A DNA stretch of 50,347 nucleotides from Fulvivirga lutimaris (GTDB taxonomy: Bacteria; Bacteroidota; Bacteroidia; Cytophagales; Cyclobacteriaceae), in NCBI RefSeq assembly GCF_009711525.1, contig NZ_SMLV01000426.1:1-50347 (forward strand), read 5' to 3'. A model generated the notes under the pieces. It was not told the origin of the DNA. It made no database searches and was given only the letters and a program-made list of their open reading frames with translations. The position numbers and the translations under genes are program-made. Shown in pieces: positions 1-50,347 of the stretch. How positions within the stretch are numbered: the stretch's first letter is position 1; the number at the start of each line of letters is the position of its first letter.

Positions 1-1730
1 CAGGTACAATGGGCTTTGGAGACATCCTTTTATCTATACTTAATGGGGCAAGGCTGGACTTAACAGTAATGGGCTACTTCTCGCTGATACCGGGTCTAAT
101 CATCTGCCTTACTACATATTTTAAACCCATTATCCTTGATGTTATATTAAATATATACACAGGGCTTATGCTCTTTATAGCCAGCTTCATTATCGTGCTG
201 GATTTAGAACTGTATACACATTGGAGCTACCGAATGGATGCAACTCCATTGTTATATATTGGTAAAGAAGCTGCAGGTTCAGGGGACTTTTGGACTACTG
301 TACTATTGGTCCTGTTCTGGCTCATCCTTTTTGGATTATTTGGATGGGCTTTCTTAAAATATGTTTCCAAAAGAACAAAAAGAATGGAGCCTTCCAATTG
401 GAAAACATCTTTAGTTATCTTGTTATTAACCGCATTATTAATTGCACCGATAAGAGGGACAGTAGGTGTAGCACCAATCAATACAGGAACTGTGTACTTC
501 CATGAGTCTAATATGTTTGCCAATCATGCTGCTATAAATGTGGTATATAATTTTGGGTATGCATTAAGAAAATTTAATCGCTTAAAATACCCAGAAAACT
601 ATCTGGCTGAGGATAAAACTAAACAGTATTTCAAGGAGATGAATGAATCTTCTGGTGAAACGGTTAAGCTAATAAATAAGGATCAGCCTAATGTTATTAT
701 AATAGTTCTTGAAAGCTACACATTCCGCTTTATTGAACCTCTAGGTGGCTTGCCTGATATTACTCCCAACATTAATGAGTTAGTACATGAGGGAGTTTTG
801 TTTGATAATTTTTACTCATCAGGGGATAGAACAGACTTAGGTATTGTATCAATACTCAACGGTTATCCTCGCCAGCCAAAAGGGTCAATCATCAAATTTC
901 CTAAAAAGACGGCATCCCTTCCTTTCATTAACAAAACACTTAAGTCTAGAGGATATAACACAGCGTTTACTTACGGTTGTAATATCAACTTTGCGAATTT
1001 TCAATCTTATTTATCAAATGGGCAGTTTGACAACTTAACCCATAGTCAAGATTTTCCACAAGAACTGAACACCTCTAAATGGGGAGTGCATGATCATTAT
1101 GTATTTGATAAGTTTTTGGATGAGGCCAACAATACCAATTCTCCTTTCTTTAAAATCATGATGACACAAAGTAGTCATGAGCCTTTTGAAGTTCCAATGG
1201 AAACCGTAATTGAGGGTGATGATGACGTTCATAAATTTTTAAATTCTGCCTATTATACAGACAAGTCTTTAGGTGAGTTTATTGCTAAAGCAAAGCAAAC
1301 TGACTGGTGGGAAAACAGCTGGATAATCATCACGGCTGATCATGGTCATTTTATGCCAGATAATCCTGGAAACACAAATGCTGACAGATTTAAGATACCT
1401 ATGCTTTGGCTTGGTGGAGCACTAGCTAAACAAGATACTGTAATTCATTCCTATGCCAGCCAAACTGATATAGCAAATACCATCTTTGGCCAGCTTGGCT
1501 TTCAAGATGAAAACTTCACATTTAGCAAAAACATTTTAGCTAACGATTACAAACCCTATGCTGTATACATTTTTAACAATGGCTTTGGGTATTTAGATAA
1601 CTCTCACAAAGTAGTATTCGACAATGTAGGAGGAAATTATCTTATGAAGGAAGGTGCATCAACAGAAAAAGAGTTGGAGTTGGGTAAGGCATATATGCAA
1701 ACTCTATATTCAGACTTTAATAAACGCTAA
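1..1730 (+). CDS. LtaS-like sulfatase-family membrane phosphotransferase/hydrolase (5' end cut by window)
   Basis: The protein resembles the LTA synthase/phosphoglycerol transferase sulfatase family: N-terminal membrane helices followed by an extracytoplasmic sulfatase-fold domain. The frame is open to the window edge and the first visible Met (base 9) falls inside the usual membrane region, so roughly the first one or two helices are probably missing. Numbered from that Met, helices lie near residues 20-38, 45-65, 95-118 and 132-148. Family metal/catalytic positions are visible: Glu235 in VLES, the nucleophile-like Thr275 in GDRTDLG, His390 in SSHEP, and Asp444/His445 in TADHGH. A catalytic threonine favours a phosphoglycerol-transferase-like mechanism over a formylglycine sulfatase, because no CxPxR motif is seen. 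Gram-negative Bacteroidota lack lipoteichoic acid, so the substrate is probably an envelope glycan or lipid headgroup (inference). Its stop abuts the convergent DUF2062 gene. Confidence 0.85.
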   Translation, partial: GTMGFGDILLSILNGARLDLTVMGYFSLIPGLIICLTTYFKPIILDVILNIYTGLMLFIASFIIVLDLELYTHWSYRMDATPLLYIGKEAAGSGDFWTTVLLVLFWLILFGLFGWAFLKYVSKRTKRMEPSNWKTSLVILLLTALLIAPIRGTVGVAPINTGTVYFHESNMFANHAAINVVYNFGYALRKFNRLKYPENYLAEDKTKQYFKEMNESSGETVKLINKDQPNVIIIVLESYTFRFIEPLGGLPDITPNINELVHEGVLFDNFYSSGDRTDLGIVSILNGYPRQPKGSIIKFPKKTASLPFINKTLKSRGYNTAFTYGCNINFANFQSYLSNGQFDNLTHSQDFPQELNTSKWGVHDHYVFDKFLDEANNTNSPFFKIMMTQSSHEPFEVPMETVIEGDDDVHKFLNSAYYTDKSLGEFIAKAKQTDWWENSWIIITADHGHFMPDNPGNTNADRFKIPMLWLGGALAKQDTVIHSYASQTDIANTIFGQLGFQDENFTFSKNILANDYKPYAVYIFNNGFGYLDNSHKVVFDNVGGNYLMKEGASTEKELELGKAYMQTLYSDFNKR

Positions 1731-2201
1731 TTAAGCTTTAGCCATTTTTTGAAATACAATACGCAATGAAAAATAGAGGGTAACACCAAGTGGGATAATA
1801 ATAATTAACCAGGCGAAAATTCCCATTAAGTGAGCTAACCATAACTGTTTTAAGGCTAACAGAAAATCATTTTTAACCAAATCAACTAGCTCAGAAATGG
1901 TATATGGTATTGGATTAACATTTAAAATTTTTGAACCGAGGTTAATTAAAGGAATAATAAGCAGTAACTGAAGTGGGTAAACAATATAATTTATTAGCTG
2001 GACAGCTGCTACATTAAGTTTAAAGATGAGTGCAATTAATAGACATAAAACGGTAGTAGTACCGACAACAGGAAACAAACCAAGAATGAAGCCAAGTGAG
2101 ACCGAAAGTGCAAGACCTGTGGGAGTCATTCCCTGTTTCAAAAAGTCAAGCAATGGCTTTAGCAGCTTGTCGTTTATCTTCTTTTTAAAATTGTTGGCCA
2201 T
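1731..2201 (-). CDS. DUF2062 family membrane protein
   Basis: This is a 156-residue membrane protein matching the DUF2062 pattern: a short basic N-terminus, then the glycine-rich hydrophobic stretch GFILGLFPVVGTTT (about residues 36-50), and further helices near 52-70, 75-92 and 125-150. Members are small inner-membrane proteins of unknown biochemistry, often found near glycosyltransferases or lipid enzymes. It is convergent with the upstream LtaS-like gene, and the two stop codons touch with no spacer. The octamer TATCTTCG sits 21 nt before its ATG on the minus strand (listed separately) and is a plausible promoter element. No enzymatic motif is seen. The family call is firm and the function is unknown. 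Confidence 0.8.
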   Translation of the reverse strand: MANNFKKKINDKLLKPLLDFLKQGMTPTGLALSVSLGFILGLFPVVGTTTVLCLLIALIFKLNVAAVQLINYIVYPLQLLLIIPLINLGSKILNVNPIPYTISELVDLVKNDFLLALKQLWLAHLMGIFAWLIIIIPLGVTLYFSLRIVFQKMAKA

Positions 2202-2222
2202 CTATGCTTTTGGACTATTTAC

Positions 2223-2230
2223 CGAAGATA
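2223..2230 (-). promoter_or_regulatory. Candidate -7 promoter box TATCTTCG for the DUF2062 gene
   Basis: Read on the minus strand, TATCTTCG ends 21 nt before the ATG at 2201. It resembles the Bacteroidota -7 box TAnnTTTG with one T-to-C change. The same octamer occurs 22 nt before the GTG start at 24813. No clear TTG at the expected -33 distance is visible; the nearest TTTTG is 23 nt upstream. Confidence 0.4.
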
Positions 2231-2281
2231 ATTGTGATATAACACGGATAAAACAAAACACTAATTAATATTTTTTCGTTG

Positions 2282-2300
2282 TAAGACTTTATATGTCTTA
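2282..2300. repeat. Inverted repeat TAAGAC-N7-GTCTTA
   Basis: This is a perfect 6-bp inverted repeat with a 7-nt AT spacer, in the gap between the DUF2062 start and the small ORF at 2345. A repeat with the same half-sites and a 9-nt spacer lies at 23862-23882 upstream of the PrcB-like gene. It may be an operator or a small RNA hairpin. The function is not shown. Confidence 0.4.
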
Positions 2301-2344
2301 GAACTGGCTTTTTAATAACAGTTAAGAATAAAAAACTCTATGCC

Positions 2345-2506
2345 ATGATAAACTTTTCATTAAGCAGAAAAAAGTGGGTAGTACCAAAAATTAAAGGCAA
2401 ATACATTGGTCGGGCTTATTTGGAAAACTTCAATAAAGCCCTCTTGAATTTGGAAAAAAATATTCAGGAAGAAGGTAATAGTAGCCATCGCAAAATGGCT
2501 ACCTAG
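2345..2506 (+). CDS. Possible small basic protein, 53 residues
   Basis: An ATG-initiated ORF of 53 codons lies in the 373-base gap between the divergent DUF2062 gene and the minus-strand DUF2807 gene. The translation starts MINFSLSRKKWVVPKIKGKY and is rich in Lys/Arg in its first half, with Asn/Glu-rich sequence after that. There is no signal peptide or membrane segment. A strong hairpin terminator follows 14 nt after the stop, which is what a real short transcript on this strand would show, although the terminator may only serve the convergent gene. I do not recognise a family. It could equally be a small RNA or chance. Codon use looks typical of the neighbours. Confidence 0.4.
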   Translation: MINFSLSRKKWVVPKIKGKYIGRAYLENFNKALLNLEKNIQEEGNSSHRKMAT

Positions 2507-2520
2507 TTAGCTTCCAATAA

Positions 2521-2550
2521 AAAAGCCCTGACATATGTCAGGGCTTTTTT
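2521..2550. terminator. Bidirectional Rho-independent terminator
   Basis: A perfect stem AAAAGCCCTGAC / GTCAGGGCTTTT around a short AT loop is flanked by an A-run on one side and a T-run on the other. It sits between the plus-strand small ORF and the 3' end of the minus-strand DUF2807 gene, so it can end transcripts from both sides. Confidence 0.85.
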
Positions 2551-2574
2551 ATTCAATCGTTTTCTATGGCTTTT

Positions 2575-3255
2575 TTAGCTTGATTTTCTCACAGAGCCCC
2601 CGCTACTTGAGTCGGTTCTAGACTTAGAAGGATTTCCGATATATCTTATGCTTGCTCCACTACTTGCGTGGGCATCAATTTCATTCTTGGCATTTACTTT
2701 AGCTCCAGCTCCACTACTAGCTCTTACTCTTACGTTTTCAGCTTCAAGATCATAAGCATCAACACCCCCTGCACTACTCACACTAACTTCAAGGTATTTT
2801 GACCTGCCTGCCACTTCAACGTCTCCCGAACTGGAAGCCGAGACACTTAAGTCGTTAACCTCTACAGACACTTCCACATCAGCAGCACTTGACACATCTA
2901 TTGTCATTCTATCTCCTTTTATCACACCATCAGCGTATACTGTTGATGCACTGCTGGCAGAAATACCTTCCAGTTCCACATAAGTAACATAAACCTTTAC
3001 AGATATATTTCTATAGCGATTACCTTCTAAATGCACTTTAAGCCTACTACCTCTTACCTCAGTCAATACCTCATCATTATCCAATCCACGGGCTTCAACC
3101 TCTACACTTTCTTTAGTGCCCTTTTTTAGGTACAAGTCTATAGCTTGTGAAACCTGTACTTCGTCAAATGACCCAACATCACGCTTTTCTCTTTGCTGAC
3201 CGTAACTCTGAACTGTGATAAGTAACACAGTAAAGAAAAATCCTATCTTTTTCAT
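2575..3255 (-). CDS. DUF2807-type exported beta-solenoid protein
   Basis: This is a 226-residue exported protein with signal peptide MKKIGFFFTVLLITVQSYGQ, of the head GIN/DUF2807 (putative auto-transporter adhesin) type common in Bacteroidota. The mature part is a run of short beta-strand repeats, each carrying a Ser-Ser-Ala/Gly turn at about 20-25-residue spacing (for example IDVSSAADVEV, VSASSSGDVEV, VSVSSAGGVDAY, VRASSGAGAKV), as expected of a beta-helix. I start it at the ATG at 3255: the frame stays open three codons further to a TTG, but the ATG directly begins a normal signal peptide. The C-terminus is Ser/Arg/Lys-rich. The role is unknown, probably periplasmic or surface. The divergent neighbour is an FtsX-like permease. 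Confidence 0.8.
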   Translation of the reverse strand: MKKIGFFFTVLLITVQSYGQQREKRDVGSFDEVQVSQAIDLYLKKGTKESVEVEARGLDNDEVLTEVRGSRLKVHLEGNRYRNISVKVYVTYVELEGISASSASTVYADGVIKGDRMTIDVSSAADVEVSVEVNDLSVSASSSGDVEVAGRSKYLEVSVSSAGGVDAYDLEAENVRVRASSGAGAKVNAKNEIDAHASSGASIRYIGNPSKSRTDSSSGGSVRKSS

Positions 3256-3466
3256 AATTGCCAAATTTAAATATTCACCTCAAAGACCAATGAAAAATTA
3301 ATGGGTTGCATCGAGCCTGAATATTTATAGTTCTGATTCAATTTTCTAAGATAACAAGATAGCATCAATCAGCTTAGAAGGTCACCAAAAATATTAATCG
3401 GAAAACTCTGCAACCATTTCGAATTAACGGAGTCATTAACTTATCTAAAACAACAACTTAAAGGTC

Positions 3467-5824
3467 ATGCTCAAAAACTACATTCGCGTAACTGTGCGCA
3501 ATCTGTTCAAAAACAGTGTCTATTCATTCATTAACATCACGGGTTTAGCAGTCGGCATTGTATGCTGCATATTGATCCTGTTATGGGTAAATGATGAGGT
3601 TTCCTATGACAAGTTCCTACCAAAATATAACAAGTTGGCTCAGGTATGGATCAATGCAGAATTTGATGGTAAAATTAACTCATGGACATCAGTGCCTCTA
3701 CCCACATATGAAGCCATGAAAACGGCCGACACAAAAATCAAAAACTCATGTGTTACGGGCTGGGGGTCCTCTCACCTTTTAACCCTGGGAGAAAAAAGAA
3801 TTACCAACGATGGTTATTGGGTAAGTGAGGAGTTTCTCGAAATGTTTGAATTCCCTATGGCCTACGGTGACCCAAGTACAGTACTTGATGAACCATCATC
3901 TATTGTTTTAACAGAGTCTTTTGCAAAATCATTATTTGGTGATGAAGACCCACTCGATAAAATCATCAGACTGGACGATGAAGCTGATGTAAAGGTAACA
4001 GGGATATTAAAAGATGTGCCTTCAAACTCCTCTTTTGAATTTGAATATCTAATACCTTGGAAGCTTCGAGAACAGCTGAATCCATGGGTACGTGAAAACA
4101 AAGACAACTGGGGTAATAACTCATTTCAGGTGTTTATAGAATTAGATCAAAGTGATGATTTAATGACTATAGAAAATAACGTTAAAGATATGCTGGTTGA
4201 GCATTCGGAGCCCGGATTCATGCGCTACCTGTTTCTCCACCCTGTTGAAAAATGGAGATTGTATTCCAATTTTGAAAATGGTGTGGCAACTGGCGGAAGA
4301 AGTGATTATGTTCAGTTGTTTACCGTCATAGCGCTACTAATTATAGCTATAGCCTGCATCAACTTTATGAATTTGGCAACTGCCAGATCTGAACGCAGAG
4401 CCAGAGAAGTTGGGATTAGAAAAAGTGTGGGTTCCGGCAGAGGTCAGCTCATCGCGCAATTTATAGGCGAATCAGTTTTCATTTCCTTGATTTCTTATGT
4501 GGTAGCTATTCTGTTGTCACTCTTACTCCTGCCTTTTTATAATAATCTTGTGGAGAAAGAGCTTTTTATCGACTTCACATCTCCTCTTTTCTGGATTTTT
4601 ACAGCAATAGTTATTCTGGTCACAGGAATTATTTCGGGAAGTTATCCTGCATTCTATTTATCATCTTTCAGACCAGCTAAAGTTCTAAAAGGCAAGGTGA
4701 CTTTAGGTAAAAATGCAAGTACTCCCAGACAGGTTTTAGTTATCCTACAGTTTGGTGTATCGATAATATTGATCATTGGTACGATTGTAATTATCCAGCA
4801 AATAAAAATGGCAAAAGATCGAGCGTTGGGTTATGATCAGGAAAAATTAATATCTATTGATAAAACAGGTGAGCTTTCTGACAACTACGATGCATTGAAA
4901 ACAGAGCTCTTGCAGTCAGGAGCAGTCGCAGGCGTAACAGTATCAAACAGCAAAATCACTTCAATAAGCTCTAACAATTTTCTAGGTTGGCCAGGTAAAC
5001 CTGATGACTTAAATGTAATTTTTACGACCATCACTACAGAGTATGACTATTGCCAGACAATGGGCATAGAAGTACTTATGGGGCGCGACTTTTCGAAAGA
5101 TTTTAAAAGTGATACAGCTGCTATAATAATCAATAAAGCCGGGCTCGATTTGATGGGATTGGAAGATCCTATAGGCACACAGCTTGATCTCTGGGGAAGT
5201 AAAAGAGAGCTAATAGGTGTTGTGGATAATGTACTAATGGGCTCAGTTTATTCAGAGGTCAAACCTTTGTTTATGATCATTGATGACTGGGGTGGCTCCA
5301 TTACAGTAAGGCTCTCAGGTGATATTCAGAATTCTCTAGCTACTGTAAAATCAATATTTGAAAAGCACAATCCTGCTTACCCATTTGAGTATGATTTTGT
5401 AGATGTAGACTACCAGAAAAAGTTTACAACCATTAATATGACCAGCAGATTAGCTAACTTATTCGCCATATTAACAATTTTTATTACAGGGCTTGGACTT
5501 TTTGGATTAGCGGCATATACTGCGGAGCAACGCACCAAAGAAATTGGCATAAGAAAGGTGTTAGGAGCCTCAGTTGGTGGATTGATTCAGTTGATGTCCT
5601 ACGACTTTTCAAAGCTTGTAATCATCTCATTTTTGCTCTCATCGCCATTGGCATGGTATCTTTTAAACAGTTATTTGGAAAGGTATCCTTTAAGAACAGA
5701 AATCATGTGGTGGATCTTCCCCTTGACAGGGTTAATAGCTCTGATTTTTGCCATAGCAATAGTGAGTACTCAAGCCTTGAAAGCTGCAACGGCAAACCCG
5801 GTAAAATCACTTAGGAATGAATAA
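3467..5824 (+). CDS. FtsX/MacB-like ABC transporter permease
   Basis: This 785-residue protein is of the two-unit FtsX/MacB permease type abundant in Bacteroidota. It has an N-terminal helix (about 20-42), a MacB-like periplasmic domain (about 50-260), and an FtsX core with helices near 283-305, 335-357 and 375-395. A further helix near 425-445 is followed by a second periplasmic domain (to about 650) and a second FtsX core (about 665-780). The conserved FtsX signatures are duplicated, AREVGIRKSVGSGRGQLI and TKEIGIRKVLGASVGGLI. Such proteins work with a MacB-type ATPase to drive mechanotransmission or export of peptides, lipoproteins or antimicrobials. No ATPase gene is adjacent, so it must use one encoded elsewhere. 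The ATG start directly precedes the usual LKNYIRVTVRNLFKN leader. A terminator follows. Confidence 0.9.
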   Translation: MLKNYIRVTVRNLFKNSVYSFINITGLAVGIVCCILILLWVNDEVSYDKFLPKYNKLAQVWINAEFDGKINSWTSVPLPTYEAMKTADTKIKNSCVTGWGSSHLLTLGEKRITNDGYWVSEEFLEMFEFPMAYGDPSTVLDEPSSIVLTESFAKSLFGDEDPLDKIIRLDDEADVKVTGILKDVPSNSSFEFEYLIPWKLREQLNPWVRENKDNWGNNSFQVFIELDQSDDLMTIENNVKDMLVEHSEPGFMRYLFLHPVEKWRLYSNFENGVATGGRSDYVQLFTVIALLIIAIACINFMNLATARSERRAREVGIRKSVGSGRGQLIAQFIGESVFISLISYVVAILLSLLLLPFYNNLVEKELFIDFTSPLFWIFTAIVILVTGIISGSYPAFYLSSFRPAKVLKGKVTLGKNASTPRQVLVILQFGVSIILIIGTIVIIQQIKMAKDRALGYDQEKLISIDKTGELSDNYDALKTELLQSGAVAGVTVSNSKITSISSNNFLGWPGKPDDLNVIFTTITTEYDYCQTMGIEVLMGRDFSKDFKSDTAAIIINKAGLDLMGLEDPIGTQLDLWGSKRELIGVVDNVLMGSVYSEVKPLFMIIDDWGGSITVRLSGDIQNSLATVKSIFEKHNPAYPFEYDFVDVDYQKKFTTINMTSRLANLFAILTIFITGLGLFGLAAYTAEQRTKEIGIRKVLGASVGGLIQLMSYDFSKLVIISFLLSSPLAWYLLNSYLERYPLRTEIMWWIFPLTGLIALIFAIAIVSTQALKAATANPVKSLRNE

Positions 5825-5833
5825 AATTGATCT

Positions 5834-5868
5834 AAAAAAGTACATCCTGAGGGGTGTTCTTTTTTTAA
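5834..5868 (+). terminator. Rho-independent terminator after the FtsX permease
   Basis: An imperfect stem (AAGTACATCC with GGGGTGTTCTT, allowing G-U pairs) is preceded by an A-run and followed by seven T residues. It lies 10 nt after the stop codon. Confidence 0.65.
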
Positions 5869-5926
5869 ACAATTCTATTATACAAATAAAAAAATTGGCT
5901 ATATTGGTAATGTATAAAGAATTTAT

Positions 5927-5945
5927 TTGTCACCCTAAGTGACAA
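5927..5945. promoter_or_regulatory. Perfect inverted repeat TTGTCAC-N5-GTGACAA before the TerB-like gene
   Basis: The repeat has 7-bp perfect arms and a 5-nt spacer, and ends 24 nt before the ATG at 5970. The size and symmetry fit a dimeric repressor operator or a leader hairpin. There is no T-run directly after it, so it is not a normal terminator. The regulator is unknown. Confidence 0.5.
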
Positions 5946-5969
5946 TCAAAGGATAAAAAACTAGCTAAA

Positions 5970-6365
5970 ATGATAAAGGAACAATTAAACGTATTAATTC
6001 AGTTGGCGGCTAGCGATAGTAATGTTGCTGAAAAAGAAGCTAAATTGATTCAAATGATTGGTGTTTCTAATGGGATACCTAAAGAGGATATCGATGAAAT
6101 GCTAAAAAACCCATCTCGACCAATTGGAGATTTAGGAACCCTTACTGACGATCAAAAATTTGAGCACCTTTATCAAGTAGTGCAAATGATGAAAATTGAT
6201 GGCCAGGTTTTTAAAAGCGAAATTGTTTTCTGTGAAGACATAGCTGGTAGACTAGGTTATAAGAAAGGGGTAATTGCAGAACTTTCATCAAAAATATTCA
6301 GTGATCCGTCAATAACCGCTGACAGAGATGCTTTGAGAAAGAAAGCGCAGAAATTCTTGAAGTAA
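5970..6365 (+). CDS. TerB-like helical protein
   Basis: This is a 131-residue, all-alpha, soluble protein with the TerB-domain layout: two similar halves, each with an acidic helix turn. The first is AASDSNVAEKEAKLI (about residues 13-27) and the second MMKIDGQVFKSEIVF (about 72-86). TerB domains bind metal through such acidic positions. The name comes from tellurite resistance, but most stand-alone members have other or unknown roles, and no other ter genes are nearby. There is no signal peptide, so the location is cytoplasmic. A perfect inverted repeat lies just upstream and a bidirectional terminator just downstream, so it is probably a single-gene unit under its own control. Confidence 0.65.
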   Translation: MIKEQLNVLIQLAASDSNVAEKEAKLIQMIGVSNGIPKEDIDEMLKNPSRPIGDLGTLTDDQKFEHLYQVVQMMKIDGQVFKSEIVFCEDIAGRLGYKKGVIAELSSKIFSDPSITADRDALRKKAQKFLK

Positions 6366-6385
6366 GAGGATTTCTTTTAACTAAT

Positions 6386-6420
6386 AAAAAAATGCACGCT
6401 AATTAGCGTGCATTTTTTTT
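6386..6420. terminator. Bidirectional terminator shared by two convergent genes
   Basis: The palindromic arms ATGCACGC / GCGTGCAT lie between an A-run and a T-run. The minus-strand gene ends inside the structure: its last codons (Lys-Lys-Met-His-Ala-Asn) and its TAG stop at 6399-6401 form part of the stem. It also ends the plus-strand TerB-like gene 20 nt upstream. Confidence 0.85.
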
Positions 6421-7493
6421 GAGTAATGATCTAAAACGGTTCCTTCAAAAGTTTGGTATTCTCCCAAGCAGTCAGCTGTCATACAAGAGTGCACTGGTAG
6501 AACTCCAATAACATCTCCTACTTTCCATTTACTTAATTCTTCATCAGGCATGTATATCAACCCATGTTCTTGTGACACACTTTTAAGATAAACACCTTTT
6601 ACTGGTGCGCTCCAACCATCACTTGAAACTTTAACTATCTGCCCGAAGCTGTTGTGTCCATCAACTTGTATAACATCTTTAGCAAAATGAACACCGCCCC
6701 CGTAGATGCATACCTGGTTGTTTTGGCTATTGATAGACACTATAGGACAAGCGACTGCAACACCAACTTCCTCCATAACGCATGAACCGATTTGTTCCTG
6801 CATAATATCGTAAAAGACAAAGTTCCCAGGGCTCATAGCATCAATACATTCAAACTTGTCTATAACGCTGCAAGTTGGTGTATCACCATAACATATCTCA
6901 GCATCAGGATAAGCTGACTTTATTGGTTTTAAGCATTTAATTGCTTCAGTATATATTTTCGTGATTTCTGCTTCACTTCTTGCTCCATAGGAATGACCAG
7001 CGTGCAGATAAAACCCATTGAAGTGCAGCCTTTCAAATGATTTAACCTTATTTACTAGCTGATCAATAACGGCTAAGTCCTTGGCATTAACCCCAGTTCG
7101 TCCTTTCCCAGAGTCCAATTCAATTTTTACTCCTAAATCATAATTAAGTTGGCTGGAAAGTAGATCAATAATTTCTGCATTATCAACAAGGACAGTTAGA
7201 TTAATGCGGGAAGCAAGATCATTGATTAAATCAATCTGTCTGATATTACATGGGAATGCGACTGTTATATTCTTCCAGCCATCTTTAGAAAAATAATCAG
7301 CCATGCCCAATGAGCTTACCGTAATATGCTCTACACCTACTTCTTTAAACCATCTGCCTACATCATGGGATTGATGCGTTTTAAAATGAGGTTTGAAAAT
7401 TAATCCATTAGCCTCTGCTTTATCCGTCATTTTACGGATGTTACTTTTGCAAATGGACTCATCAATCAGAAGTGTGGGCTTAACAATATTCAT
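6399..7493 (-). CDS. D-threonine aldolase/D-serine dehydratase-like PLP enzyme
   Basis: This 364-residue cytoplasmic enzyme is of the alanine-racemase-fold D-threonine aldolase / DSD1-like D-serine dehydratase family. Lys38 in KPHFKTH is the expected PLP-binding lysine. The C-terminal beta domain contains GGGVHFAKD and the metal site VHSCMTAD (His335 and Cys337), which matches the His-x-Cys metal pair of this family. Likely reactions are retro-aldol cleavage of D-threonine or related beta-hydroxy-D-amino acids, or deamination of D-serine; sequence alone does not decide. Its ATG overlaps the stop of the upstream amidohydrolase by one base (TAATG), so the two are translationally coupled and probably act in one catabolic route. 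The stop lies within the terminator stem. Confidence 0.85.
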   Translation of the reverse strand: MNIVKPTLLIDESICKSNIRKMTDKAEANGLIFKPHFKTHQSHDVGRWFKEVGVEHITVSSLGMADYFSKDGWKNITVAFPCNIRQIDLINDLASRINLTVLVDNAEIIDLLSSQLNYDLGVKIELDSGKGRTGVNAKDLAVIDQLVNKVKSFERLHFNGFYLHAGHSYGARSEAEITKIYTEAIKCLKPIKSAYPDAEICYGDTPTCSVIDKFECIDAMSPGNFVFYDIMQEQIGSCVMEEVGVAVACPIVSINSQNNQVCIYGGGVHFAKDVIQVDGHNSFGQIVKVSSDGWSAPVKGVYLKSVSQEHGLIYMPDEELSKWKVGDVIGVLPVHSCMTADCLGEYQTFEGTVLDHYSKKMHAN

Positions 7494-9226
7494 TATTTCA
7501 ATTCTTTGTTCTTATAAACTACTTCTCCACCAACAATAGTCATGGCCACCTTAGTGTTTAAAATATCATTTTCTGGAATGGTCATTATGTCATCAGAAAA
7601 CACAGTAAAATCCGCCAGTTTACCTTTCTCTATTGATCCTTTTACATTTTCCTCGAAAGCACCATAAGCAGCATTCCAAGTGTATGATTTTAGAGCCTGC
7701 TCCCTTGTTAGCTTCTGCTCTGGCTCATAGCCTCCTTCAGGAGTACCGGCTAATGTCTTTCTTGAAACACTAGCATAAAATGATGCCAATGGATCTACGG
7801 GCTCAACAGGCACATCTGTACCATTCACCAATACTGCACCTGACTCAATCAGTGCCTGCCACATATAGGCACCTTCAACAATACGCTTCTCACCAAGACG
7901 ATCGATAGCCCAGGGTCTGTCTGAAGACATATGTACAGCCTGCATAGCAGGAATAACCTTAAGCTGACCAAAGCGTGGTATATCATCAGGGTGCAGGTGC
8001 TGCGCATGCTCTATTCTGTACCTAACATCACCTACATTTCCATTCTCATCGAATGCACTTTCATAGCGATCTAAAATTTCTTTGTTAGCTCTATCTCCAA
8101 TGGCATGTGCGCATACCTGGAAACCATGCTCAAGTCCATCTTTTGATGTTTGAGCAACAAACTCCATTGGTAGGGTTGGCATTCCAAAATGTCCGGGGCG
8201 ATCTGTATATTCCTCTAACAACCAGGCACCTCTTGAACCCAAAGCACCATCACAGTTCAGCTTGACTGATCTAATGGTTAACAGGTTATCAACTGTGTCA
8301 ATCTCAGGGCCTTTCTCATACCACTCTGCTAAAAGTTCTTTGTCAAAACCCGTAAGCATTACATATAACCTAACACCCAACTTACCTTCTTCTTTGTAAC
8401 TCTTGTAAAGATCTATTGTCTCTCTGCCTACTCCTGCATCATGAAAACTGGTTATTCCATTTCTCCAGCTCGCCTCAATAGCTAACTGCAGCGCTTGTCT
8501 GTCTCGCTCTTCAGTATTTTCAGGAATATTTTTCGTGATTAAAGTCATGGCTCTTTCATTAAATATCCCTGTTGGATTACCCAGCTCATCTCTAATAACC
8601 TCACCACCTTCCACTTCTTCTTCTGTCAGGTTTTCTTTAGACATCTGCAAAACTCCTGCTACTTCCATAGCTTTGGTGTTGGCCATACCGGCATGTCCAC
8701 TGGCATGTCTTAGGTATACAGGATTATCAGGTGAAACTGCACTTAGTTTATCATGAGTCTGAAAACCTTTGATCATTGTTTCATTACTATTATCCCATTT
8801 ACTTTGGTGCCATCCGCGACCGACAATCCACTCACCAGGTTTAGCATTGGCTACAGCCTCCTCCACTCTTTCTACCAACTCGTCATAGCTTTTAACATCC
8901 ATAAGGTCAAGGTTCAGCTCATTGTAACCAAGTCCCATAAAATGACCATGCCCTTCTATAAAACCAGGGGTTAGCGTCTTTCCTTCTAAGTCTATGATCT
9001 TAGTGTTTTCGCCCTTGTACTTCTCCATATCAGCAGTTGCTCCTACATCGAGAATTCTATCACCAAGCACGGCAATAGCCTCTGCTTTTACATTGTTCTG
9101 ATCAACAGTATAGATATTCCCATTCTTTAAAATGGTATCTGCAACGGGCAACTCTTTATCACTACATGAGAGTAGCACAATGGACACCATAAACAGATTC
9201 AAGAGGTTTTTTAGGTAGTGGTTCAT
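7493..9226 (-). CDS. YtcJ-like metal-dependent amidohydrolase lipoprotein
   Basis: This is a 577-residue amidohydrolase of the Amidohydro_3/YtcJ type. Metal and active-site motifs are visible: EGHGHF (His93, His95), the His-containing strands CAHAIGDRA and RIEHAQHL, and the late Asp in NGTDVPVEPVDPL. The N-terminus MNHYLKNLLNLFMVSIVLLSC is a lipoprotein signal with the lipidated Cys at 21, so the enzyme is probably anchored in the periplasm or outer membrane. Relatives hydrolyse exocyclic or N-acyl amide bonds, but the substrate here is unknown. Coupling to a D-amino-acid PLP enzyme suggests an N-acyl-amino-acid or amide substrate whose product is then processed in the cytoplasm (inference). 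It is the first gene of its two-gene operon, divergent from the gene at 9308. Confidence 0.88.
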   Translation of the reverse strand: MNHYLKNLLNLFMVSIVLLSCSDKELPVADTILKNGNIYTVDQNNVKAEAIAVLGDRILDVGATADMEKYKGENTKIIDLEGKTLTPGFIEGHGHFMGLGYNELNLDLMDVKSYDELVERVEEAVANAKPGEWIVGRGWHQSKWDNSNETMIKGFQTHDKLSAVSPDNPVYLRHASGHAGMANTKAMEVAGVLQMSKENLTEEEVEGGEVIRDELGNPTGIFNERAMTLITKNIPENTEERDRQALQLAIEASWRNGITSFHDAGVGRETIDLYKSYKEEGKLGVRLYVMLTGFDKELLAEWYEKGPEIDTVDNLLTIRSVKLNCDGALGSRGAWLLEEYTDRPGHFGMPTLPMEFVAQTSKDGLEHGFQVCAHAIGDRANKEILDRYESAFDENGNVGDVRYRIEHAQHLHPDDIPRFGQLKVIPAMQAVHMSSDRPWAIDRLGEKRIVEGAYMWQALIESGAVLVNGTDVPVEPVDPLASFYASVSRKTLAGTPEGGYEPEQKLTREQALKSYTWNAAYGAFEENVKGSIEKGKLADFTVFSDDIMTIPENDILNTKVAMTIVGGEVVYKNKELK

Positions 9227-9307
9227 ATTAAAGTTTTAATTTTCAGGTTGAATTCAATGTTTTGAATTTATCAAATAGCAGTCAATAAAAATATAAATAC
9301 TTCCATA

Positions 9308-10003
9308 ATGCTCAAGAAAGCTTTACAAACGGTAGCGGTAATTGTTATTTTATTTTCCAGTCAAAGTGCTTTTTCTCAGGGTGTAGGTGTCTCCTTTTCA
9401 TACTTTCTCCCTAAAAATGGATATTTCTCTACACCCATAAGTCCATTTTCCTTGCGCGGTTTAGGTGTTAATATTGGTGACTACATGGCTTTAAACAGCG
9501 GCTTCTCTCTTTACAGAATGTCTGGGATGAATGTGATTGATATGGGAGAATTAGAAACTAAAGACCCCATTGCAGGACCCAACTTCACGCTACTTGTGCC
9601 ACTTGAGCTTGTATTGCAGGTTGCCTTTCAAAATCAGGAATTTAAATTAAAGGGCGGTGGCTTTGCCTTTAAATCATTTGATGATAAAATAAACTATGGA
9701 AATCTGGATAAAGCCATAAGAAAATATGAAGGCTGGGCAGTGGCCAACTCAAATATTGATTTTGATGCAGGAATTGGGCTAGGTTATTTCTTTGGTGCAG
9801 AATATATTATTTACGTCACTCAGCAATGGGGCCTTTCTCTTGAAGCCAACTACTTTATTGGAGATGCAGATTTCCCAATGACCGGCAGCTATACGGGAGG
9901 GAATTCTGTTGGGTTTCTAGAAACAAAGCCCATAGACTATAAAGACGCCAAGATGGATTTTACGGGACTAGAAATCTCAATTGGAGTTATTATTACGCAG
10001 TAA
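9308..10003 (+). CDS. Predicted exported beta-barrel protein, unknown function
   Basis: This 231-residue protein has a signal peptide (MLKKALQTVAVIVILFSSQSAFSQ). The mature region has alternating short strands rich in Gly, aromatic and polar residues and ends in a strand-like segment (FTGLEISIGVIITQ), typical of small outer-membrane beta-barrels of Bacteroidota. Segments such as IGLGYFFGAEYIIYVTQQWGLSLEANYFIG look like paired amphipathic strands. I do not recognise a named family. It stands alone, divergent from the amidohydrolase and convergent with the ABC operon, with a long hairpin after it. Start choice: the ATG begins a good signal peptide. Confidence 0.65.
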   Translation: MLKKALQTVAVIVILFSSQSAFSQGVGVSFSYFLPKNGYFSTPISPFSLRGLGVNIGDYMALNSGFSLYRMSGMNVIDMGELETKDPIAGPNFTLLVPLELVLQVAFQNQEFKLKGGGFAFKSFDDKINYGNLDKAIRKYEGWAVANSNIDFDAGIGLGYFFGAEYIIYVTQQWGLSLEANYFIGDADFPMTGSYTGGNSVGFLETKPIDYKDAKMDFTGLEISIGVIITQ

Positions 10004-10012
10004 AAAGGTTTA

Positions 10013-10053
10013 AGACATAAGATTTAAGTACACTATTCTCATATCTTATGTCT
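10013..10053. terminator. 11-bp inverted repeat between convergent genes
   Basis: Perfect arms AGACATAAGAT and ATCTTATGTCT are separated by 19 nt. The repeat fills most of the 67-base gap between the barrel protein and the ABC permease stops. There is no long T-run, so it may be a weak bidirectional terminator or a small interspersed repeat element. Confidence 0.45.
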
Positions 10054-10070
10054 CGTTTCTAACATCTCAC

Positions 10071-10871
10071 TTAAAGATCGCTGTTCTTTAATTTATAATG
10101 TATTGCAGCAACAAACAGCACAATGTATAAAATCACAACGGCTACAGCATCAAATGCCACATAGTCTTGTATCTCCTGAAACCAATAGCGTGGAAATGGC
10201 ACCTCAATCAATGCACTGAAAGCCTGCATTGGGAGGTAGTCCCCTATAAAATCAATACTATCTGGCAACAGGCCAATTATTGTTCCTTCAATTGGTCGGT
10301 ATAACAGCAACATGAAAACAGTTAAGGCTGACCTCTTAAAAAGTACCGTTAGGAAAAAGGCAAATATCAAATAAGCCAGCAGGTCAAGGAAATAAGCAAA
10401 CACAAACTCAGAACCTGTAAAAACATCTCCAAAATCTAAGTCCGGGGTATATATCAACCCAGTAACAAGACAAGTAAAGAATACTAAAACCGTAGACCCT
10501 ATTGATAAAAGTAAAATAGTGGCCAATTTCGATTTAAGAAAATCTACTCTGCTAAAACCGTCAATGATATTTTGTCTTACTGTCTTATAGGAAAACTCAT
10601 TAGAAACTGAGATTATAATTACAATTGCCAGAAATATCTTTAGAAAGGTGTACACATATGTTACGTTCTGCCAGATATCCGTAAAGTGCAGTACAGGTAT
10701 TTTCATTGGGTCAAACCCATCAAATTCCGCACCCTTCACTTTTAACCATTTAAGGAATTCAATAACAGTTATCGGAATACTTACTATCAATACTGCATAC
10801 AGAATATTAAGCACATTGAATGCCCTGTAATTAGTAAGCTTTATGAGGTCTATTTTTAATAATCTAAGCAT
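10071..10871 (-). CDS. ABC-2 type transporter permease
   Basis: This is a 266-residue integral membrane protein with six predicted helices (about residues 18-38, 70-95, 110-135, 150-170, 175-200, 240-260), the normal size of a Bacteroidota ABC-2 permease half. The start overlaps the end of the upstream ATPase gene by 8 bases, so the two are co-translated and form one exporter. The substrate is not evident. Relatives of this ATPase/permease pair act in bacitracin/lantibiotic-type resistance, gliding-associated export or lipid export. No dedicated substrate gene is adjacent. Confidence 0.85.
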   Translation of the reverse strand: MLRLLKIDLIKLTNYRAFNVLNILYAVLIVSIPITVIEFLKWLKVKGAEFDGFDPMKIPVLHFTDIWQNVTYVYTFLKIFLAIVIIISVSNEFSYKTVRQNIIDGFSRVDFLKSKLATILLLSIGSTVLVFFTCLVTGLIYTPDLDFGDVFTGSEFVFAYFLDLLAYLIFAFFLTVLFKRSALTVFMLLLYRPIEGTIIGLLPDSIDFIGDYLPMQAFSALIEVPFPRYWFQEIQDYVAFDAVAVVILYIVLFVAAIHYKLKNSDL

Positions 10872-11763
10872 TGTCTGATACGGCTAAAAGTTCAAGGAAT
10901 TGTTTTTCAAGGCTCTTGCGCTGAGTCACCAAATGCGACACACTGATACCCTTACTAAATAAGAAAGCATTAAGGTCTGAGGCAGTAACTCCATCTTCAA
11001 GATTTACAATATACCTGTTACCTTCCTTCTCAACTTTAAGTGTCTTATCATAACCAGACAGCACCTCCTTAATATTTTCATCATCTGCCATTAGCTCTAC
11101 AGAAGATGCACCTTTACTCACCTCATCTACACTACCAACATGTATGAGATTGCCTTTTTTAAGCACACAGAAATGAGTACAAACCTTTTGCACCTCATCT
11201 AGCAAATGGCTTGCAAGTATTATCGTTTTACCTTCATTAGCTATTTGCTTGATCAGTTCACGTATCTCAGCAATACCCTGAGGGTCTAGACCATTTGTAG
11301 GTTCATCAAGTATCATTACCTCTGGGTCGCATAGCAATGCCGAAGCAATGGAAAGCCTTTGCTTCATCCCCAAAGAATAGGTTCTAAACTTATCATCTTT
11401 TCTATCCAACAGCTCCACCTTTTTTAAAGCAGGCTCTATATTGGACTTTGGTGCGCCTTTAATCTCGGCAACAATTTCAAGGTTTTTGGCCGCTGACAGG
11501 TATGGATAAAAAATAGGCGTCTCTAAAATCGCACCTATCTTCTTACGCATCTCTTTGCTTGCGGGCTCACCAAACCAGGAGAATTCTCCACTGGTTTTAT
11601 TTATGACATCCAACAGAATACCTAGTGTGGTGGTTTTACCACTCCCGTTGGGGCCTAATATGCCAAACACCTGGCCTTTACTAACCTCTAAAGAAAGGTT
11701 ATTGACTGCTGTAAGACGGCCATACCTCTTGGTTAGGTTTTTAATTGATAATACTGATTCCAA
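10864..11763 (-). CDS. ABC transporter ATP-binding protein
   Basis: This is a 299-residue ATPase. Walker A is GPNGSGKTT (37-45), the signature is SLGMKQR (130-136), Walker B is ILDEP (151-155) with the following D-loop GLD, and the switch His is 186 in ASHLLDE. A roughly 80-residue C-terminal extension after residue 215 matches the accessory region seen in BcrA/CcmA-like exporters. The start is a TTG: the frame has a stop five codons upstream and no ATG before the first strand, so TTG at 11763 is the only reasonable initiator. It is the first gene of the two-gene operon with the ABC-2 permease at 10071. Energises export across the inner membrane. Confidence 0.92.
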   Translation of the reverse strand: MESVLSIKNLTKRYGRLTAVNNLSLEVSKGQVFGILGPNGSGKTTTLGILLDVINKTSGEFSWFGEPASKEMRKKIGAILETPIFYPYLSAAKNLEIVAEIKGAPKSNIEPALKKVELLDRKDDKFRTYSLGMKQRLSIASALLCDPEVMILDEPTNGLDPQGIAEIRELIKQIANEGKTIILASHLLDEVQKVCTHFCVLKKGNLIHVGSVDEVSKGASSVELMADDENIKEVLSGYDKTLKVEKEGNRYIVNLEDGVTASDLNAFLFSKGISVSHLVTQRKSLEKQFLELLAVSDNA

Positions 11764-11877
11764 ATTGACTTCTGATTAATTTCTTAATAATACGATAATT
11801 CTATGACTATGACTTTCAATCAAAACTTAAAGGGTTGATTTTATGATGATTGGTACTTAGTTCACCTGAATGAATAG

Positions 11878-11895
11878 CTTATCATTGTTGATAAG
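11878..11895. promoter_or_regulatory. Perfect inverted repeat CTTATCA-N4-TGATAAG upstream of the ABC operon
   Basis: Seven-bp perfect arms with a TTGT spacer lie 115 nt upstream of the ABC ATPase start, in a 227-base gap between two minus-strand operons. It could be an operator for the ABC operon or part of the 3' end of the DUF4252 operon. No other element in the gap is clear apart from the weak hairpin at 11933. Confidence 0.35.
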
Positions 11896-11932
11896 TGTTA
11901 ATGACACCAACAAAATAGTATTTGAATTTATA

Positions 11933-11950
11933 AAGACTGTTTTGAGTCTT
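11933..11950 (-). terminator. Weak hairpin after the sigma/DUF4252 operon
   Basis: The arms AAGACT / AGTCTT with a 6-nt loop are followed on the minus strand by TTTATAAATT. It lies 40 nt after the last DUF4252 stop. The stem is short, so this is a tentative call. Confidence 0.3.
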
Positions 11951-11990
11951 GAGCTAATAGAATGATAAAAGGCAGATTACCTTCTTTTCT

Positions 11991-12461
11991 TTACTCATTA
12001 AGAGCCTTTACTTTTGAAATAATACTCCCAATTTTATTTAGAGGAATAGAGCCTTTGATATCTAAAACTGATACGCTCTCATCATCCTGCATGAGCATAA
12101 CGATTCCTGTTGTCACACCATCATCTTCTTGAATGTAGGCATTTACATTCATACCCTCGTGGCGCATAGTCATAAGGTCTTCGAAATCTTCATCTTTATA
12201 GTCATCTACCAGGTCATTGTAGTCATCTTTATCGAAATCATCTGCCTTCTTATCTACTCTCACAAACTTCATTTTCTCAATTTGCTTTATCATTTCGGCA
12301 AATTCAGGATCATCAGTTTGGTTGAGCATTTTTAAAGTGTTGCTGTAGAAAAACAACACAAATGCATCTTCGTGGTCTTTGTGAAATGACTGTGTAGTTT
12401 TGCTTTGAGCCACTCCCAACAAGGGTGACATGACTATTAAAAAAACAATGATTCTTTTCAT
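11991..12461 (-). CDS. DUF4252 family exported protein (third copy)
   Basis: This 156-residue protein begins with signal peptide MKRIIVFLIVMSPLLGVAQ. The body follows the DUF4252 pattern shared by the two upstream genes: a short helix with Phe and Lys, an acidic middle (DDFDKDDYNDLVDDYKDEDFEDLMTM in outline), a strand carrying a Val-Met-Leu-Met core, and a final Ile-rich strand plus helix (IPLNKIGSIISKV). It is the most diverged and acidic of the three copies. It is the last gene of the sigma/anti-sigma operon, separated by 94 bases with a hairpin from the previous copy. The function of DUF4252 is unknown, but members typically occur downstream of ECF sigma genes in Bacteroidota, so an envelope-stress role is inferred. 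Confidence 0.75.
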   Translation of the reverse strand: MKRIIVFLIVMSPLLGVAQSKTTQSFHKDHEDAFVLFFYSNTLKMLNQTDDPEFAEMIKQIEKMKFVRVDKKADDFDKDDYNDLVDDYKDEDFEDLMTMRHEGMNVNAYIQEDDGVTTGIVMLMQDDESVSVLDIKGSIPLNKIGSIISKVKALNE

Positions 12462-12488
12462 GATAAAAAATTAAAGCCCTAAAGATAA

Positions 12489-12512
12489 TGCCCGCCATTA
12501 AAATGGCAGGCA
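12489..12512. promoter_or_regulatory. Hairpin in the gap between DUF4252 copies two and three
   Basis: The arms TGCC-C-GCCATT and AATGGC-A-GGCA pair over 10 of 11 positions with a 2-nt centre. The hairpin sits between the stop at 12556 and the start at 12461. There is no strong T-run on either side, so it is more likely an RNA processing or attenuation element that lowers expression of the last gene than a full terminator. Confidence 0.4.
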
Positions 12513-12555
12513 GAAAAATTCTGATTAATATTAAATGCTATGACAAATTAATGAA

Positions 12556-13062
12556 TTAATGCCAGTCATCATGGTTTTTAGCCATATAAGCCAAGTCTTT
12601 CATTTCAATAATTCCATCAATATTGATTAAGGTGAAATCATCATTATCACTATTGATTAACATTAACATGTTATTGATCTTGTCACCTCCAGTTTTAGCC
12701 ATAAAGTAAACTCTGTCGCGGCCTTCACGCACTGTCATAAGCTCTTCATATTTCTCTGACTTCAACTTGTTCTTCAAATCATCGATATCCGCAACTTCAA
12801 GTCCTGATCTGTACATTGGTATCGACAATATGTTCATTGATTTGATACCTGAGGCTAATCTACCTATTACCTCAGCATCTTCATCATCATCAGCAAACTG
12901 AGCTATGTTGGCAACTAATTCAAAAATTCCTCCATTCAATGACACTACCTTAGCATCTCTATCATTTTTGAACTTGTTGCTAAAATCTTCCACTGCCTTG
13001 CTTTGACCAAATGAGAACGTTGCAATTGCAGAGAATAAAATGATTGACATTAACTTTTTCAT
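12556..13062 (-). CDS. DUF4252 family exported protein (second copy)
   Basis: This 168-residue protein has signal peptide MKKLMSIILFSAIATFSFGQ. The DUF4252 core is clear: an N-terminal amphipathic helix (VEDFSNKFKND), a strand (AKVVSLNGGIFELVANIAQ), an acidic patch DDDEDAE, the strand IKSMNILSIP, the family-typical EELMTVREG segment, then IDGIIEMKDLAYMAK at the end. All three paralogues share the E-L-M-(T/S)-(V/M)-R pattern. It lies 44 bases downstream of the first copy. The likely location is the periplasm. The function is unknown; context ties it to the ECF sigma factor encoded at the head of the operon. Confidence 0.8.
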   Translation of the reverse strand: MKKLMSIILFSAIATFSFGQSKAVEDFSNKFKNDRDAKVVSLNGGIFELVANIAQFADDDEDAEVIGRLASGIKSMNILSIPMYRSGLEVADIDDLKNKLKSEKYEELMTVREGRDRVYFMAKTGGDKINNMLMLINSDNDDFTLINIDGIIEMKDLAYMAKNHDDWH

Positions 13063-13106
13063 AATCCTATCTATTTTGAGTTGTAAATTGTTGTTTAAAA
13101 GTTGTT

Positions 13107-13625
13107 CTAGTTGTTTTTATCAAGCTTGTTGAGATTGTCCAAGCCATCTATATCCATAGCTTTAGATATTTTAGCTACCTGCTTAAGGTCTATTTCTCCA
13201 AAAATGGTCAGAATAAAGAATTGAGAATCACCGCCCATCAGCATCACCAATTCGCCAATCTTTCCATCCTTTTCCTTAATCATAAACTTCATGTCCTTGT
13301 CTTCATCACGTACAGACATCAATTCTTCAAACTCGGCTTTTGGCAGCTTAGACAAGGCCTCCTTGTAAAGTGACTTACCATTGCTGATATCTTCTTTGGC
13401 TAATATTTTAAGTCCCTTCAATTTCCCAATAGCATCCATTATTTCTTTATCTTCCTGCGACTCCATTTCTAGGTCAGTAAAAAGACCGAACATGCGGCTG
13501 GTGATAGTCACATTAGTAAATGACTGATCATCGGCATATTTTTCAAAAAATCTGGAAATAGCATCTTGTGCATTTAGCTGTACAGCACTGGCCATCATCG
13601 CTATTATTACTACTAACTTTTTCAT
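13107..13625 (-). CDS. DUF4252 family exported protein (first copy)
   Basis: This 172-residue protein has signal peptide MKKLVVIIAMMASAVQLNAQ, followed by the canonical DUF4252 start (ISRFFEKYADDQSFTNVTIT) and SRMFGLFTDLE. The central strand LKGLKILAKED, the family segment EFEELMSVRDEDK, and the terminal strand/helix FGEIDLKQVAKISKAM are in the same order as in the other two copies. It is encoded 24 bases after the anti-sigma gene. It is the best match to the family among the three. Possible roles include a stress-induced periplasmic chaperone or anti-sigma ligand (inference only). Confidence 0.85.
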   Translation of the reverse strand: MKKLVVIIAMMASAVQLNAQDAISRFFEKYADDQSFTNVTITSRMFGLFTDLEMESQEDKEIMDAIGKLKGLKILAKEDISNGKSLYKEALSKLPKAEFEELMSVRDEDKDMKFMIKEKDGKIGELVMLMGGDSQFFILTIFGEIDLKQVAKISKAMDIDGLDNLNKLDKNN

Positions 13626-13649
13626 GTCTATATATTTAATTTCTTAATT

Positions 13650-14171
13650 CTATAATTGATTATCTGCTTTCACCTTCTCCTGAGCTTCATTGAAAGTGGA
13701 AAGCTTTCTCACTTCTTTTCTTCCTTTGTTAAAGTTTTTGGAGATCATTTGTAAAGCCTTTTTGGTTTCTTCAAAGGCCTTTTCCGGATCTTCAAATGTA
13801 TCTGAAACGTAAGGCTTCATCTCCTCTTTGCTTAACTCCTCTTTGATAAAATATCCTGCAGTGATAAGTATTAATCCTACTGCCGCCACTTTGGCTATAT
13901 TTCCAAACAGAGCAATTATATTTCCTTTCTTCTCAACTTTTGGCTGTACATTTTCTATTTCAGCCATTATCCGCTGATCAAAAAAACTATCAAGCCCTCC
14001 TATCTTTTGCTCTCTTTCATAGTGTCTGAAAAGAGGGGCTACCTCAGCATATTTCTTATCATATTCTGTCTTATTGAAATATGCTTTCAGTTCTTTCTCT
14101 TCCTCTAATGAAGTTTCGCACTCCCAGTACTTCTCTAACAAGTCGTCTATTCTATTGGAGTCCATAAGCAT
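13650..14171 (-). CDS. Single-pass anti-sigma factor candidate
   Basis: This 173-residue protein has a cytoplasmic N-terminal domain (about 1-85) containing the pattern IDDLLEKYWECETSLEEEKELKAYF, which many Bacteroidota anti-sigma factors share. One membrane helix follows (about 90-108, AKVAAVGLILITAGYFI), then a charged extracytoplasmic tail rich in Lys/Glu. It overlaps the end of the sigma gene by 20 bases, so the pair is co-translated as expected for a sigma/anti-sigma couple. No HCC zinc motif is present (single Cys18), so it is not a ZAS-type anti-sigma. A second Met lies two codons in. It probably sequesters the ECF factor at the inner membrane. Confidence 0.75.
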   Translation of the reverse strand: MLMDSNRIDDLLEKYWECETSLEEEKELKAYFNKTEYDKKYAEVAPLFRHYEREQKIGGLDSFFDQRIMAEIENVQPKVEKKGNIIALFGNIAKVAAVGLILITAGYFIKEELSKEEMKPYVSDTFEDPEKAFEETKKALQMISKNFNKGRKEVRKLSTFNEAQEKVKADNQL

Positions 14172-14676
14172 TCATGTTTAATAAATTTTCTTTTACTGCC
14201 TGTCTCGCTCTAAACAAGTTCACTTTCACTTGATTCATATCAATCTCGAGAATGTCACCAATCTCTTTGTAACTGTACCCTTCAACATCTCGCAGCTGTA
14301 TTATCTGCTTTTGCTTTTCGGGTAATGAAGCTATGAACCTGCCTATATTCTTCATGGTATCATCCATTTCTGTAGAGCGGTAGGGTGTTAAACCATCGCC
14401 CTGACTAACATCAAAACCTTCCTGAATATGGTCTGTCATTTTACGAGTCTTAGACTTTATCTTGTCCAATGAAAGGTTTCTGGTTATGCGCATGCACCAT
14501 GCCTCCATATTTTCCAGCTGGTCCATTTCTTCGCGCTTATTCCAAACTTTAATAAACACCTCTTGCACCACATCTTGAGCTTCATCCTGATCGCCAAGCA
14601 TCTTAAATGCGAAACGATAAAGTTTATCTTTAGTGGGCAGTACTCGGGTTTTAAAAGCTTCCAAACTCATATTCAT
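14152..14676 (-). CDS. ECF RNA polymerase sigma factor
   Basis: This sigma-70 family ECF factor is about 174 residues. Region 2 is seen in YRFAFKMLGDQDEAQDVVQE with the following KVWNKRE and W-C-M-R-I-T-R-N-L segment. Region 4 is in LPEKQKQIIQLRDVEGYSYK and EIGDILEIDMNQVKVNLFRAR. I place the start at the ATG at 14676 (MNMSLEAFK). The frame extends to a TTG at 14691, but a GTAAC-N16-CGTC promoter spans 14683-14707, so transcription cannot include that TTG. The mRNA would begin at or just before 14676, so the gene is leaderless or uses the ATG at 14670. It heads the operon with the anti-sigma and three DUF4252 genes and probably activates its own transcription. Confidence 0.92.
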   Translation of the reverse strand: MNMSLEAFKTRVLPTKDKLYRFAFKMLGDQDEAQDVVQEVFIKVWNKREEMDQLENMEAWCMRITRNLSLDKIKSKTRKMTDHIQEGFDVSQGDGLTPYRSTEMDDTMKNIGRFIASLPEKQKQIIQLRDVEGYSYKEIGDILEIDMNQVKVNLFRARQAVKENLLNMNAYGLQ

Positions 14677-14682
14677 AGGCAA

Positions 14683-14707
14683 GACGACCAAGTGTGTGGG
14701 ATGTTAC
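14683..14707 (-). promoter_or_regulatory. ECF-type autoregulatory promoter GTAAC-N16-CGTC
   Basis: On the minus strand TGTAACA (core GTAAC at 14707-14703) is followed after exactly 16 nt by CGTCTT (CGTC at 14686-14683). This is a common ECF promoter architecture, and it lies directly in front of the ECF sigma gene, which suggests autoregulation. The expected start point falls around 14673-14676, on top of the start codon. Confidence 0.65.
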
Positions 14708-14756
14708 AAGGTAATGAAAAAAAAAATTAACATTCTTCGAGATAGTGAATTAAAAC

Positions 14757-15392
14757 TCAAACAGCCAGCACTTTACCTTCCACAATTGGAAAAACTTTAT
14801 CAGACTTTTTAATAGATAATTTGTGAAGACCAGTGAACTCACCGAAGGCAGGCAACAGCCCTTGTTTATCACCAAAGTGAAAGCAAGGTAGTCTTATTCC
14901 TTGTCTGGCTTTGCCTCTTAGTACTACACCAGGGTGAATATGACCGGCAAGATTATAGCCATCGAAAGTCTCCATAGGCTCATGAGAAATAATAAATGGT
15001 CCAATTGTCAGCGGGTCTTTATAAATATTAATACCATATTTTGTGTATTGATGTTCACTCATGATATCATGATTACCAATTACCAAGTCAAATGTTATTT
15101 CCGGAAACGAGTTTATGAATGTGCCAAAATCCTCCCATGAAGGATTATAATGACTGTGAAACAAATCGCCCATAAACAATACCCTTTCTATCCGTTCTTC
15201 TTGAAGCAGTGATATTAGGCGTTCTATGTTTTGGTCATTAGATTTTGAAGGAACAGCTATACCAGATCTTCTAAAATGATTTGCTTTGCCAAGATGAAGG
15301 TCGGCAATTAATAGCAATTGGTGCTTTTCCCAAATAATGCCCTTTTCTCCGAGCAAAGTCAGCTTTTCTTTTTTAAGTTCAATTTCAAGCAT
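14757..15392 (-). CDS. pdeM: Ligase-associated DNA damage response endonuclease PdeM
   Basis: This 211-residue calcineurin-like metallophosphoesterase has all metal-site motifs in order: DLHLGK (Asp31, His33), GDLFHS (Asp76), GNHD (Asn107, His108), SHEP (His137) and GHIHPG (His151, His153). The length and the HFRRSGIAVP segment match the PdeM family. In many bacteria PdeM is encoded with an ATP-dependent DNA ligase, an Lhr-like helicase and an exonuclease as a DNA-repair set. None of these partners is beside it here. It is divergent from the VF530 gene and sits alone after the sigma operon. The ATG start gives the conserved N-terminal strand. Cytoplasmic. Confidence 0.88.
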   Translation of the reverse strand: MLEIELKKEKLTLLGEKGIIWEKHQLLLIADLHLGKANHFRRSGIAVPSKSNDQNIERLISLLQEERIERVLFMGDLFHSHYNPSWEDFGTFINSFPEITFDLVIGNHDIMSEHQYTKYGINIYKDPLTIGPFIISHEPMETFDGYNLAGHIHPGVVLRGKARQGIRLPCFHFGDKQGLLPAFGEFTGLHKLSIKKSDKVFPIVEGKVLAV

Positions 15393-15511
15393 AGTACTAA
15401 TTAAGAGTGTCTTGCGTCAATTTAATTTAAACTCAAAAGTCTTTTAGATTAATTATATGTTATCAATATTGTTCATAAATCTATTTAATTTAAAGCTTAA
15501 CAAGCTTAAAA

Positions 15512-15751
15512 ATGAAAGACAAAAGCAATACTGACAAAGAGCAGCCCAATAACCCTTTGCATGGTGTAAAGCTGGCAGATATCATGGAGCAACTTGTAGA
15601 CCATTATGGTTGGGAAAAATTGGCCCAAAAGATCAATATCAATTGCTTTAAGAATAACCCCACGATAAAGTCAAGTCTTACATTTTTGAGAAAGACACCG
15701 TGGGCAAGAGATAAAGTTGAAAACCTTTATCTGAGAATGATCAGGAAATAA
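15512..15751 (+). CDS. VF530 family (DUF2132) small DNA-binding protein
   Basis: This 79-residue protein has the whole VF530 signature: [20 protein letters not shown], the [14 protein letters not shown] turn, [19 protein letters not shown] and the closing KVENLYLRM. The family folds as a compact helical domain proposed to bind DNA; its physiological role is not known. There is no signal peptide. The first dozen residues are a charged, poorly conserved extension. It is divergent from pdeM across a 119-base AT-rich gap that must hold both promoters, and is followed 67 bases later by the MBL hydrolase gene. Confidence 0.88.
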
Positions 15752-15818
15752 CCTCATATCATTTTAAAACCATTACTGGCAAACAGGAGTTACTATAGCT
15801 TAAAATAACATTTTATAA

Positions 15819-16934
15819 ATGAAAAAAATCATAGTAAGAACGCTGACAGGCCTACTGTCAATAGTGTTACTAGTAATAATTATTGGAGTTCTATTTATCA
15901 ACTTCTCACCTGCATTTGGCGATGCTCCCTCTGGTGAGTCCCTCGAAAAAATAAAGGCTTCTAAAAACTATGATGGAGAAAAGTTCGTGAACCTTATCGC
16001 CACTGAAGTTCAGACTCCAGATCCTCAAAACGAGCAGTCCATGGCAGGCTTCATTTATAAAAATTTCTTCCCTCCTGAAGACAAGAATCCGTCCAAGCCG
16101 CTACCGTCAAAAGTACTTAAAGGCAATGAATTGGAAGAAGGTCATTTCGCATGGCTGGGTCATTCCACAATACTTATGAAGAATGATGGAAAGGTAATTA
16201 TCACTGATCCGGTTTTTAATAATGCTTCGCCTGTACCTGGTTCCGTAAAGCCTTTTGATATGGAAAATACTCCAACTATTGATGATTTACCATCTAAAAT
16301 TGATGTGGTCTTGATATCTCACGATCATTATGATCATCTGGATTATAAGGCCATACAAGACTTGGATGAAAGAGTGTCTAAGTTTTTAGTGCCACTGGGA
16401 GTTAAGGCACATTTGCTTTCCTGGGGAGTTGCCCAGGAGAAAATTGAAGAAAAAGATTGGTATGAAGGCTTTGAGTATGATAATATAAAGTTCACCTTAA
16501 CCCCGTCAAGACATTTTAGTGGCCGCGGATTAAGCAACAGTTTCTCAACACTTTGGGGGTCATGGGTTATCCAGTCTGACAGCCTGAACATATTCTTTAG
16601 TGGAGACAGCGGCTATTTTGATGAATTCAAAAAGATTGGTGAAAAATTTGGCCCTTTTGACATTGCTTTTATGGAAAATGGCGCCTATAACACCAACTGG
16701 AATCAAATACACTTTATGCCAGAGCAGTCCGTACAAGCCAGCATAGATTTAAGAGCAAAGCTCATGTTCCCTATCCATTGGGGAAAGTTTGACCTGGCAC
16801 TACATAAATGGACGGAACCTATAGAAAGGGCAAGCGATGCTTCGGAGGTGAAAGGAGTGAGATTAGCAACTCCATTTATTGGTGAAATCTTTGATTTAGA
16901 AAATCCTCCGAACAGGGTTTGGTGGGAGTTTTAA
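15819..16934 (+). CDS. MBL-fold hydrolase, NAPE-PLD/UlaG-like
   Basis: This 371-residue metallo-beta-lactamase-fold enzyme is of the beta-lactamase-superfamily-2 type related to N-acyl-phosphatidylethanolamine phospholipase D. It has an N-terminal membrane anchor (about 8-28), the strand WLGHSTILM (112-120), the core metal motif SHDHYDHLD (His168, His170, Asp172, His173), further ligands His232 (SRHFSGRG) and Asp263 (SGDSGY), and C-terminal His320 (FPIHWGKF). The SRHFSGRGL and MENGAYN segments are typical of the NAPE-PLD-like branch. It probably hydrolyses a phosphodiester in lipids on the periplasmic side of the inner membrane; the substrate is unproven. It is followed 12 bases later by a small gene, perhaps co-transcribed. 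Confidence 0.85.
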   Translation: MKKIIVRTLTGLLSIVLLVIIIGVLFINFSPAFGDAPSGESLEKIKASKNYDGEKFVNLIATEVQTPDPQNEQSMAGFIYKNFFPPEDKNPSKPLPSKVLKGNELEEGHFAWLGHSTILMKNDGKVIITDPVFNNASPVPGSVKPFDMENTPTIDDLPSKIDVVLISHDHYDHLDYKAIQDLDERVSKFLVPLGVKAHLLSWGVAQEKIEEKDWYEGFEYDNIKFTLTPSRHFSGRGLSNSFSTLWGSWVIQSDSLNIFFSGDSGYFDEFKKIGEKFGPFDIAFMENGAYNTNWNQIHFMPEQSVQASIDLRAKLMFPIHWGKFDLALHKWTEPIERASDASEVKGVRLATPFIGEIFDLENPPNRVWWEF

Positions 16935-16946
16935 TTACTAATTCGA

Positions 16947-17285
16947 ATGTCTATGAAAGTAATATCGAGCAACAAGATTTATGAAATACTAGAAGTAATT
17001 AGAAGAAAACCTCACTTTTATTTAACATCTAAATCCATAACTTCATTACAGAATTTTCTTAATGGCTACTTACTAATGGCTGGTTTTTCTAATGATGCTT
17101 ACAATTCGGGGGATCCAAAAATTGACGATTTTAAATACTGGATTTTAAACAAAAGTAGCACTCAAGATGGAGTTGGCAACCCTTACTCAAATACCTTACT
17201 TCTGGAATGCAAGGGAGATGAAGAATTGGCTTTTGAAAGGTTCTTTGAATATTTGGACGAGTTCAGAAAGCTAAAGAACGATTAA
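16947..17285 (+). CDS. Small cytoplasmic protein, immunity-protein-like
   Basis: This 112-residue protein is without signal peptide or membrane segment. The N-terminal pattern (YEILEVIRRKPHFYL, then SLQNFLNGYLLMAG) and the C-terminal pattern (ELAFERFFEYLDEFRKL) remind me of a family of small proteins of the form IRxRPxxYL - FLxGY - AFxxFFxLLDEF that often occur beside toxin genes as presumptive immunity proteins. That is a memory of a pattern, not a search result. No toxin-like gene is adjacent. It lies 12 bases after the MBL hydrolase and 121 bases before a membrane-protein gene. It could be an orphan immunity gene or a housekeeping protein of unknown role. Confidence 0.6.
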   Translation: MSMKVISSNKIYEILEVIRRKPHFYLTSKSITSLQNFLNGYLLMAGFSNDAYNSGDPKIDDFKYWILNKSSTQDGVGNPYSNTLLLECKGDEELAFERFFEYLDEFRKLKND

Positions 17286-17406
17286 TAAATGAGTTAACTA
17301 AAAATTCATTAACTCCACTAAGGCCCCAATTGATTTCAGCAACAAATATCTTAATACCTGCCTTAGTTTAAGTATTTTAGAGAAGCATACTCAAAAACAC
17401 TTCAAC

Positions 17407-18435
17407 ATGCAGAACCTCAGTCTTAACAAAAGCTTTCTTGCACTAATCATCCCAACCGCTTTATTTTTTACTCTCATTCTTTTGATTAAGTTAACATCAA
17501 TCAATGAAACTGGAGTATTGGATTTTGCCATTACAGCCGATTTACTTCTAACAGTACCGTTGGTTTATTTTCTCTTGATTCGTAAAACGGCAATACCTAA
17601 TACTACTACAATACCTGTAATGATTATTGGGCTTCTTATAGGCTCTTATCTTATGCCGGCTGAAAGTCAGACTTACCTTTCGCTGTTTAAAAACTGGGCC
17701 CTACCTATTATTGAGCTTTCTATTTTGGTTTTTGTCATTATAAAAGTAAGAGCTACCATTAAAAAATTTAGAGTAATCAAGGGCAACTCCGATGATTTCT
17801 ATTCAGCTTTAAAACATACTTGTTCAGAAATTCTGCCTGCGCCAGTTGCAACATTGATGGCTTCTGAAATAGCAGTACTATATTATGGCTTCTTTAATTG
17901 GGGCAAAAAAGTTTATAAGGAAAATGAGTTCACTTATCACAAAAATAGTGGAGCTCAGGGCCTGTTTGGTGGATTTATTCTAGTCATTGGCATAGAAACT
18001 TTTGTACTGCACAATCTGGCGGCCAACTGGAGTATAATAGCTGCCTGGATTCTTTCCGGCCTAAGTATTTACACAGCCCTCCAGTTGCTTGGATTTGCTC
18101 GATCATTAGCAGCAAGGCCAATTACCATTGGTGAGAATAGTGTAAACCTGAAGTATGGAATCATGAATGAGGTGTCTATTCCTTTTGATGAAATAGAAAG
18201 TATAGAAATTTCTAGTCGGGAATTAGATAAAGGTAAGCTTGAAAAAAAACTTTCCTTGCTAGGTGAGCTTGAAAGCCATAATGTTATTATTCAATTGAAA
18301 AATGAGCACCAACTCGCTGGGCTATATGGAATGAAATCAGAGTTTAAGGTACTTGGATTTTATATTGATACCGCTTTAGAATTTAAGGCCAAACTGGATG
18401 ATTTAATTCAAATTGGAGATAACAAAAAGGCTTGA
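17407..18435 (+). CDS. Membrane protein with C-terminal PH-like domain, unknown
   Basis: This 342-residue protein has helices near residues 10-28, 36-56, 68-84 and 95-112, then a cytoplasmic loop, a helical pair near 190-230, and a soluble C-terminal region (about 235-342). That region reads like a bacterial PH-type beta domain (ITIGENSVNLKYGIMNEVSI, IPFDEIESIEISS). The arrangement of membrane part plus beta domain recalls YdbT/bPH2-like proteins, but I do not recognise the family with confidence. There is no catalytic motif. It appears to be a single gene. Its TGA stop lies inside the stem of the terminator that follows, so coding sequence and terminator overlap. Confidence 0.65.
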   Translation: MQNLSLNKSFLALIIPTALFFTLILLIKLTSINETGVLDFAITADLLLTVPLVYFLLIRKTAIPNTTTIPVMIIGLLIGSYLMPAESQTYLSLFKNWALPIIELSILVFVIIKVRATIKKFRVIKGNSDDFYSALKHTCSEILPAPVATLMASEIAVLYYGFFNWGKKVYKENEFTYHKNSGAQGLFGGFILVIGIETFVLHNLAANWSIIAAWILSGLSIYTALQLLGFARSLAARPITIGENSVNLKYGIMNEVSIPFDEIESIEISSRELDKGKLEKKLSLLGELESHNVIIQLKNEHQLAGLYGMKSEFKVLGFYIDTALEFKAKLDDLIQIGDNKKA

Positions 18436-18462
18436 GATTCATGTGAACCTCAAGCCTTTTTT
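18424..18462 (+). terminator. Terminator overlapping the end of the membrane-protein gene
   Basis: The arms GGCTTGAG (18429-18436) and CTCAAGCC (18449-18456) are followed by six T residues. The left arm contains the gene's TGA stop (18433-18435). The tricorn gene ends 17 nt further on the opposite strand. Confidence 0.85.
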
Positions 18463-18478
18463 AATGTAGCTTAAATTC

Positions 18479-21400
18479 TTATTCAGACACCTGATTCAAA
18501 AGCACCTCAATTCCTTTTTCCAACTGCTGATCTCTACCTTTGTCAATAACACCAGGCATATTCTTTAACAGAATAGTAGGTTCCGTCTGGTTGTTTTCCA
18601 TCCAGTTGCCTGCCATATCTTTGGCGCTTACCGGTACGGTTCCCCAGTAGCTTCCATCAGACAAACCTTCCCAGCCTGCAAAGCTGCAGGTACCTGGCAC
18701 AGGCATACCAATAGTTGTTCCTATTTCTAAATCAGTATATCCACAAGCGTAGCAATGACCATCAGAATACATACTTTCATTGAACAGCGAAACCGTTGGC
18801 TTGGTCCACCTTGAGGTTGGCTCACCTCCTACCACTTTTTCTGCGGTAGCGTAAGTAATAAAATGTGTTCCTGTAAAGAACATCGCCAAATCAGCAACAA
18901 GATCTCCACCACCATTAAAACGGGTGTCAACAATCACTCCTTTGGTGTCAAAATACTTGCCCATCATATCTTCATAAATAGAGCGGTACGGGCCATCTCC
19001 CATGCCTGGGATATGTACATAGCCCAATTTTCCGCCACTCTTCTCTTCCACCTCTTTCTGGTTGATTTTAACAAAGCGTTTGTACAATAAACCTCTTTCT
19101 TCACCTAATGTGATAGGTTTTACAGTCAATTGTTTTGCTGGCTGTCCGCTAGCACCTACTTCTAAAAGCACAAACTTATCTGCCTTATGATTAAGATAAC
19201 TGGCAATATCTCTATTGGCTGATATCACTTCTCCATCAATAGACTTGATAATCATACCAGCTTTAATATCTAACGAGGCTTTATCCAAGGGTCCGCCTTT
19301 TATTACCTCAGTTATTCTGATACCACCCCCTGTGTAATCATAATCCATAAATATCCCTAATGAGGCTGTTTCATCCCCATTCCTATTATTGCCTCTGTTG
19401 CCAGCTCCTGTATGCGAACAGTTCAACTCTCCCAACATCTCAGAGACCATCTCTGTGAACTCATAGGAATTACCCAAATGCGGTAAATACTTTTTATACT
19501 GCACATAAAGGCTGTCCCAGTTATTACCATGGAATGTTGGCTCATAAAAGATGTTTTTGGTACGAATGTAAATGTGTTCGAACATGCTCGCTCTTTCTGC
19601 ATCCTTATCAAAGTACATATCGCCCGCGATCTTGATGCCCTCAGATTTGCCTCCGCTAACGTCTAATTTAGAGATGTTACCTCCTGAAAGTAGATACAGG
19701 TTTTCCATCTTCTTATCCCAAACAAGGCTACCGCCTCGTGCATTGAGTTTGATACTTATTTTGGTCTCACGAGTACGTAAATTAGTTTCCCATAAGTTAG
19801 CCTTGTCTTCAAACGTTGCCAGGTAATACAGCTTCTCCCCATCTTTGGATAACACCGCATCTCCCAATCTGCTGGAGTGCGTAGTGATTCTTTCTTTTCT
19901 ATCTTCTAAACCTTCCCAATCAAATTTCAAAGGCTTTACTTCATCTTTAGGTTTATCTTCATCTTTGCCCTTTTTTCCTTTCTTGTCTGTAGACTCATCT
20001 TCTTTTTTATCCTCCTTTTGAGCCTCCTCAATGGCCTTCATCAGTTTATAATCTTCTTCTGACATCTTAAATTTATCATAAGCTTCCTGAGTGAAAAACA
20101 TCGTATAAACATCATCTTCGCTTCTTCCGCTGGTGGCATAACTCTTCAGTCCATTTCTGTTACTAAACCAAATCATCTGCTTGCCTTCATTAGCCCATTT
20201 AGGTGCATTATCATAATAACCACTCTCGGTCAGATTTTGCTTTTTGCTGCCATCAGCAGCAAGTAGCATCACCTCACTATTACTCAATGTTTTACTCCAA
20301 CCCATCAATAGCCATTTGCTATCAGGACTCCATGTAAAATATTTATCACCATCACCCATAGTGAAAAGGTCCTTTGGTGTCATCAGGTCAATTTCACTAC
20401 CAGATGCGACATCACGAATTTTTAAGGTTTTTCGTCCTGCTATATAGGCTAGCTTCTTGCCATCAGGCGAGTAAGAAGGCAAATAACTATCTGTTGCATT
20501 TTCAATAAGGCTAGTTTCCTTTAACAAGGTAGACGCATAGAAAAATGGCTCTTCTGACCTTACCTTTTCAGTTTTATAGATATTCCATTTGCCTTTTCGC
20601 TCACTGGCATAAACCACACCCTTACCATCAGGGGTGAAAGTCACAAAGCTCTCCTGCTCGGGAGTATTGGTAATTCTTTTGGTCAGCGAACCATCTACTG
20701 AAGTCACAAACACCTCACCTCGGGCAATAAAGGCTATTTCTTTACCATTGGGCGAAACCTCCATCTCCTGGACCCCATCTCTGATGCTGATAAAACTATC
20801 TGAATTATCTTTAGCCTGAGTTCTGATATTCACCAGTACTTTTTTAGGCTCTTCTCCCTCTTTCATGGTGTAGAGTTCACCATCATAACCAAAAGAAAGC
20901 ACCCCATTACCAATGCTTAAAAAGCGGACAGGGTGCGTTTTGAACTGAGTCAGCTGGGTGTCCTGAGCAGGGTTAGCTAATGCCAGCTTATGTACATTAA
21001 AATTACCGCTCTTCTCACTCAGATAGTAGATCTGGTCTTCAGCACCATTAAAAACTGGCTGACGATCTTCACCATTAAAGGAAGTGATCATTTTATGCTC
21101 ATCTGTTGTTGCATCGTACTTCCAAATATCTCTGGTGATAGAAGAAACATGGTGCTTGCGCCATTCATTTTCACCACCTTTTTTATCATGATAAATCATA
21201 GTTTTACCATCTTTACTCACTTGTACGAACTCAGCAGGTATGGTGAAAACCTGATCTACCCGCCCTCCTTTCGTGGGCACCTTGTACAATTCTGGTTGTG
21301 ATCCCGTTGGGAACTGGCGATGCTCGGCTAAATCCTGACGTACTCCACCAAAAATCACTGACTTATCATCTGCAGAAAAGCTATAAGGCTTTTCATCATT

Positions 21401-21721
21401 GCTATGGAAAGTAAGGCGCGTTGCAGGGCCACCCAAAGCATCCATTACGTAAACATCGAAATTACCATAACGGTCAGATGCAAAGGCGATGGACTTACCA
21501 TCCTTACTCCAGACAGGCATATAATCATGTGCCTTATGAAAGGTAAGTTGAAGAGCATCTCCACCGGAAGCTGAGACCCTGAATAGGTCACCTTTGTAGG
21601 TAAATACGATATTTTTACCATCTGGAGAAATGACCTGATAGCGGATCCATTGTGGAGTTACCTGGCCAAAGCACAGGCCTGCTGCAAGCAATAAAAAAGA
21701 AAATGAGAAAAGTGATTTCAT
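18479..21721 (-). CDS. Tricorn protease homologue (S41 peptidase), exported
   Basis: This 1080-residue exported protease has signal peptide MKSLFSFSFLLLAAGLCFGQ. The N-terminal half is built of TolB/WD40-like propeller repeats with the SPDGKxIxF pattern many times over. A Lys/Asp/Glu-rich linker lies near residues 560-600, followed by a second propeller part, a PDZ domain (about 800-870, IRITEVIKGGPLDKASLDIK) and a C-terminal S41 tail-type protease core. Tricorn catalytic positions appear as Ser-His in NCSHTGAG (about 768-769), the nucleophile in YSDGHCYA (about Ser986) and Glu in MENNQTEPT (about 1042). Tricorn degrades oligopeptides; Bacteroidota homologues are periplasmic. The flanking divergent gene is a serine hydrolase with which it shares a 341-base control region. 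Confidence 0.9.
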   Translation of the reverse strand: MKSLFSFSFLLLAAGLCFGQVTPQWIRYQVISPDGKNIVFTYKGDLFRVSASGGDALQLTFHKAHDYMPVWSKDGKSIAFASDRYGNFDVYVMDALGGPATRLTFHSNDEKPYSFSADDKSVIFGGVRQDLAEHRQFPTGSQPELYKVPTKGGRVDQVFTIPAEFVQVSKDGKTMIYHDKKGGENEWRKHHVSSITRDIWKYDATTDEHKMITSFNGEDRQPVFNGAEDQIYYLSEKSGNFNVHKLALANPAQDTQLTQFKTHPVRFLSIGNGVLSFGYDGELYTMKEGEEPKKVLVNIRTQAKDNSDSFISIRDGVQEMEVSPNGKEIAFIARGEVFVTSVDGSLTKRITNTPEQESFVTFTPDGKGVVYASERKGKWNIYKTEKVRSEEPFFYASTLLKETSLIENATDSYLPSYSPDGKKLAYIAGRKTLKIRDVASGSEIDLMTPKDLFTMGDGDKYFTWSPDSKWLLMGWSKTLSNSEVMLLAADGSKKQNLTESGYYDNAPKWANEGKQMIWFSNRNGLKSYATSGRSEDDVYTMFFTQEAYDKFKMSEEDYKLMKAIEEAQKEDKKEDESTDKKGKKGKDEDKPKDEVKPLKFDWEGLEDRKERITTHSSRLGDAVLSKDGEKLYYLATFEDKANLWETNLRTRETKISIKLNARGGSLVWDKKMENLYLLSGGNISKLDVSGGKSEGIKIAGDMYFDKDAERASMFEHIYIRTKNIFYEPTFHGNNWDSLYVQYKKYLPHLGNSYEFTEMVSEMLGELNCSHTGAGNRGNNRNGDETASLGIFMDYDYTGGGIRITEVIKGGPLDKASLDIKAGMIIKSIDGEVISANRDIASYLNHKADKFVLLEVGASGQPAKQLTVKPITLGEERGLLYKRFVKINQKEVEEKSGGKLGYVHIPGMGDGPYRSIYEDMMGKYFDTKGVIVDTRFNGGGDLVADLAMFFTGTHFITYATAEKVVGGEPTSRWTKPTVSLFNESMYSDGHCYACGYTDLEIGTTIGMPVPGTCSFAGWEGLSDGSYWGTVPVSAKDMAGNWMENNQTEPTILLKNMPGVIDKGRDQQLEKGIEVLLNQVSE

Positions 21722-22062
21722 ATCAATTAAGGGTCGGTTTAGTCTTAATAAGGAATGTTTGGCTAAAGATGAATAAAAAATGCGAAGTATGGAAAACCGC
21801 TGTTAATATAAGTCATTAATAATGACTTGATTAAGAATGGTTATTGATATTGTGGCGAGGTGGGTATTATCTCATTCAACTATTCCATATTCTTAATCCG
21901 GAATTATTATCAGAGGGTCATTGGTCCAATGTTTCAATAAGAATTAAAAATCCTACAATCCAAGCTTCGGAATTGCAAATTCCGAAGAGCACAATGTAAC
22001 TATCTAAAAAGCTACACCAGCGGTTAGTCTATAATTCTCTTTAATCCCTACTTTTAAGGATT
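21722..22062. promoter_or_regulatory. Divergent control region between tricorn and serine hydrolase
   Basis: This 341-base gap has no convincing ORF. Apart from a perfect hairpin at 21965-21987 (listed separately) it holds AT-rich sequence that must contain promoters for both divergent genes. No TAnnTTTG box at a sensible distance was clear. Confidence 0.5.
21965..21987. promoter_or_regulatory. 10-bp perfect hairpin CTTCGGAATT-GCA-AATTCCGAAG
   Basis: Ten-bp perfect arms around a 3-nt centre lie 75 nt upstream of the serine hydrolase ATG. There is no T-run after it on either strand and no gene end nearby, so it is not a terminator of a visible gene. An operator or a leader hairpin is more likely. 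Confidence 0.5.
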
Positions 22063-23502
22063 ATGAAAAAGCTATCTCTACTAACTTCAATACTCGCATT
22101 ATGCACCTCCCTTGTTTCTGCCCAGCAGAAAGAGACTTATGATTACAATCAAGCAAACCGGGAAATGATTCAGTATGGCGTACAGGCCATACTCACCTGC
22201 AATGGACTGTTCACTTCAGACCGTACTCTTGAGCAAGTGTACGATCAGGAGCTTAAATACCTTAAAGCACCCATAGGCACTGCTGAAGGTGGAGATTATT
22301 TGATAGACTGGAATAATAAAACAGTGACCATCGGTACTACCGAAAATACACCCAATATGAGAGCTGCTTACAGAGAAGGCATTGGCTGCGTTATTCTGGC
22401 CCCAGACCAGACATTTGAAATCATTGATGATCTGCCTTTTCAAACCCTGTCTCCACTTTCAGGAGATGCAGCTTCCATACCATGGCCGGAAGGTGATTTG
22501 GTAAAAAAGCAAAAGCTGCCAAAATATATTGATAAGGATTTGTTGACAGCAGCTTCCAATTGGTCTTTTGAAAGAGAATCTCCAGAGCAGGTTACACTTA
22601 GCTTAATGGTAGTTCATAAAGGCCAGATCATTCATGAACGTTATGCTGATGGTGTGGATATGAACACTAAAACGCGTACCTGGTCCACTGCTAAGAGTAT
22701 TGCCGTGACTTTGATAGGCATGCTGGCCGATCAGGGGAAGATGGATTTAGATACGCCACTTGGTTTAGAATGGCTACCCAAAGAAGTTACCGCTGACAAT
22801 GATCCTCGTTCTGAAATAACTTTAAGAAATGTGCTGAACATGTCCAGCGGACTGTATACTGTAGATAGCAGAGGTATGGAATATGCCACAGGGTCAGGAT
22901 TGGCCTATTGGGCAGGAGCAAGCTCTGTAAATGGAGCCAGAAACAGAGGTCTGATCAGAAAGCCTGGCACCTTTTGGGACTATGAGAACTATGATACCAT
23001 TCTTGGGGTGCTGGCCATGAAGAACACACTTGGTAATGATGAAACCTATTTACAATTTCCAAGAACCGCTTTGTTTGACAAAATCGGTATGCGTAACACT
23101 TTTATTAGCACCGACAGGTTTGGTGATTTCATATTGAGCAGTCAAGTATACACCAATGCTCGTGACCTTGCCAGGTTTGGTATGCTTTACCAACAAAACG
23201 GAATGTGGAATGGAGAAAGACTCCTTTCTGAAAAGTGGATAGACTTTGTGAGAACTCCAGCACCTTCTACTGCGGATAGGGGTAACTTCTATGGAGGACA
23301 ATGGTGGCTGGTTCCAGATGATCGTAATGATGTACCAAAAGATGCCTATTCAACTGCTGGTAACAGAGGTCAGTTTGTGATTGTGGTTCCATCACATGAC
23401 CTGGTAATTGTTAGAAGAGGCTTAGACTATGGCAGACAAGGTTTTGACCGCTGGGATTTGACGAGAGAGGTACTGAAGGCATTTCCTACTGATTACAAGT
23501 GA
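22063..23502 (+). CDS. Exported serine hydrolase, class C beta-lactamase fold
   Basis: This 479-residue protein has signal peptide MKKLSLLTSILALCTSLVSA. It belongs to the CubicO/class C beta-lactamase-like family: SxxK is STAK (Ser208, Lys211), the YxN element is YEN (307-309), and the third motif lies in TAGNRGQFVIVVP. Residues 25-150 form an N-terminal extension that is not part of the minimal fold. Family members include esterases, D-aminopeptidases and 6-aminohexanoate-type hydrolases; the general look (GLEWLPKEV, LNMSSGLY, WDYENYDTILG) is closest to the 6-aminohexanoate-dimer hydrolase-like branch. It is periplasmic. The gene is divergent from tricorn and has a 10-bp hairpin in its upstream region. 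Confidence 0.85.
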   Translation: MKKLSLLTSILALCTSLVSAQQKETYDYNQANREMIQYGVQAILTCNGLFTSDRTLEQVYDQELKYLKAPIGTAEGGDYLIDWNNKTVTIGTTENTPNMRAAYREGIGCVILAPDQTFEIIDDLPFQTLSPLSGDAASIPWPEGDLVKKQKLPKYIDKDLLTAASNWSFERESPEQVTLSLMVVHKGQIIHERYADGVDMNTKTRTWSTAKSIAVTLIGMLADQGKMDLDTPLGLEWLPKEVTADNDPRSEITLRNVLNMSSGLYTVDSRGMEYATGSGLAYWAGASSVNGARNRGLIRKPGTFWDYENYDTILGVLAMKNTLGNDETYLQFPRTALFDKIGMRNTFISTDRFGDFILSSQVYTNARDLARFGMLYQQNGMWNGERLLSEKWIDFVRTPAPSTADRGNFYGGQWWLVPDDRNDVPKDAYSTAGNRGQFVIVVPSHDLVIVRRGLDYGRQGFDRWDLTREVLKAFPTDYK

Positions 23503-23565
23503 GCGGAAAAATAAGGTTTAGATATTCTTAGTTGTAAAACCAACAACCTATAAGACAGTAGTAAA

Positions 23566-23814
23566 ATGAAGCAAGTAGAACTATCAGAATTGACCGATCA
23601 AGAATTATTGCAAGAGGCAAAAAACATGAAGCCCACAAAAGTTTACGATTCAACCATATTTGGTGTTTTGACTGGGATAGCAATTTACAGTTCGGTCGCC
23701 AACGGTTTTGGTTTACTCACTTTTCTTCCTTTGGTATATATACCCATAGCCAATAAAAATAAGGCGAAACGTAAAGAGCTAGAAAGGCTTCTGGAAGAAA
23801 GGAAGTTGAAGTAA
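23566..23814 (+). CDS. Small membrane protein, unknown
   Basis: This 82-residue protein has a charged N-terminal helix (LSELTDQELLQEAKNMKPTK), two close hydrophobic segments (about 30-45 and 47-62) and a very basic, coiled-coil-like tail (NKAKRKELERLLEERKLK). No signal peptide is seen; the two segments would form a membrane hairpin with both ends in the cytoplasm. I do not recognise a named family. It lies 63 bases after the serine hydrolase on the same strand, possibly read through from it. Confidence 0.6.
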   Translation: MKQVELSELTDQELLQEAKNMKPTKVYDSTIFGVLTGIAIYSSVANGFGLLTFLPLVYIPIANKNKAKRKELERLLEERKLK

Positions 23815-23858
23815 TTTTTTCACGGGTCAACAATAAAATCTATCCAAAGCCTTCCAAC

Positions 23859-23885
23859 CTCTAAGACGAATTCGGTGTCTTAGAG
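23859..23885. promoter_or_regulatory. 9-bp perfect inverted repeat before the PrcB-like gene
   Basis: The arms CTCTAAGAC and GTCTTAGAG are separated by 9 nt and end 19 nt before the ATG at 23905. The inner half-sites TAAGAC / GTCTTA match those at 2282-2300. A regulatory hairpin in the 5' leader or an operator is possible. Confidence 0.45.
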
Positions 23886-23904
23886 ACAGACCATTTTATA
23901 CATC

Positions 23905-24369
23905 ATGAAAAAACTCTTAGCTTCCTTCGCACTTTTACTTGTACTGTCTGGGTGCAGTACAGATGGCGATCCTCAACTTGAAACATTTACGACAGCTATT
24001 GAACCTATTATAATAGGACAAGGCAACCTTTATGGTAATGGAGAAGAAAATATCTCAAAACAAAATCTGCTAATTAATAATGTGGATGATTGGAACCAAA
24101 TCATCAGCAAGATGAATACTGTGAATACTGAAACTGATAACTTCTCGGAAACCGATATCGATTTTAGCACTCATCAAATAATTGCAATTTTTGATGATAT
24201 CAAGAGTACTGGAGGTTATTCATTAGAACTGAATCTCACTCAGGAAAGTCAACGGATCGTTGCTGAAATCACTTCTCAGGCTTTCGAGGGCGCTGCCATT
24301 ACAGTAATCACCCAACCCTATTTAATTGTGAGCATACCACAGTCCGATTTACCTGTAGTGTTTCAATAA
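23905..24369 (+). CDS. PrcB-like domain lipoprotein
   Basis: This 154-residue lipoprotein has signal MKKLLASFALLLVLSGC, the lipobox Cys at 17. The C-terminal part (about 90-154) has the PrcB_C pattern: IIAIFDDIKSTGGYSLEL, then ITSQAFEGAA and a final TQPYLIVSIPQSDLPV. The signature is the Gly-Gly-Tyr after a strand and the late QPY-I-V-IP. PrcB was described as a subunit that helps the spirochaete protease PrcA; many stand-alone copies occur in other phyla and probably act as periplasmic binding or protease-interacting modules. No protease gene is adjacent on this strand, though tricorn and the serine hydrolase lie upstream. Confidence 0.75.
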   Translation: MKKLLASFALLLVLSGCSTDGDPQLETFTTAIEPIIIGQGNLYGNGEENISKQNLLINNVDDWNQIISKMNTVNTETDNFSETDIDFSTHQIIAIFDDIKSTGGYSLELNLTQESQRIVAEITSQAFEGAAITVITQPYLIVSIPQSDLPVVFQ

Positions 24370-24392
24370 AAAAGGTGAGCTTAAAGCTCACC
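24367..24392 (-). terminator. trxA: Terminator of the thioredoxin gene, overlapping its stop
   Basis: The arms GGTGAGC (24374-24380) and GCTCACC (24386-24392) are followed on the minus strand by six T residues. The thioredoxin TGA (24388-24390) is inside the arm. It also lies immediately after the plus-strand PrcB-like stop. Confidence 0.8.
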
Positions 24393-24684
24393 CATATTGC
24401 TCTATCACCTGCTTAAGCTGTGCTGGTTGAACCACACCTGACTGCTGCCATTTGATCTGGCCGTTTTTGAATAATATTAATGTAGGTACACCGCGCACAT
24501 TATACTTAGCTGCAGCAGCCTGATTTTTATCTACATCCACCTTCACTATTCTGGCCTTATCACCTATCTCACCTTTGAGCTCATCTAGCATTGGCGCCAT
24601 CATTTTACATGGACCACACCAGGTGGCAAAAAAATCGACCAACACAGGTTGGTCACTATTAATCAGTTCACTAAACTTTGACAT
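24388..24684 (-). CDS. trxA: Thioredoxin
   Basis: This is a 98-residue single-domain thioredoxin. The redox site WCGPC is at 22-26 (Cys23, Cys26), preceded by VDFFAT, with Asp17 before it. The cis-proline is in GVPTLILF. There is no signal peptide, so it is cytoplasmic. It is slightly shorter at the N-terminus than E. coli TrxA, as is usual in Bacteroidota. It reduces disulfides in ribonucleotide reductase, peroxiredoxins and others, using NADPH through thioredoxin reductase (family knowledge). It is a single gene with its own terminator. The upstream region is shared with the divergent helicase gene. Confidence 0.95.
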
Positions 24685-24782
24685 ACTTTATAATTTACAT
24701 TTAGTAAACACCTTATGAGATAGATAAGATTCCCATTATCACATAAAAATTTCATTATTTCTGCGAGTCGCAATAAGTTATT

Positions 24783-24790
24783 TATCTTCG
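24783..24790 (+). promoter_or_regulatory. Candidate -7 promoter box TATCTTCG for the helicase gene
   Basis: TATCTTCG lies 22 nt before the GTG start at 24813, matching the placement of the identical octamer in front of the DUF2062 gene (21 nt). It is a one-mismatch variant of the Bacteroidota box TAnnTTTG. Its position supports the GTG as the true initiator. Confidence 0.45.
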
Positions 24791-24812
24791 CCCTTTTATT
24801 GAAGATAGCACG

Positions 24813-26735
24813 GTGCAGCAAATAGACGAACAACTCAAAAAACTACTTACCCTCCTCAAAAAAGAAAAGGATGCTGATCTCGAGCATTACAAGCTCAAAA
24901 TGACCAGTACTTCTTACAATGAACGCAGGCGACAAGGAGTTTGTTGGTATCCGGTACACGTAGAAAAAACAGATTTTGATGCTGGTGAAAGGCCTATTTT
25001 AAGAGTATCTCGTCCGCCAGAGCACCGTGAGTCGCACATGTTTCAGTCGGGCAAGTTGGTCAGTTTCTTCTCCAATGCACAGGGCAATGACGAAACTTCA
25101 GAAGCCATCACTGGTGTGGTCAATTCAGCAGGAGAATCGCATATGATGATCACGCTCAACAGTGACGACAAACCCAGCTGGATTCGTGATGGAAAGTTAG
25201 GTGTACAGCTACTCTTTGATGAAAACAGCTATCGCGAGATGGAGCGTACCATTAAGCAACTGATCAAAACAGAAGATTTTAGAGTAAAGCATCTAAAAAA
25301 TGTATTACTTGGTGACAAGCAGGCACAATTTGATGAAGCAGCACCAATCAACATTCCAGGGCTTAATCCAAGTCAGAATGATGCCCTTAACAAAGTGCTC
25401 AACGCTCATGATGTGGCGATCATCCATGGCCCTCCCGGCACAGGAAAGACCACAACAATCATTGAGTCCATCCTTCAAACGCTAAAAACGGAAAAGCAGA
25501 TTTTAGTTTGTGCACCCAGTAATGCCGCTGTTGACCTTTTGGTAGAAAAGCTAAGTGATAGAGATATTAACGTGCTACGTATTGGCCACCCCGCTAGAGT
25601 AACGGAAGAAATGCTAGGCAAAACCCTGGATGCACGAGTTGCTAATCATCCTGACTTCAAAGATTTGAAAGGCATGCGTAAAAAGGCCGAGGAGTTTTTT
25701 AGTATGGCAAAAAAATACAAGCGCTCCTTCGGTTATGCCGAGCGTGAACAACGTAAGCTTTTATATGATGAAGCGCATCAGCTCAAAGATGCTGCTGATC
25801 AACTTAACTATTACATTACCAACGATATTATAGACAAAGCTCAGGTAATAGCCTGCACCTTGGTGGCTGCCAACAACTACAATATCAAAGGCATCAAATT
25901 CAAAACTGCCTTTATTGATGAGGCCGGACAGGCATTAGAACCGGCCTCCTGGATACCGGTACTAAAAGCAGGCAGGGTGATTTTTGCAGGAGATCATTTT
26001 CAACTTCCCCCTACCATCAAATCTTATGAAGCGGCCAAAGCCGGATTGGAAGTCACCTTATTTGAGAAAGCTATTAATGGCAACAAGGCCGATGTAATGC
26101 TGAAAGAGCAATACCGGATGAATGAGGCCATCATGCAGTTCTCCAGTAATTACTTCTATAAAAATGAGCTCAAAGCCAATGCTTCAGTAGCACATTGGAC
26201 AGTTTTTCAGGGTGACACCCCCATTGAATTTATTGATACCGCTGGCACAGGTTTTTTTGAAAATGTAGATCCTGAGACGCGCAGCAGTTACAATGATGAG
26301 GAAGCCAATTTGCTGCAAAAGCATTTCAACCTTTATATAGAAAATCTGGATGCCATGGATCACCTGAAAGATGTTGACAATATTGGTATTATCTCCCCTT
26401 ACAAGGCTCAAGTCACCAGATTAAAAGAACGATTTGCCGCAGAAGGTGCTGTTCCAGAAGTATTAAATAAAAAAGTCGTAGTCAATACCATTGATGCTTT
26501 TCAGGGTCAGGAACGAGATATCATTTACATCAGTCTGGTGCGTTCTAATGAAAGAGGGGAAATCGGTTTTCTATCAGATACCAGAAGGATGAATGTGGCT
26601 ATAACCCGAGCCAGAAAAAAACTGGTATTGATAGGTGATAGTGGCACCATTGGGCAAAACCCTTTCTATGCCGCCTTTCTCGATTATGTTAATGAGAATG
26701 GGTATTACAGAAGTGCCTATGAGCTAATGAGTTAA
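24813..26735 (+). CDS. Upf1/IGHMBP2-like superfamily 1 DNA/RNA helicase
   Basis: This 640-residue SF1 helicase of the Upf1-like (IGHMBP2/Dna2) group has an N-terminal accessory domain with OB-like strands (about 40-140) and Walker A GPPGTGKT (206-213). The other visible motifs are Ia (CAPSNAAVDLL), II DEAGQ (369-373), III GDHFQLPPT (394-402), IV-V (NTIDAFQGQERDIIYISLVR) and VI (RRMNVAITRARKKL). It uses ATP to unwind nucleic acid 5' to 3' (family knowledge). The start is GTG: there is a stop 13 codons upstream and the next Met is at 30, inside the conserved N-terminal region. A promoter-like TATCTTCG lies 22 nt ahead. Divergent from trxA. Cytoplasmic, probably monocistronic. Confidence 0.9.
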   Translation: MQQIDEQLKKLLTLLKKEKDADLEHYKLKMTSTSYNERRRQGVCWYPVHVEKTDFDAGERPILRVSRPPEHRESHMFQSGKLVSFFSNAQGNDETSEAITGVVNSAGESHMMITLNSDDKPSWIRDGKLGVQLLFDENSYREMERTIKQLIKTEDFRVKHLKNVLLGDKQAQFDEAAPINIPGLNPSQNDALNKVLNAHDVAIIHGPPGTGKTTTIIESILQTLKTEKQILVCAPSNAAVDLLVEKLSDRDINVLRIGHPARVTEEMLGKTLDARVANHPDFKDLKGMRKKAEEFFSMAKKYKRSFGYAEREQRKLLYDEAHQLKDAADQLNYYITNDIIDKAQVIACTLVAANNYNIKGIKFKTAFIDEAGQALEPASWIPVLKAGRVIFAGDHFQLPPTIKSYEAAKAGLEVTLFEKAINGNKADVMLKEQYRMNEAIMQFSSNYFYKNELKANASVAHWTVFQGDTPIEFIDTAGTGFFENVDPETRSSYNDEEANLLQKHFNLYIENLDAMDHLKDVDNIGIISPYKAQVTRLKERFAAEGAVPEVLNKKVVVNTIDAFQGQERDIIYISLVRSNERGEIGFLSDTRRMNVAITRARKKLVLIGDSGTIGQNPFYAAFLDYVNENGYYRSAYELMS

Positions 26736-26840
26736 AAAGTACTATTTAAGGTAAAAAATTACATTACCGCTAAATATACCTTTCCGTATTTCAGCTTAAT
26801 CATCATCATGATTATATTGCATTAAAACAATACTAAAATC

Positions 26841-27716
26841 ATGTTGTCCAGGCTTTTTACATTATTACTCACCCTTAGCTGTATAACAGGTTACAGCCAA
26901 ACTGAAAAATCCATTCTTTATGAAGTTTCCGGCAACGGGCTGGAACAATCATCTTACCTGATGGGAATTGTCAACTTTCTGCCTGCAGATCAGTTTAAAG
27001 TGCCTTCTAAAGTCAAGGAAGTTATGTCTAAATGCGAGGTATTTGTTACTAAAACAGACAATAACAAAAAGACACAAAAGAAATTTACTGAAGCCGTAAA
27101 AATCCCTAATAATGGTTGGATCAATGATTATTTAACCGATGATGAGTTAAATCAACTTCGTTTGCTCATGCTTCTGGATTTAGAGGTAAAAGAGCATGCC
27201 TATCATGATTTTTATAGCAGATTACAGCCTATCATTTTAGTAACCACCACTGCCGCACTCCATCTTAAGGAAAACATAGTTTATACAGAACAAGTACTTC
27301 ATGATGTGGCGCACAACAACAAGCTAAAGACAGAATCATTGGGTACAATTCAGGAAGAGATAGATGCATTTCAAAAATTTCCGATTGAAGATCAGGTGGA
27401 GGCGTTAAAATATACTGTCACCAACTTTTACGAGCATATCAATGATTACCAAAAAATGGTAGATGCTTATATCAATGATCAGGATCTGGAATTTGTAAAG
27501 AACGAAACCTTTAAGGCTACCAATGAGAGCCAGGCTTTTAAAACTGTTTATTACGATTCAAGAGCACTGGAATGGCTTCCTAAAATAGAAAAATTGATGC
27601 GCGACAAACCAACTTTCGTTGCATTGGGTGCGCCATACCTAATGGGTAGCGTAAGCCTGATCCAGCTTTTAAGAACAAAAGGTTTTGATGTAAAACCAGT
27701 TAGTGTTAAATTTTAA
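26841..27716 (+). CDS. TraB/GumN (TIKI) family protein with altered active-site motifs
   Basis: This 291-residue exported protein has signal peptide MLSRLFTLLLTLSCITGYSQ. The family outline is clear: an N-terminal strand (ILYEVSGNGLEQSSYLMGIV), helical middle, and C-terminal strands (FVALGAPYLMG then LIQLLRTKGFDVKPV). TraB/TIKI proteins carry two GxxH motifs, usually GTIH and GAGH, that build the metal protease site. Here these read GIVN (42-45) and GAPY (263-266), so both histidines are lost (Asn45, Tyr266). This suggests a non-catalytic member, possibly a binding protein. It is the first of a same-strand run that continues with the pullulanase 33 bases later. Confidence 0.75.
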   Translation: MLSRLFTLLLTLSCITGYSQTEKSILYEVSGNGLEQSSYLMGIVNFLPADQFKVPSKVKEVMSKCEVFVTKTDNNKKTQKKFTEAVKIPNNGWINDYLTDDELNQLRLLMLLDLEVKEHAYHDFYSRLQPIILVTTTAALHLKENIVYTEQVLHDVAHNNKLKTESLGTIQEEIDAFQKFPIEDQVEALKYTVTNFYEHINDYQKMVDAYINDQDLEFVKNETFKATNESQAFKTVYYDSRALEWLPKIEKLMRDKPTFVALGAPYLMGSVSLIQLLRTKGFDVKPVSVKF

Positions 27717-27749
27717 AAACACTAATCACTTCATTCAATCTACAGCTCT

Positions 27750-29735
27750 ATGAAAATCAAATTGATATGCTTATCATTAGCACTCATGGCTATCTCATGC
27801 AAAAAAGAAACTCCGAAGTATAATTCATATACCGAATACCCGTCCATAACAGAAACTGATCTATGGCCAGAGTACTCAACTTCTAAGACAACGTTTAAGC
27901 TGTGGTCACCAGCGGCAGAAGAAGTCAGTCTTTTATTTTATGATAAAGGTGATGGTGGTGAGGCTACAGCAACCCAACCGATGGAAAGAAATACTGATGG
28001 CTTATGGGAAATTTCAGTTGAGGGTGATTTGCATGGGCAGTATTACACTTATCAGGTGAAAGCAGATGGACAATGGTTGGAAGAAACTCCTGGCATTTAT
28101 GCTCAAGCCGTTGGCGTGAACGGTATGCGCGCTATGGTGGTTGACTTGAACAAGACCAACCCTGACAGTTGGGGTAATGATAAAGGTCCTGCGATCAAAA
28201 AGCCCAATGAAGCGATTATTTATGAACTGCATGTTAGAGACATTACAATCGATAAAAGCAGTGGATCGTCACACCCAGGCAAGTTCATCGGATTGGTTGA
28301 AAAAGGCACCATTGGTCCGGATAGTGTAAAAACTGGTATTGACCATATTTCTGAACTCGGAGCAACGCACGTTCACTTGCTTCCTTCATTTGATAATTAC
28401 TCTATCAAAGAAGATCAGCTGGACAGCCCGCAGTTTAACTGGGGCTATGATCCTCAAAACTACAATGTGCCAGAAGGCTCCTTCGCTACTGACCCTTTCA
28501 ATGCTGAAGTGCGCATTAAAGAATTTAAGGAAATGGTCAAAGGTTTTCATGATAATGGTATCGGAGTAATATTGGATGTAGTATACAACCACACCGGAAG
28601 AACAGAGAACTCCAATTTCAACCTTGAGGCACCCGGCTATTACTACAGACAATGGGAAGACGGAAAATGGTCTGACGCCTCGGCCTGTGGTAATGAAACA
28701 GCCTCAGACCGACCGATGATGCGCAAATTTATCATCGAGTCTATTTTATATTGGGCTAAGGAATACCATTTAGATGGCTTCCGCTTTGATCTGATGGGTA
28801 TCCACGACATTGAGACCATGAATGCTGTTGCAGAAGCTGTTAGAAAGGTGAATCCTAATATCTTCATTTATGGAGAAGGTTGGACTGCCGGAGACTCTCC
28901 CCTTCCAGAGCCAAGTCGTGCGTTGAAAAAATACACATATGAAATGCCTTTGATCAGTGCTTTTAGTGATGACCTGAGAGATGGCTTAAAAGGATCTGTA
29001 TTTGATGATAAAGATACTGGCTTTGTCAGTGGTAAAGCAGGAATGGAAGAATCTATTAAGTTTGGTGTAGTTGGTTCCATCGAACATCCACAAATTGATT
29101 ATAAAGCTGTCAACTATTCTGATGCCGCATGGACAACAGAGCCGTGGCAGGCAGTGTCGTATGTGTCTTGCCATGACAACCATACCATTTATGACAAGCT
29201 AAAAATCTCTAAACCTGAGACTAGCGAAGAGGATATTATTGAGATGGATAAATTGGCCAATGCTATTGTATTGACCTCCCAAGGGATGTCCTTTTTACAC
29301 GCTGGCTCAGAGCTATTAAGAACCAAAGGTGGTGAGCATAACTCCTACAACCTACCCGATAGTGTCAACAAAATTGACTGGAACTGGAAGTCTGACAACA
29401 AATCAGTTTTCGAATATTATAAAAACCTTATTGCTCTTCGTAAAAATCATCCCGCCTTCTTTATGCCAACTGGCGAGTTGGTAAGAGAACATTTGGCTTT
29501 CTTTAAAACAGAACCTGGAATTGTAGCCCATACTATTAGCGATAATGCCAATGGTGATAGTTGGAAAGATATATTGGTGATCTACAATGCGAATGAAGAA
29601 GAGGTTTCTGTAAATGTACCTGGAGAATGGAGCGTTGCTGTTAAAGGTGACTACTTCAATGAAAAAGGCATTGAGAAGGTAAAAGGAACTGTAAAAGTAC
29701 CAAGACTTTCTATGTTGGTGGGGTTTAGGAAGTAA
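27750..29735 (+). CDS. pulA: Type I pullulanase-like alpha-amylase (GH13) lipoprotein
   Basis: This 661-residue GH13 enzyme has lipoprotein signal MKIKLICLSLALMAISC (Cys17). A CBM48-like beta domain (about 40-130) precedes the catalytic barrel. The type I pullulanase motif is FNWGYDPQNY (about 229-238). Catalytic residues are Asp347 (GFRFDLM), Glu376 (YGEGW) and Asp476 (SCHDNH), with region I in DVVYNH. A C-terminal beta-sandwich follows. It cleaves alpha-1,6 links in pullulan/glycogen-type glucans at the outer membrane or periplasm. It is followed by an isomerase-like gene and a transporter-like gene on the same strand, perhaps one unit for handling sugars. The ATG start is the only one giving the lipobox. 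Confidence 0.9.
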   Translation: MKIKLICLSLALMAISCKKETPKYNSYTEYPSITETDLWPEYSTSKTTFKLWSPAAEEVSLLFYDKGDGGEATATQPMERNTDGLWEISVEGDLHGQYYTYQVKADGQWLEETPGIYAQAVGVNGMRAMVVDLNKTNPDSWGNDKGPAIKKPNEAIIYELHVRDITIDKSSGSSHPGKFIGLVEKGTIGPDSVKTGIDHISELGATHVHLLPSFDNYSIKEDQLDSPQFNWGYDPQNYNVPEGSFATDPFNAEVRIKEFKEMVKGFHDNGIGVILDVVYNHTGRTENSNFNLEAPGYYYRQWEDGKWSDASACGNETASDRPMMRKFIIESILYWAKEYHLDGFRFDLMGIHDIETMNAVAEAVRKVNPNIFIYGEGWTAGDSPLPEPSRALKKYTYEMPLISAFSDDLRDGLKGSVFDDKDTGFVSGKAGMEESIKFGVVGSIEHPQIDYKAVNYSDAAWTTEPWQAVSYVSCHDNHTIYDKLKISKPETSEEDIIEMDKLANAIVLTSQGMSFLHAGSELLRTKGGEHNSYNLPDSVNKIDWNWKSDNKSVFEYYKNLIALRKNHPAFFMPTGELVREHLAFFKTEPGIVAHTISDNANGDSWKDILVIYNANEEEVSVNVPGEWSVAVKGDYFNEKGIEKVKGTVKVPRLSMLVGFRK

Positions 29736-29759
29736 AAGACAATTGCTAAATGTAACACC

Positions 29760-30653
29760 ATGAACAGAAGAGACTTTATCCAAAGAACCAGTCTTATTGG
29801 AGCCGCAGCATTGCTACCATTGCCAACTTTCTCAATGATGGAGAAACCAAAGTACAAAATGGGCTTGCAGCTATACACCATTCGTGATGCCATGGCTGCA
29901 AATCCTCTCGCTACTCTCAAGGCAGTAAAAGCTATGGGCTATGAAGATTTTGAAGCTTATGGTTTTGATAGTGAAAAAGGCACTTTCTATGGGTACAAAT
30001 CGGCTGAGTTTAAATCAATTCTTGATGATCTTGAACTGTCCGTAACCAGTGGGCATTATGGGTTTTCACCTTATCTTGATAAATCCGAAGATGAATTAAA
30101 GCGATTTGTTGACTTATGTATTGAAGGTGCCCACGCTTTAAACTCACCATATATCACCTGGCCATGGATAGCTCCCGAGCAAAGGACAATGGATAATTTC
30201 AAACTGATGGCCAAGCTGCTTAACATCATTGGTGAGCAGGTGACAGCCTCGGGTTTGGGTTTTGCTTATCACAATCATGGTTTTGAATTTGAAGATCACA
30301 ATGGCGATAATGGATATGATATCATTCTTAATGAGACAGATTCGGATCTGGTCAAACTACAAATGGATATGTATTGGGTAATGCACTCGTCAAACACTAC
30401 TCCTAAAGAACTGGTTGACAAGCATCCAGGCCGTTATGTTATGTGGCACATTAAAGACATGGATAAAGTTAGTCGAGATTACTCTGAATTGGGTAATGGT
30501 TCCATTAATTATGTTGATATACTGCCCGACCCAGAAAAATCGGGATTAGAATTTTACTACCTAGAGCAAGGCGGAAATTTTGAGAAAAGCTCTATGGACA
30601 GTGTGGCTACAAGTGCTAAATATTTTAAAAAGCATTTACAGAAATTTCTATAA
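29760..30653 (+). CDS. Tat-exported sugar phosphate isomerase/epimerase-like TIM barrel
   Basis: This 297-residue AP endonuclease/xylose isomerase-like TIM-barrel protein has a twin-arginine signal, MNRRDFIQRTSLIGAAALLP, which matches the Tat pattern and explains export of a folded metal enzyme. Barrel landmarks: MGLQLYTIRDAM at the first strand, AMGYEDFEAYG, LSVTSGHYGF, the metal-site style FAYHNHGFEF, QMDMYWVMHSS and MWHIKDMD. Expected metal ligands are the Glu, Asp and His of these strands. Relatives isomerise or epimerise sugars, and some oxidise or eliminate keto sugars; the substrate is unknown. It is encoded 24 bases after the pullulanase, so it is probably co-transcribed. Confidence 0.85.
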   Translation: MNRRDFIQRTSLIGAAALLPLPTFSMMEKPKYKMGLQLYTIRDAMAANPLATLKAVKAMGYEDFEAYGFDSEKGTFYGYKSAEFKSILDDLELSVTSGHYGFSPYLDKSEDELKRFVDLCIEGAHALNSPYITWPWIAPEQRTMDNFKLMAKLLNIIGEQVTASGLGFAYHNHGFEFEDHNGDNGYDIILNETDSDLVKLQMDMYWVMHSSNTTPKELVDKHPGRYVMWHIKDMDKVSRDYSELGNGSINYVDILPDPEKSGLEFYYLEQGGNFEKSSMDSVATSAKYFKKHLQKFL

Positions 30654-30712
30654 ATGGTGTGAGTTGATTTTAGCAAATGAGCTGATCAATAAAAAAACAA
30701 TACCTTTACCCT

Positions 30713-31846
30713 ATGTCATTTATTGAAAATCCAATATATGTACTCGGGGTTTTGTGTTTGATGGTAATACTTTCTGTGTATGCTGGCAACACAAAGTTTG
30801 GTGAAAAATTCGGAGCGGCATTGCTGGTCATCATCTTTACCGCTGTAATCGCCAATCTCAACCTTATACCTTCAGCTTCTAATAGTATCGACCTGTATAG
30901 TGGGATATTTACCTATCTGGCACCAATTTCAATCTTTTATCTATTGCTTCAGGTCAACCTCACTTCACTGAAAAAGGCTGGTGCACCCATGATCATCCTA
31001 TTCCTCATCGGGTCATTTGCTACAACCATAGGCATATTATTGTCTTGGTATATTGTGTCACCACAAAATACATTAGGCGCTGATGCCAGTACCGTAGCAG
31101 GAATGTTAACAGGCACATACACCGGAGGAAGTGTCAATTTTAATGCCGTTGCCTTGGAGTATGACTTTCAGGAAAAAGGAATTTTATATGCCGGCACCAT
31201 AGCGGTTGATAATGTTGTCACTACCATATGGATAATAATTACCCTTACCATCCCTACCCTTCTCAGGAGATTTTGGATGGATAAAAAAGTAAAAGTAAAA
31301 GAACATAAATCCAGCTTAAGCGATATCGACCAAATGGATATGCGCTCATTTATGTGGCTCATCTTCTTAGGAGTAGCGGCTTATTATGTTTCAGAACTGA
31401 CAGCAGAATTGCTCCCAAGTATTCCCTCGATTCTAGTACTATCCACTTTTGGGATTCTTTTAGCACAAACCAAATTCATCAAAAGCCTTAATGGCAGTCA
31501 CACGCTGGGGCTTTACCTGGTGTATATATTCCTGGCGGTCATTGGTGCATATTGTGAAATAAGCTCAGTTATTGAGCTTCAGCAGGTTGGAATAACGCTT
31601 CTAATATTCACGTCACTGGCTGTTTTTCTTCATGGCACTATTAGTATTATTATTGGAGGTCTTGTCTACAGAGACTGGGAAATGGTGGCTATATCAAGCC
31701 AGGCAAATGTTGGTGGTGGCACCACCGCTATGGCGCTTGCTGAAACCTTTAATCGTAAAGAACTAATCTTGCCAGCCATACTGGTCGGCACGCTGGGCAA
31801 TGCCATAGGCACCTATCTGGGGTTTTTAGTTATTGGTATTTTATAG
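30713..31846 (+). CDS. DUF819 family membrane protein
   Basis: This 377-residue protein has about ten membrane helices spread over its whole length. Segments such as PIYVLGVLCLMVILSVYAG, GTYTGGSVNFNAVA and the C-terminal SSQANVGGGTTAMALAETF are typical of DUF819 (YjcL-like) proteins. The duplicated Gly-rich re-entrant loops (GGSVN and NVGGGTTA) recall carboxylate or amino-acid transporters. The substrate is unknown. It is encoded 59 bases after the isomerase on the same strand. TACCTTTA (30701-30708) ends 4 nt before the ATG and could be a promoter box of its own, giving a leaderless mRNA. The gene end overlaps the convergent DUF5916 gene by 6 bases. Confidence 0.85.
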   Translation: MSFIENPIYVLGVLCLMVILSVYAGNTKFGEKFGAALLVIIFTAVIANLNLIPSASNSIDLYSGIFTYLAPISIFYLLLQVNLTSLKKAGAPMIILFLIGSFATTIGILLSWYIVSPQNTLGADASTVAGMLTGTYTGGSVNFNAVALEYDFQEKGILYAGTIAVDNVVTTIWIIITLTIPTLLRRFWMDKKVKVKEHKSSLSDIDQMDMRSFMWLIFLGVAAYYVSELTAELLPSIPSILVLSTFGILLAQTKFIKSLNGSHTLGLYLVYIFLAVIGAYCEISSVIELQQVGITLLIFTSLAVFLHGTISIIIGGLVYRDWEMVAISSQANVGGGTTAMALAETFNRKELILPAILVGTLGNAIGTYLGFLVIGIL

Positions 31847-34057
31847 ATTTAACCAATAGGTAATCTTAAAAACCAGTGCTCTATTCTTCTTAATAAAGCT
31901 TGTTTCTCCAAACTGATCTTCAGTGCCATAATTGTCAGTATACACTAAGAATATATCTGAAACCGGTTTAAATCGCCATTGTAGCCTTGCATTGATATTA
32001 ACATTCTCAATCTGGCTGTTGTATTGCACGAATGTCGTAAGGAAGAGCTTCTTAGTCATGGTAAGATCAAACCTGGGTCCTATTAAAAACAGATCAGCAC
32101 TATTATAGGGAGCGGGAAGCTCAATCTTATTATAGTTTACAGTTAATGCTAAGGCTCCATAAGGCTGAAATCTCATATTAATATCGCTTCTTAAATTATA
32201 CCGACTCCCGTTAAAGTATTCACCTATGTAACCTCCCAGGGAATAGCCTATTTTCCTTCTAAAATCAGATTGATAATTGAACTCAAATGAATTGTAGGTA
32301 TAATCAGTACCCGCTGCTAATTCTATTCCTTCTGTACGTGTTGGATCAAATGGTTCAAACAAAAATGTATAGCGTTGATTTACAGACAGTTGAATACTTC
32401 CTGTATTTTGAAGTTGGATGTTATAGTTAGTGGAGTATCTGTGATCGGTTTTTTTACCTTGTTTCCAAAAGTATTCTGCATCTGCTGTTATACTATGCTG
32501 ATTAATCCAACTTGATTTTGGGAAAAAGTTATGGCCAATTTCAGGGTTAATTCTAAAAAAATCATTCCTAGGTGCGTAACCCACATGGGCGTCATACTCA
32601 TCACCAACTAAAACCTGAGCATAGCTAAATGTCCAGGTTTTTGAATTATAAAGGATATAGGCAGCATGAGAAAAATTACCATCACCCCCATCTTGATCAA
32701 ACTCCCGATGATAGAAAATCTTGCCCGTCCACTTATTATCCATCGATGCAAGGTTATAATCTATACCCAACACCCTTGAGTAGTTATTCTTATCTATAGA
32801 AAATTCACCTGTGCTATCTTCTACCACCTGACGGTTTACAAATATTGCTCCAATGTTAGACCTACCAAAAACCTTTCTTTGCAAGGCTGCCACCGTGTAA
32901 TTCGTACTTGGCAAGTTGATATCCTCTTCTTTTGCAGCCTGCATGTTCAAAACGCCAATACGCCAATTATTATCTAGTTTGCCACTCAGTCTGGCGCCAA
33001 AATGGATTTTGTTTTGGATATTTTGACCTGTGGAAGTGTCGATGGCTACTCCTATCCTTCTTGAGAAAAATGGTCGTGACAGTGGGTGTCCAAATTCAGC
33101 AAAGAGATCAGCATTTTCTAAAAAGAACTGCCGTTTTTCCGGGAAGAAAATCTCAAATCGATCTAAGTTTGTCACCTGCTGATCTACCTCCACCTGAGAG
33201 AAATCAGGGTTGATGGTTAGGTCCAGATTCAGAGAGGGGCCAATACCAATCTTGGCATCACCGCCAACAGACACATTGCTCTGCGCTTCGTTTTGTTCAG
33301 GATCATCAAAGTCCCTATTAATGCCGCTGGCTACGTATGGTATCAACACTACATTGGTAGATGGCTTTTTTAGTGGTTTGTCAAAAACCAATCGATTCAT
33401 AAATGCCAAAGAAAAAATTCTGAAATTCTGCGGTGTGGCGGCTGACACTGATCGTTCACCCGTTTCACTATCCACCCTGTAAAATTTAATATTCCACTTA
33501 CTTGCATCCTTTTTATATCGTAAGCTTTTAAAAGGAATGGCTCCTTCTGCTATCCAATAACCTTCATATTGTTTGGCCTCTACCTTCCACTTATTATCCC
33601 ATGATAAGTCCAGATCGTCACCTCTGGTTCCACCGTTAGAAAGTAAACCTTCCCGCTGCACTCCAAAAGGGTTTACACCAAACTGAAAGGCATTGGTATT
33701 ATCTAAGAATGTATCAATGGTAAAGACAAGGGCGTCATTAGCAGCTCCTCTGAAATCCCTTCTTAAAGATGGAGTCACGTAAGTCCTGTCCTTTTTTTGT
33801 GCATACATTTTACCGGAGAAGTAAATATACTGATCATCATAAGTAATCCTTACTTCCGTTTGCGACTCAGCTTTCAAAGAATCGGTAGGGAACTGCTGCA
33901 TAAAATTGGTAAGCACCTGAGCTTGCTGCCAGTCAGCTTCATCCAAAACCCCATCAAGCACAATCTTTTGAGTGCTCTTTTTTACAAAGTAGCCGCCATC
34001 TTGAGCTTTTACTTGTCCGAAGCTTATAATAAAGAGGAGAAAAGCAATTCTATACAC
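31841..34057 (-). CDS. DUF5916 outer membrane protein with CBM9-like domain
   Basis: This is an exported protein of about 739 residues. An N-terminal carbohydrate-binding CBM9-like beta-sandwich is visible from KIVLDGVLDEADWQQAQ and TEVRITYDDQYIYFSGK. A long C-terminal region of DUF5916 type follows, probably a beta-barrel ending in VFKITYWLNL. Start: there is no ATG. The frame opens at TTG 34114, but GTG at 34057 directly begins a normal signal peptide (VYRIAFLLFIISFGQVKA), so I favour GTG. Family members are outer-membrane proteins of unknown function in Bacteroidota, possibly linked to glycan or hydrocarbon use. Divergent from the second ECF operon. Confidence 0.85.
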   Translation of the reverse strand: MYRIAFLLFIISFGQVKAQDGGYFVKKSTQKIVLDGVLDEADWQQAQVLTNFMQQFPTDSLKAESQTEVRITYDDQYIYFSGKMYAQKKDRTYVTPSLRRDFRGAANDALVFTIDTFLDNTNAFQFGVNPFGVQREGLLSNGGTRGDDLDLSWDNKWKVEAKQYEGYWIAEGAIPFKSLRYKKDASKWNIKFYRVDSETGERSVSAATPQNFRIFSLAFMNRLVFDKPLKKPSTNVVLIPYVASGINRDFDDPEQNEAQSNVSVGGDAKIGIGPSLNLDLTINPDFSQVEVDQQVTNLDRFEIFFPEKRQFFLENADLFAEFGHPLSRPFFSRRIGVAIDTSTGQNIQNKIHFGARLSGKLDNNWRIGVLNMQAAKEEDINLPSTNYTVAALQRKVFGRSNIGAIFVNRQVVEDSTGEFSIDKNNYSRVLGIDYNLASMDNKWTGKIFYHREFDQDGGDGNFSHAAYILYNSKTWTFSYAQVLVGDEYDAHVGYAPRNDFFRINPEIGHNFFPKSSWINQHSITADAEYFWKQGKKTDHRYSTNYNIQLQNTGSIQLSVNQRYTFLFEPFDPTRTEGIELAAGTDYTYNSFEFNYQSDFRRKIGYSLGGYIGEYFNGSRYNLRSDINMRFQPYGALALTVNYNKIELPAPYNSADLFLIGPRFDLTMTKKLFLTTFVQYNSQIENVNINARLQWRFKPVSDIFLVYTDNYGTEDQFGETSFIKKNRALVFKITYWLNL

Positions 34058-34115
34058 GAAAACAAAAATAACCCAATATGGGTGACTGCTCGTGAATATT
34101 TTACCAATGGTCAAT

Positions 34116-34130
34116 TGGTTATATAAACCA
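34116..34130. promoter_or_regulatory. Inverted repeat TGGTT-N5-AACCA
   Basis: Five-bp perfect arms with spacer ATATA lie in the region between the DUF5916 start and the ECF sigma gene. It may be an operator for one of these divergent transcripts. It is short and AT-rich, so chance is possible. Confidence 0.25.
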
Positions 34131-34186
34131 TTTACCTCTCAAACCAACAAATAGTAACTGACGGAAAAAATATTTAAATTATCAGT

Positions 34187-34205
34187 GTAACCATTTTGGG
34201 GTTAC
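34187..34205. promoter_or_regulatory. Inverted repeat GTAACC-N8-GGTTAC upstream of the second ECF sigma gene
   Basis: Perfect six-bp arms (34187-34192 and 34200-34205, spacer of 7) lie 36 nt upstream of the TTG at 34241. The left half contains GTAAC, the -35 core seen before the first ECF gene, but no CGTC is found 16 nt downstream. It may be part of an ECF promoter variant or an operator. Confidence 0.35.
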
Positions 34206-34240
34206 GCAGTTTCCCCTTCGAACCCAGAATAAAAAAAGTA

Positions 34241-34786
34241 TTGGAAAGTATTGGCGACAATGCCTTAATGTTGAAAGTCAAGACAGGTGAATTAGACCAT
34301 TTGGGCTTGTTATACGAACGCTACAAGCGGCCACTATTTGGCTATTTCTATCATATGAATAATGATAAGATGCTAGCGGAAGATTTAGTGCAGGCGGTAT
34401 TTATGAGAGTGATTAAGTATAAACACAGCTTTAGAGGTGACGGTAAATTTAAAACCTGGGTGTTTCATATTGCACGCAATGTGAATACTGACCACCATAA
34501 GAAGCATAAAAATTATACCGATGATATTGAAGACGAGCATAATGAGCTTCCCGAAATGGAAACGGGAATACATGCTAAAGAAGAGCAGCTCACACAAATG
34601 GAAAGAGCATTGACAATGCTTGATAAGGATAAAAGGGAATTACTAACCCTTAGCAAATTGAAGAGCATGAAGTACAGGGAAATAGGTGAACTCTATGACA
34701 GCACCGAAAGTGCGATCAAGGTGAAAGTATTCAGAGCCATGCAGGCGCTAAAAAAACAGTACGAGGCATTAGAAATGACAGAATAA
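34241..34786 (+). CDS. ECF RNA polymerase sigma factor
   Basis: This ECF sigma factor is of about 181 residues. Region 2: LGLLYERYKRPLFGYFYHM, AEDLVQAVFMRVIKY and FKTWVFHIARNVNTD. A linker DDIEDEHNELPEMETG follows. Region 4: LDKDKRELLTLSKLKSMKYR and EIGELYDSTESAIKVKVFRAM. Start: the frame opens at TTG 34196, and the first ATG is 34268, inside the conserved ALMLKVKTG segment that normally has a few residues before it. TTG at 34241, giving MESIGDNALMLKVKTG, fits the family best. Its stop overlaps the start of the next gene by one base (TAATG). It probably controls the following exported-protein genes. The normal full-length regions make it functional. Confidence 0.85.
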   Translation: MESIGDNALMLKVKTGELDHLGLLYERYKRPLFGYFYHMNNDKMLAEDLVQAVFMRVIKYKHSFRGDGKFKTWVFHIARNVNTDHHKKHKNYTDDIEDEHNELPEMETGIHAKEEQLTQMERALTMLDKDKRELLTLSKLKSMKYREIGELYDSTESAIKVKVFRAMQALKKQYEALEMTE

Positions 34787-35562
34787 TGGAAAATCAGGAT
34801 ATAAAAATATTGATCGAAAAGTTCAACTCAGGCAGGCTGAGTGATAAGGAAGAACTGGCTTTGGAAGAAATGATTGCTACCGGAGAATTGAGCCTTGATG
34901 AGCTGCATTTTAATCAAAACCTTGAGGCTATTCCTACTCCGGAACCCGGTAAAAAAATGGATGAAGGGTTTTACAGCATGTTGGCTGATGAAAAATCGAA
35001 AATCAATGCTAAACCTACTTTGTCTATTATCGAGTGGTGGAACAGCATTCGCCAGAGTCAATGGCAGTGGGCTTATAGTTTTGTAATTCTAGCTATCGGA
35101 CTAATAGCTGGTTATTTAATTAACAAACCATCATCAAACAACATAAGCACTTTAACTGCTGAAGTGCAGGAGATGAAAGAAATGATGATGCTCTCCATGT
35201 TGGAGAAGCAATCTACGACCGAGCGGTTAAAGGCGGTAAGCCTAACCTCTGACATGCCAGATACCAGTGATAAAGTGGCTGCCGCGCTAATTAATACACT
35301 AAGAACAGATGAGAATAACAATGTGCGCATGGCGGCTATTGAGGCATTGGCTAAATACACCAATATGCCGACTGTGAGGAAGGAGATCATTGCTTCGATC
35401 CAATATCAGGACTCACCTTTAGTGCAGCTGGCTTTAGCAGAACTGATGGTGGCTATGGAAGCCAAAGAAGCACCAGATGCCTTTAGAGAATTGTGGGAAG
35501 AAGACAATACGCCAAAGGAAGTTCAGGAGGCGATAAAAACTAAAATGCAACAATTGATTTAA
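34786..35562 (+). CDS. Membrane anti-sigma factor with HEAT repeats
   Basis: This 258-residue single-pass protein has an N-terminal cytoplasmic part (1-95) with the anti-sigma-like pattern IKILIEKFNSGRLSDKEELA. A membrane helix follows near 96-113 (YSFVILAIGLIAGYLI), then a coiled-coil-like stretch (TLTAEVQEMKEMMMLSMLEK) and HEAT-type helical repeats in the periplasm (about 165-255, for example NVRMAAIEALAKY and SPLVQLALAELM). Its ATG overlaps the sigma stop, so the two are co-translated. The likely job is to hold the ECF factor and release it when the HEAT domain senses a signal (inference). The two genes downstream encode exported DUF4097-like proteins. Confidence 0.8.
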   Translation: MENQDIKILIEKFNSGRLSDKEELALEEMIATGELSLDELHFNQNLEAIPTPEPGKKMDEGFYSMLADEKSKINAKPTLSIIEWWNSIRQSQWQWAYSFVILAIGLIAGYLINKPSSNNISTLTAEVQEMKEMMMLSMLEKQSTTERLKAVSLTSDMPDTSDKVAAALINTLRTDENNNVRMAAIEALAKYTNMPTVRKEIIASIQYQDSPLVQLALAELMVAMEAKEAPDAFRELWEEDNTPKEVQEAIKTKMQQLI

Positions 35563-35584
35563 AACAATAACAACTCAAAATAAA

Positions 35585-36472
35585 ATGAAAACAATAACAA
35601 CACTCAGTATTATGTTAGCTTCGGCCTGCGGTCTTCAGGCCCAGCAACACACCGAAACGGTAAAAAAGGAGTTAAAATTTGAAAAACCCAGCAGCACCAA
35701 TGTGCTTTATATCGCCAATATCAATGGGGATATAGAAGTAGAAGGTTATGATGGAGCTACTATTCAAATTGAAGCTTACAAAAAGATTGTAGCTAAATCT
35801 GATGCCCGTTTAGAAGAAGGAAGAAAAGCAGTTCAGGTAAGTATGATTGAATTGATGGACACACTTATCGTTTACGGTTCTCAGCCGTGCTGCCCATTTA
35901 CCCAAGCTTTTGACAGAAGCCAGAGCAAAGGTGGGTGGGACTACCACTGGTCAAGACAGAATGACGGTTGCAGAGAAAATTTCAAGTACAAAATTGACTA
36001 TAAAGTCAAAGTGCCGAAAAATACCAGCCTGATGGTTTCTACAATCAATGATGGTGACATCATAGTGGGCAATGTTTCCGGAGAGGTAAAAGCTTGGAAC
36101 GTTAACGGCTCCATTGCTTTGAATAAAGTGGCCGATGCTACTTATGCCAATACCATCAATGGCGATGTGACTTTAAACTTTACCAATAACCCTAAGAAGG
36201 ATGGTCGCTTCTATAGTCTCAATGGTGACATCAATGCCAACTATCTACCAGGGCTGTCTGCAGATATGAGCTTTAAAAGCTTCAATGGTGAGTTCTACAC
36301 TAATGTGCAGTCGCTAGAGCAGATGCCTTCACAGCTAAAAATGGAGAAAGCCAGTAAAGGTAAAGGCATTGCCTATAAGCTGGATGGAAAAACTATGATG
36401 CGGGTGCGCAATGGCGGTATCTACCTCGATTTTGAAACCTTTAACGGGGATGTTTATGTCAAAGAAAATTAA
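35585..36472 (+). CDS. DUF4097-like exported beta-helix protein (first copy)
   Basis: This 295-residue protein has signal peptide MKTITTLSIMLASACGLQAQ. The mature region has repeating strands of the type N-G-D-I/V, e.g. IANINGDIEVEGYD, TINDGDIIVGN, VSGEVKAWNVNGSIALN, ANTINGDVTLNF, SLNGDINANY and FNGDVYVKEN, which builds a beta-solenoid as in the DUF4097/DUF2807 fold. Unlike its paralogue it carries a Cys-rich insert (SQPCCPFTQ and a later Cys, about residues 98-137) that may form disulfides in the periplasm. It starts 22 bases after the anti-sigma gene and is probably co-expressed with it. The family role is unknown. Confidence 0.8.
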   Translation: MKTITTLSIMLASACGLQAQQHTETVKKELKFEKPSSTNVLYIANINGDIEVEGYDGATIQIEAYKKIVAKSDARLEEGRKAVQVSMIELMDTLIVYGSQPCCPFTQAFDRSQSKGGWDYHWSRQNDGCRENFKYKIDYKVKVPKNTSLMVSTINDGDIIVGNVSGEVKAWNVNGSIALNKVADATYANTINGDVTLNFTNNPKKDGRFYSLNGDINANYLPGLSADMSFKSFNGEFYTNVQSLEQMPSQLKMEKASKGKGIAYKLDGKTMMRVRNGGIYLDFETFNGDVYVKEN

Positions 36473-36590
36473 TTGTATGGAGGCCATACAGCCAATAATT
36501 GAGAATAGACTATCGCTACCTGAAAACAGGTATCAAATCTCAAAATCTGTAATTACTAAAAAGCATTTAATAACGAATAAAAATAGAAGG

Positions 36591-37403
36591 ATGAAAAATA
36601 TAAAATCAATAGCATTAACAGCAATAGTGCTACTATCAAGTGTGGTTGGATTTGCTCAGGACAAAGGAGAAATAGTTATTCCGTTATCTAACCCCGGTGC
36701 TGCATGCAGCCTGAAGGTGGATGTTAAAAGAGGCTCTATCTCCGTGCAGGGCACCGACAGAAAAGATGTGCTGGTAAAATACGAAGCCATGGAGTCTAAA
36801 GAGAAATCTAAAAGCAACAGCTCTAAAAACGGTTTACAAAAAATCTCCAGTGGCTCATTAGACCTTGAAGCACGTGAAAGCAACAATCAGGTAATTGTAG
36901 ATTCAGATTCCTGGAATAAAGGTTTGAACCTTACCATTGAAGTGCCTAAGAACATTAATCTGAACCTTGATACTTATAATGGTGGAGACATTTATGTAAA
37001 CAACATTACTGGCGAGGTGATTTTAGAAAACTACAATGGCGAGATTTCCGCTAAAGGCATCTCTGGCTCAGTATCCGCAGACACTTACAATGGTGAAATC
37101 ACCATAGAGCTTTTAAAAGTAACTCCTGATACGCCTATGTCATTCCAGACTTATAATGGTGATGTGGACATCACCTTCCCGGCCAGCTTTAAGGGAGATT
37201 TAAAAATGAAGACCAATCAAGGTGAGATCTATTCAGGTTTTGAGATGAGCATGGTAAAGTCTGATCCGGTAAAGAAAAATGACAGCAAAACTGGCACCTA
37301 CAAGGTGTATCTTGACGACTGGGTGAGAGGCAAAATCAATGGTGGCGGACCGGAGATCACTATGAAAAACTACAATGGCGATATCTATCTAAGAAAACAA
37401 TAA
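36591..37403 (+). CDS. DUF4097-like exported beta-helix protein (second copy)
   Basis: This 270-residue protein has signal peptide MKNIKSIALTAIVLLSSVVGFAQ. The frame is open 60 codons further upstream, overlapping the preceding gene, but the ATG at 36591 directly begins a normal signal peptide preceded by AGAAGG, so I use that. Repeated strands around Y-N-G (LDTYNGGDIYVNN, ENYNGEISAKG, DTYNGEITIE, QTYNGDVDIT, KNYNGDIYLRK) outline a beta-solenoid like that of its upstream paralogue. It lacks the Cys-rich insert. It is the last gene of the second ECF module and is followed by a strong terminator. Probable location: periplasm or cell surface. Function unknown. Confidence 0.82.
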   Translation: MKNIKSIALTAIVLLSSVVGFAQDKGEIVIPLSNPGAACSLKVDVKRGSISVQGTDRKDVLVKYEAMESKEKSKSNSSKNGLQKISSGSLDLEARESNNQVIVDSDSWNKGLNLTIEVPKNINLNLDTYNGGDIYVNNITGEVILENYNGEISAKGISGSVSADTYNGEITIELLKVTPDTPMSFQTYNGDVDITFPASFKGDLKMKTNQGEIYSGFEMSMVKSDPVKKNDSKTGTYKVYLDDWVRGKINGGGPEITMKNYNGDIYLRKQ

Positions 37404-37423
37404 GGTATTTTAATCAGAATAGG

Positions 37424-37455
37424 AAAACCACCCCGCATGTCGGGGTGGTTTTTTT
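37424..37455 (+). terminator. Rho-independent terminator of the second ECF module
   Basis: A GC-rich stem AAAACCACCCCG / CGGGGTGGTTTT with a 5-nt loop (37436-37440) is followed by further T residues. It lies 20 nt after the last DUF4097-like stop. Confidence 0.92.
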
Positions 37456-37656
37456 AATAAGCTGTCATTCACAGGCCAGCTTAGATTGACGGAGTAAAAT
37501 ATATAATATTTACCTTCATATTACTTTTGAAAACAATTAAGACCAATGTAAAATAATTTATATTATATATTCATAAAAAACATAATGGATATAACATAGC
37601 TTTTTTTATCATGATGTTACCGTCAAGTTGAAGGCAATATTTTCTTGAATTATAAA

Positions 37657-38814
37657 ATGAATGAAATAGAATATTTATACAATTTTTTCACTTTTTTATT
37701 AACACTGCTGTTTTCGCTGTATCTGTTTTTCAATAAAACAAAGGAGCGTTCAAGTAATATCTACATCGGCTATTTTATTTTCTATATGGGCTTAGAAAGC
37801 CTTGATTCACTTTTGGTTCAGTCGTCATTTTATCTTGATAACCCAAATTTATATTTATTAATCCCTTGCCTTGGATTGTTATTGTATCCTGTCATTTACT
37901 ATTATATCAAGACTACTGCCTTCAAAGGAATTAAGCTAAAATGGCTGGATTTGATTCATTTCACTCCCTTCTTGGTGATTTTGGCAGTTCTCCTTTTTGA
38001 ATATTATTTACAATCTACAGAAGCCAAAGTGGAAATAATGACTAATCGTGGTGATATGCCCTGGTTTATTAGTATGATTTATTATGTATTGAGAATTCAA
38101 GGATTGATATACATGATCCTATCTATCAAAATAATTTTAAGATTTAGAGCTATAGTAAGAGAAAATTACTCAACAAAAAATAAGAGGGATTATAAGTGGT
38201 TGTTACAACTTACCATCGTATTTGTTTACTACGCACTATCTACATTGGTTTTTAATATTAATCGTTTTGGTCTCCATCTCCTCTCCAATGAAGTAGTTTT
38301 TTATATCTCAGCATCAGTCTCGCTTATATTTCTTATTTGGATTATATATAAGGCATTGTCACAGCCATATATTTTTAATGGTGTTGATGTCAATATTAAA
38401 TTGCTTAAAGAATACCTTGCTGAAAGGGAGGAAAGCAAAGAGTTACCAATGCGAGCAGAAGATAATACTCAAAACCTGGCCATAAAATCAAAACTGGAGG
38501 CATATATGGACACGCATGAAGTTTACCAGAATCCATCCTTGACAATATTTGAACTTTCGAAAGGAATTGGTTTATCAAGCTCAGAATTGTCACACTTCTT
38601 GAATAAATATATGGGCAAGAATTTCTTCGAATTTACTAATGAATACCGCATTGAAAGGGCAAAAAAAATGCTAAAAGATACTGAGAATAGGCAATTGACT
38701 ATTCTGGAAATACTATATTCCGTAGGTTTTAATTCAAAATCTTCTTTTAATACAGCTTTTAAAAAGTATGTAGGCAAAACTCCAACTGAGTACCGTAATG
38801 AGTATGTAAAATAG
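37657..38814 (+). CDS. Membrane-bound AraC-type regulator
   Basis: This 385-residue protein has an N-terminal sensory region of seven hydrophobic helices (about 8-26, 35-55, 65-83, 95-115, 130-155, 180-200, 210-232) and a C-terminal AraC-type DNA-binding domain. The first HTH lies in LTIFELSKGIGLSSSELSHF and the second in the conserved block TILEILYSVGFNSKSSFNTAFKK with the final VGKTPTEYR. Such membrane-anchored AraC regulators are frequent in Bacteroidota and probably sense a small molecule at the membrane. I start at ATG 37657; a TTG lies four codons earlier. The next gene on the same strand encodes an M1-type peptidase that it may control, although a terminator separates them. Confidence 0.88.
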   Translation: MNEIEYLYNFFTFLLTLLFSLYLFFNKTKERSSNIYIGYFIFYMGLESLDSLLVQSSFYLDNPNLYLLIPCLGLLLYPVIYYYIKTTAFKGIKLKWLDLIHFTPFLVILAVLLFEYYLQSTEAKVEIMTNRGDMPWFISMIYYVLRIQGLIYMILSIKIILRFRAIVRENYSTKNKRDYKWLLQLTIVFVYYALSTLVFNINRFGLHLLSNEVVFYISASVSLIFLIWIIYKALSQPYIFNGVDVNIKLLKEYLAEREESKELPMRAEDNTQNLAIKSKLEAYMDTHEVYQNPSLTIFELSKGIGLSSSELSHFLNKYMGKNFFEFTNEYRIERAKKMLKDTENRQLTILEILYSVGFNSKSSFNTAFKKYVGKTPTEYRNEYVK

Positions 38815-38845
38815 ACAGTTACAGAAAAGTCGAACGTAGCATTAT

Positions 38846-38891
38846 AAAAAGTCGAACCCATTTTATCTAAAAATAATGGTTCGACTTTTTT
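38846..38891 (+). terminator. Rho-independent terminator after the AraC-type gene
   Basis: A long stem AAAAAGTCGAACC / GGTTCGACTTTTTT (38846-38858 and 38878-38891) encloses an AT-rich loop, with a T-run at the end. AAGTCGAAC also occurs once more just upstream at about 38828, inside the same gap. Confidence 0.85.
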
Positions 38892-38955
38892 ATTAGGTCG
38901 ACTGGCAATTGACCTTGAGTGATATTTGAACCCTCATTATCTAAACTCAAATACC

Positions 38956-41256
38956 ATGAAAAAAATAAGTTCGCTTGTCATTATAATGCTTGTATCATTG
39001 CTGGCTTCGGCACAAGACAAAATTGTTAAAACTACGTTGAGTGATTTAGAGCAATCAGTGAATAACGGTGACATAGACCAGTCACTAACCTTCTTTAATC
39101 ATGATAAGGCCAATTTGAATAAAGAACAAAAAAGATATTTGACCAATCTGGCTAAGCGAGACAGCCTGGAATATAGTTTGAATGTTCATACAATACTCCA
39201 TTCGGAAAATAACAAGGCCGCTACTGCAATAGTATTGGAAACAGCCCAATATTGGAAATATGGTAGGACAAAAACAGATATTGGTTTTAAGACCTATAAT
39301 TTGAAGCAAATTAATAATCAATGGGTGATTGATGCAGTGGAAGAACGAGTGTATTTAAAAGGAAAGCACCATCATATTGAGGCAGAATTCTCACCCAAAG
39401 AAGGAACCATGAAGGCGATGGCTGCAGTTGACCTTGAAATAGTAGAGGATGGTGAAAAGACAATTCTTTTTTGGCTAAACAGAGGTTTAAAAATAGATAA
39501 AATTGAAGATGCTAAGGGCAATGCCATTTCATTTAAACGCAAAGATCTTGCGGTAATTATTCCCTGGAAGCGAGAGCTCAAAAAAGGGGAAAGTCTGTCT
39601 TTGACTATCAATTATTCAGGGTACTTCTATAATGAGTTTAAAGAACTAGGTTATGGTTTAGTAAATATCAGTGAAGAAGGAGTATTTGGTAGCTGGGGAA
39701 CAGATTGGTATCCCAAACTAAATGGCACGTTGTCTAAGGCAAAAGCATTGCTCCAATACACAGTTCCTTCTGAATTAACAGTAGCATCAGTAGGCCGTTT
39801 CGAGGGAAAAATTGAGCATAATGGTAAATCAACCTACACCTACAAGGTGACTACCCCTATGGATTACACTTTTAATGCCAACCAATTTGTTCATTACAGC
39901 AATGAGATTGATGGGATACAAGTAAATGTCTATTTACTTAACGGATCTTTAGAAAAAGCGGAAATGTATGCGGATAGGGCTAAAGAAATGATTGAGTACC
40001 TCATACAGATTTATGGAGTTTTTCCTTGCGATAGTTATGGGATTTCTGAAGTGCCGATGGAGAAAGTGTTAGGTCTTGGCGGTTCTGGCGGGCAAGGATT
40101 GAACTATTACCCCACACATACATTGAGAGATGATACTTTTGAGTTCCCGCTTATTGCTCATGAGGTAGGACATATATGGTGGGGTGGTCTGGTCAATTGT
40201 GATATACATTCTGGCAAGCTCCTTGAAGAAGGTATGGCGCAGGTAAATGCATTACTTTGTTATCGACATTTTTACGGTGAAAATTCTATGTGGGATTTTA
40301 TCAATAATGGAAGTAGCATGTTCTCTAAATCGGCAAAATTTTATTTTAGGCAGTTCAATAGCAACAATGACTTCCCCATTGGTGTGTATGATGAAGAAAG
40401 GTCACATGACTATGCTGTAATATCTTACCTAAAGCCGCACTTTATCATGGCTATGCTGATGGAGACTGTTGGATACCCCACTTTTATTAAGGGAATAAAA
40501 AGGATAATAGCTGAATATTCTGCTAACAAACGCTTGAATATTGAGGCAATAAGAGAAGTTATGGAAGAGGAAAGCCATCAGGATTTAGGGTACTTCTTTG
40601 ATCAGTGGTTTTATAAGGCAGGTGCACCAGAGTTTGCTTTACAGTACAAAGCGACCAAAACAGAAAATGGTAGATATCTTGTAGAAGGAAGGGTCAATCA
40701 GTTAAGGGAAGTGTTTAAGGTTAATGCAGAGATCGTACTATCAAACGATTTGAATACAATCACAAAAAAGCTCGACATTGAAGAATCAACTACCTCGTTT
40801 TCTTTCCTTATTGATTTTGAACCCAAATTGGTTCAATTTGACCCTCATCATAAAATCCTCCGATGGTCGGACAAGGTAAATCACTTGAATTTGCTGAGTG
40901 AAGGGCTAAAAGCATATTACTCAGGGAACAAACAACAAGGGCTTGATAAGCTTAATTCATATATTCAACACTATCCTTATGACCCAACCGGGCATGTGCT
41001 GATAGGAGAAATATACGTAAATGAAAAAAAGTATGATTTGGCAAGAAAGCACCTTCAGTTTGCTATTGATGAATATGAAACACGTGGCACAATGTCCTAT
41101 AGTACTCCCCTGGCCTATGCCATATTAGGAAATTTGAACGAAATAGAAGGAAAGCTTAATGAGGCCAATAGATGCTTCACTAAAGTACTCAGCATGGTAA
41201 ATATCGAAGGATCACATTCGATGGCTCAACAGTATTTTTCTAAGATCAATAAATAA
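38956..41256 (+). CDS. M1-type metallopeptidase with C-terminal TPR, lacking the GxMEN motif
   Basis: This 766-residue exported peptidase has signal peptide MKKISSLVIIMLVSLLASAQ. A beta domain comes first, then the gluzincin site HEVGH (402-406) with Glu425 exactly 18 residues on, as in M1 peptidases. Two or three TPR-like helices close the protein (about 655-760). Where M1 aminopeptidases have the exopeptidase motif G-x-M-E-N, this protein shows GLGGSGGQGLNYY (373-385), so the glutamate that holds the substrate N-terminus is not seen; it may be an endo- or otherwise altered peptidase. The start is ATG 38956. The frame opens ten codons earlier at a TTG, which would spoil the signal peptide. 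Confidence 0.82.
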   Translation: MKKISSLVIIMLVSLLASAQDKIVKTTLSDLEQSVNNGDIDQSLTFFNHDKANLNKEQKRYLTNLAKRDSLEYSLNVHTILHSENNKAATAIVLETAQYWKYGRTKTDIGFKTYNLKQINNQWVIDAVEERVYLKGKHHHIEAEFSPKEGTMKAMAAVDLEIVEDGEKTILFWLNRGLKIDKIEDAKGNAISFKRKDLAVIIPWKRELKKGESLSLTINYSGYFYNEFKELGYGLVNISEEGVFGSWGTDWYPKLNGTLSKAKALLQYTVPSELTVASVGRFEGKIEHNGKSTYTYKVTTPMDYTFNANQFVHYSNEIDGIQVNVYLLNGSLEKAEMYADRAKEMIEYLIQIYGVFPCDSYGISEVPMEKVLGLGGSGGQGLNYYPTHTLRDDTFEFPLIAHEVGHIWWGGLVNCDIHSGKLLEEGMAQVNALLCYRHFYGENSMWDFINNGSSMFSKSAKFYFRQFNSNNDFPIGVYDEERSHDYAVISYLKPHFIMAMLMETVGYPTFIKGIKRIIAEYSANKRLNIEAIREVMEEESHQDLGYFFDQWFYKAGAPEFALQYKATKTENGRYLVEGRVNQLREVFKVNAEIVLSNDLNTITKKLDIEESTTSFSFLIDFEPKLVQFDPHHKILRWSDKVNHLNLLSEGLKAYYSGNKQQGLDKLNSYIQHYPYDPTGHVLIGEIYVNEKKYDLARKHLQFAIDEYETRGTMSYSTPLAYAILGNLNEIEGKLNEANRCFTKVLSMVNIEGSHSMAQQYFSKINK

Positions 41257-41584
41257 CATAGTTTAATAAGAATGTGAAAAACTTTCCATTTTAGAAGGAT
41301 AAAATGAGTATAATGGCAACTGAAACTTATACCTGCCGGTAACATTTCATGGACTAAACGGGCGTGATAGTGGTGAAATCAGAAGGTATGCCTAGATTCA
41401 TAATGGTAAAGGTTTGAAAGCCTTTTAAAGCATCAAGTGATCTACATTGTATACTAAATACTAAACCATTACCTACAAGCAAAAATAAGACTCAACATGA
41501 AAAGAACCCCTCTCTGGTCTAAGCATCCCGCTTAGACCTCAGCTATTCCAGATTTATAGTCTGGAATTTTTATCGAAAGATCCG
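41257..41584. other. 328-base gap with tandem hairpins, possible small RNA
   Basis: There is no convincing ORF. The last 70 bases hold two strong inverted repeats in a row: GGTCTAAGC-ATCCC-GCTTAGACC (41516-41538) and ATTCCAGA-N7-TCTGGAAT (41545-41567), the second followed by TTTTTA on the plus strand. The latter looks like a terminator for a plus-strand transcript, either a long 3' UTR of the M1 gene or an independent small RNA that would start inside the gap. Short broken frames at about 41360-41410 show no recognisable protein. Confidence 0.4.
41545..41574 (+). terminator. Rho-independent terminator, plus strand
   Basis: Eight-bp perfect arms with a 7-nt loop and a following T-run. It ends plus-strand transcription just before the 3' end of the minus-strand acetyltransferase gene. 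Confidence 0.7.
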
Positions 41585-42031
41585 TTAAACCCTCTTCTCA
41601 AAACATAAACTATTCTCTACTCCGGCATACTGCCCATAGTTGGGTATTCTTTTATAACCTCTTCTTTCATAGAGGGCCAATGCCTCTACCTGTTTCAGTC
41701 CGGTCTCTAACACACAGGAAGTATAACCCAGCATGCGGGCCCATTCTTCCAATTCTGCTAAAATTTTAGAGGCTATACCGCTACCGCGGTGTTCGGGTAA
41801 AACAAACATCCTCTTTACTTCAACAGCCTCTTTTGAAAACTCTTTGATAGCACCACACCCCACGGGTTGGTCATTTTGATAAGCTACGACTGCATATTTA
41901 ATACTGTCAATTTTATTGAATTGATCATAAAAAGCATGGTCATCACCATCCTTTATGGCCAGATCAGCATCCAGGTGGCTTACCAGGTTAATGAAATCAG
42001 TATTTTTTGAGTCGGTTCTTAGGAGTTTCAT
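41585..42031 (-). CDS. GNAT family N-acetyltransferase
   Basis: This 148-residue acetyltransferase has the acetyl-CoA motif A in VKRMFVLPEHRGSGIASKIL (the R-x-x-G-x-G/A loop is RGSGIA), followed by the helix of motif B (EEWARMLGY) and the C-terminal ALYERRGYKRI. The start is ATG 42031; the frame is open 20 codons further upstream but those residues are not part of the fold. The substrate cannot be told; the compact form with the ERRGYKRIPNYGQY ending resembles small amino-acid or polyamine acetyltransferases. It lies 88 bases downstream of the cyclase gene on the same strand, and may be read with it. Confidence 0.85.
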   Translation of the reverse strand: MKLLRTDSKNTDFINLVSHLDADLAIKDGDDHAFYDQFNKIDSIKYAVVAYQNDQPVGCGAIKEFSKEAVEVKRMFVLPEHRGSGIASKILAELEEWARMLGYTSCVLETGLKQVEALALYERRGYKRIPNYGQYAGVENSLCFEKRV

Positions 42032-42119
42032 GATCTGTAAAAGTTTCAAAAGAGATTTCGGACAAATTTCACTTATAAAAAGGCAAGTCAAAATTTTCCA
42101 GAATGACGAATCAATTTAT

Positions 42120-42812
42120 TTAGTCAAAAACGGCCACTGCCCTTACTGGTGATCCTGTACCTCCTCTAATCTTCAGCGGCAGCCCGATAAATTTAAAGCT
42201 GCCCCTGCCTACTAAAAGGTGCAGATTAATCATATTTTCATAATGGGTAAAGCCCATCGCTCCACAAAGGCGGTGCACTTCTCTGTTAGACACCCCAGAA
42301 ACACCGGGCGCCATTGTTTCCACACCAAAGGCAGCAATCTTCTGATCACCGAGCCATTTCGTAGCTTCAGCACTCAATCCTGGTCCTTTTGGCCAGTCCT
42401 CACTATCAAAATATTTCCTATAATGGTCGGTATAGATCAGCACGGTGTCACCCTTTTCAATGATGAGGTTATACTCTTTCAGCGCTGCCTCTAAATCTTT
42501 AATCTCAATCAACTCTTGCTTGCCTTTAGCAGATAGGTCAAGGCAAATGCCTCGAGTATAAAACATGCTCAAAGGCATGGTGTCAATAGACTGCCCCTCT
42601 TGCTCTATCGACATATGGTTTAGGGCATCTACATGGGTGCCTGTGTGCTCGCCCATCTCCAACAAGTTGACACTGGGTGTTTGCTTCTCAGAATTTTCAA
42701 TGCCCATCCATTCTTCGTGAGAGACATACATTGATATAGATACCTGTGGTAATTTCTTGAAAACAGGCATTCCAGAGTATATCTCCTGACTTAAATCTAT
42801 AATCTCAGCCAC
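42120..42812 (-). CDS. Cyclase family (kynurenine formamidase-like) hydrolase
   Basis: This 230-residue metal hydrolase of the cyclase/arylformamidase family has the signature HTGTHVDALNH (56-66), with His56, His60 and Asp62 as metal ligands. The family pattern continues with GDTVLIYTDH and the C-terminal ENMINLHLLVGRG and FIGLPLKI. Relatives hydrolyse N-formylkynurenine or other amides/lactones; the substrate here is unproven. The start is GTG 42812, ten bases after the pyruvate carboxylase stop, with no ATG nearby. This spacing makes it the second gene of an operon with pyc. There is no signal peptide, so the enzyme is cytoplasmic. Confidence 0.85.
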   Translation of the reverse strand: MAEIIDLSQEIYSGMPVFKKLPQVSISMYVSHEEWMGIENSEKQTPSVNLLEMGEHTGTHVDALNHMSIEQEGQSIDTMPLSMFYTRGICLDLSAKGKQELIEIKDLEAALKEYNLIIEKGDTVLIYTDHYRKYFDSEDWPKGPGLSAEATKWLGDQKIAAFGVETMAPGVSGVSNREVHRLCGAMGFTHYENMINLHLLVGRGSFKFIGLPLKIRGGTGSPVRAVAVFD

Positions 42813-42822
42813 AGCTATTGAC

Positions 42823-45800
42823 TTATTCTACTTCCAGCACCAAGTCATCCTGGCTCACCATATCGCCAGCCTTCAGTTGTATATGAGCTACCTTTCCAGC
42901 TCTTGATGAAGTAATGGTAGATTCCATCTTCATTGCTTCGATAGAGAATAAAGGCTGATTTTCTTTCACCTTGTCACCTACTTTCACCATAACTTCGGCT
43001 ATTCTACCCTGCAGTGGAGCGCCAATATGGTTAGGGCCGCTTACTTTTACATTGGCAGATTTTAGAGATTTTACTGACTTATCTTTAACCTGAATCACCC
43101 TGGCCTGTCCATTCATTTCAAAATAGACATTGCACATTCCGCTTTCATCTGGCGCAGACTTATAGAGTTTTTTGATAATAATGGCCTTACCCTTACCTAT
43201 CTCCACAAAGATCTCCTCATTATTTTTCAAGCCATAAAGGAAAGATGTGGTTGGTAATCTCCACACTTCACCATACTCCTGCCAGTACTGATAAAACTCT
43301 TTAAATACTTTAGGGTACAGCTTATAAGACAAGAAATCCAGCTCATCACAATACTCATCAAACTCCTTATGAAAAGCGGCATACTCTTTTGTAAAGTTAA
43401 TGGGCTCCAAATGTGCATTTGGCCTATCAGTAAATGGTTTTTCGCCTTTAAGGATAATTTTGGCAACATCTGCCGGAAAACCTTTATATGGCTGACCCAG
43501 CTCTCCTTTAAACAAGCTCACCACTGATTCAGGAAATGAAAGTGACTCACCACGCTCCATAATATCCTGAGTAGTAAGGTTATTTGAAGTCATGAATAAG
43601 GCCATATCCCCCACTACCTTAGATGAAGGCGTTACCTTAACGATGTCACCAAAAAGCTGATTTACAGCAGCATAATTTTCCTTAATCTTTTCAAACTTGT
43701 CTTCTAAACCAAGCCCTCTGGCCTGAGGTCTTAAATTAGAATACTGTCCACCAGGAATTTCATGCTCATAAACTTCAGCAGTACCTGCTTTCAGACCTGA
43801 CTCAAATGGATAGTACCATTCGCGAACAGTTTCCCAGTAGTTGGAATATTTATTTAGTGACTTTAAATCAATTTCATTTTCTCTTTCATGTCCCTGCAGG
43901 TTAGCCACAAATGAATTGAAGTTGGGTTGCGATGTTAGCCCTGACATAGAGCTCAATGCCACATCTACAACATCTACACCCGCATTGACAGCCTCCATGT
44001 AGGTTAAGCTCTGAATGCCAGCCGTATCATGCGTATGCAAATGAATAGGAATATCAATGGCCTTTTTCAGTTCAGTAATCAGGAGTTTGGCACTCGATGG
44101 CTTAAGCAGCCCCGCCATATCCTTAATGGCCAAAATATGAGCTCCTTCATCTTCCAGCTGGCGTGCCAGATCAAGATAGTACTGAAGGTCATATTTGGTA
44201 TCTTTTCTTTGTATATCTCCAGTGTAGCAAACGCAGGCCTCAGCTAATGCTTCGGTACGCTCACGTACAGTTTTGATGCTCACTTTCATGGCCTCAACCC
44301 AGTTAAGAGAATCGAAAATCCTGAAGATATCTATCCCTGTCTCCCAGGATTTTACAATAAACTTCTCTATCAAATTATCCGGATAAGCCTTATAACCAAC
44401 CCCGTTAGATCCGCGAAGTAGCATCTGCAACAAGACATTTGGCATAGCAGACCTGAACATTCTCAATCTATCCCATGGGTTTTCATGCAGGAAGCGCATG
44501 CACACATCAAAAGTGGCCCCACCCCAAACTTCCATACTGAATATGTTAGGATGCTGCTTAGAGAAGCCTTCAGCTACTTTTAACATATCTATGGTCCTCA
44601 CACGGGTAGCCAACAACGACTGGTGCGCATCCCTAAATGTCGTATCTGTGTATTGAATGGGCTTTTCCTGTTTCAACCACTGAACGAAATTATCCCTGCC
44701 CATTTCGTTAAGCCTGTCTTTGGTACCCTTGGGGTGCTTAGAAAGCTTGTCATAAACAGGCACTTTAGCAGGACGAAGCACTTGACTTTCATCCACTCTT
44801 TTCACCATTGGGTTGCCATTAACAGCAACCTCAGCCACGTAATTCAACAGCTTGGTACCTCTGTTAAACCTTCTCGGCATTTTAAAGAGATCAGGATGAT
44901 CTGCAATGAAATTCACCGTGGATTCGCCCTTATAGAAGGTCGGTGTGGTGATAACATTCTCGAGGAAAGCAATATTGGTTTCTACACCCCTGATTCTAAA
45001 TTCACTCAATGCCCTTGATAGTCTTTCAGAAGCTCCTTTTAAAGTACGGCCCCATGAGGACACTTTTACAAGCAGTGAATCAAAGAATGGTGAAATGGTA
45101 ACACCTGCATAGCAGTTACCGGCATCCAACCTGATGCCAAATCCACTGGCACTTCTATAGGCGATGATAGTTCCATAATCAGGTTTGAAGTTCTCCGCTG
45201 GATTTTCTGTAGTCACGCGGCACTGAATAGCATAGCCATTACACTTAACATCCTCCTGGCTCTTAATAAATATTCTAGGATCAGGCAGATCATGTCCTTT
45301 TGCAATCAAGATTTGTGAACGAACAATATCAATTCCAGTAATCTCTTCAGTAATAGTGTGCTCTACCTGTACACGAGGGTTTACCTCAATAAAGTAAATA
45401 TTCTCGTCTTTATCTACCAAAAACTCTACTGTACCTACGTTATTATAGTTTACGGACTTGGTTATTGCCAGAGCATATTTATAAAGTTTATCCTTAGTCT
45501 CCTGCGATATAGTAACACAAGGTGCTATCTCAACCACTTTCTGGAACCTACGTTGCACAGAGCAATCACGCTCAAACAAATGCACCAGATTGCCATAATT
45601 ATCCCCCATAATCTGCACTTCGATGTGCTTTGGGTTATCAATATATTTCTCAATAAAGACCGTATCATCACCGAAAGCATTACCTGCTTCCTTTCTCGCC
45701 TCCTCAAAACCTTTAACTAATTCTTCATCATTGCGGATAACGCGCATGCCTCTTCCTCCACCACCAGCAGCAGCTTTCAGCATTACTGGGTAACCAATTC

Positions 45801-46269
45801 TCTTAGCTTCTTTAAGCGCTATTTTGTCATCTGTCAATTCCTCTTCACTATCCTGAATGATAGGCACCTTCGCTTCTATAGCTACTAGCTTAGCAGCAAC
45901 CTTATCACCCAATTTCTCCATCACCTCTGGTTCTGGCCCAACGAATATGATACCTTCTTCCCTACACCTTCTTGCAAACTTTACATTTTCAGATAAAAAC
46001 CCATAGCCTGGATGAATAGCATCCACATCATTACGTTTTGCTACAGCAATTATCTCTTCAATATCCAAATATGGTTTTAGAGGATCATCATCAGCTCCAA
46101 TTTGATAGGCCTCATCGGCTTTATACCTATGCAAAGAATAGCGGTCTTCATAAGTAAAAATGGCTACTGTTCGAATTTTTAATTCTGATCCTGCACGGAG
46201 TATTCTGATGGCTATCTCGCCTCTGTTAGCTACTAATAGCTTTTTGATTTCTTTAAGTTTTATTGACAT
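42823..46269 (-). CDS. pyc: Pyruvate carboxylase
   Basis: This 1148-residue full-length, single-chain pyruvate carboxylase has an N-terminal biotin carboxylase (IKKLLVANRGEIAIRILRAG, the ATP loop KAAAGGGGRGMR, EVNPRVQVEHTITEEITG). A carboxyltransferase barrel follows (YTDTTFRDAHQSLLATR near 545, the KDMAGLL lysine near 720, HLHTHDTAG with metal His). The C-terminal biotinyl domain carries EAMKMES with biotin on Lys1114. It makes oxaloacetate from pyruvate and bicarbonate with ATP, replenishing the TCA cycle. Bacteroidota are aerobic heterotrophs that often use this single-chain form. It is followed 10 bases later by the cyclase gene; the ATG start is the only one that gives the conserved N-terminus. 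Confidence 0.97.
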   Translation of the reverse strand: MSIKLKEIKKLLVANRGEIAIRILRAGSELKIRTVAIFTYEDRYSLHRYKADEAYQIGADDDPLKPYLDIEEIIAVAKRNDVDAIHPGYGFLSENVKFARRCREEGIIFVGPEPEVMEKLGDKVAAKLVAIEAKVPIIQDSEEELTDDKIALKEAKRIGYPVMLKAAAGGGGRGMRVIRNDEELVKGFEEARKEAGNAFGDDTVFIEKYIDNPKHIEVQIMGDNYGNLVHLFERDCSVQRRFQKVVEIAPCVTISQETKDKLYKYALAITKSVNYNNVGTVEFLVDKDENIYFIEVNPRVQVEHTITEEITGIDIVRSQILIAKGHDLPDPRIFIKSQEDVKCNGYAIQCRVTTENPAENFKPDYGTIIAYRSASGFGIRLDAGNCYAGVTISPFFDSLLVKVSSWGRTLKGASERLSRALSEFRIRGVETNIAFLENVITTPTFYKGESTVNFIADHPDLFKMPRRFNRGTKLLNYVAEVAVNGNPMVKRVDESQVLRPAKVPVYDKLSKHPKGTKDRLNEMGRDNFVQWLKQEKPIQYTDTTFRDAHQSLLATRVRTIDMLKVAEGFSKQHPNIFSMEVWGGATFDVCMRFLHENPWDRLRMFRSAMPNVLLQMLLRGSNGVGYKAYPDNLIEKFIVKSWETGIDIFRIFDSLNWVEAMKVSIKTVRERTEALAEACVCYTGDIQRKDTKYDLQYYLDLARQLEDEGAHILAIKDMAGLLKPSSAKLLITELKKAIDIPIHLHTHDTAGIQSLTYMEAVNAGVDVVDVALSSMSGLTSQPNFNSFVANLQGHERENEIDLKSLNKYSNYWETVREWYYPFESGLKAGTAEVYEHEIPGGQYSNLRPQARGLGLEDKFEKIKENYAAVNQLFGDIVKVTPSSKVVGDMALFMTSNNLTTQDIMERGESLSFPESVVSLFKGELGQPYKGFPADVAKIILKGEKPFTDRPNAHLEPINFTKEYAAFHKEFDEYCDELDFLSYKLYPKVFKEFYQYWQEYGEVWRLPTTSFLYGLKNNEEIFVEIGKGKAIIIKKLYKSAPDESGMCNVYFEMNGQARVIQVKDKSVKSLKSANVKVSGPNHIGAPLQGRIAEVMVKVGDKVKENQPLFSIEAMKMESTITSSRAGKVAHIQLKAGDMVSQDDLVLEVE

Positions 46270-46292
46270 CGAAAAAGTAAAATGTTAGAAGA

Positions 46293-46319
46293 TTGGTGAA
46301 AAGTTAAGTCATAACTTTG
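46293..46319 (+). promoter_or_regulatory. Candidate promoter TTG-N16-TAACTTTG
   Basis: TTG (46293-46295) and TAACTTTG (46312-46319) match the Bacteroidota consensus TTG and TAnnTTTG, with a spacer of 16. It lies 67 nt before the ATG of the heme-binding gene, in the 117-base gap that also serves the divergent pyc gene. Confidence 0.5.
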
Positions 46320-46386
46320 GTTTACCAAAAAAGGATTATCACCGATTGTCATTATTCTTTATATTTAAGTGCATAAATTGAATAAA

Positions 46387-46839
46387 ATGAAGTTATCCAC
46401 TAAAGTATTGCTCGGTTTGCTCGCCATTTTGCTGGCAGCACAGCTATTTCAAATTGACAAAGAAAACCCGGTTTATAATCTGGAAAATGATTTACTGGCT
46501 CAGGTGGATGCACCTGGTGAAGTAAAGACTATTTTAAAGCAGGCATGTTATGATTGCCATTCTTATGAAACCAAATATCCATGGTACACCAGTGTGGCAC
46601 CGTTATCCTGGTGGATTGATGAGCATATTCAGGATGGAAGAAAGCATTTCAACTTTTCTGAATGGGGCAACTATGACCTAAAAAAGAAAAAACACAAACT
46701 GGAAGAGTTGATTCATGAGGTTGAAGAAGGTGAGATGCCATTGAATAGCTACACTTGGGCTCATAGTGAAGCTAACCTTTCAGAGGAACAAATTGAGGCA
46801 CTGATAAGCTGGACAAAGGCGACAATAGAGGATTTATAA
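46387..46839 (+). CDS. Heme-binding (cytochrome c-like) protein with CxxCH
   Basis: This 150-residue protein has an N-terminal membrane anchor (residues 5-21) and a small domain with one heme c motif, CYDCH (54-58), followed by SYETKYPWYTSVAPLSWWID. This matches the heme-binding domain family of Bacteroidota. It is probably tethered to the inner membrane and faces the periplasm, where it carries electrons or senses redox (inference). The start is ATG 46387: the frame goes back to a GTG six codons earlier, but the ATG leads directly into the hydrophobic anchor. The next gene begins immediately after its stop (TAA ATG with no spacer), so the two are coupled. Confidence 0.82.
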   Translation: MKLSTKVLLGLLAILLAAQLFQIDKENPVYNLENDLLAQVDAPGEVKTILKQACYDCHSYETKYPWYTSVAPLSWWIDEHIQDGRKHFNFSEWGNYDLKKKKHKLEELIHEVEEGEMPLNSYTWAHSEANLSEEQIEALISWTKATIEDL

Positions 46840-47424
46840 ATGGACAGTGAAGAACAAGGAAAAATAGAAATACCGAAAGAGTTTCATTCGTTTTCAACAG
46901 GAGCCCCTTTTGAGCGTTGCATTGAATGCGACAAAAATCTGATTGAAGGGGAGCAGGAGTACTTCATCGAAAAGGCCGTTAAGCAGTATGAAGGCTTTAG
47001 TGCTCATGATGTGATTTTTGAATATGCCATTTGCCTTTCTTGCGCTGAAAGAATGCGTAATTCTATGTCCAAAGAGTCTATGAAGAGCATTGAGCTGTAC
47101 TTTTCTCAAAACCTTGATTTTGGTAGACGCATGAAGCTCATTCAGGATAATATTGAAAACCCCATTGCGTGGATGGATGAATGTTTATTGAAGGGCACAC
47201 AAAAGAATACAATAAATGAGTATCAGATTTATGCTCATTGTAAAGGGAATCATCTTGATGTTTCACAAATGCCTTATATGGTCAGTGGAGCGGCATTAGA
47301 AGAGATTTCTTCCTTATTATCTAATGAGACGCTTGATGAGCTAGATGGCTTCTCTCAAAAGCATTTTGGACCGCCACCTGAGTTGGCTAACCCAACACCT
47401 TTTAGAAGAGTAGTATTGATTTAA
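46840..47424 (+). CDS. Putative zinc-ribbon-type protein, unknown
   Basis: This 194-residue cytoplasmic protein has two CxxC pairs, CIEC (27-30) and CLSC (65-68), separated by 34 residues, which together form a likely zinc-binding ribbon. The remainder is helical with no other motif I know (SMKSIELYFSQNLDFGRRMK, then a C-terminal PPPELANPTPFRRV). I do not recognise the family. It is coupled to the heme-protein gene at zero spacing, so the two may be co-regulated; the short overlap of its end with the convergent histidine-kinase-like gene is 4 bases. Confidence 0.65.
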   Translation: MDSEEQGKIEIPKEFHSFSTGAPFERCIECDKNLIEGEQEYFIEKAVKQYEGFSAHDVIFEYAICLSCAERMRNSMSKESMKSIELYFSQNLDFGRRMKLIQDNIENPIAWMDECLLKGTQKNTINEYQIYAHCKGNHLDVSQMPYMVSGAALEEISSLLSNETLDELDGFSQKHFGPPPELANPTPFRRVVLI

Positions 47425-48950
47425 TCCTTAGGTTTGATCTCTCCGATCTCTCCATTACCACCAACTTTAGTAGTAATGTCTCTAATAACCTTGTCCAATT
47501 CTGTAGTAGAGGTGAACAGATGAGAAACAATATCTGCATCCTTCTTAGGCAATTCTGAATGCTTTAGAAGCTCTATTAGTCCCAAAATATTAGCTACAGG
47601 AGCTCTTAACTCATGGGCATGGAAAAATGCATAATCGGATAACACCTTATTTTGCTCTCTTAATTGCTCTGTTCGCTGCCTGATTTTCTCTTCAAGATTC
47701 TGATTAGAGCTTTCAAGATTTTCATTCATCTGCTGAAGTTTTACAGATTGCGTTTGAAGTTCATCTGCCTGTTTGGCAATCTGCTCACTCTTAGATTGCA
47801 ATGACTTATTGGCCTGCTTTTGAACTGTTCTCTGATTATAGAATGCATTTGCCAGCGCTATGGTTAATATCAAAAGCATGATAACAGCAATGATCATCGT
47901 ATTCTTTTGCTTTACATCTGCCTTCTTTGCTTCATTATCCTTTTGCAAAATTTCAGTTTCGTACTCAGTCTGGATTCTTGCCAGCTGGGCTGATTTTTCT
48001 AAATTAAAAACACTATCCTTTAACTGTGCGTGTTTTTTATAGTGATAATATGCTCTGGCATAATCTTCATTTAGAGAATCTACCTCAGACAGGTATTTCA
48101 ATAGATTAATTTTCACATCGCTTGCACTTGCACTCTCTGCACTTTTAAGGCCTTTTCTAAAATACTGCTCTGATGAATCCAGTTGATTTAAAGCCATATA
48201 TGTACGGCCAAGATTTGTATATACGTAAGACAATCCCCTTACATCTTCACTTTTCAGTCTGGCATTAACTGCTAATTCAAAATACTTTATTGCTCTTGAA
48301 TAATTATTCTGTTTAAAGTGTATGAGGCCTAAACCGTCATATGCATAAGCGAGAACGCGCTGGTCATTTAACTTTTGAGCTCCTGCAATAGCAATATTGT
48401 AATTTTCCTCTGCGCTATCATACTGTCCCATCAGAGTATATAGCTCACCCAAATTGCTATTAGACAAAGGTGACCCACCTACACCATATAATTTTTCCTT
48501 TAATGATAGCGCATGCTTAAGGTAGTCTAAGGAATTCTGATATTCTCCCAGCTTTTTATAGACCTCACCAATATTATTAAGGCAATCTGACCTGCCCTTC
48601 AAATCATCAAGTTTTTGGTATTCTTTAAGTGCATCTAAGTAATGTAAAAGAGCTTGTTCATAATTACCAAACCCCCAATAAACACCTCCCATCACCGCCA
48701 AAGAACGTGCCTGTCCTCTGACGAATTCCATCTCTTTGGCAGCATTGTAAGCAATGGTTACATCATCCTTAGCTACCAGAGGATTAATACTTATATTGTT
48801 AAAGGCTATTTCATTGAGCAACATAACGCGTAATGAATCATCTTCAGCAGTTTTTAGTGCTAGCACCAAACTGTCTAATTGTACCCGCTGAGCCAGTGCT
48901 GATGAAAAAAGAGCGATAACAAGTATGACTAACAATCTTAACCTTAGCAT
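47421..48950 (-). CDS. TPR protein with HisKA phosphoacceptor domain but no ATPase domain
   Basis: This 509-residue protein has signal peptide MLRLRLLVILVIALFSSALA, TPR repeats in the periplasm (about 40-310; for example LNNIGEVYKKLGEYQNSLDYLKHAL), a membrane helix near 350-370 (MIIAVIMLLILTIALANAFY), a long coiled coil (about 375-440) and then a HisKA-type segment. Its H-box is FFHAHELRAPVANILGL with His446 as the expected phosphorylated residue. Only 63 residues follow, ending GEIGEIKPKD, so the HATPase_c domain of a normal histidine kinase is absent. Start: ATG 48950, because the frame extends only two codons to a GTG. It is tandem to a close paralogue that ends at the same point, so it is not a random truncation. 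Confidence 0.85.
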   Translation of the reverse strand: MLRLRLLVILVIALFSSALAQRVQLDSLVLALKTAEDDSLRVMLLNEIAFNNISINPLVAKDDVTIAYNAAKEMEFVRGQARSLAVMGGVYWGFGNYEQALLHYLDALKEYQKLDDLKGRSDCLNNIGEVYKKLGEYQNSLDYLKHALSLKEKLYGVGGSPLSNSNLGELYTLMGQYDSAEENYNIAIAGAQKLNDQRVLAYAYDGLGLIHFKQNNYSRAIKYFELAVNARLKSEDVRGLSYVYTNLGRTYMALNQLDSSEQYFRKGLKSAESASASDVKINLLKYLSEVDSLNEDYARAYYHYKKHAQLKDSVFNLEKSAQLARIQTEYETEILQKDNEAKKADVKQKNTMIIAVIMLLILTIALANAFYNQRTVQKQANKSLQSKSEQIAKQADELQTQSVKLQQMNENLESSNQNLEEKIRQRTEQLREQNKVLSDYAFFHAHELRAPVANILGLIELLKHSELPKKDADIVSHLFTSTTELDKVIRDITTKVGGNGEIGEIKPKD

Positions 48951-49086
48951 AGCCACAAATATACTAATTTGATATACTCTTACGCTGAGCGCATAAATTA
49001 ATCACTTTTCGTTGAGTCCGTTATTAGGATATGAGAGAGACGGTTAAAGAATATCAAACTAACTACAGTGCGAGGGCAATATAGGT

Positions 49087-50347
49087 CTAAGGTTTAATTT
49101 CTCCATTGCCACTTACTTTAGTGGTAATATTTCTTATCACCTTGTCTAACTCAGAAGTCGCGGTATACAAATGTGCTACAACATCTAAGTCCTTTTGCGG
49201 TAGTTCTGAATGTTTAAGCAGTTCAATAAGTCCTAATATATTGGCTACAGGAGCCCTTAACTCATGCGCATGGAAAAACGCATAATCAGACAGCACCTTA
49301 TTCTGTTCTCTGAGTTGTTCCGTTCTCTGTCTTATCTTCTCTTCCAGGTTCTGGTTTGAGTTTTCAAGATTATCATTCATCTCCTGAAGCTTCACAGATT
49401 GTTTCTGTAGTACTGCCGCCTGACTCTCTATCTGCTCACTTTTTGATTTTAAAGCTTTATTCGCATTCTTCTGAACAGTTCTCTGATTGTAAAAAGCATT
49501 GGCCAAAGCAATAGCCAGTATCAGCAACATAATCACCGCAATGATCATGGTGTTCTTCTGTTTTACATCAGCCTGTTTTGCTTCATTATCTTTCTGCAAA
49601 ATTTCTGTTTCATATTCAGTTTGTATTCTTGCCAGCTGTGCCGATTTCTCTAAATTAAAGATGCTATCCTTAAGTTCTGTATGTTTTTTATAATGATAAA
49701 AGGCTTTAGGGTAATCCCCGTTCAGAGAGTCTACTTCGGATAAATTCTTGTAAACATCTATCAAAATATCATCGGCATTTAACGTAATAGAAGTAGCCAG
49801 ACTTTTTCTTAAGTAATACTCAGCGGAGTCAAGTTCATTAAGGCCTTGAAATGCACTACCTAAATTGAAAAGAGCATAAGCAATACCTCTTTGGTCATCT
49901 AGCGATTGTTCTACTTTAATAGCCTCTTTAAAGTAGCTGATGGATTTATTAAACTGACTGGTTTTCAAATACAATGAACCTAGCCCATTGTTAACGTAAG
50001 CATAAATGCGACTACCCTCCTCAATTTTACCATTTAAAGCTGCCATATAACTGTTCTCGGCATTTTCGTATTGACCCATTAGGGTATACAATTCACCAAG
50101 ATTACTATTAGCCAAAGGAGAGCCTCCAACACCGAGTACAGACTCCTTGAGAGATAGTGCATGCTTAAGGTAGTTTAAGGCGTTATCATAATCGCCAATC
50201 TTTTTATATACCTCTCCAATATTATTAAGACAAATTGAACGACCTATAACATCATCAAGCTTCTGATATTCCTTTAAAGCCGACAAATAGTTCTCCAATG
50301 ATTTTTGATAGTCACCAAATCCCCAATAGGCGCCACCTGTTACAGTT
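49087..50347 (-). CDS. Paralogue of the TPR/HisKA protein (5' end cut by window)
   Basis: This is a 403-codon-plus gene that is open to the right window edge; its first visible residues (GGAYWGFGDYQKSLENYLSA) align with residues 67-85 of the neighbouring paralogue, so roughly 65-70 residues are missing. It has TPR repeats, a membrane helix (MIIAVIMLLILAIALANAF), a coiled coil and the same H-box FFHAHELRAPVANILGL. Only 58 residues follow the His, ending NITTKVSGNGEIKP. Like its neighbour it therefore has no HATPase_c domain. The membrane-to-H-box part is nearly identical in protein sequence to the neighbour, while the TPR part differs more, so the sensor part has diverged after tandem duplication. 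Gap between the two genes: 136 bases. Confidence 0.85.
   Translation of the reverse strand, partial: TVTGGAYWGFGDYQKSLENYLSALKEYQKLDDVIGRSICLNNIGEVYKKIGDYDNALNYLKHALSLKESVLGVGGSPLANSNLGELYTLMGQYENAENSYMAALNGKIEEGSRIYAYVNNGLGSLYLKTSQFNKSISYFKEAIKVEQSLDDQRGIAYALFNLGSAFQGLNELDSAEYYLRKSLATSITLNADDILIDVYKNLSEVDSLNGDYPKAFYHYKKHTELKDSIFNLEKSAQLARIQTEYETEILQKDNEAKQADVKQKNTMIIAVIMLLILAIALANAFYNQRTVQKNANKALKSKSEQIESQAAVLQKQSVKLQEMNDNLENSNQNLEEKIRQRTEQLREQNKVLSDYAFFHAHELRAPVANILGLIELLKHSELPQKDLDVVAHLYTATSELDKVIRNITTKVSGNGEIKP

Follow-up and report, generated by a model that had tools for sequence, protein, structure and literature searches.

What can a sensor protein do when it carries the DHp hairpin of a histidine kinase and ends before any ATPase domain? 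The question is raised by two tandem genes in the window (the entire contig NZ_SMLV01000426.1 of Fulvivirga lutimaris, 50,347 nt), referred to here as half kinases (Table 1).

Structure of the tandem genes

Table 1. Positions of the half-kinase genes, their parts and their neighbour in the window
Feature	Position	Strand	Remarks
Half-kinase gene, copy 1	47421..48956	-	511 aa; signal peptide, TPR, TM helix, coiled coil, DHp hairpin, stop
TPR region, copy 1 residues 23-345	47922..48890	-	Pfam TPR_12, E 3e-27; helical repeats in the structure model
Membrane helix, copy 1 residues 350-375	47832..47909	-	Hydrophobic stretch, by reading of the translation
DHp/HisKA-like hairpin, copy 1 residues 436-499	47460..47651	-	HisKA 24.1 bits; structure model
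Codon of the presumed phospho-acceptor His448 of copy 1, motif AHELRAPVANILGL	47613..47615	-	Invariant in 13/13 orthologue rows
Half-kinase gene, copy 2	49087..50346	-	419 aa, 5'-incomplete at the contig end
Codon of the presumed phospho-acceptor His of copy 2	49264..49266	-	
Intergenic stretch between the copies	48957..49086	.	130 bp, no listed ORF of at least 60 aa
Convergent ORF, 194 aa, no Pfam match	46840..47424	+	4-bp overlap with the end of copy 1; 3' boundary

The sequence-only reading had described tandem ORFs made of a TPR region, a membrane helix, a coiled coil and HisKA helices without an ATPase domain, and this architecture is real. TPR repeats were found by Pfam in both ORFs and HATPase_c in neither, and the stop codon lies 63 aa (copy 1) and 58 aa (copy 2) past the H-box His. 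The HisKA matches (that of Table 1, and 22.5 bits for copy 2) fall just under the Pfam curated cut-off of 26.9. No space is left for an ATPase domain, because copy 1 runs into the convergent ORF at its end and only the intergenic stretch, with its lack of listed ORFs, follows copy 2. Hpt (PF01627) is not among the 23 Pfam families listed for copy 1, nor among 25 of the 27 listed for copy 2 (E <= 1). Searches of NCBIfam gave partial matches to kinase models, below curated cut-offs; in one of these searches a PAS domain model passed its cut-off. From the PDB, a profile search at E <= 0.01 recovered ten sequences, with labels of histidine kinases or sensors related to them.

The start codon of copy 1 is GTG, with an ATG two codons further on; numbered from this ATG, the acceptor His448 becomes His446, the residue named earlier. 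The predicted structure of copy 1 consists mostly of TPR helices and one long helix. The DHp hairpin is present in it with modest confidence, one helix ending at residue 465, a second spanning residues 471-499 and no helix following up to residue 511. The signal peptide proposed earlier was recognised, by reading, in copy 1; the N-terminus of copy 2 lies outside the contig. The TPR region of copy 1 is probably periplasmic, as judged from the signal peptide and the membrane helix, both assigned by reading.

Conservation of the stop position

The position of the stop was checked in relatives. A syntenic orthologue (37-61% identical) is present in 11 of the 12 other species of the genus; these proteins end 55-64 aa past the His, and HATPase_c was found in none of the 13 orthologue rows. 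The convergent 194-aa ORF is recognisable, by reading, beside 11/11 orthologues. Mean pairwise identity over the 13 rows is 0.24 for the tail, 0.38 for the TPR region and 0.71 for the H-box, the highest value among the seven stretches examined. The conserved feature is the position of the stop, not the sequence of the tail. A conserved tail motif was rejected, the ITTKV-x-GNGEI similarity not being kept beyond the duplication; to judge from these identities, the tail common to both copies simply reflects recent duplication. The earlier idea of a kept design was strongly reinforced by the orthologue stops, by the 12 half kinases of this genome and by the phylum-wide family described below, but the shared tail was lost as its sign.

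It is extremely improbable that the half kinases are decayed or mis-assembled kinases deprived of their ATPase domain by a stop or a frameshift. The 11 syntenic orthologues share their end point, dN in the DHp between the two copies is low (0.066) in spite of saturation, or near-saturation, at synonymous sites, and frames with 80-177 aa after the His are absent from two sets, including the genus orthologues, with one (87 aa) in the set from named genomes. Decay has a possible example in a locus outside the family that looks like a broken full kinase; this frame (L188|+|3|2519) has an H-box of the full type followed by a 136 aa ATPase-like frame and was removed from the half set. For the window itself, a truncated pseudogene pair is refuted, the orthologues ending alike. 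Relatives with the same helices followed by a HATPase_c domain broken by a frameshift or a stop were looked for and none was encountered.

A family found across the Bacteroidota

By its sequence, the window pair belongs to a Bacteroidota-wide family of half kinases. A first, narrower profile matched in 29/118 genomes of the phylum (E <= 1e-12). The phylum scan scored the 16 best candidates per genome and the regional sample was taken from the best-scoring half-kinase profile matches (a few at about E 2e-18 to 2e-17 were skipped), so that the share of half kinases in the sampled regions says nothing on their overall frequency. ORFs that did not fit the H-box pattern were left out of the half counts in the genus-orthologue and named sets, and L214|+|1679, whose motif was found out of register, was removed from the H-box counts. 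The N-terminal domains are TPR-TM in the window and PAS, REC, GAF or multi-TM elsewhere; Hpt is not among 25 of the 39 families listed for 82 half kinases.

In 102 half kinases, the stop falls 45-79 aa past the H-box position (102/102), the His is kept in 101 and Arg+3 in 102, D/E occurs at +1 in 34 and T/N at +4 in none; P+5 (102/102) is uninformative because the search pattern itself demands it. In the named genomes, 81 half kinases in 79 loci have the His (81/81), D/E at +1 in 1/81 and Ala at +4 (81/81). These counts are not independent events, because the two sets overlap in part (e.g. L245 and L163 are apparently one locus) and the rows are related. The corresponding values for 70 full kinases are 69 (His), 60 (+1 D/E), 69 (+1 D/E/N) and 11 (+4 T/N). 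The ten without an acid at +1 have Asn (9) or Lys (1), and the full kinases closest in sequence to half kinases have Asn there. Half and full kinases were separated by one branch in two trees, and the nearest full kinases, e.g. C189:69820, lie on the opposite side of this split.

In SMART, 1556/42417 HisKA proteins lack HATPase and 711/1556 of these carry the HE/DxxN/T motif; by contrast, all 102 Bacteroidota half kinases are without it. The HE/DxxN/T motif is also missing in 59/70 full kinases. For archaeal HisKA proteins that lack HATPase, dephosphorylation of receivers by the HisKA domain has been raised as an intriguing possibility (PMC5847659); with this motif in 0/102 half kinases and Ala at +4 in 81/81 of the partly overlapping named set, such an activity is very unlikely in the present family.

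Half kinases and candidate partners in F. lutimaris

The genome was searched for further copies, giving a total of 12 half kinases with varied N-termini; a thirteenth candidate (C35:19648) was removed, its frame reading as an ABC-F ATPase. No receiver was found within 5 kb of the half kinases of the window, and the value for all 12 is 0/12, vs 43/89 for the HATPase_c matches of the same genome, a figure raised by hybrid kinases (receiver in the same protein) in a comparison where several contigs with half kinases are short.

This lack of receiver neighbours would suit a non-catalytic regulator, in which the DHp would serve merely for dimerisation or for titrating or sequestering receivers or kinases by binding, in the way that RocA modulates the kinase CsrS through binding (PMC6635533). 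In the C28 tandem pair, one copy has Lys in place of the His, and some half kinases may therefore act without phosphate. As a general role we nevertheless regard binding as unlikely: the His is kept in 101/102 and 81/81 proteins (sets overlapping in part), and an H-box conserved far above the TPR region is unneeded for a mere binding surface.

A split kinase is another candidate: the ATPase domain would belong to a second kinase and would phosphorylate the His of the half DHp in trans or within a mixed dimer. Acceptor and ATPase lie on separate proteins in CheA3/CheA4 (PMC3591291) and Hik36/Hik43 (PMC7656254). Glu+1 is invariant in the TPR orthologues (13/13 rows), and one kinase of the same genome (C243:5933) has Asn at the usual His position, while its ATPase domain looks intact by reading. 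The stand-alone HATPase_c proteins that the sequence-only reading had in mind were sought, by reading, among the 7 frames of <300 aa of the 89 matches. Six read as kinases with their own dimerisation region and one, a 137 aa protein (C84), as RsbW-like, so that no partner of the HK type was seen among them, in contrast to the published split kinases. The +1 acid is missing in 68/102 half kinases and in 80/81 of the named set, and mixed half/full dimers are less likely because the half and full DHp lineages are separate. The split kinase is accordingly judged improbable. An orphan Hpt was also set aside: each of the 5 Hpt matches in the genome shares its frame (632-1092 aa) with HATPase_c.

Receiver-PAS-half operons

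Half kinases of the receiver-PAS-half type (internal receiver, under 420 aa; n=46, named genomes) are encoded alongside a full kinase and single receivers, in operons that are conserved. A single receiver is encoded just upstream in 40/46 cases and a receiver just downstream in 17/46, and the 1.5 kb upstream contain a same-strand frame matching the ATPase HMM in 42/46 cases. The phospho-Asp column is Asp in all internal (46/46), upstream (40/40) and downstream (17/17) receivers. Half kinases without an internal receiver seldom adjoin a single receiver (7/65; 4/29 in named loci).

Proposed role

Among the three mechanisms offered by the sequence-only reading (phosphorylation in trans, phosphotransfer and titration), phosphotransfer appears to fit best. 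We give an even chance to half kinases being sensor-gated histidine phosphotransferases that form the middle steps of phosphorelays. A dimeric four-helix bundle would expose the His, which would accept the phosphoryl group of one phosphorylated receiver and pass it to another receiver, in the order kinase His, receiver Asp, half-kinase His, receiver Asp. Whether the relay runs would be decided by the N-terminal domain. The acid at +1 after the His is the general base for attack on ATP. A kept His with a relaxed +1 position fits His-Asp transfer better than it fits the use of ATP. The kinase-receiver operons of the receiver-PAS-half type, the single half/full split in the trees and the experimental precedents ChpT and PhyT also favour this role.

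Several observations speak against a relay. Receiver neighbours are absent for the 12 half kinases of this genome and rare for half kinases without an internal receiver, the +1 acid is no strict mark of full kinases (10/70 also lack it), one half kinase (C28) reads Lys for the His, the precedents ChpT and PhyT keep an ATPase-like domain, and the invariant Glu+1 of the TPR orthologues is what would be expected for a DHp phosphorylated by an ATPase in trans. The same chemistry may operate in the TPR members of the window, for which the role is least certain, since they keep Glu+1 and have no receiver neighbour.

Comparison with known systems

The general kind is already in print. The window proteins, with a TPR sensor domain and HisKA without HATPase, fit the "HisKA, no HATPase" or incomplete kinase definition, and P2CS has a "possible incomplete histidine kinase" category (PMC2716373). 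The "nonenzymatic HK-like proteins" of archaea likewise combine sensor domains with a HisKA-like domain and its conserved His, without HATPase (PMC5847659); they include REC-PAS/GAF-HisKA forms and number several per genome, 7 in three archaea (PMC5847659, PMC2716373). The Bacteroidota proteins are set apart from them, by description: they form a single DHp lineage marked by a distinctive H-box signature, with as many as 12 members in a genome, and some lie in conserved operons with kinases and receivers. This family was not found in the literature searched.

Canonical HisKA kinases (PF00512 + PF02518) have the same hairpin and H-box, whereas half kinases have no ATPase domain, have mostly lost the +1 acid and lie across the split. 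Spo0B, ChpT and PhyT are dimeric, have their His on a kinase-like DHp hairpin, as half kinases do, and shuttle phosphate between receivers. Spo0B keeps an atypical or degenerate ATPase-like domain. ChpT, a kinase-derived phosphotransferase unable to autophosphorylate with ATP, retains an atypical or degenerate ATPase domain (PMC3433190), and PhyT, which passes phosphate from SdrG to PhyR, has a degenerate one (PMC5898713). Half kinases differ from all three in having no ATPase-like C-terminal domain at all and, usually, an attached sensor domain. We tentatively propose, at somewhat less than even odds, that this ATPase-free DHp lineage of the Bacteroidota is a further phosphotransfer module, the third after Hpt and the Spo0B/ChpT type, which has been joined to many sensor domains and forms a signal-gated relay layer between receivers.

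Biological significance

For the archaeal proteins with HisKA but no HATPase, misannotation as kinases has been reported (PMC5847659). Half-kinase genes are likely annotated as histidine kinases or TPR/PAS proteins, and Bacteroidota kinase counts and kinase-regulator wiring may therefore be misread. If half kinases are sensor-gated phosphotransferases, signals would reach phosphorelays through a step that is generally taken to be passive, sensing would sit mid-relay instead of at the ATP-using kinase, and the receiver-PAS-half operons would represent a compact, testable four-step relay.

Gene structure of the tandem pair

The window is a whole contig, complete at 50,347 bases. Its two TPR half kinases (sensor proteins with a HisKA-type DHp hairpin and an H-box His, without HATPase_c; full kinases have the ATPase) share 70% identity across 419 common codons. 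Pfam returned TPR repeats and HisKA close to threshold in both copies, and no ATPase domain in either. The stop codon lies 63 (copy 1) and 58 (copy 2) residues past the H-box His. The ORF calls and Pfam bear out the architecture described by the sequence-only reading. The 3' end of copy 1 shares 4 bp with a convergent ORF and the 130 bp between the copies contain no listed ORF; thus no ATPase can be reached via a shifted frame. The convergent ORF has no Pfam match and carries the cysteine pairs CIECDK and CLSC. A Haem_bd gene is located immediately 5' of it.

Half-kinase genes of the window and ORFs next to them
Feature	Position	Strand	Remarks
Haem_bd protein	46369-46839	+	PF14376
Convergent ORF	46840-47424	+	194 aa
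Half-kinase copy 1	47421-48956	-	511 aa
Half-kinase copy 2	49087-50346	-	419 aa; 5' start missing at contig end

Copy 1 was modelled with AlphaFold2 from 13 aligned orthologue rows, with a mean pLDDT of 81.6. Helical repeats are followed by a single long helix (residues 299 to 465) spanning the membrane segment, the coiled coil and the first DHp helix. After a short loop, the second DHp helix covers 471-499 and the tail (500-511) is at low confidence. In this model, whose confidence over the DHp is modest (61-71 in ten-residue blocks), copy 1 would comprise an entire DHp hairpin and end right after it.

Orthologues and conservation

Orthologues were searched in 18 relatives (E <= 1e-40). A single match was obtained in each of 11 of the 12 congeneric species, among them Fulvivirga imtechensis AK7 (loci L060 and L321 are identical), with 37-61% identity, open frames of 503-538 aa and stops 55-64 residues past the His. 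Six genomes of other families within the same order gave no match at this threshold. By reading of the loci, the convergent ORF found in the window adjoins 11/11 orthologues and a PLP-enzyme/CBS-domain gene 10/11 (Pfam was run on one). The reading of the pair as broken genes was rejected on the 11 orthologues, their common stop zone and their synteny. A further search of five genomes (E <= 1e-30) gave relatives of 515-524 aa in three Marivirga, with stops 58-62 aa past the His, and no match in Imperialibacter.

Mean pairwise identity over the 13 rows was 0.71 in the H-box, 0.42 in the remaining hairpin, 0.38 in the TPR region and 0.24 in the tail. Comparison of the copies gave a dN of 0.066 for the DHp against 0.315 for the TPR region; synonymous sites were at or near saturation (a dS of 2.8 for the DHp, and none that could be computed for the TPR region). 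These values indicate that the stop position and the H-box are conserved, as expected of the kept design proposed earlier; the shared ITTKV-x-GNGEI tail, taken as part of that design, is a sign of duplication alone.

Half kinases in the same genome

The C-terminal piece was used as query against the window's own assembly. Of 62 matches at E <= 1, 13 were not followed by HATPase_c in the next 600 bp. One was dropped, as it reads as an ABC-F protein, leaving 12 half kinases, ending 52-73 aa past the H-box position. According to Pfam and reading of the translations, six have TPR N-termini, one a membrane region plus GAF, and five have membrane regions that fit no Pfam family. Across the genome there are 89 matches to HATPase_c, 70 to receiver and 5 to Hpt. 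A receiver was present within 5 kb of 0/12 half kinases vs 43/89 HATPase_c matches (Fisher p 0.001); the 43 count hybrid kinases carrying their own receiver, and short contigs further weaken the comparison. No kinase-type stand-alone HATPase_c partner appeared among the seven HATPase_c frames < 300 aa: by reading, six are kinases and the seventh resembles RsbW.

Tandem half kinases on another contig (L049:2365-4406) overlap by 4 bp. In the first, Lys replaces the H-box His (NSKLVRGP) and the second is intact; the first is possibly a His-less partner within a mixed dimer. The converse type of half was seen in a kinase adjoining a receiver gene (L121:1359-2252; C243:5933), whose ATPase domain reads as intact, with Asn at the expected H-box His (NVRNEIVNPL).

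Distribution in the phylum

The half-kinase profile was scanned against 296 genomes of the phylum and matched 80 at E <= 1e-13, full kinases counted in. Eighty regions were chosen among the best matches outside the window's genome. A DHp HMM built here (E < 1e-6) retrieved 99 ORFs including the window's, of which 16 also carry an ATPase and 83 do not. L188:3-2519 was removed from the 83 as a full-type kinase frame that looks broken: a stop 79 aa past the H-box precedes a 136 aa ATPase-like frame, perhaps through a frameshift. The remaining 82, two of them the window's, gave PAS_9 (57), HisKA (49), receiver (16), GAF (10) and TPR_12 (9) matches, and HATPase_c was absent among the 25 of 39 Pfam families listed.

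A second scan confirmed at least 552 relatives, from which 79 loci were kept. All 79 carry a half kinase (81 in total), with stops 52-87 aa past the His. Their taxa (Flavobacterium, Algoriphagus, Marivirga, Dyadobacter, Mucilaginibacter, Pedobacter, Chitinophaga and others) are Bacteroidota or Balneolia, save one MAG. Judged by sequence, half kinases are a phylum-wide family. The exception (L246) is in a MAG titled Thalassovita, a genus of Alphaproteobacteria, and probably results from misbinning or transfer. Other genomes in the phylum also have same-strand tandem pairs like the window's (L226, L214, L216).

HisKA proteins without HATPase are already in print as a general kind. SMART counted 1556 among 42,417 HisKA proteins (PMC3591291), P2CS labels such kinases 'incomplete' (PMC2716373) and a 2005 census excluded truncated Archaeoglobus proteins (PMC1183210). 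The 2018 archaeal census reports 'nonenzymatic HK-like proteins', with proposed roles as phospho-acceptor, in phosphotransfer or as phosphatase, and REC-PAS/GAF-HisKA proteins without HATPase, resembling the REC-PAS-half form described below, none of which, it states, had been studied (PMC5847659). Searches of open-licence PMC papers turned up no description of the Bacteroidota family.

H-box signature and origin

Only non-identical H-boxes were counted. Among 102 half H-boxes, His was found in 101, Arg+3 in 102, Thr/Asn+4 in 0, Asp/Glu+1 in 34 (every one Glu) and Gln/Asn/His at -2 in 90. The 70 full H-boxes had His in 69, Arg+3 in 48, Thr/Asn+4 in 11, and Asp/Glu (60) or Asn (9) at +1. The full kinases closest to the half ones are among the Asn+1 carriers, so loss of the +1 acid is not peculiar to the half lineage. 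His-to-end distances separate (half 45-79, full >= 178). A FastTree phylogeny with 172 rows (support 90) and a mixture-model tree (73 and 51 non-redundant rows, cut 39 residues past the His; SH-aLRT 83) each required one half/full change. The evidence that half kinases have one origin is good but not firm, because columns and well-supported branches are few; the trees do not give the direction of the change.

Neighbouring genes and proposed function

The 79 loci contain 46 half kinases < 420 aa whose receiver is internal, here called the REC-PAS-half type; Pfam confirmed PAS in four examples. A single-domain receiver lies directly upstream on the same strand in 40/46, a receiver directly downstream in 17/46, and a frame matching an ATPase HMM built here <= 1.5 kb upstream in 42/46. 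The phospho-Asp column holds Asp in all internal (46/46), upstream (40/40) and downstream (17/17) receivers; the conserved Lys is found in 46/46, 39/40 and 16/17, the exceptions being gaps. Where the internal receiver is lacking, a receiver adjoins 4/29 half kinases of these loci. In the 80 regions, a single receiver adjoins 13/15 half kinases with an internal receiver vs 7/65 without; controls gave 5/16 full kinases and 5/228 other ORFs >= 250 aa. From these counts, the operon argument for a relay is strong for REC-PAS-half proteins and weak for pure sensor forms, the window's pair included.

The window's TPR proteins, with their invariant Glu+1 and absence of receiver neighbours, may instead be one part of a split kinase, or may act by binding only. 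The phosphotransferase role would be carried over to them by homology. For the family, the conserved His, free +1 acid, lack of a phosphatase motif and of an ATPase, and flanking receivers with full active sites suggest that half kinases are likely His phosphotransferases of the Spo0B/ChpT/PhyT kind.
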